This document shows positions 1 to 48,777 of a stretch of DNA of 48,777 nucleotides, piece by piece; the stretch's first letter is position 1; each line of letters starts with the position of its first letter. Origin of the DNA: Dehalococcoidia bacterium (GTDB lineage Bacteria; Chloroflexota; Dehalococcoidia; UBA2979); contig JAIBBD010000011.1 of NCBI GenBank assembly GCA_019694855.1, positions 1 to 48,777 on the forward strand, in the 5' to 3' direction. The translations under genes and the position numbers were made by a program. The notes under the pieces are model-generated. The model was not told the origin of the DNA and ran no database searches. It saw nothing but the letters and a program-made list of their open reading frames with translations.

Positions 1-116
1 GCGAGGGGCGGAAGCTGGGGCACGTGACGGTGCGGGCCTCGGATGCGGAGGCGCTGAGCGCGCTGGTGACTCCGCTGGGCGCGGTGGGGTTCGAGGTCGG
101 GCTGACGCCTCGGTAG
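1..116 (+). CDS. purK: PurK C-terminal end (5-(carboxyamino)imidazole ribonucleotide synthase), partial
   Basis: The window opens inside a + strand frame that ends with TAG at 114-116. The last 37 residues read EGRKLGHVTV, then an acidic-Ala helix and a short tail. The GRK-(L/M)-GHV-T-V string near the C-terminus is characteristic of the ATP-grasp enzyme PurK, which carboxylates AIR with ATP and bicarbonate in purine synthesis. PurT has a related C-terminus and is the main alternative. Only the tail is visible, so neither start nor active site can be checked. Confidence 0.65.
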   Translation, partial: EGRKLGHVTVRASDAEALSALVTPLGAVGFEVGLTPR

Positions 117-124
117 GTCCGGGG

Positions 125-346
125 CTAGCCGGCGGCCTTGCGCGTCCCGGCGGGCGCGAGGGAGTCGAGCAGACGGCGGGTGGCCGCGGCGACTTCGTCG
201 ACGGCGGCCTCGAACACCTCGGCGTTGGCGCGCGAGGGGGCGCGGTAGCCGCTGAGCTTGCGGACGTACTGGAGGGCGGCGGCGCGGACTTCGTCGTCGG
301 TGGCAGGCTGGTCGGGTCGGCGGAGGGTCTGGATGCTGCGGCACAT
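125..346 (-). CDS. DUF2277 family small protein
   Basis: A 73-residue protein starting MCRSIQTLRRP, with the core LQYVRKLSGYRAPSRAN followed by FEAAVDEVAAATRRLLDSL. The MCRSI(K/Q)TLR start and the YVRK(L/V)SG(Y/F)R motif are the hallmark of DUF2277, an uncharacterised family common in actinobacteria and Chloroflexota. I chose the ATG at 344-346 because it gives the family's usual N-terminus. The frame stays open upstream, and no convincing Shine-Dalgarno site is visible. It converges on purK, with 8 bases between the two stop codons. The function is unknown. The length matches the family. Confidence 0.8.
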   Translation of the reverse strand: MCRSIQTLRRPDQPATDDEVRAAALQYVRKLSGYRAPSRANAEVFEAAVDEVAAATRRLLDSLAPAGTRKAAG

Positions 347-442
347 GCGGTCACCGTAGCACATTCGCGTTGGGCCTCGGCGGGCGGAGACGCCTCGATG
401 GACTCGCCCGGGACGGGGGGCGGCGGTAGAATCGGAGGACGT

Positions 443-517
443 GGCAGGGTAGCTCAGTGGTAGAGCAGGGGACTCATAAGCCCTTGGTCGGCGGTTCAAA
501 TCCGCCCCCTGCTACCA
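443..517 (+). tRNA. tRNA with anticodon CAT (elongator Met, or Ile2)
   Basis: Full cloverleaf of 75 nt with encoded CCA (515-517). Acceptor stem 443-449 pairs with 507-513, with G-T as the first pair. The D arm is GCTC/GAGC, anticodon CAT is at 475-477 in loop CTCATAA, and the T arm is GGCGG/CCGCC around TTCAAAT. The last anticodon-stem pair is an A-G mismatch (472/480). Annotation software would call this tRNA-Met. The arm sequences (AGCAGG...GACTCATAA...CTTGGTC) also resemble tRNA-Ile2, whose C34 is modified by TilS to read AUA, so the identity is open. Confidence 0.93.
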
Positions 518-533
518 AACGTACTGTTGGCGA

Positions 534-562
534 GGCGGTCCGAGCGGGCCGCCTTCTTTGTT
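534..562 (+). terminator. Intrinsic terminator after the tRNA
   Basis: GGCGGTCC at 534-541, loop GAGC, GGGCCGCC at 546-553 form an 8-bp stem with one G-T pair. The T-rich tail TTCTTTGTT follows immediately. It lies 16 nt past the tRNA CCA. Confidence 0.8.
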
Positions 563-616
563 AGGCAGCGAGACAGCGACGGCTCGCACGCCCGGTGAGG
601 GGCACGAGGCCGACAA

Positions 617-628
617 GAACATTTGTTC
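617..628. promoter_or_regulatory. GAAC-N4-GTTC palindrome (LexA/Cheo-box-like) upstream of the HTH-ImmA unit
   Basis: GAACATTTGTTC is a 12-bp palindrome with arms GAACA/TGTTC. It matches the core GAAC-N4-GTTC of the Gram-positive-type LexA box. Its right half (TTGTTC, 623-628) could itself be a -35 element, with TAAAAC at 645-650 as the -10. A second possible promoter starts at 654. Binding by LexA or by the HTH protein encoded downstream is inference. Confidence 0.5.
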
Positions 629-653
629 AGTCATAGATAATGAATAAAACATC

Positions 654-682
654 TTGACTTTGCCGGGGTACGGCGATAGCGT
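654..682 (+). promoter_or_regulatory. Candidate sigma-70-type promoter for the 712-2491 operon
   Basis: TTGACT at 654-659 is a near-consensus -35. TAGCGT at 677-682 sits 17 bp downstream as a weak -10. The preceding 40 bases are AT-rich, unlike the surroundings. The gene at 712 follows after GGAGG at 702-706. Confidence 0.45.
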
Positions 683-711
683 GGCTGTCAGACTCCCCGT
701 CGGAGGCCGAA

Positions 712-1419
712 ATGGTCAGAAGCCTGCAGCACGCGCGGGTCGCACTCGCCTTCATCGAGCCGAAGCTCGCCGAGGTCGTGGAGTGTGCGTGGCACGATTA
801 TGAGATGCAGTATCGTCAAGTGCGACACATCCATCGGCTCGGCGCGCAGGCCACCGTGATCCACAGTCTGATGGTGCATCATGCGCGTCGTGTGCTCGCG
901 GGGCTCCCCGGGGTGACATTCCGCGACGACGGGCAGTTGTTCATCGTCTCGATCCGCGACGAGTGGGTTATCAAGTTGAGGAAATTCTCCGCCGGCCTAC
1001 TTGTCGCGAACAACGCCACACAATATGCGCTTGACTTCGTAGAGCAGGCTCCAGGATCGGTCTATCAGATCGAGCTCTTCTCCCTCGACCCCCCGACCCA
1101 CGTCCACGTCGGGTACCGGCTGAACAAGACCAAGACCGGCATCCGGTCCATACACGTCGTCTGCCCAAACGGTGCAGACGGCAACTACTGGGACTACGAA
1201 CTCGAACGCAGTGCCGCGGCAGGCACTCCCCAGGTGTCTCGCCCACTCTCGCCCGCCGCCGGTGGAATCGCGCCAGCCTCCAAGAGGCGCGTGTCACCGC
1301 GTCAGATACCACCGGATCGGTCTCGCGTGCGTCCGGTCGCCGAGAAAGAGGCACGCGCCAAAGAACAGAAGGAAGAGCAGGCAGGGGATTCCAATGAGGG
1401 GGACGCGCGGACCAGCTAG
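712..1419 (+). CDS. Uncharacterised protein paired with an HTH-ImmA/IrrE metallopeptidase
   Basis: A 235-residue soluble protein. The start ATG follows GGAGG by 5 nt. A helical N-terminal half (residues 1-65) leads into a beta-rich core around 70-165 with the segments GQLFIVSIRDEWVIKLRKF, ATQYALDF and YRLNKTKTGIRSIHVVCPNG. The last 70 residues are Pro/Arg/Lys/Glu-rich and probably disordered. I recognise this from memory only as a type of hypothetical protein found next to XRE-ImmA genes, not as a named family. The next gene starts inside its last 26 bases in another frame, so the two are translationally coupled. Codon use is less GC-biased than in the neighbours, consistent with recent acquisition next to the tRNA. 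It could be a toxin, a protease substrate or a sensor partner; nothing in the sequence decides this. Confidence 0.75.
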   Translation: MVRSLQHARVALAFIEPKLAEVVECAWHDYEMQYRQVRHIHRLGAQATVIHSLMVHHARRVLAGLPGVTFRDDGQLFIVSIRDEWVIKLRKFSAGLLVANNATQYALDFVEQAPGSVYQIELFSLDPPTHVHVGYRLNKTKTGIRSIHVVCPNGADGNYWDYELERSAAAGTPQVSRPLSPAAGGIAPASKRRVSPRQIPPDRSRVRPVAEKEARAKEQKEEQAGDSNEGDARTS

Positions 1420-2491
1420 CCTCAGTCGGACGTTCAATCCGACGATGCTGGCCCTAGCACGTGAGTCACGAGGAGAGACGCAAAGCGGCCTCGCCCGCAC
1501 GATTGGGATCACACAGGGGCACATCTCGCGGATCGAGGCCGGGCAAAGTCCAGCGTCAGACGCGATCATCTCAGATGTCGTGGATGCCCTCGGCTATCCG
1601 GAGCACTTCTTTTTCATGGACGAGCCCGTGTATGGCCCCGGCGTCAGCGAATTCTTCCACCGAAAACACAACACTTCGACCAAGGTGTTGAATAGAATGC
1701 ACGCCAATCTGAATGTGCGGCGCATTCATGTCGCGCGTCTAATGGCCGCAGCCGAACTCAATTCGGAGAACATCCCGCGCCTGAACCCGAGGGATTTTGG
1801 ATCACCGGAAGCAGTTGCGAGAGCAATCCGATCAACGTGGAATCTACCCCCTGGGCCGGTCGAGGACCTGACATCTGCGGTGGAGGATGCTGGGGGCATC
1901 GTACTCCACTGTGATTTCGGGACACGAGATGTTGACGGCGTTAGCAGATGGATTCCGGGGCTGCCTCCGATGTTCTTCCTGAACAGGGATATGCCGGGAG
2001 ATCGCATGCGCCTAACGCTTGCTCACGAACTCGGTCACGTCGTAATGCACCGGGCGCCAAGGCCGGAAATGGAAGAAGAAGCGTATTCGTTCGGACGCGA
2101 ACTACTGATGCCGGAGGATGAAATACGTCCACACTTCCAGCGGGTCACGGTGCATAGCTTGGCCGAGATGAAACCGTTCTGGAGAGTGTCGATGGCGGCG
2201 TTGCTTTATTGCGCCGGTGAGCTCGGCGCAATCTCAGAGAGGCAGCGACGGACACTGTATATGCAGCTCGGAAGCCGAGGGTTTAGGCGGCAGGAACCTC
2301 CGGAACTCGATGTCCCCATCGAAAAGCCGACTCTACTCCAAGAGATCGTCCAGATGCATCAGAATGATCTGGGATATACCGTCGATGAACTTGCGGATCT
2401 ACTGGCTTTGAAAACGGAGGAGATGCTTTCGCTCTACGACGTAACCATGACGCACGAGGAACGACGGCGCAGACTGCGCGCAGTGGGATAG
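1394..2491 (+). CDS. XRE-family HTH plus ImmA/IrrE (COG2856) zinc metallopeptidase
   Basis: A 365-residue fusion. Residues about 15-70 form a Cro/C1-type HTH (ESRGETQSGLARTIGIT then GHISRIEAG). Residues about 140-240 are an ImmA/IrrE peptidase with zinc motif HELGH at 211-215 (preceded by RLTLA) and an acidic helix EEEAYSFGRELLMP that would supply the third ligand. Proteins of this class cleave or sequester partner repressors or toxins (ImmA/ImmR, IrrE/DdrO). I chose the ATG at 1394 because CAGGGG lies just upstream and the HTH then begins at the right distance; the frame extends upstream without a better start. It overlaps the upstream gene by 26 nt, so the pair acts as one unit, probably self-regulated through its HTH. 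Confidence 0.88.
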   Translation: MRGTRGPASLSRTFNPTMLALARESRGETQSGLARTIGITQGHISRIEAGQSPASDAIISDVVDALGYPEHFFFMDEPVYGPGVSEFFHRKHNTSTKVLNRMHANLNVRRIHVARLMAAAELNSENIPRLNPRDFGSPEAVARAIRSTWNLPPGPVEDLTSAVEDAGGIVLHCDFGTRDVDGVSRWIPGLPPMFFLNRDMPGDRMRLTLAHELGHVVMHRAPRPEMEEEAYSFGRELLMPEDEIRPHFQRVTVHSLAEMKPFWRVSMAALLYCAGELGAISERQRRTLYMQLGSRGFRRQEPPELDVPIEKPTLLQEIVQMHQNDLGYTVDELADLLALKTEEMLSLYDVTMTHEERRRRLRAVG

Positions 2492-2651
2492 TACGGTCTG
2501 CAATGCGCGCGATTCTACGTCTGCAAGGTGTGACCCGCGGCAGCCTGGCAGGGTAACGCGGGACGGCTCTGGTGGTCGCGGTGATGGGGGATCCAAAGGT
2601 GGCGCGTCTCGTTTTTGGAGTGCGTCCGCGCGGCTTCGCGCCGGTGGCTAA

Positions 2652-3497
2652 ATGACCTCTCACTCCAACACGCAGCCGTCACCGCTGCTCGAGACGTTTG
2701 AGCGGTTCTTTCGCATCAAGAGCGCGGCCGATGTCGAGGGGACGATGGGGTTCTTCTCCTCGGGGTTGGTGACGTATACGGACGCGACGCTGGGGTGGGG
2801 CCTCGATGGGTTCGAGGCGTTGCGGGGGTTGTTCGCGCAGTACATGCCTACGTGGCCGTCGACGGCGCGGTCGTATCAGACGGGGGTGCTGGCGGGGGAG
2901 TCGAGCGCGCTGGTGCGGATGGTGGATACGCCGGAGCTGTTCGGCGGGGAGCTGCGCATCCTCGGTGCGGTCGACTTCGTCGAGGGGCAGATCGTGCGGT
3001 GGGTGGACTACTGGGACAGCTTCTTCTTCGACACGGCGGCGTACGAGTCGATGCGGACGCCTGAGGAGTCGTTCCCGCGGGACCTAAAGGAGTCGCGGGT
3101 GCCCTCGCAGGCCGCGCCGGAGCTGGTCGAGGTGGCGACGGCGGTGCAGCGGGGGTTCGCGGCGGCGGATGCGGCGGGGGTGGCGGCGTTGCTGCATCCG
3201 GACGTGCTGTTCGAAGACATGGCGCTGCGGGCGCAGCTGGTGGGGCGGGCGGAGGCGACGCGGTACCTCGAGCGGGTGCTGGCTGGGGCGCCGTACGGCG
3301 CGGGGAGCCGGTTGCGGCACGTGGTGGGGGGCGCCTCGGGCGGCGGGTTCGAGTGGACGGCCGCGGACGGGCTCGTGGGGATCACCGCGTTGGAGCTGGA
3401 CGGGGCGGGGCTGGTGACGCGGCTGACCTCGGTGTATGACTCGCGGCAACTGGCGGCGGAGCGGCGGGCGGCGCTGGTCATGGCGGCGGGCAGCTAG
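2652..3497 (+). CDS. Tandem SnoaL-like/NTF2-fold protein
   Basis: A 281-residue protein with two NTF2-like alpha+beta cone domains in tandem, about residues 8-135 and 157-270. Each begins with a helix (TFERFFRIKSAADVEGTM; VQRGFAAADAAGVAALL), continues with an F-x-(D/S)-GL- or LFEDM-type strand, and ends with an R/D-rich sheet (IVRWVDYWDSFFFDT; VTRLTSVYDS). SnoaL-like proteins are small-molecule isomerases, hydrolases or binding proteins. Neither copy shows a clearly diagnostic catalytic set. The fusion of two copies is the main oddity. It appears to be monocistronic. A hairpin spans its stop codon. Confidence 0.72.
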   Translation: MTSHSNTQPSPLLETFERFFRIKSAADVEGTMGFFSSGLVTYTDATLGWGLDGFEALRGLFAQYMPTWPSTARSYQTGVLAGESSALVRMVDTPELFGGELRILGAVDFVEGQIVRWVDYWDSFFFDTAAYESMRTPEESFPRDLKESRVPSQAAPELVEVATAVQRGFAAADAAGVAALLHPDVLFEDMALRAQLVGRAEATRYLERVLAGAPYGAGSRLRHVVGGASGGGFEWTAADGLVGITALELDGAGLVTRLTSVYDSRQLAAERRAALVMAAGS

Positions 3498-3508
3498 CTG
3501 CTGCCCGC
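3486..3508 (+). other. Hairpin across the stop codon of the SnoaL-like gene
   Basis: GCGGGCAGC (3486-3494) and GCTGCCCGC (3500-3508) form a perfect 9-bp stem. The loop TAGCT contains the TAG stop codon. No T-tract follows, so it is more likely an mRNA-stability hairpin than a terminator. Confidence 0.5.
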
Positions 3509-3520
3509 GCGACGGAGGCC

Positions 3521-3570
3521 CCCCACCCTTCCCCGAAACGGCGAAGGGATCGGCGGCGGTGGGGTTCTTC
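3521..3570 (+). terminator. Nested hairpin, possible terminator
   Basis: CCCCACC (3521-3527) pairs with GGTGGGG (3558-3564). An inner CCCTTC/GAAGGG stem lies between them, and TTCTTC follows. It is imperfect, but well placed between two genes. Confidence 0.4.
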
Positions 3571-3662
3571 GCCTCGGGCCTCGCGCGCTCTATAGGCCAA
3601 TCGTGATGACGGGACGTATCATCCGCGCGGACGGATGGCTCGGTGGGGGGGGGAGGACACGG

Positions 3663-5078
3663 ATGGCGCTGGGGTATGACCTCGAACGGATGCTGAACCC
3701 TCGGACGGTGGCGGTCATCGGGGACGCGAAGGTGCGCAACTACCGGTGGATCCGGTCGCTGAGCACGTTCACGGGCAAGGTGTATTCGGTGCAGATCGAC
3801 CCGAAGGAGATCCCCGGGATCGAGGAGCTGGGGGTGCCGAACTACACGAGCCTCCTCGAAGTGCCGGACGAGATCGACTACGCGCTCGTGGCGGTGCCGC
3901 GCGTGGCGGCGGCAGTAGTACTGCGTGACTGCATCGCGAAAGGCGTGGGCGGGGTGGGGATGTTCACCTCGGGGTTCGCGGAGACGGACACCGAGGAGGG
4001 GCGCGCGCAGCAGCAGCGGATCACGGAGATGGCGCGCGAGGCGAAGCTACCGCTGATCGGGCCGAACTGCATGGGGCTGTACCATCCGGGCCTCGGCGTG
4101 CGGTTCATGGAGAACCAGCCGGCTGGATTCGAGGGCGACGTCACGTTCCTGTCGCAGAGCGGCGGGCACGCCGTGGACTTCTCGATGGCCGCGCACGCCT
4201 CAGGGGTGCCGGTGCGGATGGCGATCAGCTTTGGGAACGGGGTGATCCTCGAGAACGCGGACTACCTCGAGTACTTCGCGCTGGACGAGGCGACCCGCTA
4301 TATCGCGATGTATGTGGAGGGGCTGCGCGACGGGCCTCGATTCTTCGCGGCGCTGCGGGAGGCGGCGCGGCGGAAGCCGGTGGTGCTGTGGAAGGGCGGG
4401 CTGACGGACGCGGGCGGGCGAGCGACCTCGTCACACACCGCCTCGCTGGCGGGGGCGGCCGAGGTCTGGGACGCCGTGTTCCGGCAGACGGGCGCGATCC
4501 CGGTGACCTCGGTGCTCGAAATGGTGGACGTGCTGAAGGGCCTGCGGCTGTGGCCGCGCTTCAGCGGGAACGGCGTGGGGCTCACGGGCGGATCGGGCGG
4601 GCAGTCGGTTGCGATGGCGGACGTGTTCTCGCGGGCGGGGATGCGGGTGCCGGCGCTGTCCGAGGCGTCACGGGAGCGCCTCGCGAGCTGGTTCAGCCTC
4701 GTGGGGGCGAGCTTCAACAACCCGGTGGACATGGGGTCGAACCGCAGCGAGATGGACACGATCCTCGATGTGCTGGCGGAGGACCCCAGCATCGATTCGC
4801 TGGTGATGCAGGTGCGGCCCGGGTCGGGGGACGCGGCAGACCAGGAACGTCTCGATGGGCAGTTGGCGGCGCTCAAGCGGCTGCGGGAGCGAAGCGGGAA
4901 ACCGGTCAGCGCGCTCACTTCGTCGTCGATGCCGCTGGAGGACGGGCCGGCGGTCGCGGACCTCGATGGGCGGCTACGGGAGATCGGAGTAGCGGCGTAC
5001 CCGACGTACGAGCGGGCGGCCATCGCCATGCGGAAGGTGCTGAACTACTACGAGTTTAGGGACAGCCTCGAGGGGTGA
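3663..5078 (+). CDS. ADP-forming acyl-CoA synthetase alpha-subunit-like protein
   Basis: A 471-residue protein. It has an N-terminal CoA-binding Rossmann domain (residues about 5-140: LNPRTVAVIGDAKVRN, then LIGPNCMGLYHP near 135) and two succinyl-CoA-ligase-like flavodoxin domains. The phosphohistidine motif is present as SSHTASLAG. This family (acetate- or acyl-CoA ligase, NDP-forming) interconverts acyl-CoA, ADP and Pi with acid, CoA and ATP. The ATP-grasp beta part is absent, and no beta gene is adjacent, so the partner must be encoded elsewhere. I chose the ATG at 3663, preceded by a GGGGAGG-type site, over the upstream ATG at 3603 because it begins exactly at the family's usual MxxxxxLERMLNPRT start. 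Confidence 0.85.
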   Translation: MALGYDLERMLNPRTVAVIGDAKVRNYRWIRSLSTFTGKVYSVQIDPKEIPGIEELGVPNYTSLLEVPDEIDYALVAVPRVAAAVVLRDCIAKGVGGVGMFTSGFAETDTEEGRAQQQRITEMAREAKLPLIGPNCMGLYHPGLGVRFMENQPAGFEGDVTFLSQSGGHAVDFSMAAHASGVPVRMAISFGNGVILENADYLEYFALDEATRYIAMYVEGLRDGPRFFAALREAARRKPVVLWKGGLTDAGGRATSSHTASLAGAAEVWDAVFRQTGAIPVTSVLEMVDVLKGLRLWPRFSGNGVGLTGGSGGQSVAMADVFSRAGMRVPALSEASRERLASWFSLVGASFNNPVDMGSNRSEMDTILDVLAEDPSIDSLVMQVRPGSGDAADQERLDGQLAALKRLRERSGKPVSALTSSSMPLEDGPAVADLDGRLREIGVAAYPTYERAAIAMRKVLNYYEFRDSLEG

Positions 5079-5192
5079 GTCCCCAGCAGCGGCGGGGCCG
5101 AAGGGCCCTCCCGTGACGGGCCGTTGGACACTGCGAGTGGCGGCGCTCACGTGCGAGACTACGCCCCACCGCTGAGGATCGAGGAGTTGCAG

Positions 5193-5909
5193 ATGTTTGC
5201 TCGAGTCTTGGTACCGCTCGATGAGTCGCCGCACGCGGAGCGTGCGCTCAGCTATGCCCAGAGCATTCTCAACCAAAACGGTGGGCAGCTGACGCTGCTG
5301 ACGGTGGTACACACGCCACCGGCCGCGAATCCGAGTGACCCGATCGCGCGGCTGCAGGCGGAACGGCCGGAGCGCGCCCGACAGTACCTGCTCGAGCGCG
5401 CCGAGGTGCTGCGCGGCGCCGGGCTCAAGGTCGAGACGAAGGTCATCGAGGGTGGCGACACTGCGGAACATATCGTGGAGCTGGCGACCACGGAGCAGTC
5501 CGAGGTGATCGTGATGAGCACGCACGGCCTGGGCGCGAGCGGGCGGTATGCCCTCGGAAGCGTGGCGCTCAAGGTGCTGATGACCGCGCCATGCCCGGTG
5601 TTCATGGCTCGGATCCAGGAGGCATGGGACATCTCGCCTGACGGGCAGATCACCACCGAGGCCGAAGCCGACGTCGGGCGGGCCGAGACCGGCGAGGAGC
5701 GCTGGCTCGCCGAGCGGCTGGCGGAGGTGGACGCCGAGATCGCTCGGCTGGACGCCCGGGCACCCGTGCTGAGCGACCAGGTGGCGAACGCTTCGCACGC
5801 ATCGCACGAGCAGGCGAAGTGGACGACGCTGTGGGACCTGCGACAGCGGGCGCTGCTGCTGGAGGAGCGCGAGTCGATCCTGCGGGCGCGGCAGGCGCTC
5901 ACGGCGTAG
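5193..5909 (+). CDS. Universal stress protein with C-terminal helical extension
   Basis: A 238-residue protein. Residues 1-140 form one UspA domain: the start MFARVLVPLDESPHAERAL, the late strand SEVIVMSTHGLGASGR, and YALGSVALKVLMTAPCPVFM. The G-2x-G-9x-G-(S/T) nucleotide-binding pattern is present, so it belongs to the ATP-binding class. About 90 further residues are rich in Glu, Arg and Leu and look like an alpha-helical coiled-coil tail, which is unusual for a single-domain Usp. I chose the ATG at 5193, preceded by GAGGAG; a longer frame upstream looks non-coding. A role in stress survival is known for the family; the specific signal is not. Confidence 0.85.
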   Translation: MFARVLVPLDESPHAERALSYAQSILNQNGGQLTLLTVVHTPPAANPSDPIARLQAERPERARQYLLERAEVLRGAGLKVETKVIEGGDTAEHIVELATTEQSEVIVMSTHGLGASGRYALGSVALKVLMTAPCPVFMARIQEAWDISPDGQITTEAEADVGRAETGEERWLAERLAEVDAEIARLDARAPVLSDQVANASHASHEQAKWTTLWDLRQRALLLEERESILRARQALTA

Positions 5910-5932
5910 CACTCGGGTCGCCCTCGCCCGGC

Positions 5933-5956
5933 ACCAATGCGCCATACGGGCTCGTC
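5933..5956 (+). repeat. Diverged copy of the dus 5' coding segment
   Basis: In frame with the downstream dus gene, these 24 bases encode TNAPYGLV. Bases 6050-6073 inside dus encode TNAPYRLV. The two DNA segments agree at 19 of 24 positions, and most differences are synonymous. It looks like a remnant of an old duplication, or of a longer N-terminus. Confidence 0.4.
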
Positions 5957-5986
5957 CGAGACGCGGCGTGCCTCGATACTCGTTCG

Positions 5987-7003
5987 ATGCTGTCCATGCG
6001 CGACCTGATTGCGGCGGGGCCGGTGCGGCTCGCGCCGATGGCGAGCTACACCAACGCGCCGTATCGCCTCGTCGCGCGCGAGTGCGGGGCGGGGTTCTCG
6101 ACCAACGAGGAGATCGACGCGGCGGCGCTGCTCGGGATGGGCATGAGCAAAGCGGCGGTGTGGACGGCGATTGACCCGGGCGAGGGCCCGGTGGCGATGC
6201 AGCTGCTGGGCAACTCGGAGGAGACGCTGGTGCCGGCCGCGGTGCGGCTCGTCGAGGCGGGGGCCAGCGTCATCGACATCAACATGGGGTGCCCGGCCAA
6301 GAAGGCCGTGACGAAGGGCAAGGGTGCGGCGCTCATGCGCGACGTGCCCCGGACGGCGCGCATCCTCGGGGCGTTGCGGCGTGAGCTGACCGCCCTCGAT
6401 ATACCGCTGACGATCAAGATCCGCGGCGGATGGGACGACACGTGCCTGAACGCCGTCGAGGTGGCGCGAATGGCCGAGGACGTGGGCGTGGACGCCATCA
6501 CCGTGCATCCCCGAACGAGGTCGCAGCAGTACGCGGGGCGGGCACCGTGGGAGGTGATCGCGGACGTAGTGCGGGCGGTGCGCATCCCGGTGACGGGGAA
6601 CGGCGATGTCCGCTCGCTGGCGGAGGCGCAATGGATGATGGCGGCTACGGGCTGCCTCGGAGTGATGGTGGGGCGAGGGGCGCTCGGGCGGCCGTGGATG
6701 TTCGACCCGGAGCACGAGGCTCGCCCCGTCGGGGAGCGGCGCGCGCACGAGGCGGCGACCAGGCGGCGTCACCTGTCACTCATCGAGGCGATGCTGCCGC
6801 CTCGGGAGGCGCTGGTGCACACGCGACGGCAGTTGTCGCTGTACACGACCGGGCGCGTGGGGGCCGGAGTCGTGCGGGGTCGGATCTTCGAGGCGACCTC
6901 GATCGCGGAGGCGGGTGCGATCTTCGAAGCGTTCGAGGCGAAGGCGGCCGTTGGCCAAACGCCGGATGAGGGCGCGGTGCCGCTCGCGGGGGTCAGCGAC
7001 TAG
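5987..7003 (+). CDS. dus: tRNA-dihydrouridine synthase
   Basis: A 338-residue TIM-barrel flavoprotein that reduces uridine to dihydrouridine in tRNA D-loops with NADPH and FMN. The sequence shows VRLAPMASYTNAPYRLVAREC at the start, the DINMGCPAKKAV motif with the catalytic Cys, LTIKIRGGWDD, ITVHPRTRSQQYAG and VTGNGDVRS, and the FMN-phosphate end VMVGRGALGRPWMF. It is most like the DusB group. Two nearby ATG codons (5987 and 5996) are possible starts; neither has a clear Shine-Dalgarno site. The next gene begins 9 bases after its stop. Confidence 0.93.
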   Translation: MLSMRDLIAAGPVRLAPMASYTNAPYRLVARECGAGFSTNEEIDAAALLGMGMSKAAVWTAIDPGEGPVAMQLLGNSEETLVPAAVRLVEAGASVIDINMGCPAKKAVTKGKGAALMRDVPRTARILGALRRELTALDIPLTIKIRGGWDDTCLNAVEVARMAEDVGVDAITVHPRTRSQQYAGRAPWEVIADVVRAVRIPVTGNGDVRSLAEAQWMMAATGCLGVMVGRGALGRPWMFDPEHEARPVGERRAHEAATRRRHLSLIEAMLPPREALVHTRRQLSLYTTGRVGAGVVRGRIFEATSIAEAGAIFEAFEAKAAVGQTPDEGAVPLAGVSD

Positions 7004-7012
7004 ACTCCTCGG

Positions 7013-7945
7013 ATGAGTGCGCGACCCGCGCCCCTCGAGCGGCGGCCGGTGACGGCCGGAGCGGCGCTGTTCACGCTTGGGCTGGCGGTGCTGTTCGGGG
7101 CGAACCCGACGGCGATCAAGTTCGGGTTGCGCTACCTCCACCCGCTGCAAATTGGATCGGCGCGCTTCCTCCTCGCTGGGTGTGCCTTGCTGGCGTGGGC
7201 GCTCGTTTCGAGACGGCGGGTGCTCCCGGCGCGGAGCGAGGTGCTGCCGCTCGTGCTTCTCGGCGCGTTGTTTGTGGCGACGATCGCGACGACGAACGTG
7301 GGGCAGGACCACACGAGCGTCGCGCATACCGTCGTGATCCTCACGACGTTCCCGATCTGGACGGCGGTCCTGTCGCACCTATTCGTGAGCGGCGACCGCA
7401 TCGGGCGGGCGCAGGTGGTGGGGATCGTGATCAGCTACGCCGGGGTCATCGTGACGTTCGGGCCGGGGCTAGCGAAGGGCGGTAGCCAGCTGCACGGCGA
7501 CCTGCTGATCTTCGTGTCGTCGTTCCTCCTCGGCGGGAGCCAGGTGCTGATCTCGATCCTGTCGCAGCGGATCGAGCTGGCGAAGATCGTGCTGACGCAG
7601 GCGTTCACGGCGGGAATCCTGTTGTTCCTCGTCAGCGTGCCGATCGAGGGGACGGACTACGAGTTCGCGTGGCCGCTGGTGTGGTCGCTGCTGTACCAGG
7701 GGGTGCTGATCGGCGGGTTCGCGTTCATCGCGAATGCATGGCTGCTGAAGACGTATCCGCCCTCGCGCATCTCGGTGATCTACAGCAGCCAGCCGCTGTT
7801 CGGCATCCTCAGCAGCTGGGTCGTGCTCGGCGAGGACCTGCATTCCGAAGTGATCTTCGGTGTCCTCCTCGTGAGCCTGGGAATCCTGATCGTGCAGGAG
7901 GTGTGGTCTGTATTCCTGCGCGACCGCGGGCGGGTGACGGCGTAG
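7013..7945 (+). CDS. EamA/DMT-family transporter
   Basis: A 310-residue integral membrane protein of the drug/metabolite transporter superfamily. It has about ten predicted membrane helices in two EamA repeats (residues about 17-150 and 163-298). Recognisable features are FGANPTAIKFGLRYLHP in helix 1 and FIANAWLLKTYPPSRISVIYSSQPLFG in the second repeat. These carriers usually export amino acids or other metabolites; the substrate cannot be read from the sequence. It lies 9 bases downstream of dus and probably shares its transcript. The length fits the family. Confidence 0.88.
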   Translation: MSARPAPLERRPVTAGAALFTLGLAVLFGANPTAIKFGLRYLHPLQIGSARFLLAGCALLAWALVSRRRVLPARSEVLPLVLLGALFVATIATTNVGQDHTSVAHTVVILTTFPIWTAVLSHLFVSGDRIGRAQVVGIVISYAGVIVTFGPGLAKGGSQLHGDLLIFVSSFLLGGSQVLISILSQRIELAKIVLTQAFTAGILLFLVSVPIEGTDYEFAWPLVWSLLYQGVLIGGFAFIANAWLLKTYPPSRISVIYSSQPLFGILSSWVVLGEDLHSEVIFGVLLVSLGILIVQEVWSVFLRDRGRVTA

Positions 7946-7953
7946 CGCAAGCG

Positions 7954-7974
7954 GCGAGGCGAATGCCGCCTCGC
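7954..7974 (+). terminator. Short GC hairpin after the EamA gene
   Basis: GCGAGGCG (7954-7961) and CGCCTCGC (7967-7974) form an 8-bp stem with loop AATGC. There is no T-tract, so termination is uncertain. Confidence 0.35.
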
Positions 7975-8017
7975 ATGACCCGGGTTAGAGTGTGCCGAGC
8001 GGAGAGAGGGGACATCG

Positions 8018-8407
8018 ATGCGACGGGTGATGCTGATGGTGGCGCTCGCGAGCGCGATGGCATTCCTCGGGACGGGGGCGGTGAGGACCGAGGCCGCGCC
8101 GCCGTTCCACTGCAACCAGGTCAACATGCACCCGAATGGGCTGCCAAACGGGCAGGTCGGGTTCGCGTATTCCTCGACGCTGTCGCTCACTCCGGCGAGC
8201 AATCTGTTGCCGGCGAGCGTGACGAACGCTCCGCTGCTTCCGCCTGGACTCTCGTTCTCCCCTGGCCCGAGCAGCAACCAGGTCACTCTTTCGGGGACGG
8301 CAACGGTCGCCGGTACGTACACCTTCACGGTCGAGCTGGGCGCGACCTACGTGTACGGGACGATCTGCAAGGTCAGCCAGACCTACACGGTGACGATCGC
8401 CCCCTGA
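8018..8407 (+). CDS. Secreted protein with putative Ig-like (He_PIG-type) domain
   Basis: A 129-residue protein with a Sec signal peptide (MRR, then a hydrophobic stretch to about residue 22, with cleavage probably near TEA-AP). The mature part carries a single beta-sandwich: VGFAYSSTLSLTPA, then LPPGLSFSP and ATVAGTYTFTVEL. The LPPGLS...G-T-P/A...G-x-Y-x-F-T-V pattern is that of putative Ig domains of the He_PIG type, found in surface and secreted proteins. It has two Cys residues (C32 and one near residue 114) that could form a disulfide. GAGAGGGG precedes the ATG. It is probably an extracellular binding or structural protein. Confidence 0.7.
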   Translation: MRRVMLMVALASAMAFLGTGAVRTEAAPPFHCNQVNMHPNGLPNGQVGFAYSSTLSLTPASNLLPASVTNAPLLPPGLSFSPGPSSNQVTLSGTATVAGTYTFTVELGATYVYGTICKVSQTYTVTIAP

Positions 8408-8440
8408 CGGCGGGCGTCCACCGCCAGTGAGTAACCGAGG

Positions 8441-10264
8441 TCAGGTGAGCGGTGCCAGCTCTCCGTCCTCGGGGGCGGCCTCCGAGGTGTCGCGAAACTG
8501 CTCGCGGTACAGGAGGGCGTAGAGGCCCTCGTGGCGGAGCAGTTCCTCGTGGCGCCCGCGTTCGACGACGCGGCCGTGGTCGAAGACAAGGATGAGGTCG
8601 GCGGCGACGACCGTCGACAGGCGGTGGGCGATGACGACGGTCGTGCGGCCCTCGGAGAGCCGTGCCGTCGCCTCGCGGATCTCGCGCTCGAGCCGGGAGT
8701 CGAGGGAAGCGGTGGCCTCGTCGAGGACGAGGATCGGGGCATCCTTGAGCACAGCCCGCGCGATGGCAACGCGTTGCTGCTCACCGCCGGAGAGGCGATA
8801 GCCGCGCTCGCCGACCAGGGTATCGAGGCCGTCGGGAAGACGGTCGATCATCTCGTCGAGGCCAGCGGCGGAGGCGGCGGCGCGCACCTCGGTGTCCGTT
8901 GCGGCGAGGCGGCCGTAACGGATGTTGTCGGCGAGCGAGGCGTGGAAGAGGTGCGTGCTCTGCATGACGGTGCCGACGGCGTCACTCACGGAGTCGAGCG
9001 TGAGGTCGCGGAGGTCGTGGCCGTCGATGCGGACGACTCCTGAAAGCGGATCGTAGAAGCGCTGGAGCAGGTAGGTCATCGTGGTCTTGCCGGCGCCGGA
9101 CGGGCCGACGAGGGCGACCATCGTGCCGGGGGCCGCCTCGAAGGTGATGTCATCGAGGGCGAGGCGGTCGGGGCCGGCGTAGCCGAAGGAGACGTGGTCG
9201 AACTCAATGGCGCCGCGGGCGCGACCGAGGCGGTGGGCGCCGGGGCGCTCCTCGACCTCCACTGGCGTATCGAGGTACTCGAAGATGCGCTCGAAGACTG
9301 CGAGCGATGAGAGCAGCGTCGTGTTGATGCGGGCGATGGAGGCGAACGGGCCGAAGACACGCTGCACGAGCATGGCGAAGGCGACGACGTCGCCGGCGGA
9401 CAACGACTGGCCGATGACGGCCCGGCCGCCGTACCAGTAGACGAGGCCGGGGATGAGCGCGCCGAAGAGGCTCGTGCCCATGTTGAACCAGCGGCCGGCC
9501 ATCATGCGGCGGAGCGACAGGCGGTACAGCTCCTGGTTGGAAGCCTCGAAGCGGTCGCGTTCGTGCGTCTCGCGGCCGAAGGCGCGGACCACCATGGAGC
9601 CGGAGACAGACAGGGTCTCCTCCAGGTGCGAGGACATGCTCGCGGCCTCCTGGTGCCAGGCCCGCATGAGGTCACGCATGTGCTGGCCGACGCGCATCGT
9701 CGGGTAGACCCAGAGCGGCAGCGCGAGCAGCGTCGCCAGGGCGAGCTTCCACTCGATGGTGAACATGAGGCCGAAGGCGATGGCGAGCGTGAGGACGTTC
9801 TGGAGGAAGTCGGTGAAGGTGCCGGTGACGGCCTGCTGGACGGCGTTCACGTCGGTCGAGACGCGGGAGAGGATCTCGCCAGTGCGGGTCTGGGTGTAGA
9901 AGCGCAACGAGAGGCGCTGGAGGTGATCGTGCAGCGCGGTGCGGAGCCGAAGTGTGACGCCCTGCCCGATGATCTGGTTCACGTACGACTGCCAGACGCC
10001 GAGCAGCGCGGAGGCGAGGACCAACGCGACGAAGATGGCGAGCAGGCGGTTGAGCGAGCTGCGGTCGCCGTCCGCCGTCATCTGGTCGACCATCGCGCCG
10101 AGGAGGCGGACGCCCGCGAGGTCAAGGGCGGTGCTCGCGACGAGGAGCGCGAAGAGCAGCGCGAAGGCGGCTCGGTAGGGGCGGAAGAGGCCGACCGCAC
10201 GCCTCGCGAGGACGCGCGAGGAGGTCTGGGGGCGCTGGAGGCGACGGTTGCGCCCGCTCATCAT
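8441..10264 (-). CDS. ABC exporter, fused permease and ATPase (MsbA/multidrug type)
   Basis: A 607-residue half-transporter. The N-terminal membrane domain (about residues 20-320, six helices) precedes a C-terminal ATPase with Walker A GPSGAGKTT, Q-loop region TVMQSTHLFH, signature LSGGEQQRVAIARA, Walker B ILVLDEATASLDS and H-loop VIAHRLSTV. It would act as a homodimer that exports lipids or drugs. It is convergent with the secreted protein at 8018 and divergent from the enoyl-CoA hydratase. Two adjacent ATG codons lie at the start, with GAGGA about 10 nt upstream. All motifs are intact. Confidence 0.95.
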   Translation of the reverse strand: MMSGRNRRLQRPQTSSRVLARRAVGLFRPYRAAFALLFALLVASTALDLAGVRLLGAMVDQMTADGDRSSLNRLLAIFVALVLASALLGVWQSYVNQIIGQGVTLRLRTALHDHLQRLSLRFYTQTRTGEILSRVSTDVNAVQQAVTGTFTDFLQNVLTLAIAFGLMFTIEWKLALATLLALPLWVYPTMRVGQHMRDLMRAWHQEAASMSSHLEETLSVSGSMVVRAFGRETHERDRFEASNQELYRLSLRRMMAGRWFNMGTSLFGALIPGLVYWYGGRAVIGQSLSAGDVVAFAMLVQRVFGPFASIARINTTLLSSLAVFERIFEYLDTPVEVEERPGAHRLGRARGAIEFDHVSFGYAGPDRLALDDITFEAAPGTMVALVGPSGAGKTTMTYLLQRFYDPLSGVVRIDGHDLRDLTLDSVSDAVGTVMQSTHLFHASLADNIRYGRLAATDTEVRAAASAAGLDEMIDRLPDGLDTLVGERGYRLSGGEQQRVAIARAVLKDAPILVLDEATASLDSRLEREIREATARLSEGRTTVVIAHRLSTVVAADLILVFDHGRVVERGRHEELLRHEGLYALLYREQFRDTSEAAPEDGELAPLT

Positions 10265-10391
10265 GGTCGGGCGGTCCTCGGACGGGCGGTCATGCGATCG
10301 ATGCTACGCCTCGGCGGCTGCGGAGGTCGGCGGGGCGTGTGCGCCTCGGAGCGGGCATACTCGGACGACGTTCACATGAGGGAGGTGCGAG

Positions 10392-11300
10392 ATGACGACG
10401 GGACGTGAGCTGCAGGCCAACGGGGCGCCGCGGCCGGACTACTTGCGTGGGGACACGGGGTACACAGTGGTGCTGGTCGACATGCCCGCGCCGCACGTAC
10501 GGCGGGTGACGATGAACCGGCCAGAGAAGCGGAACGCGCTCAACCACGCGTTGCGAGGTGAGGTGCTCCACGCGCTGCGGACGGGAGACATGGACCCGGA
10601 CGTGCACGTACAGATCCTGCGTGGCGCGGGTTCCTCATTCTCGGCGGGGTATGACCTCGGCGGGGGGAACGAGGGGCTCGACTATCCGTTCTTCACGGCG
10701 GCGGGCGACGGCCAGTGGCCTCGTCACGTGACGGAGAGCTGGATGAGCATCTGGGACCTCGCGAAGCCGGTTATCGCGCAGGTGCACGGGTACTGCCTCG
10801 CGGGCGGGAGCGAGCTGGCGACGGGGTGCGACCTGGTGTACATGGCCGAGGACGCGCAAATGGGGTACCCGGCGGTGCGCTTCGGCGTTCCGGACATGCA
10901 CTTCCACGCGTGGCTCGTGGGCATGCGCAAGGGCATGGAGATGATGCTCACGGGCGACTCGATCAGCGGAATCGAGGCGGAGAAGCGCGGCTGGGCGACC
11001 CGGGCGTTCCCGGCGGAGGAGCTCGAGGCGAGCGTCCTCGAGATCGCGGAGCGGATCGCGAAGATGCCGCAGGACGTGCTGCAGCTGAACAAGCGGACGA
11101 TCCACCGGCAGATGGAGGTCATGGGATTCCGCAACGGGATCCGGGCGGGGACGGAGCTGTGCACCCTCGGCATCCACACGGCAACGATGGCCGAGTTCAT
11201 CGGGCGGACGGCCGGCGGCGCGCGGCTGACCGAGGCGCTGCAGCAGCGAGACTCACAGTTTGGTGACTACCGGACGGCGCACCAGCGCGAGGGCGAATAG
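10392..11300 (+). CDS. Enoyl-CoA hydratase/isomerase family protein
   Basis: A 302-residue crotonase-fold enzyme. The sequence shows VTMNRPEKRNALNHALRGE, the oxyanion region GAGSSFSAGYDLGGG, and VIAQVHGYCLAGGSELATGCDLVYMAEDA, followed by the C-terminal trimerisation helices. Both Glu positions of classical enoyl-CoA hydratases (around the SELATGCDL segment and the following FGVPDMHFHAW loop) look changed, so another reaction of the superfamily is possible. The start ATG follows GGAGGT. The gene for the small ABM protein follows 30 bases later on the same strand. Fatty-acid or aromatic degradation is the likely setting, given the CoA genes elsewhere in the window. Confidence 0.88.
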   Translation: MTTGRELQANGAPRPDYLRGDTGYTVVLVDMPAPHVRRVTMNRPEKRNALNHALRGEVLHALRTGDMDPDVHVQILRGAGSSFSAGYDLGGGNEGLDYPFFTAAGDGQWPRHVTESWMSIWDLAKPVIAQVHGYCLAGGSELATGCDLVYMAEDAQMGYPAVRFGVPDMHFHAWLVGMRKGMEMMLTGDSISGIEAEKRGWATRAFPAEELEASVLEIAERIAKMPQDVLQLNKRTIHRQMEVMGFRNGIRAGTELCTLGIHTATMAEFIGRTAGGARLTEALQQRDSQFGDYRTAHQREGE

Positions 11301-11330
11301 CCGCCCTCGAGGCGGTTGGAAAGGGACGTG

Positions 11331-11636
11331 ATGTTCATCGCGATGAACCGATTCCAGGTCGCGCCCGGTCGCGGCGAGGACTTCGAGCGAGTGTGGCGCG
11401 AGCGCGAGACATACCTCGATGGGGTGCCGGGGTTCGTACGGTTCGCGCTGCTGCGCGGAGACGCCGGCGACTACATCTCGCACTCCACATGGGCGTCGCG
11501 GGAGGCGTTCGAGGCGTGGACGAACAGCGAGGCATTCCAGCGCGGCCACGCGCAGGGATCGCTGATGGGTATCCTCGCGGGGCCGCCGGCGATTGGGCTG
11601 TACCAGGCGGTGCTCGAACAGGAAGCCGCCGGTTAG
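11331..11636 (+). CDS. Antibiotic biosynthesis monooxygenase (ABM/HmoA-like) protein
   Basis: A 101-residue ferredoxin-like protein. It has MNRFQVAPGRGEDFERVWRE in the first strand-helix unit, GFVRFALLRGDAGDYISHSTWASREAFEAW in the core, and a C-terminal strand. The N-F/R-F-x-V and W-x-S-x-x-A-F-x-A-W motifs are typical of the ABM superfamily, which includes heme-degrading HmoA/IsdG and quinol monooxygenases. I chose the ATG at 11331, preceded by GGAAAGGG; an upstream TTG frame is less likely. It is co-directional with the enoyl-CoA hydratase. No heme-ligand His can be assigned with confidence. Confidence 0.82.
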   Translation: MFIAMNRFQVAPGRGEDFERVWRERETYLDGVPGFVRFALLRGDAGDYISHSTWASREAFEAWTNSEAFQRGHAQGSLMGILAGPPAIGLYQAVLEQEAAG

Positions 11637-11660
11637 CCCGCGCACGCCAGGGACGAAACG

Positions 11661-11696
11661 CATCGAGGCGGCCAGTCGGCCGCCTCGATGGTTGTT
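11661..11696. terminator. Strong bidirectional hairpin terminator
   Basis: CATCGAGGCGGCC (11661-11673) and GGCCGCCTCGATG (11678-11690) form a perfect 13-bp stem with loop AGTC. GTTGTT follows on the + side. It lies between convergent genes and probably serves both. Confidence 0.7.
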
Positions 11697-11713
11697 GGGC
11701 CTCGATCGCTTCC

Positions 11714-12337
11714 CTATGAGGAGCGGCGGGCGTAGGTCGTGCGCGCGGCAATGCCGGCGCCAGCGACGAGGATGGCGGTGAGCAGGAGCCACAGGGCGCC
11801 TCGGTCAGTCGAGCTGTCGAGGAGGCCCGCGCTACCGGTCTTCGGCGGCAGCGGGACGACGGTGGCGGTCGCCGTCGCGGTCACGACGGGGCTCGTCGCG
11901 GCTGGCGTCGAGGTGGCGGCGGCCGTCGGGCTGGCGGTCGCCGTGGCCGTCGCGGTGGCCGTCGCCTGCGCGGCGGAGAACTTGTAGCCGTTGGCGATGT
12001 CCGAGGGAACGCCACCGATGGCGAAGGTCGCGGCCGGCGACGCCGTCACGTCCTTGCCGTCGAGCTGGAAGGCGATCGCGGCGCCGCCAGTCGGGCCGCA
12101 GGAGTTCGTGTCGCTGATCTGCATCGCCCATTCGCCGTTTCCATCGACGGTGGTGGACGCGCAGAGCTTGCCGCCGATCCAGGCAGAGACGGTCTGTCCC
12201 GGGGTCAGACCCTTGCCGTACAGGACGGCCGGCGGGCTGTCCGCGGAGACAGCCGCGGGGCCGAGCAGGCCCACGGCAAGCACGATGGCGGCTACGAGGC
12301 CGGCTCCGAGAGCGAATGTCTTCCTGCGCGCTGTCAT
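11714..12337 (-). CDS. Secreted cell-surface protein with PPKTG-type C-terminal anchor
   Basis: A 207-residue protein that starts at the ATG at 12335-12337, directly after AGGAGG. It has a signal peptide (MTARRKTFALG, hydrophobic core, cleavage near VSADS). A small globular domain follows (about residues 35-120), with LYGKGLTPGQTVSAWIGG, two Cys and a GEWAMQI strand. Next is a 50-residue Thr/Ala/Pro low-complexity stalk. The tail is PPKTGSAG, then a membrane helix (WLLLTAILVAGAGIAA) and the basic end RTTYARRSS. The tail has the sortase-signal layout: P-x-T-G, helix, positive charges. The globular part resembles extracellular adhesion modules in Chloroflexota proteins, but I cannot name it. 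It is isolated between two terminators. Confidence 0.72.
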   Translation of the reverse strand: MTARRKTFALGAGLVAAIVLAVGLLGPAAVSADSPPAVLYGKGLTPGQTVSAWIGGKLCASTTVDGNGEWAMQISDTNSCGPTGGAAIAFQLDGKDVTASPAATFAIGGVPSDIANGYKFSAAQATATATATATASPTAAATSTPAATSPVVTATATATVVPLPPKTGSAGLLDSSTDRGALWLLLTAILVAGAGIAARTTYARRSS

Positions 12338-12445
12338 CGGTCCTCCTGAGCTCCGCGCGTGATGAGTCGCCCGATCCGCGGGCGGACCGGTCTCATTCTG
12401 CACGACCGCGTGCCGGCGGCAAGGCGGCCCACGCCTCGCAGATGG

Positions 12446-12480
12446 AATCGCCCTCGGACCGGGGGGATCCGAGGGCGATT
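12446..12480 (-). terminator. Terminator for the substrate-binding lipoprotein gene
   Basis: AATCGCCCTCGGA (12446-12458) and TCCGAGGGCGATT (12468-12480) form a 13-bp perfect stem with a 9-nt loop, 44 bases beyond the stop codon at 12524. There is no long T-tract. Confidence 0.6.
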
Positions 12481-12523
12481 CGGGGGACCGGCCGGGCGGG
12501 GCCGGAGACGTCGTCGAGGGGCG

Positions 12524-14323
12524 CTACTTGTCGAGCCAGACGTCGATGAGCTGCTCGCCCCAGTCGTAGAAGTAGCTGCTGCTGCCAAGGGCGCCGCCGG
12601 CGCCTCGCCAGCCGCGCAGCCAGGGCTGTTGGACCTCGTAGGCGTACCCGGCGGCCTGGGAGATGCGATACATCTGGTCAGTGTGGATGCGGTCCCAGAT
12701 CTTCTTGTGGATGTCCTTGCGCTTGTTGGGGTCGAGCTCAGTGCGCTGCTGGTCGGCCCACTGGTCGACCTGTGGGTCGGACAGGCGGTGCCGGTTGCCG
12801 GGCGAGGTCGAGTAGATCTGGTTGTAGAAGTAGTTGTCGGCGTCGAAGCCGGCGGCGGACCAGCCGCTGGTGGTCGCCTCCTCGAGCTTGCCGCCGACCC
12901 ACTGCGAGTTGAACTCGGTGTACTCGACGCGGCGGGCGTTGAGGGTGATGCCGGACTTGCGCATCTGGTCCGTCAGCAGCTGCGGACGGTCGGCGTCGTA
13001 CTGGGCGTAGGTGTAGTAGGTGGCGTTGATCGCGAGGTCCTTGACGCCGGCAGCATCGAGGAGCTGCTTTGCCTGCGCCGGGTCGCCGGCGGCCTTCACC
13101 CACGGGCCCAGCTCGCCCTTCTTGTAGTCGGGCAGCTTCGGGAAGATAAAGGCCCAGGGCTGGTCGGGGCCGGAGACACCGTAGCCCTCGTAAATGACCT
13201 GGATCGTGGTGTCGTGATCCATCGAGAGCGAGATGGCGCGCCGGACGCGCTCGTCCTTGAACTTCGGGTTCTGCAGGTTCATGCCGAAGCCATAGCCGCC
13301 GGCGGTACCGCCGGACATGAACACCTGCACGTTGGGGTTCGTGCCCACGATGTTCTTCACGTCGCTGAGCTTGGACGCGAGCGCGTAACCGTACTCGATC
13401 TGGCCGGCGCGGAAGGCGGCGATGCGGGCGGCGCCGTCCGGCATGATTTTGAAGACGAGGCCATCGAGGTTGACCTTGCCCTGCCAGTAGTCGGGGTTGC
13501 GCTCGAAGGTGACCTGCTGCTGCGCCTTCGCGTCGCGCAGGATCATCGAGCTGGTGCCGACGACGGTCTTGTCGATCGAGCCGTCATCGACGAGCTCCTT
13601 CGGGAAGATCGTCTGGTAACGCCCACCGAGGTTGTTCAGGTAGTCGGCGAGGGGCTTCTTGAGCGTGATCTTGAGGGTGCCCGCGTCGGGCGCCTCGAAC
13701 TTGTCGACCTCGCTGTGGATGGACTGGTGCACGCCTTCCTTTGCGTAGCGCTGGAGCGCGAAGGCGGCGTCGGCTGCGACGAAGGCGCGTCCGTTCAGCG
13801 GCGCGACGTTCTGCCACTTGATGCCCGGGCGGATCTTGAAGGTGTAGACGAGGCCGTCCGGGCTGCGCTCCCACGAGGCGGCAAGCTCAGGCTTGAGCTC
13901 GAGCTTCAGCGGGTCGTAATGGATGCCGCTCACAAAGCCGATGAGGCGGTCGTAGCCGACGTTGGGGACGGTGATGGTCCCTCCGGCCGCGGACTTCGAG
14001 GGGTCCATGGTGGAGACGTCCCAACTGACGCCGACGTTGAGGACGCCGCCGGCCTTCGCCGGCTTGTCGGGTTCGGCGATGCCAAATGGGTACGGAAGGT
14101 TCGGGTCCTTCACGAGCTGTGCGGGGTTCTGGTTCTTGTTCGCCGCAGTCGTAGTGCCTGTCGCGGCCGCGGTGCCGGTAGCGGTCGGGGTCTCCTCGTC
14201 ATCGCCGCCGCAGCCGATCAGGGCCGCGGCCGCGATGCCTCCGAGCGCGAGCGTGCCGCCTCGAAGGACCGTGCGGCGGTCGATGGGTAGGTGTACCCCT
14301 AGACGTTCGGTTGTTTCAGACAT
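12524..14323 (-). CDS. ABC transporter substrate-binding lipoprotein, family 5 (peptide/nickel type), Tat signal
   Basis: A 599-residue extracellular solute-binding protein. The N-terminus has a twin-arginine signal (DRRTVLRGG) ending in lipobox ALIGC near residue 37. A Thr/Ala linker follows, then the SBP_bac_5 body with DPSKSAAGG, LAASWERSPDGLVYTFKIRPGIKW, LKKPLADYLNN, and the late VRRAISLSMDHDTTIQVIYEGYG hinge region. It would deliver peptides or other oligomeric ligands to an ABC permease, but no permease genes are adjacent. I chose the ATG at 14321-14323, which has GAGGGAG about 7 nt upstream; an ATG two codons earlier is too close to that site. A folded, Tat-exported binding protein is unusual but known in this phylum. 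Confidence 0.92.
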   Translation of the reverse strand: MSETTERLGVHLPIDRRTVLRGGTLALGGIAAAALIGCGGDDEETPTATGTAAATGTTTAANKNQNPAQLVKDPNLPYPFGIAEPDKPAKAGGVLNVGVSWDVSTMDPSKSAAGGTITVPNVGYDRLIGFVSGIHYDPLKLELKPELAASWERSPDGLVYTFKIRPGIKWQNVAPLNGRAFVAADAAFALQRYAKEGVHQSIHSEVDKFEAPDAGTLKITLKKPLADYLNNLGGRYQTIFPKELVDDGSIDKTVVGTSSMILRDAKAQQQVTFERNPDYWQGKVNLDGLVFKIMPDGAARIAAFRAGQIEYGYALASKLSDVKNIVGTNPNVQVFMSGGTAGGYGFGMNLQNPKFKDERVRRAISLSMDHDTTIQVIYEGYGVSGPDQPWAFIFPKLPDYKKGELGPWVKAAGDPAQAKQLLDAAGVKDLAINATYYTYAQYDADRPQLLTDQMRKSGITLNARRVEYTEFNSQWVGGKLEEATTSGWSAAGFDADNYFYNQIYSTSPGNRHRLSDPQVDQWADQQRTELDPNKRKDIHKKIWDRIHTDQMYRISQAAGYAYEVQQPWLRGWRGAGGALGSSSYFYDWGEQLIDVWLDK

Positions 14324-14443
14324 GGCCATCTCCCTCTGGTAGCCAATGTGCCGACATGTTTTCGCAACACGTACGGCATGCGCATTACGTAGATGATACA
14401 TCACGAATGTGGAAGCCGGCCCGGTGCTGGCGTGACGAGGATG

Positions 14444-15397
14444 TCAGCGCGGGAGCGAGTCGATCCTGGTCAGGAGGTCCGCCTCGAGGGGACCGGCGGC
14501 GAGGGCGGCGAGGCACTCGCGAAGTTCCTCGCGGTTCTTCACGCCGAGTACCACAGTCGACGCTCCGGGCATCGTGAGCGCGTAGCGATGCGCAAGGAGC
14601 GCCGGGGTGACGCCGAGCTCCGCTGCGAGGACGCGGAACGGCGCGGCACGACGGTAGTCCCGCATGTCGGCGTGGTCGTCCGGGAGGTCGCGGTCGAAGG
14701 CGTCCGTAAGGGCGCCGGCCTGTACGGCGCGGATCCCCATCACGCCGACGCCCGCCGCCACGGCCGCGGTGATGATGTCGCGCGGGCGCGGGTCGCCCTC
14801 GAAGCGTTGCATGGAACCGGGCGAGTCGAGGAGGTTCGTCACGCATTGGACGGCCGCCGGCGGTGAGGAGCTCCGGAGCACCTCGATCACCGCGGCGGGG
14901 GTCCCGATGCCGGTGATGCCCCAGGCGCCGACCCGTCCGTCCTCGACAAGGCGCTCGAAGGCGGGACGTACGGCGGCATCGAAGAGCGAGAGCGGTGTGC
15001 CGGGGACGCCGGCCGACGACTCCCGGTCGGTGACGAGCTGGTTGTGGAGGATGAAGAGGTCGACCCGCTCGAGACGGAGGCGTTCGAGGCTGGCGGCGAG
15101 GCTCGCCTCGAAGGTGGGGAGCACCTCGGCGGCGGGGACGATGTTCAGGCGGCACTTGGTGGAGATGCGGACGCCCACGGGCAGGCGGCCGTCGAAGGCC
15201 TGGCCAACCACGCGCTCGGCCTCGCCGTTGCCGTAGCCGGGGGCGACGTCGAGAAAGTCGATGCCCGTTTCGACGGCCTCGCGGGTGGTGGCGACCGCCG
15301 CGTCACGGGTGGTCGCGCCCCAGACCTGGCCGGTGCCCCCACCGCCGAGGGTGAGGGCACTGACCATGCCGAGCGGGCCGAAGGGGCGGCGTTCCAC
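14444..15397 (-). CDS. Aldo/keto reductase
   Basis: A 317-residue (beta/alpha)8 oxidoreductase. Visible are FGPLGMVSALTLGGGGTG at the start and the catalytic tetrad: Asp/Tyr region DFLDVAPGYGNGEAERVVG, Lys in ISTKCRLN, His in FILHNQ. The NADPH end is near GASTVVLGVKNREELRE. I chose the GTG at 15395-15397, with GAGAGGGG upstream, because it gives the usual VERRPFGPLG opening; the open frame continues into the preceding gene but is not family-like there. It starts 22 bases after the acyl-CoA dehydrogenase stop and is probably co-transcribed. The substrate is unknown. Confidence 0.88.
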   Translation of the reverse strand: MERRPFGPLGMVSALTLGGGGTGQVWGATTRDAAVATTREAVETGIDFLDVAPGYGNGEAERVVGQAFDGRLPVGVRISTKCRLNIVPAAEVLPTFEASLAASLERLRLERVDLFILHNQLVTDRESSAGVPGTPLSLFDAAVRPAFERLVEDGRVGAWGITGIGTPAAVIEVLRSSSPPAAVQCVTNLLDSPGSMQRFEGDPRPRDIITAAVAAGVGVMGIRAVQAGALTDAFDRDLPDDHADMRDYRRAAPFRVLAAELGVTPALLAHRYALTMPGASTVVLGVKNREELRECLAALAAGPLEADLLTRIDSLPR

Positions 15398-15419
15398 GGC
15401 GGCCGCCCCTCTCGCCTCG

Positions 15420-16637
15420 CTAGCCGCGCGGAAGGCCGAGGCCGCGGGTGGCGATGATGTTGCGCTGGATCTCGCTGGCTCCGCCGGTGACCGTGCCGAC
15501 CGTGCGGTCGACGTAGGTCTGGGTGCACTGCGCATACATCGGGGAGAGCGGCTCGCTGGTCGACCAGAGGTTGGCGTAGAGGCCGAAGACCTTCGTGCCG
15601 GTGCGGGCGACGCGCTGGGTCAGCTCCGTGGAGAAGACCTTGCCCATGGAGGCCTCGTAGTTTGGCAGGACGCCGTTGGCCTGCATCGAGGCGATGCGCA
15701 GCGAGAGGTTGAAGAGCACCTCGGCCTCGACGCGACGGTCAGCGATCTCACCTCGGATCAGGCCCGCGCGGTGGGGGCTGCGGTTGTCCCGGACGTGATC
15801 GAGGAGGTCTTCGAGCTGCTGGCGCTGGGCGACGGCGCTCGCGATCGAGGACCGCTCGTAGTCGAGCAGGGTCATGCCGACGTACCAGCCGCGGTTGACC
15901 TCGCCGACGACCTGGCTGGCGGGGACACGCACGTCCTCGTAGAAGGTCTCGTTGGTCGCGTGGCGCCAGCTCATCGAGATGATGGGGCGGACGCTGACGC
16001 CGGGGGTGCGCATGTCGACGAGCATGAAGCTGATGCCTCGATGCTTGGGTGCGTCGGGGTCGGTGCGGACGAGCATGAAGACCCAGTTGGCCTTGTGACC
16101 GGCGGAAGTCCACAACTTCTGCCCGTTGATGACCCACTCGTCGCCGTCGCGGACGGCGCGCGTCTGGAGCGAGGCAAGGTCCGAGCCCGCACCGGGCTCG
16201 GAATAGCCCTGGGCCCACAGGATCTCGCCACGGAGGGTTGGCTCAAGGAACTGCTGCTTCTGTTCCTCGGTGCCGTGCACGAGGAGGGTCGGGCCGAGGA
16301 GCGAGATGCCACCGCCGCCGATGATCGGGGCGTCGAGGATGGCGAACTCCCAGCGCAGGATGAACTGCTCGATGCTGGAGAGGCCGGCACCGCCGTACTC
16401 CTTGGGCCAGTGGGGCGCGCCCCAGCCGCGCTCAGCGAGGGCGGCCGCCCACTCCTCGGCGGCGCCGCGGCGTTCATCGTCGCCGTGGAACATGTCCCAC
16501 TGCCAGTCGCGCTCGGCTTCTTCGACGAAACCGCGCTGGAGCCTCGTGCGGTCGTAGTACTCGGGCAGGTGGTCCTTCACGAACGAGCGCACCTCATCGC
16601 GGAAGGCGGCCTGCTCCGGGCTGTCGTTCCAGTCCAT
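15420..16637 (-). CDS. Acyl-CoA dehydrogenase family protein
   Basis: A 405-residue FAD enzyme. It has an N-terminal helical domain (FRDEVRSFVKDHLPEYY), the middle beta domain with GYSEPGAGSDLASLQTRA and WVINGQKLWTSAGHKANW, and the C-terminal helical bundle ending SEIQRNIIATRGLGLPRG. The SEPGAGSD and GQKxW(T/I)S motifs bind FAD and the acyl chain. The C-terminal QRNIIA motif is typical of the large group acting on bulky or sterol-like acyl-CoAs. I chose the ATG at 16635-16637, preceded by GAGAGGA. It leads an operon with the aldo/keto reductase and diverges from the glycosyltransferase at 16733. Confidence 0.93.
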   Translation of the reverse strand: MDWNDSPEQAAFRDEVRSFVKDHLPEYYDRTRLQRGFVEEAERDWQWDMFHGDDERRGAAEEWAAALAERGWGAPHWPKEYGGAGLSSIEQFILRWEFAILDAPIIGGGGISLLGPTLLVHGTEEQKQQFLEPTLRGEILWAQGYSEPGAGSDLASLQTRAVRDGDEWVINGQKLWTSAGHKANWVFMLVRTDPDAPKHRGISFMLVDMRTPGVSVRPIISMSWRHATNETFYEDVRVPASQVVGEVNRGWYVGMTLLDYERSSIASAVAQRQQLEDLLDHVRDNRSPHRAGLIRGEIADRRVEAEVLFNLSLRIASMQANGVLPNYEASMGKVFSTELTQRVARTGTKVFGLYANLWSTSEPLSPMYAQCTQTYVDRTVGTVTGGASEIQRNIIATRGLGLPRG

Positions 16638-16732
16638 GGCGGATCCTCTCATGGTCGTCGCGTCACCAGTGATTACGTGCGTACGCGCGGGGGTACTGTA
16701 CCACCGGGTACCGAACGGGAAACGAGGAGCGC

Positions 16733-17911
16733 GTGACCTCGACCGCGTGGGACGGGGATACTCGGCGGATGACGGCTGGCGTCCGCATCCGAGGCCCCTA
16801 CCTGGGACAGAGTGGCTACGACTACCACACACGCGAGCTCACGCGGGCGATGGTCGCACTCGGGATGGAGGTCGACCTGCAGCAGCTCGAGCAGTGGGGC
16901 CCCTCGGGGCTGCCTTACGAGCTGCGTGAGCCCTGGCTCGAGCGGCTGAGACGGCCCGCGGTGGTCCGAGGCGTGGTGCACTGCGCATTCCCGACCCAGG
17001 TGGTCGCGACGAGGTGGCTGCCGGACATCAACTTCACGATGTTCGAGGCAACGCGCATCCCTCGGACGTGGGTGGAGGCGCACCGGGCGGCGGACCTCGT
17101 CGTCGTGCCGACCGAGCACTCGCGGCGCGCTTGGATCGACAGCGGGGTGCCCGAGGAGAAGCTGCGGCTGTGCCCCCTCGGCGTGCGGACGGAGCTGTTT
17201 CGTCCGGGGGTACGTCCGCTCGAGTTGGAGGACGGTCGGGGCCGACCGATCGGTTCGTACAGCCGGCGATTCCTGAATGTGTCGGCGGTCGGTGGGCGCA
17301 AGAACCTCGAGGGGCTGCTGCGCGCCTGGCTGAGGGCTACCTCACCTGACGACGATGCGATCCTGCTCTTGAAGCCGGGCACCTACGAGGCGGGGACGGT
17401 GGCCGAGCTGGAGCGGATCGTGCAGGCCGCCGAGGAGGGCGCGGGGAAGAAGCGCCGCGAGGCGGCTCCCATCGAGTTCACGTGGCTCGTGTTGCCGGAC
17501 GTCGACATGCCTCGGTTGTTTGCTCTCGGGACCCATTACATCAGCCTCTCGTTCGGCGAAGGGTGGGACCTGCCGATGTCGCAGGCGGCGGCGGCCGGCC
17601 TGCGACTGATCGCCCCGCGGCACAGCGCCTACCTCGATTACCTCGGTGACGAGGTCGCCTCGATGATCCCGGCGCGCGAGTCGCCCGCCTCGAGCGCGAC
17701 CGACCCGTGGGTCAACTCCCTGTTCGAAGGTGCGAACTGGTGGGCACCGGACGAGGACGCCGCCGTGGAGCAGATCCGGCGAGCGGTCGCCGGCAAGGAC
17801 ACACCCGCAGCCTCGGCGCGGGAGCGGATGATGGAGCGGTTCACCTGGCGGCATGCCGCCGAGCGGCTGCTCGACCTCCTCGACGAGTGTTCGGTTATGT
17901 CGCCTCGATGA
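16733..17911 (+). CDS. Glycosyltransferase, GT4-like
   Basis: A 392-residue GT-B-fold glycosyltransferase. The N-terminal domain opens VRIRGPYLGQSGYDYHTRELTRAM. The C-terminal domain has FLNVSAVGGRKNLEGLLRAW and the nucleotide-sugar pocket ISLSFGEGWDLPMSQAAAAGL (E-x-x-x-D/P...A..G pattern). The start GTG at 16733 follows GAGGAG closely; an ATG at 16769 is the alternative. It converges with the next operon, sharing its last 17 bases (17895-17911) with that operon's final gene on the other strand. With the three glycosyltransferases there, it probably belongs to the same surface-glycan or protein-glycan locus. Confidence 0.82.
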   Translation: MTSTAWDGDTRRMTAGVRIRGPYLGQSGYDYHTRELTRAMVALGMEVDLQQLEQWGPSGLPYELREPWLERLRRPAVVRGVVHCAFPTQVVATRWLPDINFTMFEATRIPRTWVEAHRAADLVVVPTEHSRRAWIDSGVPEEKLRLCPLGVRTELFRPGVRPLELEDGRGRPIGSYSRRFLNVSAVGGRKNLEGLLRAWLRATSPDDDAILLLKPGTYEAGTVAELERIVQAAEEGAGKKRREAAPIEFTWLVLPDVDMPRLFALGTHYISLSFGEGWDLPMSQAAAAGLRLIAPRHSAYLDYLGDEVASMIPARESPASSATDPWVNSLFEGANWWAPDEDAAVEQIRRAVAGKDTPAASARERMMERFTWRHAAERLLDLLDECSVMSPR

Positions 17912-19139
17912 GGAGGCGGTTGACGACGTCCTGGGAGTAGCGGCTGGCGACGAGCGCCGCAGCGCGATCCACGAGGTCCGCAGCGAGCTGGGGCTCGGAG
18001 ATGAGCCGAAGACAGGCGTCAGCGAAGGCGTCCCCGTCATCGGCCACAAGGAGGTCCAGGCCCGGGACCGCCTCGATCCCCTCGACGCCGAGCGACGTGC
18101 TGACGACGGGGCGGCGATGAGCAAACGCCTCGAGGACTTTGATGCGGGTGCCACCGCCGGCGCGCAAAGGGACTGCTACGGCGTCGGCGTCCCCGTATTC
18201 AGCGGCGAGATCCGCCGCCTCGCCAACGAGGCGTACGCCGTGGCGACCGGTGAAGGGGCGAAGGTCGGCGGCCGGCAACCGTCCGACGATACGGACGAGG
18301 ACGGGACGGCCGGCGCGAGCGTGTACGCGAGGCAGGACCCGACGCGTGAACCAGGCGACTGCATCGAGGTTCGGCTCGTAGCCGAGGGTGCCCACGAAGA
18401 AGAACGTGTAGGGGTGAGTCGTGCGCGGGACGGGCGGCGACGAGGGGATGCGGACGGCGTTCGGGATGACGCGCACCTCAGGTGCGGCAGGGACGAGGCC
18501 GCGCAGGCGTTCGGCGTCAAGTTCGGAGCAGACGTAGACACGGTCGAAGCGAGGTATCCAGTCGTGCTCGGCCGCGGCAAAGCGGCGGGCGTCCTCGATG
18601 TCGGCGTCGCCAGCACCGGGCACGTCGTGCAGCGCCGCCAGGCGCGAGCGGGTCACGGACTCGATGTCGTCGAGATCGAGGTGGAGACGAGCCGCGGGAA
18701 ACTCGCGTGCGAGGGACAACGCGATCGGCGCGGTGTACAGGCGAAAACTATGGATGACCTCGATGTCGGCCGAGCCATCGAGCGAGCGGACGGCGTCGAC
18801 GCAGCGGCGTGCCTGCGCGCCAAGAACGCGGATGAGATCGGGGTCGCGTCGGCGGAAGAGGCGCGGCCAGCGGCGGTAGGACGCGGGCACGGGCGCCATG
18901 ACCGTCACTGACTCGGCATGCGCGCGCGCGAATGCCTCAAAGCGGGGGGACGCGGTGGCGAATACCGGCACGACGAGGAGCGCGACCCGGTACCGCTGAG
19001 CGAGGGCCTCGAGCCACATGCCGGCGCGCATCGCGAGGCCGTTGCCGCCGGTGTCCGGGAATGTCGGCGTGACAAACAGGAGGCGCGGCCGAGCGCCTCG
19101 ATCGTCGAGGGTTGGCGGCCGCGAGTCAGAACGGGTGAT
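17895..19139 (-). CDS. Glycosyltransferase family 4 (apparent ATC start)
   Basis: A 414-residue GT-B glycosyltransferase. Its first strand is PRLLFVTPTFPDTGGNGLAMRAG; mid-protein is VRVIPNAVRI, then YTFFFVGTLGYEPNLDAVAWF, VRIVGRLPA, and the donor site VPLRAGGGTRIKVLEAFAHRRPVVSTSLGVEG. It is the last gene of the operon and overlaps the upstream gene. No ATG, GTG or TTG lies within 45 residues before the first strand, except an ATG at 19185-19187 that would add 16 odd residues. ATC at 19137-19139, with GGAG 7 nt upstream, fits better. Which start is used is unproven. The enzyme would add a sugar to a lipid-linked or protein-linked acceptor. Confidence 0.85.
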   Translation of the reverse strand: MTRSDSRPPTLDDRGARPRLLFVTPTFPDTGGNGLAMRAGMWLEALAQRYRVALLVVPVFATASPRFEAFARAHAESVTVMAPVPASYRRWPRLFRRRDPDLIRVLGAQARRCVDAVRSLDGSADIEVIHSFRLYTAPIALSLAREFPAARLHLDLDDIESVTRSRLAALHDVPGAGDADIEDARRFAAAEHDWIPRFDRVYVCSELDAERLRGLVPAAPEVRVIPNAVRIPSSPPVPRTTHPYTFFFVGTLGYEPNLDAVAWFTRRVLPRVHARAGRPVLVRIVGRLPAADLRPFTGRHGVRLVGEAADLAAEYGDADAVAVPLRAGGGTRIKVLEAFAHRRPVVSTSLGVEGIEAVPGLDLLVADDGDAFADACLRLISEPQLAADLVDRAAALVASRYSQDVVNRLLIEAT

Positions 19140-19920
19140 GGAGGATCTCCAGGTTGGGGAGCCCCCAGCACTCGACGCCCATGTCATGCGCGAGCGCGGC
19201 CAGGCCCTCAGTCTCGATCTCGCCTCGGCCGCGGCGCACACGCGGACTTTCGAGACCGTACATGAACGGCGGGAACACGAGGCCATCGCGGTGCAGGTCG
19301 GCATTCACGAGGAGCATCGTGCCGCCGACCGCATCGAGGCGCACGAGTTCGTGGTCGCGAAGGACGTCCATGTGGTCCTGACCCTGGTCGACCCAGGCGT
19401 TCTGGTCGAAGGTGGGTCCTCCGAACTGCAGGACGCAGTGCGGGTGAACGATGTCCTTCCCGACCGCGAGCAAACGCTCGATCACGTCCGCGGGGTAGTC
19501 GAGCAAGTCGGCGTCCATCCAGAGCACCCAGTCCTCGTCGTCCAGCGCATGGAACAGGAGATGGTTGCGGCTGCGCGCGAGGATGCTGCGGCGCTCGAAC
19601 TGAATCGACTCGTCCCACCTCGGAAGGCCGTCGGGAATGCGGTACCCAAAGTCCCGTTTCCAGATCAGGGCGCGGCGGAACTCTCGGTCGAGCTGAGGCT
19701 GGACGACGCGTAGCGCCTCGAATGTGCCGTCGGCGCTGTCGCCCTCGAGGAAGCCGAGCGAGATGCGGTCGTGGGGGTAAGTGAGTCGTCGGAGGAGCCG
19801 CACGTAGTTGTCCAGTGTGGGACGTGCGTCCTTCATCGGCGTCAGGATCAAGACGCGGGGCTGTAGGCGGTTGCCCGCGGACGCCTCGGAACCTTGCCTA
19901 CGGGCGAACGGGAGCCGCAT
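19126..19920 (-). CDS. Anp1-like glycosyltransferase
   Basis: A 264-residue GT-A-fold protein. Features: RVLILTPMKDARPTLDNYVRLL at the start, LGFLEGDSADGTF, DEDWVLWMDADLLDYP with the DxD metal motif at residues 136-138, and the C-terminal ETEGLAALAHDMGVECWGLPNLEILHH. The order and motifs match the Anp1/Van1 family, best known as fungal Golgi mannosyltransferase subunits and rarer in bacteria. The ATG at 19918-19920 was preferred over an upstream GTG. It overlaps the preceding GT2 gene by 23 bases and the following GT4 gene by 14, so the three enzymes are translationally coupled. Confidence 0.8.
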   Translation of the reverse strand: MRLPFARRQGSEASAGNRLQPRVLILTPMKDARPTLDNYVRLLRRLTYPHDRISLGFLEGDSADGTFEALRVVQPQLDREFRRALIWKRDFGYRIPDGLPRWDESIQFERRSILARSRNHLLFHALDDEDWVLWMDADLLDYPADVIERLLAVGKDIVHPHCVLQFGGPTFDQNAWVDQGQDHMDVLRDHELVRLDAVGGTMLLVNADLHRDGLVFPPFMYGLESPRVRRGRGEIETEGLAALAHDMGVECWGLPNLEILHHPF

Positions 19921-20743
19921 CGGTCTCAGCACGCGATACGGCCGCTTCGGCCGCGACGAGCTCGTCGTGGATACCTCGATACACGTCCAGCGCCCAGTCG
20001 GGGAAGAGCTGTTCGGGGGAGCGGTGGTAGAGCGGACGAGAGGTCAGGTACTGCTCGAGCGTGCTGCCGTCGAGCTGGTAGGTCCAGGTGTGGCCGAACG
20101 TTCCGGAATGGCCTCGATGGCGGATGGCGACGAAGGTCTCCTTCGAGTCGATGGTGAGGAACTGGGCGCCCGCGCGGATCTGGTCACGATAGAACCAGGC
20201 GTCCTCATCCGTGGGGACGGGGCGGAAGGGCCGCCGACGCCAGTCGTTCTTCGAAAACAGCAGCGTGGCGCCCGGGGCGTTGAAGTCGGTGGATTCATGG
20301 ATGCGCCAGGACTTGAGCTCGAAGAAGAGGAAGCCCATGTGAAAGACGATGGTTGGACGACAGACCAGGCGCTCACTGTCGAGCAGGGCCTCGACGGACG
20401 TGGCGAGGTAGTCAGGTGCGTACCAGTCGTCATCGTCCATCTTCATGCAGAGACGACCCCGAGCCGCCTCGACGCCGTGGTTGAGCTTCACGCCGAGCGG
20501 TGTCCCAGGGGGGACGGTGACGACGCGGACTGATTCGGCGGGAAGCGATGAGACGTCGGCCGGGAAGTCCAGCCCGTCGTCGACGACGACGAGCTCGCGG
20601 TTGGCGTAGCTCTGGTGTTGAAAGCAGCGGAGCGCAATCGGCAGGAGGTGCGGCCGGTCGCGCGTCGTCAGGACGACAGAAACCAAGGGGCCCGAGGCCG
20701 GCGCCGTAGATGGCACCACCTCGGGCCGCCCGGGGACTGGCAC
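19898..20743 (-). CDS. Glycosyltransferase family 2
   Basis: A 281-residue GT-A enzyme. The N-terminal strand is PLVSVVLTTRDRPHLLPIALRCFQHQ, followed by NRELVVVDDGLD. The metal motif is KMDDDDWYAPDY at residues 101-112. A divergent C-terminal half has FSKNDWRRRPFRPVPTDEDAWFYRDQ. The start is GTG at 20741-20743 with no good Shine-Dalgarno site. It lies 27 bases after the small Tat protein's stop, and a hairpin fills that gap, so its expression may be lower than that of the small protein. Confidence 0.85.
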   Translation of the reverse strand: MPVPGRPEVVPSTAPASGPLVSVVLTTRDRPHLLPIALRCFQHQSYANRELVVVDDGLDFPADVSSLPAESVRVVTVPPGTPLGVKLNHGVEAARGRLCMKMDDDDWYAPDYLATSVEALLDSERLVCRPTIVFHMGFLFFELKSWRIHESTDFNAPGATLLFSKNDWRRRPFRPVPTDEDAWFYRDQIRAGAQFLTIDSKETFVAIRHRGHSGTFGHTWTYQLDGSTLEQYLTSRPLYHRSPEQLFPDWALDVYRGIHDELVAAEAAVSRAETDAAPVRP

Positions 20744-20752
20744 GGAACGGAG

Positions 20753-20770
20753 TCCGGACGGGTGTCCGGA
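20753..20770 (-). promoter_or_regulatory. Intercistronic hairpin directly after the small Tat protein gene
   Basis: TCCGGAC (20753-20759), loop GGGT, GTCCGGA (20764-20770) form a perfect 7-bp stem that begins at the first base after the small protein's stop codon. There is no T-tract. Such hairpins often stabilise the upstream message or dampen downstream genes; that role here is inferred. Confidence 0.5.
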
Positions 20771-21091
20771 CTAGTTGAAGTGCGGTGGGAAGGTACCGTT
20801 GAAGATGGGCGGATACGTCCCGTTGAAGACGGGTGGGATGTAGCCGTTCCAGACCGGCGGCTTCGGCTTCGGGTAGGTGTGATTGAACTGCGGCAGGTTG
20901 AAGTTGAAGTAGGGCAGCGTGCCGTTGAAGAAGGGCAGTGTCTCAGCCTTGGGGTCGCCGGCGTCGGCCCCACGGGCAAAGGTCCCGGCAAGGGCGGCCC
21001 CGAGGAAACCCGCGCCCAGCAGGCGGAACAGCCCTCGGCGCGAGTGCTTCCCCGCGATGTGCTTGCTCATGTCATCGAATCGCTCGGTCAC
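20771..21091 (-). CDS. Tat-exported Pro/Phe/Asn repeat protein with N-x-T sequons, unknown family
   Basis: A 106-residue protein of unrecognised family. Residues 1-45 form a twin-arginine signal: KHSRRGLFRLLG, a hydrophobic run, and cleavage near ARGADAG. From residue 50 the chain is nearly all repeats of about 7-8 residues, (L/Y/F)-P-x-F-N-G-T: LPFFNGT, LPYFNFN, LPQFNHT, PPVFNGT, YPPIFNGT, FPPHFN, with a PKPKPPVWNGYI insert. Asn-x-Thr sequons occur at N56, N70, N90 and N98. There is no Cys. The GTG start (21089-21091) overlaps the upstream stop as GTGA, and AAAGGGA lies 6 nt before it. Three glycosyltransferase genes follow. I suggest a displayed, possibly N-glycosylated structural peptide; this is inference. 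Confidence 0.8.
   Translation of the reverse strand: MTERFDDMSKHIAGKHSRRGLFRLLGAGFLGAALAGTFARGADAGDPKAETLPFFNGTLPYFNFNLPQFNHTYPKPKPPVWNGYIPPVFNGTYPPIFNGTFPPHFN
20774..20938 (-). repeat. In-gene tandem repeat coding for P-x-F-N-G-T units
   Basis: On the + strand the units show as recurring GTTGAA (reverse of TTC-AAC, Phe-Asn) followed by GGG/GGCGG-type bases, about every 21-24 bases. The units are diverged at DNA level but conserved as protein. Confidence 0.65.
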
Positions 21092-22218
21092 AGGTCATCC
21101 CTTTCGAGGTCCCTCGAGGGCTGAGCCCTCGCGATCTCCATCTGATCGGCCGCGCGTCCGGCAGACACGAGGAGCTGGTTAATGCTCGCCGCTCCCACGG
21201 CCACCTCGGCGCTCACCACGCCCCACTCGTCGAGCAGGAACGCTGCGGGCGTCGCGAAGATACCATAACGCCTTGATACTTCCCAGTGCCGCTGCAGGCC
21301 GACCGCGAAGGTGGCGTCGTGCCTTGCGATGTCGATTCGGGTGAGCTGGGGATCGCCTCGGCTGATCGCGAGGACGCCCAGTTGCGGATGTTCGCGGTGT
21401 ACCGACTCGAGGAGGGACGTGACCTGATCGCAGGCCTCGCATTCCGGATCGAGGAACGCGATGACTGTTGCGCGGCCTCGAAAGTCGAGCAATGAGAGCT
21501 CGCCTCCCGCGGCCGACGGAAGCCGAAAGAGCGGAGCCGCTTCGCCGGGAGTGAGGCCGTCGCGGCGCGTCACAGGGGCGTCGAGGAGCGCGGGGCTCGC
21601 GCCCCCGTCATCGAGGACTGCATCCTCGACGGAGCCGATCTCCCCCGCCTGCAGCATGATGGCCTGGACGCCGACGGCTACCTCCCCGACCGTCGTGCCA
21701 TCCGCATCGAGCAGGTAGCTCATGGGAGTGCCATCGACCCGGTAGGCGGCGGCCACCTCGGTGGCGCGCTGGAGGAGCACCGCTCCGCTGAAGTCCGAGG
21801 CGTCGAAGAGCCGCCGGTTTGCCTCGATCGCCCCGGTCGAGACGATCACCGGCGCGGGGCGGCCGGGGACGACATCGCGAGTCAGGCCGACGAGCAGCGG
21901 CAGCAGACGCCTCGAGAAGGCGCACTCCGGGTCAAAGAAGACGAGCAGCACCCGCTGACCACGCCACTCAGTGAGACGACGGGGAATGCCATTGAGGTCG
22001 GGCAACTCGAAGGGTGGGGCCGGTGTTCCCGGTGGCAGGTTGGGGATGTAGTCCTCGACCAGCGCCGCGGGATCGGGCGGCGCCACGAAGACCGACTCGA
22101 GCCGTTCTAGGCGCAGCAGGATGCGCCCGTTCTGCATGACGAGGTTGTAGGCGATCAGCAGCGTGAACGCCGCGAGCAGACCGACCAGCACGACGGCGAT
22201 CAGCAGGGCGAGCTGCAC
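21088..22218 (-). CDS. Membrane-anchored double thioredoxin-like (TlpA/MauD/redoxin) protein
   Basis: A 376-residue protein. One N-terminal membrane helix (LALLIAVVLVGLLAAFTLLIA) is followed by two tandem thioredoxin-fold domains on the outside. Domain 1 (about 60-200) has PAPPFELPDLNG, LLVFFDPECAFSRRLLP and cis-Pro DGTPMSYL. Domain 2 (about 222-355) has AAPLFRLPSAAGGELSLLDF, IAFLDPECEACDQV and cis-Pro IFATPAAF. Only domain 2 keeps a CxxC (C260, C263); domain 1 has CAFS with one Cys. The layout resembles TlpA or MauD. I chose the GTG at 22216-22218, with GGAG 6 nt upstream; a TTG four codons earlier is possible. It is the first gene of the glycosyltransferase operon, overlapping the next by 4 bases. 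Confidence 0.8.
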   Translation of the reverse strand: MQLALLIAVVLVGLLAAFTLLIAYNLVMQNGRILLRLERLESVFVAPPDPAALVEDYIPNLPPGTPAPPFELPDLNGIPRRLTEWRGQRVLLVFFDPECAFSRRLLPLLVGLTRDVVPGRPAPVIVSTGAIEANRRLFDASDFSGAVLLQRATEVAAAYRVDGTPMSYLLDADGTTVGEVAVGVQAIMLQAGEIGSVEDAVLDDGGASPALLDAPVTRRDGLTPGEAAPLFRLPSAAGGELSLLDFRGRATVIAFLDPECEACDQVTSLLESVHREHPQLGVLAISRGDPQLTRIDIARHDATFAVGLQRHWEVSRRYGIFATPAAFLLDEWGVVSAEVAVGAASINQLLVSAGRAADQMEIARAQPSRDLERDDL

Positions 22219-22291
22219 GACATGCTCCAAACACCGCGCGCGCTTCGTGCGGAGTGTGGCAGAAGGACGAAACGCGCGGAAGGTATTGAGG

Positions 22292-23368
22292 TCAGGCCAG
22301 CAGATCGGCCGTCAGGTCGCCCCGGGTTGCGGCGCCACAGAGCAACATCGCGTGCTCGAATTCCGAACGCAGGAGGCGCAGGACGTGGTCGACGCCCGCC
22401 TCACCCTCGACGGCCAGTCCCCAGAGGACCGGGCGTCCGAGGAGGACGGCGTCGGCGCCGAGGGCGAGCGCCTTCACGACGTCGGTACCGCGTCGGATGC
22501 CGCCGTCAAGGAGGACGGCGGCACGGCCCTCGACGGCGCCGGCGACAGCGGGCAGCGCGCGGACGGCGGCGATCGACGTATCGAGCTGGCGACCGCCGTG
22601 GTTCGAGACGATGACCCCGGCGCAGCCGTGCTCGACCGCGAGGCGGGCATCCTCCTGGTGGACGACGCCTTTCACGAGTACGGGCAGCCGGGTGAGTGAG
22701 CGGAGCCAGTCGACGTCCGCCCAGGTGAGCGTGGGGTCGATCTGGGTGGCGAAGAACCTCGCGAGCCCCGAACCGCCCACGTCCGTGGTGACCGGGGGCA
22801 GGTGAGCGGCGATGTTGGCGGCCTCGAGGCCGGGCGGAAGCGCGAAGCGGTTGCGTGCGTCGCGTTCGCGGCGGCCGAGCTCCGGGGCGTCCACCGTGAG
22901 GACGAGCGCCTCGTAGCCGGCTGCCTCGGCGCGACGCACGAGTTCGGCCGTCAGGTCGCGGTCGCGGAAGACGTAGAGCTGGAACCATCGGGGATGGTCC
23001 GAGGCGGCGGCGACGTCCTCGAGGGTCGTGGTCGAGAGCGTGGACAGGGTCATCGTGACGCCGTTGGCGGCGCCGGCGCGGGCCACGGCGCGTTCGCCAT
23101 CGGGATGTGCCAGGCGCGCGAAGGCCATGGGCGCGACCAGCAAGGGCCACGCGTGGCGCCGTCCGAGGAGCGTCGTCGAGGTGTCGCGCTCCCGCGCGCC
23201 TCGGAGGACGCGAAAGCGCAGCTCGATGCGGTCGAACGCCTCGCGGTTCGCGCGCAGCGTGATCTCGTCGAGGGCTCCGGAGGAGTAGTAGTCCCACGCC
23301 ATGGCCGAGAGGCGTTCGCGGGCGAGCGCCTCGTATTCGTAGAGATTCAGGGGGCGAGCCTCGTCCAC
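22292..23368 (-). CDS. FMN-dependent alpha-hydroxyacid dehydrogenase/oxidase
   Basis: A 358-residue TIM-barrel flavoenzyme of the lactate/glycolate oxidase family. Features: NLYEYEALARERLSAMAWDYYSSGALDE at the start, PLLVAPMAFARLAHPDGE, WFQLYVFRDRD, LVLTVDAPELGRRERDARN, LVKGVVHQEDARLAVEHG, and the catalytic SNHGGRQLDTS with base His and substrate-binding Arg. It ends with VLLDGGIRRGTDVVKALALGADAVLLGRP. The frame stays open far upstream, but the family-like protein begins at GTG 23366-23368. It oxidises a 2-hydroxyacid to a 2-oxoacid; the substrate is unknown. It is divergent from the MDR oxidoreductase. Confidence 0.9.
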   Translation of the reverse strand: MDEARPLNLYEYEALARERLSAMAWDYYSSGALDEITLRANREAFDRIELRFRVLRGARERDTSTTLLGRRHAWPLLVAPMAFARLAHPDGERAVARAGAANGVTMTLSTLSTTTLEDVAAASDHPRWFQLYVFRDRDLTAELVRRAEAAGYEALVLTVDAPELGRRERDARNRFALPPGLEAANIAAHLPPVTTDVGGSGLARFFATQIDPTLTWADVDWLRSLTRLPVLVKGVVHQEDARLAVEHGCAGVIVSNHGGRQLDTSIAAVRALPAVAGAVEGRAAVLLDGGIRRGTDVVKALALGADAVLLGRPVLWGLAVEGEAGVDHVLRLLRSEFEHAMLLCGAATRGDLTADLLA

Positions 23369-23512
23369 GCGGCCATTAGAGCGAGCGCGCGGCGTAGGCG
23401 CGAGGCGAGCGCGGGGCGAGAACCTGATCGGAGGAGGGATTGAGCGGCTCGACGGTGCGTCCGTAGGATCGTGGCGCTGCGCCGAGCCTCGGCGCGAGGA
23501 GGGAGCGCGGGC

Positions 23513-24415
23513 GTGCGTGCGGTGTTGGTCGACTCGAACGCGGCGGGCGGGTTCCAGATCGGGGAGTCGCCGGAGCCGGAGCCGGGGCCGAACCAGGCGC
23601 TGGTGGAAGTGCGGCACCTTAGCCTCAACTTCGGCGACCTGAACGGCGCGCGGGCGCGACCAGACGGGTTCGTTCCGGGCTGGGACTCCTCGGGGGTCAT
23701 CGTGCAGCCGGCGGCGGTCGAGGGCTCGCCACCCGCCGGGACGCGGGTGGTGACGACGATGCTGTCGCAGGGCGGCTGGGCCGAGCGGCGCACGGTCGAC
23801 TTCGATGAGATCGCCGTGGTCCCGGATAACATCGACCTGGGTGAGGCCGCATGCCTGCCCGTCGCGGGGGTTACGGCGTTGCGAGCCCTGCGCCGCTCGG
23901 GCGCGTTGCTCGGGAAGCGGGTGCTCATCACGGGGGCTTCGGGCGGGGTGGGCCACTTCGCTGTGCAACTGGCAGCCCTCGGCGGTGCGCACGTGATTGC
24001 GAGCGTCGGTTCCGAGGCGCGGGGCGAGGGGCTGCGCGAGCTGGGTGCGGCGGAGGTCGTCGTGGGCCTCGACGGGGTCGAGCGACCGATCGACGTCGTG
24101 CTCGACAACGTGGGCGGGCCGCAGCTGGCGGCGGCGTGGCGGCTGCTCGGCGAGGGCGGCGTGATCCAGTGCATCGGGACGACCTCGAGGCAGGACGCCG
24201 CGTTCCCTTCGCTCGTCGGGATGTACCGGCGCATCGAGGCGTTCACCAAAGGGCCGAGCTCGTCGGCGGACATGGCCTACTTACTGCGGCTCATGGGCGA
24301 AGGGAAACTGCGCGTCGAGGTGGGGTGGCGCGGTTCGTGGTCGCGGTTCGCTGAGGCGGCTGAGGCGCTCAACGGGCGACGCGTGAAGGGGAAGGCCATC
24401 CTCGACATCGACTGA
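23513..24415 (+). CDS. Zinc-independent MDR oxidoreductase (quinone reductase-like)
   Basis: A 300-residue medium-chain dehydrogenase/reductase. The N-terminal GroES-like domain has LVEVRHLSLNFGDLNGA and VPGWDSSGVIVQ. The Rossmann domain has LPVAGVTALRALRRSGALLGKRVLITGASGGVGHFAVQLA, DVVLDNVGGPQLAAAW and a C-terminal GKAILDID. The structural-zinc Cys cluster is missing, which places it with quinone oxidoreductase/enoyl reductase types. I chose the GTG at 23513, which follows GGAGG. It converges on the CoA transferase with a 27-bp gap. Confidence 0.88.
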   Translation: MRAVLVDSNAAGGFQIGESPEPEPGPNQALVEVRHLSLNFGDLNGARARPDGFVPGWDSSGVIVQPAAVEGSPPAGTRVVTTMLSQGGWAERRTVDFDEIAVVPDNIDLGEAACLPVAGVTALRALRRSGALLGKRVLITGASGGVGHFAVQLAALGGAHVIASVGSEARGEGLRELGAAEVVVGLDGVERPIDVVLDNVGGPQLAAAWRLLGEGGVIQCIGTTSRQDAAFPSLVGMYRRIEAFTKGPSSSADMAYLLRLMGEGKLRVEVGWRGSWSRFAEAAEALNGRRVKGKAILDID

Positions 24416-24442
24416 CGCAGCCCGACTGGCGAGGGTGGTCCC

Positions 24443-25657
24443 TCAGCCGAAGACGCCGTCCGCCGCAAGCGCCGCGATCTCCTCGGCGGTCAGGCCGCAC
24501 TCCTCGAGCACGCGCTCGGTGTGGGCGCCGGGCGACGGCGCGGGACCGCGGACGGCGACGTCCGCGCCGCGGATCGTGAAGGGCGCAGCGAGCGTCTCGT
24601 AGGAGGCGCCCTGGTTGGTGGCTACCGCTTCGAAACTGCCGAGGGCGCGCACGGTGGCGTCATCGGCGACTTCGGGCAGCTCGGCGACCGGCGCCCAGAT
24701 CAGTCCGTGCGCGTCGAGGACCGCCGGCCAATCAGTCGAAGGGCGCGAGTCAAAGACGGCGGCGATCCGGCCGGTCAGATCCTCCGTGTGCTCGGCGCGA
24801 TGCTGCAGTGTGTCGAAGCGGCGGTCATGCTCCCACTCGGGATGGCCGAGGGCGGCACAGAAGCCGGGCCAGTAAGCGTCCGGTTGCACCATGACCAGCA
24901 GGATCCAGCGTCCGTCGGCGCAGCGGTAGGCGTTCCAGAGCGGGTTGCGGGGGCGGGCGCGGCTGTGACGAGGCGGCTGACGCCTGGAAGCGAGGGCGCC
25001 GGAGAAGTCGGTGCCGACCGTCCAGAGCCCCGTACCGACGAGGGTCACGTCGACGACCTGGCCTTCGCCGGTGAGGTCGCGGAGACGCAGCGCAGCGAGC
25101 GTCGAGGCGAGCAGGTTGAGGGCGGCAGTGTGGTCGCCCTGGCCGGGGCGGCAAAGCACCGGCGGCTCCTCGGGCTCCCCGAGGAGGTTCATGACGCCCG
25201 AACGGGCCCAGAAGGCGGCGTAATCGAAGCCGGCGCGGGCGGCATCGGGGCCCTCCGTGCCATACCCGCTGAAGGAGACGTAGACGACACGGGGGCTGGC
25301 GGCCTGCACGTCTTCGACGGTCAGGCCGTAGCGCTCGCGGCGGGGCTGCAGGAGGTTCGTGATGAACACGTCGGCCCCGGCGGCGAGGCGGCGCACGAGC
25401 TCGGGTCCGCCGGGCTGGTTCAGCGAGACCGTGATCGAACGCTTGCCGCGGTTGTCGAGCTCGAAGGCGTGGTTTACGGCGGGGCCGCCCGCGCCGATGG
25501 CGTCCGCGCCGAGGTTGAAGGCGCGATAGGCGTCGCCGCCGGGCGGCTCGACCTTGATGACGTCGGCGCCGAGGTCCGCCATGAGCGCCGCTGCGCTCGG
25601 TGCGGCGAGCCAGTTGGCGACCTCGATCACACGGATGCCCTCGAGTGGCGCGACCAT
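24443..25657 (-). CDS. CaiB/BaiF family III CoA transferase
   Basis: A 404-residue enzyme. Motifs: PLEGIRVIEVANWLAAPSAAALMADLGADVIKVEPP, RGKRSITVSLNQPGG, ADVFITNLLQPRRERYGL, VYVSFSGYGTEGP, and catalytic Asp145 in RAGFDYAAFWA. A G(Q/E)GDHT loop follows. The family swaps CoA between carboxylic acids. The ATG at 25655-25657 has GAAGGAG upstream. A separate small C-terminal domain (SYETLAAPFTIRGAD) is intact. The acyl substrate cannot be told from the sequence. Nearby acyl-CoA genes suggest acid or aromatic catabolism. Confidence 0.93.
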   Translation of the reverse strand: MVAPLEGIRVIEVANWLAAPSAAALMADLGADVIKVEPPGGDAYRAFNLGADAIGAGGPAVNHAFELDNRGKRSITVSLNQPGGPELVRRLAAGADVFITNLLQPRRERYGLTVEDVQAASPRVVYVSFSGYGTEGPDAARAGFDYAAFWARSGVMNLLGEPEEPPVLCRPGQGDHTAALNLLASTLAALRLRDLTGEGQVVDVTLVGTGLWTVGTDFSGALASRRQPPRHSRARPRNPLWNAYRCADGRWILLVMVQPDAYWPGFCAALGHPEWEHDRRFDTLQHRAEHTEDLTGRIAAVFDSRPSTDWPAVLDAHGLIWAPVAELPEVADDATVRALGSFEAVATNQGASYETLAAPFTIRGADVAVRGPAPSPGAHTERVLEECGLTAEEIAALAADGVFG

Positions 25658-25770
25658 GCCTCGACTCCTTCGCTGTGGACGGCGATCGGAGGGACGGTAA
25701 CGCGCCCGGCGGACGGCGGCTACGGCGAATGGGCGCGTTCCCCGAACGACTTGAGGACGAGACTCCTCGA

Positions 25771-25848
25771 GTCGCTTCGGTTCTGCTGCATCATTATGTA
25801 TATCGATGTGCCGCTATTATTAGGTTGCGCGAGCGGCCTCGAAGCGAC
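25771..25848. repeat. Inverted repeat enclosing an AT-rich spacer
   Basis: GTCGCTTCG (25771-25779) and CGAAGCGAC (25840-25848) are perfect 9-bp inverted arms. They enclose 60 bases that include an unusual AT-rich stretch (TCATTATGTATATCG and TATTATTAG). It lies upstream of the CoA transferase gene, in the gap after the beta-CASP gene. It may be a promoter/operator for 24443-25657 or a decayed small element; nothing more can be read from it. Confidence 0.4.
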
Positions 25849-25872
25849 GAGTAGGTAGCGTCAGGCGTCGGC

Positions 25873-27288
25873 TCAGCCGAGGGTGACAGTCTCACCGAAG
25901 GCCGCTACGGTCGCTTTGATTCGGCGTCGACGGAGGGTGGCGGCGAACGCGCCAGACGCCTCGTCCTCACCGTGCACGACAAAGACGCGCGGCGCGGGCG
26001 CCGGGGTGGACTGCACCCAACGGAGCAGCTCCCCACGATCGGCGTGCGCGGAGAAGCCGTCGATACTCGCAATACGGGCGCGCACCGGCCATTCCTCACC
26101 GAGGATGCGGACAGTGCTGTCGCCGTCGACGATGTGCCGTCCGAGGGTGCCCCCGGCCTGGTAGCCGACGAAGAGGACCGTGCTCTCCGGCCTCGTGATG
26201 TTCGCCACGAGATGGTGCTTGATGCGGCCACCGTTGCACATACCAGCGCCCGCAATGATGACGGCGGTGCCTGCGACACGGTTGATCGCCTTCGAGGTCT
26301 CGACCGAGCGGACAAAGGTGAGACCCGGGAACTCAAAAGGCGAGCTGCGACCTCGGAACTGCTCCGCGAAGGCGGGCGCGAGCGCCTCGAGGTGACGACG
26401 GTGGAGCTGGGTGACTGAAGTTGCCATCGGGCTGTCGACGAAGACCAGCAGCCGCGGGATGCGCCGCTCGAGGAGCAGGCGGCGCAGGTGGTACAGCACG
26501 TCCTGCGTGCGACCGATGGCGAATGCCGGGATGACGACGTTGCCGCCCGCCTCGACGGTCTCATTGATCACCCGCTCGAGTTCGCGCGCGACGTCCTCGT
26601 CCGGGTGATCGCGGTCGCCATAGGTCGACTCGACGACGAGGTAGTCGGACCGCGGCGGTGGCTCCGGGTCGCGGAGCATCGGGTTCGCGCCGCGTCCGAG
26701 GTCGCCAGAGAAGGTGATCACCCGCTCGCCCGCCTCGGACGCCACGCGCAAGGTGAGGATGGCCGAGCCGAGGATGTGACCGGCGTCGCGGAACTCCGCA
26801 CGGATGCCGGGGGCGACCGTCCAGGGGGTGTGGTAGCCGATTGTGCGCAGGAGCGCGACCGCGCGGCGGACGTCGACTGGCGTGTAGAGCGGCGTTTCGG
26901 GGTGAGGGCCGCGCCGGCCCTCGCGTTCATGGCGGCGACGCTTGTAGTCAGCGTCCTCGACGGCGATGCGGGCGGCATCGGCGAGCACAATGCTTGCGAG
27001 GTCAGCGGTCGCGGGAGTGCACCACACGGGGCCGGAAAATCCGGCGCGAGCGAGCCTCGGGAGATAGCCGGAGTGATCGAGGTGGGCGTGGGTGAGGACG
27101 ACGGCGTCGATGGAACGCGGGTCGACCGGGAACGGATCCCAGTTGCGCTCGGCGAACTCGCGCTCCTGATTCAGGCCGCACTCGACGAGGACGCGGCTCT
27201 CCGAGGTCTCCAACAGGAAGCGCGACCCGGTGACATTTCCGGCCGCGCCGAGAAAGCGGAGGACGGGACGGTCATTCCGACGTGAAAT
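25873..27288 (-). CDS. Beta-CASP metallo-beta-lactamase-fold ribonuclease-like protein (apparent ATT start)
   Basis: A 471-residue protein with an MBL fold (motif 2 THAHLDHSGYLPRL, residues about 66-80; DAGHILGSA; FSGDLGRG), a beta-CASP insert, and the RNA-specificity end DGFSAHADRGELLRW. It is an archaeal CPSF/RNase J-related mRNA-processing type (COG1236). The first usable TTG at 27211-27213 would delete the conserved first strand. Upstream codons, in frame and uninterrupted, read VLRFLGAAGNVTGSRFL, the family's normal N-terminus, and begin at ATT 27286-27288. GGGAGGG lies 4 nt before that ATT. An ATG 11 bases further in is out of frame. Either ATT initiates, or the assembly has lost a base. 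Confidence 0.88.
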   Translation of the reverse strand: MSRRNDRPVLRFLGAAGNVTGSRFLLETSESRVLVECGLNQEREFAERNWDPFPVDPRSIDAVVLTHAHLDHSGYLPRLARAGFSGPVWCTPATADLASIVLADAARIAVEDADYKRRRHEREGRRGPHPETPLYTPVDVRRAVALLRTIGYHTPWTVAPGIRAEFRDAGHILGSAILTLRVASEAGERVITFSGDLGRGANPMLRDPEPPPRSDYLVVESTYGDRDHPDEDVARELERVINETVEAGGNVVIPAFAIGRTQDVLYHLRRLLLERRIPRLLVFVDSPMATSVTQLHRRHLEALAPAFAEQFRGRSSPFEFPGLTFVRSVETSKAINRVAGTAVIIAGAGMCNGGRIKHHLVANITRPESTVLFVGYQAGGTLGRHIVDGDSTVRILGEEWPVRARIASIDGFSAHADRGELLRWVQSTPAPAPRVFVVHGEDEASGAFAATLRRRRIKATVAAFGETVTLG

Positions 27289-27316
27289 GAGACCCTCCCG
27301 CCCTCGATGGACGCTG

Positions 27317-27847
27317 CTAGCTTGCTGCCTTCACCGCGTCGCCGATGACTACGACGGGGATCGGCGACTCACGCACGATCGCCTCCGCGGTGCTGCCCAT
27401 GAGAATACGCGAGATTCCACGCCGTCCGCGCGTGCCCATCACGATCAACTCGGCGTCGAACTCCTTCGCGGCCTCGAGGATCGCCGGAGCCGGCTTCGAG
27501 CCCGACACCACCCGCGACTCGATGGTCTGGCCGGGGAGGTGGTGCGCGGCCAGCGTGGCGTCACGCGACTGCAGCTCACCGTGGATACGGGTGAGGGCCT
27601 GGCTGCGATCCTCCATCAGGTGGGGCGACGATGGTGTCGGGATGTTGTAGCTACTGCCGCTCCACGAACCGAGCGGGGTTGGGGTGCCCTGGGGGAGCGT
27701 CGTCGCGGTCGACTCGTGGATGTCGGCGTCATCGACGACTGTCAGCAGGCGGATCTCCGGATCCTTCACGTTGCGCAGCAACCCGGCAGCCGCGGCGACG
27801 ACTCGTTCGGCCTGCTCGCTAGCATCTACAGCAACAAGAATGCGCAT
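27317..27847 (-). CDS. Universal stress protein UspA family
   Basis: A 176-residue single-domain Usp. It starts MRILVAVDASEQAERVVAAAA, has a loop rich in Ser/Pro/Gly in the middle (about 60-85), and ends AELIVMGTRGRRGISRILMGSTAEAIVRESPIPVVVIG. The G-2x-G-9x-G-S pattern (GTRGRRGIS...LMGS) indicates ATP binding. The start ATG (27845-27847) follows GGAGGAAA. It lies 28 bases upstream of the beta-CASP gene on the same strand and is probably co-transcribed with it. It differs clearly from the other Usp at 5193. Confidence 0.9.
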   Translation of the reverse strand: MRILVAVDASEQAERVVAAAAGLLRNVKDPEIRLLTVVDDADIHESTATTLPQGTPTPLGSWSGSSYNIPTPSSPHLMEDRSQALTRIHGELQSRDATLAAHHLPGQTIESRVVSGSKPAPAILEAAKEFDAELIVMGTRGRRGISRILMGSTAEAIVRESPIPVVVIGDAVKAAS

Positions 27848-27990
27848 GATTTCCTCCGATTCGAACCCAGCGTCTCGCCGGGGGTTTAGGGCTGCGAGGG
27901 CCAAACGTCCCCTCGGACGAGGGAACGTCGGTCCTCGCGGCGGGCCCCCAGCCACCGGCTCGAGCGGGCCCCATCGGGTACTCTCGGCGG

Positions 27991-29100
27991 ATGGTTCACT
28001 TTGCCCTGCGGACACTGCTGTACGACCGAGTGCGGTTCCTGATCGCGGTGGGCGGGGTGGCCTTCGCGATCCTGCTGATGCTCGTGCTGCGGGGGATCAT
28101 GGATGGCACCGTGGCGAAGTCGACGGCGTACGTGGACCACGTCGGGGCTGACGTCTTCGTCGCGCAGCAGGGCGTGCAGCACTTCGCGCTCACCTCGTCG
28201 GTCGTCCCGGTGGCGGCCGAGCCGGCGGCGCGCGCGGTGCCGGGCGTCCGCGCCGCGGTGGGCATCGTGAGTGTCCCGCTCGTGGCCCGGATCGGCGGCC
28301 ACGAGGCCGCGGTGCGCCTCGTGGGGTTCGACCCCGCAGGGGGGCTCGGGGGCCCGTGGGCGATGGCCAGCGGTACCGCCAGCATCGACGCGGGGGGTGT
28401 CATCGTGGACCGGACGCTGGCGAGCAGCGAGGGCCTCGACGTTGGAGACACGCTCACGCTCGCGGGACAGCAATTCACGGTGCAGGGCCTGTCGCGAGGG
28501 ACGAACGCGCTCGCCGGCAAGGTCGTCTTTGTGACGCGCGACGTGGCTGCTCGCATGGTGGGCACGGAGGGCGCGTACAGCTACCTGCTCGTGCAGGCCG
28601 ACCACGGGGTGAGCGCCGACGAGGTGGCAGCCCGGCTGCGCACGGCGCTGCCCGACACCTCGGTCATGACGCGCGCGGAGTTCTCGCGGAACGAGCGCGA
28701 CCTGCTGACCGGGTTATTCGTCACGCCCGTGAACGTGATGGCGGTCATCGGGATGCTCGTCGGCATCATGGTCGTCGGGCTCACCATCTATACGGTCGCT
28801 TCGGAACGACTGCGTGACTTCGGCGTACTGAAAGCAATCGGCGCCTCGAACCGGTACGTGTACCTCGTGATCCTGCGGCTGGGGTTGCTCGTGGGGATGA
28901 TCGGGTTCGTTGTCGGCCTCAGCGCGGGCTACCTCGTGAAGCCGCTGGTCGAGTACTTCGTACCTGATCTCGGGATCGCCTACCGGCCGGAGTTCATCCT
29001 CGCGGTGCTCGGCATCGCGGCGGGGATGAGCCTGCTGTCTGCGCTGCTGCCGGTGTACCGCATCGCGGGGGTGGATCCCAAGGAAGTGTTCAAGGCGTGA
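27991..29100 (+). CDS. ABC transporter permease, FtsX/MacB (DevC-like)
   Basis: A 369-residue protein. A first membrane helix (residues about 16-36) is followed by a 200-residue extracytoplasmic domain and three C-terminal helices (about 247-268, 292-320 and 330-355), the FtsX layout. It has GVLKAIGASNRYVYLVIL and the end LLPVYRIAGVDPKEVFKA, typical of DevC/MacB-type permeases. The stop overlaps the start of the ATPase gene as GTGA. The pair would drive mechanotransmission or export of lipoproteins or glycolipids; no membrane-fusion partner gene is adjacent. Confidence 0.9.
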   Translation: MVHFALRTLLYDRVRFLIAVGGVAFAILLMLVLRGIMDGTVAKSTAYVDHVGADVFVAQQGVQHFALTSSVVPVAAEPAARAVPGVRAAVGIVSVPLVARIGGHEAAVRLVGFDPAGGLGGPWAMASGTASIDAGGVIVDRTLASSEGLDVGDTLTLAGQQFTVQGLSRGTNALAGKVVFVTRDVAARMVGTEGAYSYLLVQADHGVSADEVAARLRTALPDTSVMTRAEFSRNERDLLTGLFVTPVNVMAVIGMLVGIMVVGLTIYTVASERLRDFGVLKAIGASNRYVYLVILRLGLLVGMIGFVVGLSAGYLVKPLVEYFVPDLGIAYRPEFILAVLGIAAGMSLLSALLPVYRIAGVDPKEVFKA

Positions 29101-29807
29101 GCGCGCCTCTCGAGCTGACCGGGGTGCGGAAGGTGTACGGGCACCCGCCGTCCGAGGTGGTCGCAGTCGACGACGTGACGCTGGTCGTGCCGGAGGGGCG
29201 CGTGGTCGTCGTCCTCGGGCCGTCCGGGAGCGGGAAAACGACCCTGCTGTCGATCGCCGGCTGCCTGCTCTCTCCGACCGAGGGGTCCGTGCGGATCGTG
29301 GGCAACGAGGTCACCTCGATGTCCGAGCGCCAGCTACCCGCCGTCCGGCTGCGTCACATCGGCTTCGTGTTCCAGACGTTCAACCTGCTCGACCCGCTGA
29401 CGGCCCTCGAGAACGTACTCATGCCGATGAACCTCGCTGGTCGCGGCGACGCGCGGGCGCGTTCGCGGGCGCGCGACTTGCTCGTGGAGCTCGGACTGGA
29501 ACATCGCGTCGGGAGCCGGCCGGCGGAACTCAGCGCGGGCGAGCGGCAGCGGGTAGCGATCGCACGGGCGCTGGCGAACGAGCCGGCGCTGGTGCTGGCC
29601 GACGAGCCGACCGCGAACCTCGACTCTGCTTCGGGGCAGCGAGTGATGCGGCTGCTGTCCGGCCTCGTGCGCGCGGGGGCGGCGAAGGCACTGGTCGTCG
29701 TGACGCACGACCAGCGGGTGCTCGAGTTCGCGGACGAAACGTACTGGATGGAAGACGGGCGGCTGCGCCGCGACGGGTCGCTCGGGGTGACAGGGGCCGC
29801 CTCGTAA
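29097..29807 (+). CDS. ABC transporter ATP-binding protein (LolD/MacB type)
   Basis: A 236-residue ATPase. Walker A is GPSGSGKTTLLS (about 40-51), the Q-loop is FVFQTFNLLDPLTALENV, the signature is LSAGERQRVAIARALANEP, Walker B is LVLADEPTANLDS, and the H-loop is VVVTHDQRVL. The signature Gly-Gly is changed to Ala-Gly (LSAGE), a tolerated change. The start GTG overlaps the permease TGA by 4 bases. A strong hairpin follows 14 bases after the stop. Confidence 0.94.
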   Translation: MSAPLELTGVRKVYGHPPSEVVAVDDVTLVVPEGRVVVVLGPSGSGKTTLLSIAGCLLSPTEGSVRIVGNEVTSMSERQLPAVRLRHIGFVFQTFNLLDPLTALENVLMPMNLAGRGDARARSRARDLLVELGLEHRVGSRPAELSAGERQRVAIARALANEPALVLADEPTANLDSASGQRVMRLLSGLVRAGAAKALVVVTHDQRVLEFADETYWMEDGRLRRDGSLGVTGAAS

Positions 29808-29820
29808 GTCTCGAAACGCA

Positions 29821-29850
29821 AACGCGGAGGGACATGCGTCCCTCCGCGTT
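29821..29850. terminator. Bidirectional hairpin between convergent ABC and thiolase genes
   Basis: AACGCGGAGGGA (29821-29832), loop CATGCG, TCCCTCCGCGTT (29839-29850): a perfect 12-bp stem. It sits 14 bases after the ATPase stop and 22 before the thiolase stop. There is no T-tract. Confidence 0.65.
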
Positions 29851-29871
29851 CGGTATGTAGCCAAGCCGAGA

Positions 29872-31194
29872 CTAGTCGGGGTTGGCGCTCCAGATGAGGA
29901 AGTCGGCCAGCGCGACGGGCATCGGACCACCCGAGACGCCGACATCGTGCTTGCCGGTGATCTGGCGCTCACCAGCACGGCCCTGGATCTGCTGGATGCT
30001 GTCCGTGTGCATCCAGTAGCGGGTCCGCCCGCTGCCAACGTTCCCGCCGCTGGGCGAGATCGGGGCGGGGCCGTTGATGCTGATGTCCTGCGAGGCGAAG
30101 TAGTCGAGCGCCTCGCCGCGCTTGATCCCGGCAAAACCGAGGCCTTCGAGGTGGAACACGTGGAACAGGCTGAACCCGTCGTACATGTTCTCGAAGTCGA
30201 GGTCAGCGGCGGTGATGCCGGCGCCCTCGTAGAGCATGCGAGCGTTGCGGGCCGTCGAGTCCTCGCACTCCTCGAGCGTGGGCACGCTCGAACGGATCTG
30301 GTAGCGGTCGGACGCGGTGTTCAGGATGTAGACCGGCTTCTGCTTCATGCTGCGGGCGCGCTCCGCGGTGGTGAGCAGGTAGGCGCACGCGTTCATGATC
30401 GGAATGTCGTTGTCATAGAGGTTCGCCGGCTTGGCGACCCAGCGCGCGTTGACGTAGTCCTCGTAGGTCAGGTGCTCCGGCCGGTGCTGGTACCAGTAGC
30501 CTTCGGGGAACTTCAGGCCGTTCTCGCGCGAGTTGATCATGAACGGCGCCATCATGTCGTGGGTCTTGCCGTACTTGTACATGTAGCGCTGGAACTGGGT
30601 GGCGGTGTCCCAGGAAGCGGGGCCGGCCCAGTTGTGCCACTTGCCGTAGCCGGAGATGGTCGGCTCGGCGTTCGCGCCACCCTGGTAGTAGCGGCCGTCC
30701 AGGTTGTGCCACGCCTTGACGACGAGGCAGGTGTTGGTCTGGCCGTTGCCGACCGCCTGCGCGCCGACGACCAGCGCGTTCGACATGCAGATTGGGCCAA
30801 TCATCGTGAACTTGATGTTGGTCAGCTCCGGCATGTTCTTGATGAGCCACTCGGCGCTCAGCTGCGCGATGCCGTCCAGGGGGTCATCCGTCGGGTTGAA
30901 GGCGTTGACGATGTCTTCCGGGATCGGGCGGCCCGCCGGCCAGTGCGCTCCGGTCGTGGTCGAGTTGTCGAGGACGATGCCGTCGACCTGGTCACCCGTG
31001 ACGCCGGCGTCGGCCATCGCCTTGCGCATCGCCTCGATGGTCCACGCGCCGATGGTGTTCTCGGCGGTGCCGTCCCAGCGCCGTCCCGTCGCGGAGTGTC
31101 CAATGCCGACCGCAGCTACCTTGCCGCGGTGCTCCCAGATCCCGAGGCCCTCCCGTGTGCGGTACATCTCGGGGCCGGCGACCGGAGTAACCAT
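29872..31194 (-). CDS. Thiolase-like protein (SCP-x/lipid-transfer type)
   Basis: A 440-residue thiolase-fold protein. It opens RGKVAAVGIGHSATGRRWDG and has AWTIEAMRKAMADAGVTGDQVDGIVLD. The nucleophile region is MIGPICMSNALVVGAQAVGNGQTN with Cys136. Then come NMYDGFSLFHVFHLEGLGF, a Ser/Pro/Gly loop PISPSGGNVGSGR, and the end GKHDVGVSGG. The usual second Cys of degradative thiolases (C-x-G near the C-terminus) is not seen, as in the SCP-x-related and thiolase-like groups acting on steroid or branched chains, often with a DUF35/OB partner. No partner gene is adjacent. The ATG at 31192-31194 follows GGTGGAAGC. The 158 bases upstream contain an AT-richer patch (TATTAAACCC) that may hold its promoter. 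Confidence 0.82.
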   Translation of the reverse strand: MVTPVAGPEMYRTREGLGIWEHRGKVAAVGIGHSATGRRWDGTAENTIGAWTIEAMRKAMADAGVTGDQVDGIVLDNSTTTGAHWPAGRPIPEDIVNAFNPTDDPLDGIAQLSAEWLIKNMPELTNIKFTMIGPICMSNALVVGAQAVGNGQTNTCLVVKAWHNLDGRYYQGGANAEPTISGYGKWHNWAGPASWDTATQFQRYMYKYGKTHDMMAPFMINSRENGLKFPEGYWYQHRPEHLTYEDYVNARWVAKPANLYDNDIPIMNACAYLLTTAERARSMKQKPVYILNTASDRYQIRSSVPTLEECEDSTARNARMLYEGAGITAADLDFENMYDGFSLFHVFHLEGLGFAGIKRGEALDYFASQDISINGPAPISPSGGNVGSGRTRYWMHTDSIQQIQGRAGERQITGKHDVGVSGGPMPVALADFLIWSANPD

Positions 31195-31352
31195 GCTTCC
31201 ACCCTTCTGCTGTCGGCGGGGTGCTTCCCTCGCCGCATGTTCCCCGCGTCTGGCGGCGCGGTGATGGTCTGACGCTGCGTATTAAACCCGAAGTCCACAA
31301 CATTTGCCATCGGTACGAGGACCGATCGCGCAATCGCCTTCGTGGTAAGCCG

Positions 31353-32687
31353 TTATGTCGCCGACAGCCGTCCGAGGAAGCCGTCCACGACCGAGGCCAG
31401 CGTGGGTTCTCCCGCCTCGGCGAACTCGTAGCGAGCGCGGATCACCGGGAGCCGCAGACGCACCAGCGACGCGAGGTCGATGGGGGTACCGCTGACGACG
31501 ATGTCCGCGGGGGCCGCGTCGAGGGTTGTCCGCAACTCCCCGAGCTGCCTGGCGCTGTAACCCATGGCTGGCAGTACCGGGCCGATGTGTGGGTAGCGGT
31601 CGTAGACCGCGCGAATGGCCGGGGTGGCGAAGGCGCGGGGATCGAGGACTGCGGCAGGGTTGGCCTCAGTGGCCGCGGCGAAGCCCGCGCCGTGGGGCAT
31701 CCCACCGTGGGTGATCGTGGGGCCGTCCTCGACGACTACGACCCGGCGGCCGGCGACTGCAGTCGGATCGTCGAGCCTGACCGGCGAGGCGGCGCGCACC
31801 ACGGTCGCGCCGGGGTTGGCAGCGCGCACCTCGGACTCGACGGCCTCGAGCTGGGCGGGCGAGACGGCGTCGACCTTGTTCACGATGACGACATCGGCCA
31901 TACGCAGGACCGCCTCGCCGGGGTGGTAGGCGGTCGCATGGCCGGGCCGGAGCGCATCGACAACACACAGGTGCAGATTCGGGCGCAGGAAGGGGAAGTC
32001 GTTGTTGCCACCGTCCCACACGATGACATCCGCCTCGCGCGCCGCCTGCTCGGCGATCGCCGCGTAGTCGACGCCCGCATAGACGACGTTGCCGGCCGCG
32101 ATGTGGGGTTCGTACTCCTCACGCTCCTCGACGGTGCAGTCGGCGGCTTCGAGGTCGGCGGGCACAGCGAAGCGCTGCACGCGCTGCCGCTCGAGGTCGC
32201 CGTACGGCATCGGGTGGCGGATCACGGCTACGCGTTGGCCCGCGGCGCGGAGGCGGCGTCCGAGCCAACGTGAGACCTGCGACTTGCCGGCGCCGGTGCG
32301 CACGGCCGACACCGCGATGACGGGCACCGCCGCCTGCAACATCGTGCGATCCGGGCCGAGGAGGACGAAGTCAGCACCCGCCGCGAGCGCCCGAGAAGCG
32401 TGGTGCATCACCTCGTCGTGGCGGACATCGCTGTAGGCGAACACGACGGTATCCGCCTCGTACTTCGCGACGACGGCCTCGAGGTCGGCCTCGTCAAGGA
32501 TCGGGATGCCATGCGGATAGCGAAGACCGGCGAGTGGGGCGGGGTAGGTGCGGCCGGCGATGCCGGGGATCTGCGCGGCGGTGAACGCGACGACCTCAGT
32601 TGCGGGGTCGTCACGGAAAACGACGTTGAAGTTGTGGAAGTCGCGCCCCGCGGCGCCCAGGATGACGAAGCGGCGCGGCTGGTACAT
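31353..32687 (-). CDS. COG2403 GTPase, cyclic-2,3-diphosphoglycerate-synthetase-like
   Basis: A 444-residue protein. The N-terminal Rossmann-like domain begins RRFVILGAAGRDFHNFN and has VVFAYSDVRHDEVMHHAS. A P-loop NTPase domain follows (VSAVRTGAGKSQVSRWLG, Walker A near residue 130; VIVNKVDAV, G4-like). The family is annotated in databases as predicted GTPase or as archaeal cyclic 2,3-diphosphoglycerate synthetase-related; in bacteria the role is unknown. ATG at 32685-32687. Its start is about 60 bases from the endonuclease V-like gene's stop on the same strand, so it may be a downstream operon member. Confidence 0.8.
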   Translation of the reverse strand: MYQPRRFVILGAAGRDFHNFNVVFRDDPATEVVAFTAAQIPGIAGRTYPAPLAGLRYPHGIPILDEADLEAVVAKYEADTVVFAYSDVRHDEVMHHASRALAAGADFVLLGPDRTMLQAAVPVIAVSAVRTGAGKSQVSRWLGRRLRAAGQRVAVIRHPMPYGDLERQRVQRFAVPADLEAADCTVEEREEYEPHIAAGNVVYAGVDYAAIAEQAAREADVIVWDGGNNDFPFLRPNLHLCVVDALRPGHATAYHPGEAVLRMADVVIVNKVDAVSPAQLEAVESEVRAANPGATVVRAASPVRLDDPTAVAGRRVVVVEDGPTITHGGMPHGAGFAAATEANPAAVLDPRAFATPAIRAVYDRYPHIGPVLPAMGYSARQLGELRTTLDAAPADIVVSGTPIDLASLVRLRLPVIRARYEFAEAGEPTLASVVDGFLGRLSAT

Positions 32688-32744
32688 CGAGGCCCCCTCC
32701 CCGCTCCTCGATTGTACTGAGGGCGCCAGCGCCTCCGGACGCGC

Positions 32745-33065
32745 TCAATCCTCGCGGAGGTAGGGCGGGACCGAACCGGGCAAGCGCACGGCGGGCCATT
32801 CGTCTGAGCCATCGACGCCGCCTTCGAGGGGGGAGAGATGTCGCCAGCCTCGCCGCGCGATCTCGGCGGCCTGCTCCTCGTGGCGGCGCCAGAGCGCTTC
32901 GCCATGCCCGACCCAGCGTTGCGTCTCCGGGTGTCGTGCGTAGCCGACACGGCTCTCGCCCGCCTCGAGGCGGCGCAGGATATTCCAGAGCGCGTGCAGC
33001 TCGCGGTGCTCGCCCAGGAGGTGCGAGCGCGAGAGCTGCACGCAGGGGACGTCCCAGATGCGCAT
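32745..33065 (-). CDS. Pyrimidine-dimer DNA glycosylase/endonuclease V-like protein
   Basis: A 106-residue protein. It begins MRIWDVPCVQLSRSHLLGEHRELHALWNIL, then HPETQRWVGHGEALWRRHEEQAAEIARRGWRHLSPL. The MRIWD start, LLGEHRELHA, HPET-x-RW and RHE-x-Q segments match the Pyr_excise family (T4 DenV-related), which nicks DNA at UV dimers through the terminal amine and a catalytic Glu. Here the Glu may be that of GEHRE. The starting ATG overlaps the upstream TGA (TGATG), so it is translated with the SRPBCC gene. Many family members are known only from sequence, so the enzyme activity is inferred. Confidence 0.78.
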   Translation of the reverse strand: MRIWDVPCVQLSRSHLLGEHRELHALWNILRRLEAGESRVGYARHPETQRWVGHGEALWRRHEEQAAEIARRGWRHLSPLEGGVDGSDEWPAVRLPGSVPPYLRED

Positions 33066-33571
33066 CAGACGTAAGCAGCCGTCGGGGTGCCCGCGACCGA
33101 CGGGCGAGATCGATACCGGTGGTTGAAACGCTCGTCGAGCACATCGGCGCGGTATTCGAAGATGCGCTCGATGCGCGAGCGGACGACCGGGAGCGCGAGC
33201 GCGCCCAAACGGCCAAACGGGAGCGCGTAGTAGACGACGTCTCGCATCTCGGTCATGTCGCCCGCCGGCCGGAACGTGTGCTCGTGGTGCCAGAGCCGGT
33301 ACGGCCCCATGCGCTGCTCGTCGATGAAGCGCGAGCCCTCGTCGACCTGGGTGATCTCGGTCACCCACTCCACTGGAACGCCGAGGAGGGGACGCACCCG
33401 ATACGTCACGAACAGGCCCGGGTAGATGTGGTCCGGCACCTCCGAGGTGATTTCGAATCCCATATCCGGCGGGGTAATGGCGGAGAGGTTGCGCGGGTCA
33501 GAGAAGAAAGCCCAGGCCTCGTCGAGCGGAGCCGAGATCAGCTGGGTGGCCTGGAATCGCTGGAGGGTCAT
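33065..33571 (-). CDS. SRPBCC (START/polyketide-cyclase-like) protein
   Basis: A 168-residue helix-grip protein. It has LQRFQATQLISAPLDEAWAFFSDPRNLSAITPP at the start and YRVRPLLGVPVEWVTEITQV, FIDEQRMGPYRLWHHEHTF, then the long C-terminal helix region ALPVVRSRIERIFEYR. These motifs match SRPBCC proteins that often accompany, or are fused to, TIGR01777 epimerases. It overlaps the epimerase by ATGA (33568-33571) and the endonuclease gene by one base. It would bind a small hydrophobic ligand. Confidence 0.87.
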   Translation of the reverse strand: MTLQRFQATQLISAPLDEAWAFFSDPRNLSAITPPDMGFEITSEVPDHIYPGLFVTYRVRPLLGVPVEWVTEITQVDEGSRFIDEQRMGPYRLWHHEHTFRPAGDMTEMRDVVYYALPFGRLGALALPVVRSRIERIFEYRADVLDERFNHRYRSRPSVAGTPTAAYV

Positions 33572-34500
33572 CGGGCCAACCCCTGCTCGAGCGTCGAGGT
33601 CGGGCGCTTCGCCAGCGCAGTTGAGAGCGCTTGCTCGATCGTCGGCAGGTCGAAGACAAAGCCGCCTGCCTCGAGGGCGCGCGGCACCGCCCGCTGACTC
33701 ACGAGCAGCGTCTCCGAGGCGAGGTCCTTGCCGAACAACAGCCGAAGCGCGAATGCGGGAATCGGGAACAGCGTCGGTCGGTGGAGCTGGCGCCCGAGTG
33801 CCTTCGTGAACTCGCTATTCCGGATGGCGCCCGGTGCGGCGAGGTTGACGGGGCCCGCGAGTTCGGGCGTGGCGAGCATGAATTCGATCGCCCGCACCAG
33901 GTCGTGTGTGCTGACCCAGGAGAACCACTGCTTCCCGCTGCCGAGCCGACCACCGAGACCCAGGCGGAACGGGAGGAGGACCCGGCGCAGGAGTTCGGCG
34001 TCCGGCCCGATGAGCGGCGCGGTGCGTGCGTGGACCACGCGAATGCCAGCCTCGCGCGCCGGGGCCGCGGCAGCCTCCCAGTCCGCGACCAGGTCGGCCA
34101 GGAAGCCCGAGCCGCGGAAGCTGCCTTCGCTCAGCAAGGCATCGCCCGCGTCGCCGTAGTAGCCGATGCCCGAGATGGTGACGAGGGTGCGCGGGGGACG
34201 GGACAGCCCGGCGAGGTGCTCCGCGAGGAAGGCGGTCGTGTCGATGCGGCTGGCCCGGAGCAGGGCGCGCCGGCCGGCCGTCCACCGCTTGCCGGCGATC
34301 GAGGCACCGGAGAGGTGCACCACCGCGTCCAGGTCATCGAAGGCTCCCGGGCGCGCCCAGCGCGACGCAGGATCCCACAGGGCGGCCGGGTCCGAGCTCG
34401 GCCCCCTGGTGATCTTGCGCACCTCGTGGCCGCGGGACTGGAGCCACTCTGTGAGAGCGCTGCCGATGTACCCGGTGGCGCCTGTGATCGCGATACGCAT
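33568..34500 (-). CDS. TIGR01777 family NAD(P)-dependent epimerase
   Basis: A 310-residue extended SDR. It has the nucleotide motif ITGATGYIGSALTEWL (residues 5-20), HLSGASIAGKRWT, SRIDTTAFLAEHL, SGIGYYGDAGDALLSE (with the active-site Tyr in GYYG), GGRLGSGKQWFSWVSTHDLVRAIEF, and a C-terminal helix domain (LFPIPAFALRLLFGK). The fold and motifs are those of the TIGR01777/SDR39U1 group, whose substrate is undefined. It is the first gene of the operon with the SRPBCC and endonuclease V-like genes. It has the usual length. Confidence 0.92.
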   Translation of the reverse strand: MRIAITGATGYIGSALTEWLQSRGHEVRKITRGPSSDPAALWDPASRWARPGAFDDLDAVVHLSGASIAGKRWTAGRRALLRASRIDTTAFLAEHLAGLSRPPRTLVTISGIGYYGDAGDALLSEGSFRGSGFLADLVADWEAAAAPAREAGIRVVHARTAPLIGPDAELLRRVLLPFRLGLGGRLGSGKQWFSWVSTHDLVRAIEFMLATPELAGPVNLAAPGAIRNSEFTKALGRQLHRPTLFPIPAFALRLLFGKDLASETLLVSQRAVPRALEAGGFVFDLPTIEQALSTALAKRPTSTLEQGLAR

Positions 34501-34533
34501 GGTTGGACCTCGATTCTCTGCAGATGAGATGGG

Positions 34534-34570
34534 CAGCGCCGCCGCCGGAAGGAGGACGGCGGCGGCGCTG
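34534..34570. terminator. Strong GC hairpin after the fasciclin gene
   Basis: CAGCGCCGCCGCCG (34534-34547) and CGGCGGCGGCGCTG (34557-34570) form a perfect 14-bp stem with loop GAAGGAGGA, 10 bases beyond the stop of the fasciclin gene. No T-tract follows on the - strand. Confidence 0.65.
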
Positions 34571-34580
34571 TGGTGGACGA

Positions 34581-35297
34581 CTAGCGGATCCGCGTGCTCG
34601 CGAGGCGCCGGGCGGCGACGGGGAGAGCGAGCGCGACGAGCGCCAGGGAGCCGATCCAGAGCGCGCTCCCACTATCGTCCGTGGCCGCGCCAGCGTTCCC
34701 GGTGCGCGGCGCCTGAGGCGTGGCGGCAGGGGTGGCCTGCGTGGCGGCGGCAGCCGTCGCGCTGGGGGCAGCCGACGCCGGCGGGATGAGCACCTTGTCA
34801 ATCACGTGGATGACGCCGTTGCTCGCGCGGACGTCCGCCGTGACGACCTTCGCTCCGCCCACGGTCACCGTGCCGCCGGCGGCGACGATCGGCAGGCTGC
34901 CGCCCTGGACCGTCTTCGCCTCGGTGAGCTTCGCGGCGTCAGCCGCCAGCACCTGCCCCGACACCACGTGGTAGAGCAAGATGTCCTTGAGCTTCGCGGG
35001 GTCCTTGAGCAGGCTGTCCACGGTGCCGGCCGGCAGGGCCGCGAACGCGGCGTCCGTCGGCGCAAAGACCGTGAACGGGCCGGGCCCCTTCAGCGTCGAG
35101 GTCAGGCCCGCCGCCTCGACGGCCGCGAGCAGGGTTTTGAAGTTCCCGTTGGCGGCGGCTGTGTCGACGATGTTCGCGGTCGCCTGCTCGGGTGCGCGGC
35201 TCTCGCCAGCGGAGCCGGTGACGCCGGCGGCGCTCACCGAGGCCATGACGGCCAGGGCGGCGGCGAGGCCGGCGATCGGTGCAATCAGCTTCTTCAT
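34581..35297 (-). CDS. Fasciclin (FAS1) domain surface protein with APRTG-type anchor
   Basis: A 238-residue protein: signal peptide ([25 protein letters not shown]), one FAS1 domain (about 40-170; [65 protein letters not shown]), a Thr/Ala/Pro linker, APRTGNAG, a membrane helix ([18 protein letters not shown]) and basic tail [12 protein letters not shown]1 modules mediate adhesion. The P-x-T-G, helix and positive tail arrangement matches that of the 11714 protein and suggests a shared sorting system. AGGAGGGA precedes the ATG. It follows the DUF378 gene by 39 bases, so both probably use the promoter at 35680-35708. Confidence 0.88.
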
Positions 35298-35336
35298 GCG
35301 ATCAGTCCCTCCTGATGATGCGTCGGCGGTTTGTGA

Positions 35337-35537
35337 CTAGCCCTTGATGAGCTGCGGGAAGCGCCAGATGGCGTACAGGCCGGCTGCGCCAACGAGGGCG
35401 TAAACGACCTTGCTTGCCGCCTCGGTGTTGCCGCCGAAGAGCTCGGCCACGAGGTCGACTTCAGCGATGGCCCAGAGGCCCCAGTTGACTGCGCCCACCA
35501 CTACGAGCAGCAGGGCGGTTGCTGTAATCCACTTCAT
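35337..35537 (-). CDS. DUF378 small membrane protein
   Basis: A 66-residue protein starting MKWITATALLLVVVGAVNWGLWAI, with a second helix VVYALVGAAGLYAIWRF. The two membrane helices with the GAVNWG motif near the N-terminus are the signature of DUF378. I chose the ATG at 35535-35537 with GGGAG upstream; the frame runs back to 35648, but that extension is not family-like. It is the first gene after the - strand promoter and precedes the fasciclin gene. Function unknown. Confidence 0.85.
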   Translation of the reverse strand: MKWITATALLLVVVGAVNWGLWAIAEVDLVAELFGGNTEAASKVVYALVGAAGLYAIWRFPQLIKG

Positions 35538-35679
35538 CGAATGCTCCCTATCGACATCGCGGGCTTCATGACCTCGCGACGGGTATGCCTGTTGGGTTGG
35601 TTGTGCTCGAACTCGGTGGTCTCCTTTCATTTGCCGTTTATTTGTCATCGATGCTTGTGTAGTTGGTCACCGTGGTCTC

Positions 35680-35708
35680 ATCTGACCAAACACCGACCGG
35701 CCTGTCAA
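35680..35708 (-). promoter_or_regulatory. Strong sigma-70-type promoter for the DUF378-fasciclin operon
   Basis: Read on the - strand: TTGACA (35703-35708), a 17-base spacer, then TCAGAT (35680-35685; 4 of 6 to TATAAT). The perfect -35 abuts the repeats described next, so a repressor bound there would block it. Confidence 0.7.
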
Positions 35709-35749
35709 GTGTCTTGGCAAACTTTTGCACAAATGGCACACTGTCGCGC
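35703..35749. promoter_or_regulatory. Probable CarH operator: direct repeats between divergent genes
   Basis: Three T(G/T)GCA-type repeats lie in order on the + strand: TTGGCAAAC (35714-35722), TTTGCACAA (35724-35732) and ATGGCACAC (35733-35741), about 9-10 bases apart. They lie between the -35 of the divergent promoter and the carH start. CarH tetramers bind such direct repeats at promoters; the assignment is by position and spacing. Confidence 0.5.
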
Positions 35750-36634
35750 ATGGAATACACCGTGCACGCTGCCGGCCGCGCGACCGGCATCTCCCCGTGG
35801 CGCATCCGTACCTGGGAACGGCGTTATGGCGTTCCGGCTCCGCGGCGAGACGCGGGGGGCCGCCGGACCTATACCGAGGCCGACCTCGTGGTGCTCCGCC
35901 GCATGGCGGCGCTAGTCGACCAGGGCCTATCGGCGTCGCATGCGGCCGACGCGATCCGAAACGAGGAGGACACCACCGCCGCCGAGGCAGCGCCGCCCGC
36001 ACTCGACCCGCGGGTTGACGTACTCATCGACGCGGCGGCGGAGTTCGATGAATCGACGTGCGTTGAGGTGCTGCGGCTGGCGGCTGAGACGAGCTGGGCG
36101 ACGAGCCTCGAAGCGGTGGTGATGCCGGCCTTGCGCCAGGTGGGGCTGCGGTGGGAACGCGGGGAGGCCTCGATCGGGGTGGAGCATTTCCTCTCCCTGG
36201 TCATCCAGCGCGAGCTGCTGACCGCGATCGCCAGCCTTCCGCCAGCGGAGGCGGATGCACCCTGCGTGCTCGTCGCGTGCGCGCAGGATGATTTCCACGA
36301 CCTCGGCGCGACTGCCCTCTGGCTGCTCTTACGCGAGCGCGGCGCTCAGGTCATCTGCCTGGGGGCCGACGTGCCAGCCCGCGCGTTGGTGCTGGCGACA
36401 CTGGCCGTGCGGCCCGCGGTGGTATGCCTGAGCGGAGTCGCGGCCACCTCGACGCCGATGCTGGCGGAAGCGGCGCGCGCGCTCGTCGAGGCGCGATGTG
36501 ACGCGCGCGTCTTCGTCGGCGGACCCGCGGCAAGTGGCGCGGCCTCCGAGGGCATCCCCGCATCGAGGTTGCCAGACCCACTTCCCGCAGCCGCGGACGC
36601 ACTGCTCGCGGCAGCCAGGGGCCACGGGCACTAG
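35750..36634 (+). CDS. carH: CarH-like MerR/B12-binding light-responsive repressor
   Basis: A 294-residue regulator. It has a MerR HTH (YTVHAAGRATGISPWRIRTWERRYGVP), a four-helix bundle with W135 and E145-H146 in the Wx9EH arrangement of CarH photoreceptors, and a B12-binding Rossmann domain with D-x-H-x-x-G at 181-186 (DFHDLG; H183 the probable lower cobalt ligand). The family binds adenosylcobalamin in the dark as a tetramer and releases DNA in light. The residue after W135 is Glu, where Thermus CarH (from memory) has the His that forms the photo-adduct, so light chemistry may differ. ATG at 35750 chosen; the frame extends upstream into the operator. It converges on nnrS with a shared CTAG at the two stops. 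Confidence 0.9.
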   Translation: MEYTVHAAGRATGISPWRIRTWERRYGVPAPRRDAGGRRTYTEADLVVLRRMAALVDQGLSASHAADAIRNEEDTTAAEAAPPALDPRVDVLIDAAAEFDESTCVEVLRLAAETSWATSLEAVVMPALRQVGLRWERGEASIGVEHFLSLVIQRELLTAIASLPPAEADAPCVLVACAQDDFHDLGATALWLLLRERGAQVICLGADVPARALVLATLAVRPAVVCLSGVAATSTPMLAEAARALVEARCDARVFVGGPAASGAASEGIPASRLPDPLPAAADALLAAARGHGH

Positions 36635-38022
36635 GCGAGCGGCACCTCGCGGCCACGCCAGCCGGCAACGCGCGCGAGGTACGTGCGGTGGTTCTGGCGG
36701 GCGCGCCAGTACAGCACGGCAAACGCGATCACGGAGGCGAGCCCGAGCAGGCCGCCGATGCTCATCGACCAGTAGCGCGCCTCACCGCTCAGTCCGGCGA
36801 GCGGGAGCACGCCTCGGAAGACAGCGGCGAGGGGGAGCGCGACCGCGAAGACGCGGCCACGCCATTGAGCCGGCTGGCGCACCAGCCGTTCGCTGGCGAA
36901 CTCCGGGAGGATCAGCTGACCCATGACCACGATTGCCAGTGTGATCACGCCGATGAGGAAGACGTGGCGGATAGCGTCGAGTTGCGCGTTCGTGACCTCG
37001 ACGTCCTCGACGAGGGCGCGCGCGGCACTCAGCGCGAGGAGGACGCCCGTCAGCGTGAGTGAGGCCGCAATCGCGCGGAGCGACCAGATGAAGTGCCTCG
37101 AGGCCGGCGCGAGGCGGCTGCCGTGCCGCCACCACCCGACGAGCACCGCGATGGCAGCAACGGCGGTCCCGAGGAGTAGCTGTCCGGCGGTCGCGAGCCG
37201 GACCGCGACTGCGCCGCCCGCGTCGAGCTGCAGGCCGAGGCCCAGGAGCCACACGACGAGGCCCGCCTGGAGGACGGCAGCGAATCCCCACGCGTACCTC
37301 GACGGGGGCGGCGGCGCGCCGAAGAAGGTCGGGAACGAACGCAGCCCAACGCCTGCGAGGGCGGAGAGCAGGAAGCCGAACGTCTGCGCCTCGAGGAGCA
37401 GCGCGTTGCGGTCTGCCGGCAGGATGCGGTCACCCTCGACGGCGAGGTCGCGGAGCCACCACAGGCTGAGCAGCGCCTGGACGGTCAGCCAGAAGGCACT
37501 CGCGTTGAGCAGAGCGGCCGAGGCCGACCTCGGCGCTGCCCACGGGCGAAGGGTGCGCGTCAGCGTCACAAGCGCGAGGAGAGCGCCGGCCGCCTCGAGC
37601 GCCCCGCCAATGAGCATGACTGCGGCGAACGCGGCGTGTTGCGCCAGCGGTTGTCCAAGGGCGCGCAGGAACAGGCCGGAGGCGAGCAGCCAGAACGCGA
37701 CCCGGATCGAGGGGTCGTGGAGCGTGCGGTTGGTGAACCGAGGGGCGAGACGCGTCGAGACTCCTACGACGAACAGGCCCGCGAATCCGATGACCTGAAG
37801 GTGCCCGTGCACCTGCGCGTGGGCGAACCAGCCGGTCCCAAATCGGCCGAGCGCGGCCTCCGCGGGGAGGGCGACCGCGAGCGTGAAGCCGCCGAGCACA
37901 CCAAAGGCAAGCGCCGCGAGGAGGAAGAGGACGTGCGCCTCCTCGTGAGGCGGATGCGCGGGCGGAGCCCCGGGAGGCGGGGGTGCGTTGAAGGTCGCGC
38001 CGAGGCCGCGCTCGCGGGTCAG
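36631..38022 (-). CDS. NnrS-like membrane protein (apparent CTG start)
   Basis: About 463 residues with roughly twelve membrane helices. It has the NnrS features HAQVHGHLQVIGFAGLFVVGV (His-rich helix), LGVGLRSFPTFFGAPPPPSRYAW-like segments and HVFLIGVITLAIVVMGQLILPEF. NnrS proteins protect against or use nitric oxide, probably with bound heme or copper. The first ordinary start, GTG at 37897-37899, lies inside the first membrane helix. Upstream in frame runs FNAPPPPGAPPAH then EEAHVLFLLAALAFG, back to CTG 38020-38022, which overlaps the previous stop as CTGA. I take that as the start; no stop interrupts it. It shares an operon with the molybdopterin protein. Confidence 0.82.
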   Translation of the reverse strand: MTRERGLGATFNAPPPPGAPPAHPPHEEAHVLFLLAALAFGVLGGFTLAVALPAEAALGRFGTGWFAHAQVHGHLQVIGFAGLFVVGVSTRLAPRFTNRTLHDPSIRVAFWLLASGLFLRALGQPLAQHAAFAAVMLIGGALEAAGALLALVTLTRTLRPWAAPRSASAALLNASAFWLTVQALLSLWWLRDLAVEGDRILPADRNALLLEAQTFGFLLSALAGVGLRSFPTFFGAPPPPSRYAWGFAAVLQAGLVVWLLGLGLQLDAGGAVAVRLATAGQLLLGTAVAAIAVLVGWWRHGSRLAPASRHFIWSLRAIAASLTLTGVLLALSAARALVEDVEVTNAQLDAIRHVFLIGVITLAIVVMGQLILPEFASERLVRQPAQWRGRVFAVALPLAAVFRGVLPLAGLSGEARYWSMSIGGLLGLASVIAFAVLYWRARQNHRTYLARVAGWRGREVPLA

Positions 38023-38549
38023 GCGGCGCTCGGGTCAGGCTCGAGGCCGATGCGCCGCAGCGCGATGTGGCGTGCGCTGTCCTCGGCGGGATCGGCGGTC
38101 AGCTCGATGCGGTCGAGCCACTTGATGCTGGTGAAACAGGCGCCGCCGGGCACCAGGATGCGCATCGGTCCTCCGTGCTCGAACGGCAGCGGGCCATCGT
38201 CGAGGTCGAGGACAACGAGCGCGTCGCGCACGTCATCGAGCGCGACCGTGGTGGCGAAGTCGCCGGAGGCCAGGGTGACCCAACCTGCCTCAGCGCGCGG
38301 TTGGGCCTCCTCGATCAGGGCTGCCAGCGGGACGCCCGTCCAGGTGAGGCCGGGGACGGTCCAGCCCTCCTCACAGTCGAAGTCGCGATCCAGCGTGACC
38401 TGGGGACGAGAGCGGAGATCTGCGGGAGACAGGACGGAGGGCTGGCCGACAGCGCCGCTAATGCGCAGCATGTGCCGTGTCACATCGAGGTCAGGTGTGG
38501 GATGAACGGGCAACGCGTCGAGAACCTGCTTTGGGCCGGAACGTTCCAT
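38019..38549 (-). CDS. Sulfite-oxidase-like molybdopterin-domain protein
   Basis: A 176-residue single-domain molybdopterin oxidoreductase fold. It has LRISGAVGQPSVLSPADL, VTLDRDFDCEEGWTVPGLTWTGVPLAALI with the likely Mo-ligand C59, and MRILVPGGACFTSIKWLDRIELT. It has no dimerisation or heme domain and no signal peptide, so it is a cytoplasmic mini-form. ATG at 38547-38549 was chosen with AGGGGAG upstream; an earlier start codon is possible. The position next to NnrS and an Rrf2 regulator points to nitrogen-oxide rather than sulfite chemistry, though that is inference. Confidence 0.82.
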   Translation of the reverse strand: MERSGPKQVLDALPVHPTPDLDVTRHMLRISGAVGQPSVLSPADLRSRPQVTLDRDFDCEEGWTVPGLTWTGVPLAALIEEAQPRAEAGWVTLASGDFATTVALDDVRDALVVLDLDDGPLPFEHGGPMRILVPGGACFTSIKWLDRIELTADPAEDSARHIALRRIGLEPDPSAA

Positions 38550-38679
38550 GGACGCGCTCCCCTCGAATGCCCGGGCGGACTCAGGCGACACGCAGTGCGC
38601 GGTGCCGCGATAGCTGTATTTTCGGCCGTCCAGGAAGTATTGTCTAGCTGCGCACTTAACGATTCAAAAGGGTCTCTGT

Positions 38680-39210
38680 ATGCAGATTGCGCTGGGGCGA
38701 AAAGGCGACTACTCGGTGCGGGCGATGATCGATCTCGCCCGTCATTACGGTGACGGACGGCGAAAAGCGCGCCAGATCGCGCGAACGATGGACATTCCAG
38801 AGCGTTACCTGCCGCAGCTGCTGGCCCCCCTCGTGCGGGGCGGCCTGTTGACCGCGACGGCGGGCCCGGACGGCGGCTACGCGCTCGCTCTGCCGCCGAC
38901 GGCAATCAGCCTGCTGCAGGTGATTGAGCTGGCGGAAGGCCCGCTCGAGTCGCCCGAATGTGTGCTGCGAGGCGGGCCATGCGACTGGGAGGGCATCTGC
39001 CCCGCGCATGATGCCTGGGTCGGGGGCCGGGCCGCCGTCGCGCGTCACCTTGAAATGACCACGCTGGCAGAACTTGCGGAGCGGGACGCCGCGATCGAAC
39101 GCGGGGACGTGGCCCCGCCGCCCGTGGCGCTGCACCCGATCAGCGTGCCGAGGCAGGGTCTGCGGGACAGCCAGCAGGTGGCCCCGAAACGGCGCGCGAG
39201 GGCGCGCTGA
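38680..39210 (+). CDS. Rrf2-family Fe-S regulator (NsrR/IscR-like)
   Basis: A 176-residue Rrf2 protein. It has a winged HTH (GDYSVRAMIDLARHYG, KARQIARTMDIPERYLPQLLAPLVRGGLL, GPDGGYALA) and the cluster Cys set C94, C101, C107 (ECVLRGGPCDWEGICP). Three Cys in this pattern ligate an Fe-S cluster in NsrR and IscR. A basic tail of about 30 residues follows. It is divergent from the NnrS-molybdopterin operon across 130 bases, the usual position for a NO-sensing NsrR controlling those genes. No clear palindrome was found in the gap. Confidence 0.88.
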   Translation: MQIALGRKGDYSVRAMIDLARHYGDGRRKARQIARTMDIPERYLPQLLAPLVRGGLLTATAGPDGGYALALPPTAISLLQVIELAEGPLESPECVLRGGPCDWEGICPAHDAWVGGRAAVARHLEMTTLAELAERDAAIERGDVAPPPVALHPISVPRQGLRDSQQVAPKRRARAR

Positions 39211-39228
39211 CCATTCGTCACGGCACTC

Positions 39229-39246
39229 GCGGGACGTTCGTCCCGC
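39229..39246 (+). terminator. Short hairpin after the Rrf2 gene
   Basis: GCGGGAC, loop GTTC, GTCCCGC: a 7-bp perfect stem about 20 bases after the Rrf2 stop. There is no T-tract. Confidence 0.35.
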
Positions 39247-39291
39247 CGGCTTCGCTGACGGGCATGCCATCCTCGTCGTGAGGAGGATCGC

Positions 39292-41033
<1,742 letters not shown>

Positions 41034-41037
<4 letters not shown>

Positions 41038-42011
41038 CCTCGCCCTCCATCGACCGCGACCACGCCGTCCAGCTCATGCGCGAGATGACGCGCATCCGGC
41101 GGTTTGAAGAGAAGTGCGCGGAGCTCTACAGCGCGGGCAAGATCCGCGGTTTCCTGCACCTGTACGTCGGTGAGGAGGCGATCGCGACCGGGGTGATGCG
41201 AGCCCTCGAGGCGGACGATGCCGTCGTCGCGACATACCGCGAGCACGGGCACGCCCTGGCACGCGGCATCAACGCGAATGCGCTGATGGCGGAGATGTAC
41301 GGGCGCGTCGAGGGCGTGAGCCACGGCCGTGGCGGCTCGATGCACGTCTTCGACGCCGCCACGCGGTTCTACGGCGGGAACGCCATCGTGGGGGGCGGGC
41401 TGCCGCTCGCGGTGGGGCTGGCGCTCGCTGACAAGATGCAGGGCCGCAACCGCGTGACGGCATGCTTCTTCGGCGAGGGAGCCATCGCCGAGGGCGCGTT
41501 CCATGAGTCGATGAACCTCGCGGCGGTGTGGCAGCTGCCGGTGCTCTTCTGCTGCGAGAACAACCTGTACGCAATGGGCACCGCCCTCGCGCGGTCGGAG
41601 TCGGAGACCGACCTCGTGCTCAAGGCCGCGGCGTTCGACGTCGCGGCCTGGCCGGTCGACGGCATGGACGTGCTGGCGGTCGAGCAGCATGCGCGTCGCG
41701 CCGTGGACGTGGTGCGGGCAGGCAGCGGCCCGGTCTTCCTCGAGCTACGGACCTACCGCTTCCGGGCGCATTCGATGTACGACCCGGACCGCTACCGCGG
41801 ACGCGAGGAGATCGAGCACTGGCGCGAACGTGACCCGCTCGTGACCTTTCCCGCGTCGATGCCCGATTTCCTGGACCAGGCGACGCTGGACGGCATCGAG
41901 CGAGATGTCGCCGCGGAGATCGAGGCCGCGATTGCCTTCGCGGAAGCAGGCAGCCTCGAGGCGGCCGCCGACCTCGAGCGCTTCGTCACCATGGACCGGG
42001 TGCCATCGTGA
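41034..42011 (+). CDS. pdhA: 2-oxoacid (pyruvate-type) dehydrogenase E1 alpha
   Basis: A 325-residue thiamine-diphosphate enzyme subunit. It has [55 protein letters not shown], and the TPP motif region [38 protein letters not shown] (GEG for the usual GDG). The phosphoregulation Ser loop of mitochondrial E1 is replaced by [12 protein letters not shown]. It forms an alpha2beta2 heterotetramer with the next product. Sequence alone cannot separate pyruvate from acetoin or branched-chain specificity; the GEG variant may be a clue. Overlaps at both ends by 4 bases. Confidence 0.92.
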
Positions 42012-43015
42012 CCGCCGGTGGCACCCGTCAACTGCAGTACCGCGTGGCGATGCGAGAGGCGATGCGCGAGGCGCTGCTGGCCGACGAGCGCGTGTTCCTC
42101 ATGGGTGAAGACGTGGGCGCGTACGGCGGGTGTTTCGCGGTCAGCCTCGGCCTATTCGAGGAGTTCGGGCCCGAACGTATCCGCGACACGCCCCTCTCGG
42201 AGCTTGCGTTCGTGGGGGCGGGCATTGGCGCGGCCCTCGGAGGGATGCGGCCGATCGTCGAGATCATGACGGTCAACTTCAGCCTGCTGGCGCTGGACCA
42301 GATCCTGAACAACGCCGCGACACTCTCTCACATGTCCGGCGGGCAGTTCGCGATCCCGCTCGTGATCCGCATTCCAACGGGCGGCGGGCGCCAGCTGGCC
42401 GCGCAGCACTCGCACAGCCTCGAGGGGTGGTACGCGCATATCCCCGGCCTGCGGGTGCTGGCGCCCGCGACAGTCGAAGACGCGCGCGGCATGCTCGCGC
42501 CAGCACTGGCTGACCCGAACCCCGTGCTGATCTTCGAGCACGTGCTGCTTTACAACGTGGAAGAGGAGGTGCCGCTCGAGCCCGCTACGGTCGACATCGC
42601 CTCGGCGGCGATACGGCGCGGCGGACGCGACGTGTCGCTCATCACCTACGGCGGCAGCCTTCCGCTCGTGCTCGAGGCCGCGGCCGAACTCGCGACCGCG
42701 GGCATCGATGCGGAGGTGATCGACCTGCGAGTGCTGCGGCCCCTGGACGAACGCACCGTCCTCGAGTCGGTGACGCGGACTCACCGGGCGGTCGTCGTCG
42801 ATGAGGGGTGGCGCAGCGGCAGCCTGTCCGCTGAGATCTCGGCCCGCATCATGGAACGTGCCTTCTTCGACCTCGACGCGCCTGTGCAACGAATCTGCTC
42901 CGTGGAGGTCCCGGTGCCGTACGCACAGCAGCTCGAAGAGGCAGCGCGGCCACGCGCCTCGGAGGTCGTGCGCGTCGCGCGGGCGCTCGTTGAAGGGAGG
43001 CCGGTCGATGGCTGA
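42008..43015 (+). CDS. pdhB: 2-oxoacid (pyruvate-type) dehydrogenase E1 beta
   Basis: A 335-residue transketolase-like subunit. It has [97 protein letters not shown], and the C-terminal domain [19 protein letters not shown]. The start GTG overlaps the E1 alpha stop (GTGA). The next gene begins 8 bases before its stop. The full set of motifs is intact. Confidence 0.93.
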
Positions 43016-44273
43016 CTTCCTGATGCCGTCACTGGGGGCGGACATGGAGGCGGGCCGGCTCGTCGAGTGGCGCGTCAAGCCCGGCGACCGTGTCGAGCGC
43101 GGGGACATCATCGCCGTGATCGAGACAGACAAGGCGGCGATCGACGTCGAGGTCTGGGAGACCGGAACGGTCGAAGCACTGCTGGTCGAGGAAGGCACAC
43201 GCGTGCCGGTTGGTACGCCGCTGGCACGCATCGGGAGCGGCGCGGCCACCGGGCCCGTGGCCGCGCCTCCTGAGCCACAGGCCGAGACGCCGTCGGCGCC
43301 CGGGCCCCCGCCCCTCGAGGCTGTTCCCGCCTCGGAGCGGCCGAGCCTGCCGACGAGCGCTCCCGCGCCGCCTCCCACCGGACGGCTTCGAGTGACGCCG
43401 CTCGCCCGGGTGCGCGCCGAGGAGCTGGGCATCGATCTCGCGAGAGTGCGGGGAACCGGCGTCGAGGGCGCGATCACCCAGGCGGACGTCGAGCGCGCAG
43501 CGTCGAGCGCTCCCGCCGAACCCCCGGTGGGGGAGGAACCCGCACGAACGCTGACGCGACCGGAGCCGGCGGCGCCGCCTTCCCCGGCGGGAGCGCCGGA
43601 GGCTCGATCGACCGCCCTGCGCCGCGCGATCGCGGCGGCGATGTCGCGGTCGAATCGCGACATCCCGCACTACTACCTCTCGATGGCGGTCGACCTGTCG
43701 TCGACGCTCTCGTGGATCGAGCGCACCAATCAGCAGCGGCCAGTGGCCGAGCGTCTGTTGCCGGCGGCGCTGTTCGTGCGCGCGGTCGCGCTCGCAACGC
43801 GCGAGGTGCCGGAGATGAACGGGCATTACCTGGACGGGGAGTTTCGGCAGGCGGAAGCCGCGCATGTGGGTTTCGCGGTGGCGGTGCCGGGTGGGGGGCT
43901 GATCGCTCCCGCCATCCTCGAGGCCGACCGCAAATCGCTCGGCGACGTCATGGCGGACCTGCGCGGCCTGGTATCGCGAGCGCGAGCCGGCACGCTGCGC
44001 TCCTCGGAGCTGTCGGACCCGACGATTACGATTTCGAGCCTTGGCGAACGCGGCGGCGTCGATGCGGTCTTCGGGATCATCAACCCGCCACAGGTCGCGC
44101 TCGTCGGCTTCGGGAACATCGTCGACCGGCCGTGGGCCGAGGGTGGCCTGGTCGGAGCGCGGCGGCAGGTGACGTTGTCGCTTTCCGGCGACCATCGGGT
44201 GAGCGACGGGCATCGCGGCTCGTTGTTCCTCGCGGCGATCGACCGGCTATTGAGGAATCCGGAGCAGCTATGA
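43008..44273 (+). CDS. pdhC: Dihydrolipoamide acyltransferase E2
   Basis: A 421-residue E2: one lipoyl domain (residues 1-76, lipoyl Lys42 in [10 protein letters not shown]), a Pro/Ala linker, a subunit-binding domain ([20 protein letters not shown]), a second linker, and the catalytic domain (about 205-421) ending [10 protein letters not shown] with catalytic His and Asp. The ATG at 43008 follows GGGAGG by 6 nt and overlaps E1 beta by 8 bases. Within the window no E3 gene follows; an acyl carrier protein gene takes that place. Confidence 0.93.
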
Positions 44274-44515
44274 GTGACGCCATTCGCCCCGCGGTCGAAC
44301 GCGTGCTGCACGAGCTGCGGCCCGAGGCCGACCTCGAGACTCTGCCGGCGGGCGCCGACCTGCGCGAGGAACTGGACCTCGACTCGATGGACTTTCTGAA
44401 CTTCGTGATCGGCGTGCACGAGGCGACCGGGGTCGATATCCCGGAGGCCGACTACGCACGGGTGTCGACCCTTGAGACGTGCCTGGAGTACCTGGAGCAG
44501 CACGCAGGCGCGTGA
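44270..44515 (+). CDS. Acyl carrier protein in the 2-oxoacid dehydrogenase operon
   Basis: An 81-residue ACP. It has the phosphopantetheine site LDLDSMDFLNFV with Ser39, then an acidic four-helix pattern to the end (VSTLETCLEYLEQHAG). The start overlaps the E2 stop (ATGA), with GGAG 5 nt before it, so E2 and ACP are made together. This is not the fatty-acid ACP context (no fab genes nearby). An ACP at the end of a PDH-like operon with an acyl-CoA synthetase suggests transfer of the E2-bound acyl group to the ACP; that is inference. Confidence 0.9.
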   Translation: MSDAIRPAVERVLHELRPEADLETLPAGADLREELDLDSMDFLNFVIGVHEATGVDIPEADYARVSTLETCLEYLEQHAGA

Positions 44516-44554
44516 CCACGGCGGGTCGCACTTCGCCACTCCTGGAGGTGAGCG

Positions 44555-44824
44555 ATGCAGGACGAAGAGCAGGAGCTACGGACACGGGCGCTGTTGAGCA
44601 TCCGCAAGAAGCGCGAGTTCATGTCGCACCTCATCGCGTACGTGTTCGTCAACGGATTCCTCATCGTGCTGTGGGCGACGGTAGCCGGCGGTGGGTTCTT
44701 CTGGCCGATGTTCCCGCTGATCGGCTGGGGCATCGGGCTGTTCTTTCACGGCTGGGATGTCTACTACCGCGAGCCGTCCGAGGCGCGGATCCGGCGTGAG
44801 ATGGACCGGCTGCGCGGGCACTAG
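44555..44824 (+). CDS. 2TM-domain protein
   Basis: An 89-residue protein with a charged N-terminal helix (DEEQELRTRALLSIRKKREFMSHLIAY), two membrane helices (YVFVNGFLIVLWATVAGGG and PMFPLIGWGIGLFFHGWDV) and a basic tail. The R-x(4-8)-KR-x-F-x-x-H-L-x-x-Y-x-x-V-N motif and FFHGWDVY match the 2TM domain family, often fused to sensor kinases but here alone. GGAGGTGA precedes the ATG. Its stop overlaps that of the convergent ABC gene at CTAG (44821-44824). Confidence 0.85.
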   Translation: MQDEEQELRTRALLSIRKKREFMSHLIAYVFVNGFLIVLWATVAGGGFFWPMFPLIGWGIGLFFHGWDVYYREPSEARIRREMDRLRGH

Positions 44825-45546
44825 GGTCGGGCGTCAGGCGCCGCGGGCACCGCGGGACGCGGGTTGCTCCCGTCCTCGACCACGCGCCCGTCCAGCATGC
44901 GGATGACGCGGTCCGCCCGCGCGGCGACCGCGGGATCGTGCGTGACAACGACGACCGTGGCTCCCTGGTTGCGGCGCAATGACTCCAGCAGGTCGAGCAC
45001 CTTCCCGCTGGTCGCCGAGTCCAGGCGTCCCGTGGGCTCGTCCGCAAGGATGACGCCCGGGCCATTCGCGAGTGCGCGAGCGATGGCGACGCGCTGACGC
45101 TCGCCGCCCGAGAGCTCGGGCGGGCGGGCGGCCGCGCGGTCCTCGATGCCGACGAACGACAGCAGCTGCATCGCGCGGGCGTGGCGCTGGCGCGCCGACA
45201 GGCCCTGGCCATACATCGGCACCTCGACGTTCTCGCGCACGGTGAGGCCGGGCAACAGGTTGTCGAGCTGGAATACCAGGCCGATGTCACGCGCCCGAAA
45301 ATGGTTCAGGTGGCGGTGCGAGCGCAGGTCGTGGCCGGCGACCTCGATCTCGCCGTCGTCGGGCTGGTCCAGAGCGGAGATCAGGTTGAGGAGCGTCGAC
45401 TTGCCGCAGCCTGAGGGGCCCATGATGGCGACGAACTCGCCAGCGCCGATGTCGAGGTCCACGCCATCGAGGGCCCGGAGCCGGCCGTTCTCGAATGCCT
45501 TTACTACTCCTCGGCAACGGATGACGACGTCGCGGCCGTCATTCAT
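44821..45546 (-). CDS. ABC transporter ATP-binding protein (MacB/LolD type)
   Basis: A 241-residue ATPase: Walker A GPSGCGKSTLLNLISAL, Q-loop LVFQLDNLLPGLTVRENV, signature LSGGERQRVAIARALANGP, Walker B VILADEPTGRLDS and H-loop VVVVTHDPAVAAR. It overlaps the permease gene by 8 bases and is the second gene of the pair. It resembles the 29097 ATPase only in motifs, so the two ABC systems are separate. Confidence 0.95.
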   Translation of the reverse strand: MNDGRDVVIRCRGVVKAFENGRLRALDGVDLDIGAGEFVAIMGPSGCGKSTLLNLISALDQPDDGEIEVAGHDLRSHRHLNHFRARDIGLVFQLDNLLPGLTVRENVEVPMYGQGLSARQRHARAMQLLSFVGIEDRAAARPPELSGGERQRVAIARALANGPGVILADEPTGRLDSATSGKVLDLLESLRRNQGATVVVVTHDPAVAARADRVIRMLDGRVVEDGSNPRPAVPAAPDARP

Positions 45547-46654
45547 AGCGGAGCGCCTCCATGGGCGTCAGGCGGGTGGCCCGGATGGCGGGGTACACCG
45601 CCCCGACGAGCGCGACCACGATGGCGACGATAAAGGCCTGCACGAAGACGTTCGGCTCGTAGGAGGGCTCCAGGAAGCCTCGGACCGAAGGGATGCGCAT
45701 CACCGCCTGCACGGCGAGCAGTCCGAGGAACGACCCGGCCACCGCTGCGGCGAAGCAGAGCATCAGCGCCTCGAGCAGAATCATCCGCAGGACGCGCCAG
45801 CCGCTCCAGCCGACGGCACGCAGGACGCCGATCTCCCGGGTGCGCTCGAAGATGGACATGACCATCGTGTTCATCACGCCGATGCCGCCGATCACGATGG
45901 CCAGGCCGGAGATCGCGACGTTCGCGGCATCGAGGAGCTGGAAGCCGCTGTCAATCTTGCCGATGTCATCGGCGGTCACGATGGAGACGACGCCGGGGAC
46001 TTCGTCTTCGATGCGTCGGGCCACCTCGTCGCGCTTGGTGCCGGAGGCGAGCGTGATGTGGACCACGCTGACCGCCTCGCGGCGGTTGGCGATCTCCTGC
46101 ACCGTCACGAGCGGGGCAAGAGCGCCCGACTGCTCCCATAACACGTCCGACTGCACGACGCCCACGACGTGGAAGACGCGGTCATCGATCGTGAGGGCGT
46201 CGCCCACACGGACGTTCAGATCGGTCGCGCCCTGAGCGCCCAGCACGATTTCGTCGGTCGCGCCGTCCGCGAGATAGCGGCCTTCCACCAGCGGCGGACC
46301 GTCCGCGGCCAGATCCCCGGGCGTCACGCCGAGGAGCAGGAACAGCGGATTTGAGCCGGCGCGCGTGAAGTGGAATAGCGCACCGCGGGCGGCGGCGACC
46401 CCGGAGACGGCCGCGATTTGCGGGACGACCGTCTCGGGGATCGTGCTGAAACTCATGTCGGCGGCACCCTCCTGGGCAACCATGAAGTCGGCACCGCCCG
46501 ACTGGACGAACGCACCGGCGGTCGACTTGAAGCCGGCCGTGATGACGCCAAGCGCGACGATGGTGGTGATGCCGAGGCTGATGCCTACGAGTGTGAGCCC
46601 CGAACGTACTCTCGCCCGGAGGAGATTTCGCAGCACCAGTTGAGCGAAGCCCAT
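45539..46654 (-). CDS. ABC transporter permease, FtsX/MacB
   Basis: A 371-residue MacB-like permease with FAQLVLRNLLRARVRSGLTLVGISLGITTIVAL at the N-terminus, a long extracytoplasmic part with DIGKIDSGFQLLDA, three C-terminal helices and the end IRATRLTPMEALRYE. It also has ERTREIGVLRAVGWSGWRVLRMIL, the FtsX consensus segment. It is the first gene of the ABC operon. The gap of 51 bases to the P-type ATPase gene suggests independent expression. Confidence 0.92.
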   Translation of the reverse strand: MGFAQLVLRNLLRARVRSGLTLVGISLGITTIVALGVITAGFKSTAGAFVQSGGADFMVAQEGAADMSFSTIPETVVPQIAAVSGVAAARGALFHFTRAGSNPLFLLLGVTPGDLAADGPPLVEGRYLADGATDEIVLGAQGATDLNVRVGDALTIDDRVFHVVGVVQSDVLWEQSGALAPLVTVQEIANRREAVSVVHITLASGTKRDEVARRIEDEVPGVVSIVTADDIGKIDSGFQLLDAANVAISGLAIVIGGIGVMNTMVMSIFERTREIGVLRAVGWSGWRVLRMILLEALMLCFAAAVAGSFLGLLAVQAVMRIPSVRGFLEPSYEPNVFVQAFIVAIVVALVGAVYPAIRATRLTPMEALRYE

Positions 46655-46705
46655 GGGCCGAATCGTAGCGCCGTCAACGCGGGACGGGCGGTGCCAAACG
46701 GTAGG

Positions 46706-48777
46706 TCATGCTCGGGACTCCGGCTCGGTGCGGGCGAGCAGCCAGGTCGCGATCTGAGTGGCGTTTCCGGCAGCGAACGCGAGCGCCAGAACGGAAGCCC
46801 AGTCACGCAGGCTCGGGATTTCGACCTCGAGCGCGTCGCGCATGAACGGGACGTAGAACGCGAAGAGCAGGAACGCCGTACTCATCGCAAGGGCGTACCA
46901 CAGCTCGACGCGGCGCAGGGCGCGTGGCAGCTCGCGTGGCGAGCGGACACCGATCAGGAACGACTGGCCGAGGAGTGACAGCGCGATGATGAGGAAGACC
47001 AGCGTCTGCTGGTGCTGCGCCGCCCCGCCCTGACGCACACTCCACTCGAACACCGCGCCCGCGAGGACCGCGACGACCGCGGCACGCGCGCCAATCTCGA
47101 CCCAGGTGGCCTGGGCGAGCAGGGTGCGGGTGGGGGCGCCGAGGTCACCCGTGCCTCGCCCGGTCGCGAGCGCGATCGCCGGGAAGACATGGACGACGAG
47201 ATTGAGCCACAGGATCTGGATCGCGCCCATTGGCAGCTGGTCGTCCAGTAGCATTCCGAGGCCCACCGCGCCGATGGTGGCGAAGCTCGCGGTCAGCAGG
47301 TAGACGATCGCTCGGCGCAGGTTGAGCGCAGTCGTGCGCCCCTCGCGAATACCCTCGATGAGGGACGCGAGGCGGCCGTCGGCGAGGATGACCTCGGACG
47401 CCTCGACCGCGACGTCGCTCGCGCCGGGGCCGACGGCGACCCCAACGTCCGCGGCCCGAAGCGCCGGCGCGTCATTGACGCCGTCGCCGAGCATGGCGAC
47501 GACCTCGCCACTCCGTTGCAGCAACTCGACGAGCGCCGCCTTCTGCTGATGGGTCGCGCGCGCGACGACCGCGACCGACGCAGGGTCGGCGCCGTCGAGG
47601 GACGCCGCTTCAACCGCGGTCTCCCCGGCGCGGAGGAGTCCGGACTCGCGGGCGATCGTCGTGGCGGTGGTGAGCTGATCGCCCGTCGCGAGCATCAGGC
47701 GCAGTCCGGCGGCCCTTGACGCTGCTACGGCCTCGGCGGCATCAGCGCGCAACGGGTCTTCCAGGACGACGGCGCCGATCACCTCGAGGTCGGCCTCGAT
47801 CGGGCCGGCCGCGACCGCGAGGACGCGGTACCCCTCCTCGCCCAGCTCGTTGGTCGCGCGGAGGAGCCGAGGATCGCCCGTGGCGAGGGCGAAGACCTGC
47901 GCTGGCGCGCCTTTGACGGCGAGCAATGGGCCGTCCTCCGTCGCGTGCTCGGTCTGCATGTAGCGCCGCTCGGGGGTGAAGGGCGTGGTCTGGCGGCGCG
48001 GGAAGCGCTCGTGCAGCTCATCGGTGTGCCAGCCAAGGGCAGCGGCCGCGTACGAGATCGCCGCCTCGAGTGGGTCGCCGTGCGCGTGCCAGCCGTCTTC
48101 GTCGTCGTATTCCACGATGGCCTCGCCACAGAGCGCGGCGATGAGGAGCACGCGAGCCGCCTCGTCCGCCGCCTCGGAAGGAACGCGCGGCCGTCGCTGC
48201 TCGTCGTGCTCCGGGTGCAGGTCACGCGGGAACTCCCAGCGCTCGCCTGATGGAAGCAACACCGAACGGACGACGAGCCGGTTCTCGGTGAGGGTGCCCG
48301 TCTTGTCGCTGACGATGACCGTGGTGGAGCCGAGCGTCTCGACCGCGTTCAGGCGGCGGACGAGGACTCGGCGGATGGCCAGGCGGCGCACCGCGACGGC
48401 GAGCGTGGTGGTGGCAACGGCCGGCAAGCCCTCGGGGACGGCCCCGATGGCGAGGGCGACCGCCATCTCAATTGTCAGCCGGAGGTCGCGGCCCTGCGCG
48501 ACGCCCAGCACCGTCAGAGCGATGGTGAGCACGAGGAAGAGCAGCACGAGCCGGCGACCGAGGCCCTCAAGGCGGCGCTCCAGTGGGGTGACGTGCTCTC
48601 GCTCCTCGCCGAGTGAGGCGAAGATCGAGCCGAGCGCCGTGTGGCTGCCAGTCGCGTACACGAGGGCGCGGCCGTAGCCGGCGACGACCGTCGTGCCGGC
48701 CGAGAGTCTGCCGGGGGCAGCGAGGCCCTGAATCGCCTCGACCGGTTGCGGTTCCTTCTCGACGGGCAGCGCCTCGC
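46706..48777 (-). CDS. P-type cation-transporting ATPase (Ca2+/SERCA-like), N-terminus cut by the window edge
   Basis: About 690 residues visible; the frame continues past 48777. The visible part starts in the actuator/TGES region (EALPVEKEPQPVEA, GTTVVAGYGRALVYATG) and includes the phosphorylation motif VSDKTGTLTEN, the nucleotide-binding domain with KGAPAQVFALATG, hinge motif MLGDGVNDAPALRAADVGVAVG, and C-terminal membrane helices typical of the Ca/Mg P2 class. The motifs match Ca2+- or H+-type pumps, not heavy-metal P1B pumps (no CPx motif seen). The ion cannot be fixed from this part. Confidence 0.93.
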   Translation of the reverse strand, partial: EALPVEKEPQPVEAIQGLAAPGRLSAGTTVVAGYGRALVYATGSHTALGSIFASLGEEREHVTPLERRLEGLGRRLVLLFLVLTIALTVLGVAQGRDLRLTIEMAVALAIGAVPEGLPAVATTTLAVAVRRLAIRRVLVRRLNAVETLGSTTVIVSDKTGTLTENRLVVRSVLLPSGERWEFPRDLHPEHDEQRRPRVPSEAADEAARVLLIAALCGEAIVEYDDEDGWHAHGDPLEAAISYAAAALGWHTDELHERFPRRQTTPFTPERRYMQTEHATEDGPLLAVKGAPAQVFALATGDPRLLRATNELGEEGYRVLAVAAGPIEADLEVIGAVVLEDPLRADAAEAVAASRAAGLRLMLATGDQLTTATTIARESGLLRAGETAVEAASLDGADPASVAVVARATHQQKAALVELLQRSGEVVAMLGDGVNDAPALRAADVGVAVGPGASDVAVEASEVILADGRLASLIEGIREGRTTALNLRRAIVYLLTASFATIGAVGLGMLLDDQLPMGAIQILWLNLVVHVFPAIALATGRGTGDLGAPTRTLLAQATWVEIGARAAVVAVLAGAVFEWSVRQGGAAQHQQTLVFLIIALSLLGQSFLIGVRSPRELPRALRRVELWYALAMSTAFLLFAFYVPFMRDALEVEIPSLRDWASVLALAFAAGNATQIATWLLARTEPESRA

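Follow-up and report, generated by a model that had tools for sequence, protein, structure and literature searches.

An enzyme module consisting of a double redoxin, a GT2 glycosyltransferase, a GT62-like glycosyltransferase and two GT4 glycosyltransferases recurs in a distant family of the phylum, and three of its genes in a third family, with varying gene order and accessory genes, whereas the small Tat-leader repeat protein found next to it lies outside this conserved unit, either as a lineage-specific passenger or as an acceptor. We give a rough probability of 0.4 to the reading that the glycosyltransferases (GTs) of the cluster glycosylate the repeat protein in the cytoplasm before its export by the Tat pathway. 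The window analysed here is the entire 48,777-base contig C12 of assembly G000 (2.46 Mb, 96% estimated completeness).

The five minus-strand genes described in the first-pass annotation were all confirmed, namely a membrane-anchored double redoxin with two AhpC-TSA stretches (21088-22218, or up to 22230 with a TTG start), a Tat repeat protein of 106 amino acids (20771-21091) belonging to no Pfam family, a GT2 glycosyltransferase (19898-20743; Pfam Glycos_transf_2, E 2e-13), an Anp1-like, GT62-type glycosyltransferase (19126-19920; Pfam Anp1, E 1.7e-47) and a GT4 glycosyltransferase (17895-19190; Pfam Glyco_trans_1_4). The GT2 and Anp1-like enzymes are predicted from their sequences to be soluble. 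This set was incomplete, however, as a second GT4-type gene on the plus strand (16769-17911) had been overlooked; it is convergent with the GT4 gene and their 3′ ends overlap by 17 bp. The GTGA overlap at 21088-21091, in which the redoxin gene ends and the small gene begins, the 27 bp gap between the small gene and the GT2 gene and the following 23 bp overlap were exactly as described. The 14 bp overlap proposed between the Anp1-like GT and GT4 genes would require a non-canonical ATC start, the nearest usual start of GT4 being ATG 19190, which results in a 65 bp overlap. Directly behind the small gene, on the minus strand, lies a hairpin with a perfect 9 bp stem and a 4 nt loop (20751-20772), and the 61 nt segment bearing it folds with −21.8 kcal/mol (z −3.6). 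There is no T run at this hairpin, which, located past the stop codon of the repeat protein, would allow a higher expression of the repeat protein than of the GTs.

The Anp1-like enzyme scored 162.6 bits against Pfam PF03452 (gathering score 28.8), carries the motif WMDAD and is, on profile evidence, a genuine relative of the GT62/Mnn9 family. A profile of five bacterial sequences aligned with the yeast Mnn9 structure 3zf8 along its length (E 8e-40), with the DxD region and the VGG and IETEG motifs lining up. Compared with the GT62 mannosyltransferases Mnn9, Van1 and Anp1 (PMC9769593), the window enzyme matches by profile along the Mnn9 structure 3zf8 but is bacterial and devoid of an N-terminal transmembrane helix. 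As a Mesorhizobium homolog of Mnn9 has already been mentioned as an outgroup (PMC9769593), the GT62 family is not new in bacteria. The GT4 enzyme is a distant relative of TIGR03087, below the cut-off of that model. According to Pfam, none of the cluster GTs contains a membrane or lipid-carrier domain or matches the NGT-type family (HMW1C, GT41), and the scan of the cluster genes revealed neither a polymerase nor a flippase nor an initiating phosphosugar transferase.

That the GTs and the redoxin constitute a genuine unit, as had been proposed, was borne out by genome G380, which belongs to another family of the phylum and whose Anp1-like relative was recovered from a 400-genome phylum sample. 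Its module occupies 672022-678405, i.e. 6.4 kb, in a gene order different from that of the window, and contains orthologs of the Anp1-like GT (about 60-61% identity), the GT2 (46-48%), the GT4 (36%), the convergent GT4 (46%) and the double redoxin (about 30-31% over 309 residues, E 8e-22), together with a cytidylyltransferase-FkbM methyltransferase fusion. In G559, from a third family, three members were present, namely the Anp1-like GT (64%), the GT4 (36%) and the convergent GT4 (47%). The convergent GT4/GT4 arrangement is therefore kept in all three genomes and, because the G380 and G559 orthologs likewise converge on the GT4 ortholog, the plus-strand gene is assigned by homology to the module. 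The gene beside the GT62-like one in the G559 module encodes a Mannosyl_trans3-GT4 fusion (L093, 1797-4385), Mannosyl_trans3 being a fungal-type mannosyltransferase family.

Close relatives of the window genome did not share the GT62-like gene. Among 149 class relatives no true relative of the Anp1-like GT was detected, only partial matches with E 1e-5 or weaker, and none was present in phages and viral contigs; the plus-strand GT4-type gene gave only weak matches in other genomes of the same family. Since the close relatives are devoid of the GT62-like gene, the set behaves as a horizontally moving cassette and was probably acquired by horizontal transfer. In a tree of eight GT62-like domains the window sequence grouped with those of G380 and G559, albeit with a support of only 80/79. 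The cluster has a GC content mostly between 0.64 and 0.70, slightly below the 0.72 of the genes to its right, so composition neither proves nor excludes a transfer.

The small protein consists solely of a leader and P-x-F-N-G-T repeats, and the sequons reported at N56, N70, N90 and N98 were all exact. Its mature part of 62 residues contains 14 Pro, 9 Phe and 8 Asn, includes the four N-x-T sequons and is free of both Cys and Ser. Shuffled sequences of the same composition would yield 0.49 sequons (P about 2e-4), a value to be read with the repeat structure in mind, which makes the four sequons non-independent. The Asn, Gly and Thr codons vary among the repeats (AACGGCACG, AATCACACC, AACGGGACG, AACGGTACC), which points to the repeats being kept by selection on the protein, rather than to a fresh DNA duplication. 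The structure prediction suggested in the first-pass annotation yielded only a coil with low confidence from a single-sequence model, and models of this type were of too low a quality to build on.

No relative of the mature part was found in the 149 class relatives, in plasmids, in the PDB or in a scan of 400 genomes for the repeat pattern, and two genome-contig scans returned no relatives of either the small protein or the redoxin. A weak match in G026 was confined to the Tat region; FNGTFNGTFNGT in G281 was rejected as it sits in an unrelated protein of 227 residues, and in the three other pattern matches from the 400 genomes no two FNGT units were encoded in one frame. Likewise, inspection of all frames between the redoxin and GT2 genes of G380, and of matches resembling a Tat leader or FNG across 32 kb, revealed no Tat repeat protein. 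The anticipated co-occurrence of the five genes was thus not observed: the repeat protein was found in this genome only, and as the modules of G380 and G559 are without it, it falls outside the conserved unit. The first-pass annotation had named conservation of the GT genes with other neighbours as an argument against its proposal, and for the GT modules of these two genomes this is in part what was found.

The leader comprises residues 1-44, with the motif SRRGLF and a likely cleavage after ADA44, and thus combines a twin-arginine motif, a hydrophobic core and an AxA-type site, as in Tat substrates, with the existence of homologous leaders. With the leader of a G067 Tat protein that is rich in Cys it shares 46% identity. 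A profile built from these two leaders gave few matches within the class, but among 200 genomes around G380 it matched in 32, and genomes of the G380 family have up to 14 copies each. These loci (L109-L138) represent a many-copy Tat-leader family (RFDxLTxxLAxxxSRR) with highly variable, mostly Cys-rich mature parts. The members examined have mostly 8-71 Cys, and the window protein shares their leader but differs in its Cys-free mature part. Homology to this family argues that the small ORF encodes a real exported protein. Taken together, the distributions of the leader family and of the GT module suggest an origin of the cassette in a lineage resembling that of G380. Alternatively, the assembly may be contaminated by a contig from such a lineage.

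The redoxin has one N-terminal transmembrane helix, a first domain with CxxS (Cys103) and a second with CxxC (Cys264, Cys267), when residues are counted from TTG 22230; a GGAG is found just 5′ of the alternative start GTG 22218. It is MauD/ResA-like but lies below the curated MauD and ResA cut-offs (65.8 bits against NCBIfam TIGR02661, cut-off 188.6, for MauD), and no other mau genes were recognised among the cluster genes. It resembles the MauD/MauE and ResA/TlpA redoxins as a membrane-anchored thioredoxin-fold protein and differs in its two redoxin domains, the first of which has CxxS only. In G067 (contig C37, L033, 6083-7930), a MauE-MauD-type fusion of DoxX-like helices and a redoxin directly precedes the Cys-rich-tailed Tat-leader protein. 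The two are likely a redoxin-substrate pair, and the G067 redoxin is 39% identical to that of the window over 158 amino acids. The thiol chemistry that had been envisaged on the repeat peptide is excluded since the peptide lacks cysteines; the membrane redoxin would rather serve other Cys-bearing exported proteins or the envelope. Because its partner is a Tat-leader protein in G067 and GTs in G380, it may serve either of the two.

The neighbourhoods of further Anp1-like relatives bear on what the GTs may modify. Gemmobacter encodes a Gly_transf_sug/Anp1-like fusion, and the Azospirillum plasmid copy whose domains were analysed unites Gly_transf_sug, GT2 and Anp1-like domains in one protein, with another GT2 next to it; both relatives lie in surroundings of generic glycan genes. 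On the Azospirillum plasmids (L064, 6414-8777; L065, 6390-8759) glycosyltransferases of 787-789 amino acids adjoin a GT2, the one from A. oryzae being the Gly_transf_sug/GT2/GT62-like fusion. In G600, a GT2-Anp1-like fusion is followed by the gene of a large secreted RTX-type repeat protein (L092, 1-3834), and in G603 a Gly_transf_sug-GT2 protein adjoins an Anp1-like frame with one internal stop (L094, 76-7520), the next gene again encoding a large secreted RTX-type repeat protein. The RTX-type proteins of these two genomes have in common an N-terminal stretch W-x-x-L-W-x-L/T-T-x-N-F-x-R-A-W. GT2 and the Anp1-like GT are thus a frequent pair for which exported repeat proteins are one kind of neighbour among several; contexts with repeat proteins number three, too few for statistics.

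The proposal that the GTs modify the repeat peptide or its carrier lipid therefore held as far as the GT-redoxin unit is real, but not in placing the repeat protein within the conserved unit. Cytoplasmic glycosylation of the repeat protein would proceed as follows. The soluble GTs would build a short glycan stepwise on a polypeptide acceptor, which in this genome would be the Tat protein encoded in translational coupling, with Asn/Thr sites displayed at regular spacing by its Pro-rich repeats; the protein would be made and modified inside the cell and then exported whole as a Tat substrate. Such modification is supported by the position of the small gene inside the operon with its GTGA coupling, and by G600 and G603, where a further type of exported repeat protein adjoins the GT2/Anp1-like pair. 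It is also supported by the orthologous genes in G380 and G559, the lack of a true Anp1-like relative in the 149 class relatives, the sequon excess and codon variation of the repeats, the GTs' lack of membrane or lipid-carrier domains in Pfam and the homology of the leader. As the GT pairs of these genomes precede secreted RTX-repeat proteins, direct cytoplasmic glycosylation of exported repeat proteins may, by analogy, take place. The narrower version, in which the soluble GTs including the Mnn9-like enzyme transfer sugar to the Asn (or Thr) of F-N-G-T without lipid carrier or oligosaccharyltransferase prior to Tat export, is in our opinion improbable. Against modification of the repeat protein in general, no GT family in the cluster is, to our knowledge, known to initiate glycan transfer onto the Asn of an N-x-T sequon.

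The occurrence of the module without the repeat protein in G380 and G559 and the generic glycan contexts in Azospirillum and Gemmobacter likewise speak against modification of the repeat protein. The former also fits a different role, namely that the GTs build an exopolysaccharide, capsule or glycolipid glycan, the Tat repeat protein being a surface protein without relation to them whose gene was inserted into the operon and is merely co-transcribed. The cytidylyltransferase-FkbM fusion of G380, which would also suit a surface polysaccharide or glycolipid, and the Mannosyl_trans3-GT4 fusion of G559 are glycan-building genes, and the Tat-leader family is found in several copies at other G380 loci. 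We regard this role as a serious possibility at somewhat less than even odds, given that the cluster genes scanned include no recognisable polymerase, flippase or initiating phosphosugar transferase, that translational coupling puts the small gene inside the operon and that GT2 and Anp1-like domains adjoin secreted repeat proteins in G600 and G603. A further and rather unlikely reading takes the repeat protein for a wall peptide of structural or adhesive function that is left unmodified, and pairs the redoxin with the Tat leader, as in G067, and not with the GTs. The aromatic, Pro- and Asn-rich (FN-rich) composition resembles a short matrix protein, the hairpin suggests differential expression and the related G067 redoxin adjoins a Tat protein with a similar leader, but the window protein offers the redoxin no Cys and the redoxin accompanies GTs in G380 as well. 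Canonical en bloc N-glycosylation, in which the product of the GTs would be a lipid-linked oligosaccharide, transferred to N-x-T by an oligosaccharyltransferase, would account for four such sequons in an exported protein but is highly improbable, as no flippase was recognised in the cluster and no STT3/PglB (PF02516) match was obtained in the 96%-complete genome while archaeal controls were positive, rendering lipid-linked glycosylation of the sequons unlikely. If the protein is modified, direct transfer becomes the main route since no STT3 was found in the genome.

Cytoplasmic glycosylation of the repeat protein would have a parallel in the serine-rich-repeat glycoproteins Fap1 and GspB, whose glycans are added intracellularly by GTs encoded in clusters (PMC5207161, PMC5578698). 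Both have GT genes beside the gene of an exported repeat protein, and the stepwise cytoplasmic transfer proposed here is alike; in contrast, the window protein has a Tat leader, is tiny and is rich in Asn, Pro and aromatic residues, not in Ser. Neither a GtfA/GtfB pair nor accessory Sec genes were recognised in the cluster, which sets it apart from serine-rich-repeat systems. Glycocin clusters (sublancin, pallidocin; PMC6405829) similarly combine a small precursor, a glycosyltransferase and a thioredoxin-like protein in one operon, whereas the window has a Cys-free peptide with a Tat leader, several GTs of other families and no ABC/SunT-type transporter-peptidase in the operon, and is hence not of the glycocin type. 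In the literature searched, no compact bacterial cassette was described that combines a GT62-like relative of mannan polymerases with a double redoxin, a GT2 and two GT4s. The module can be placed as a variant among the GT clusters that include a GT62-like enzyme. Of the repeat protein, only the leader is of a known kind; otherwise it is an orphan found in one genome. If the module does modify exported repeat proteins, it would represent a toolkit for glycosylation that is small, soluble, transferable and linked to export by the Tat pathway, and the bacterial GT62-type enzymes would gain a testable role.
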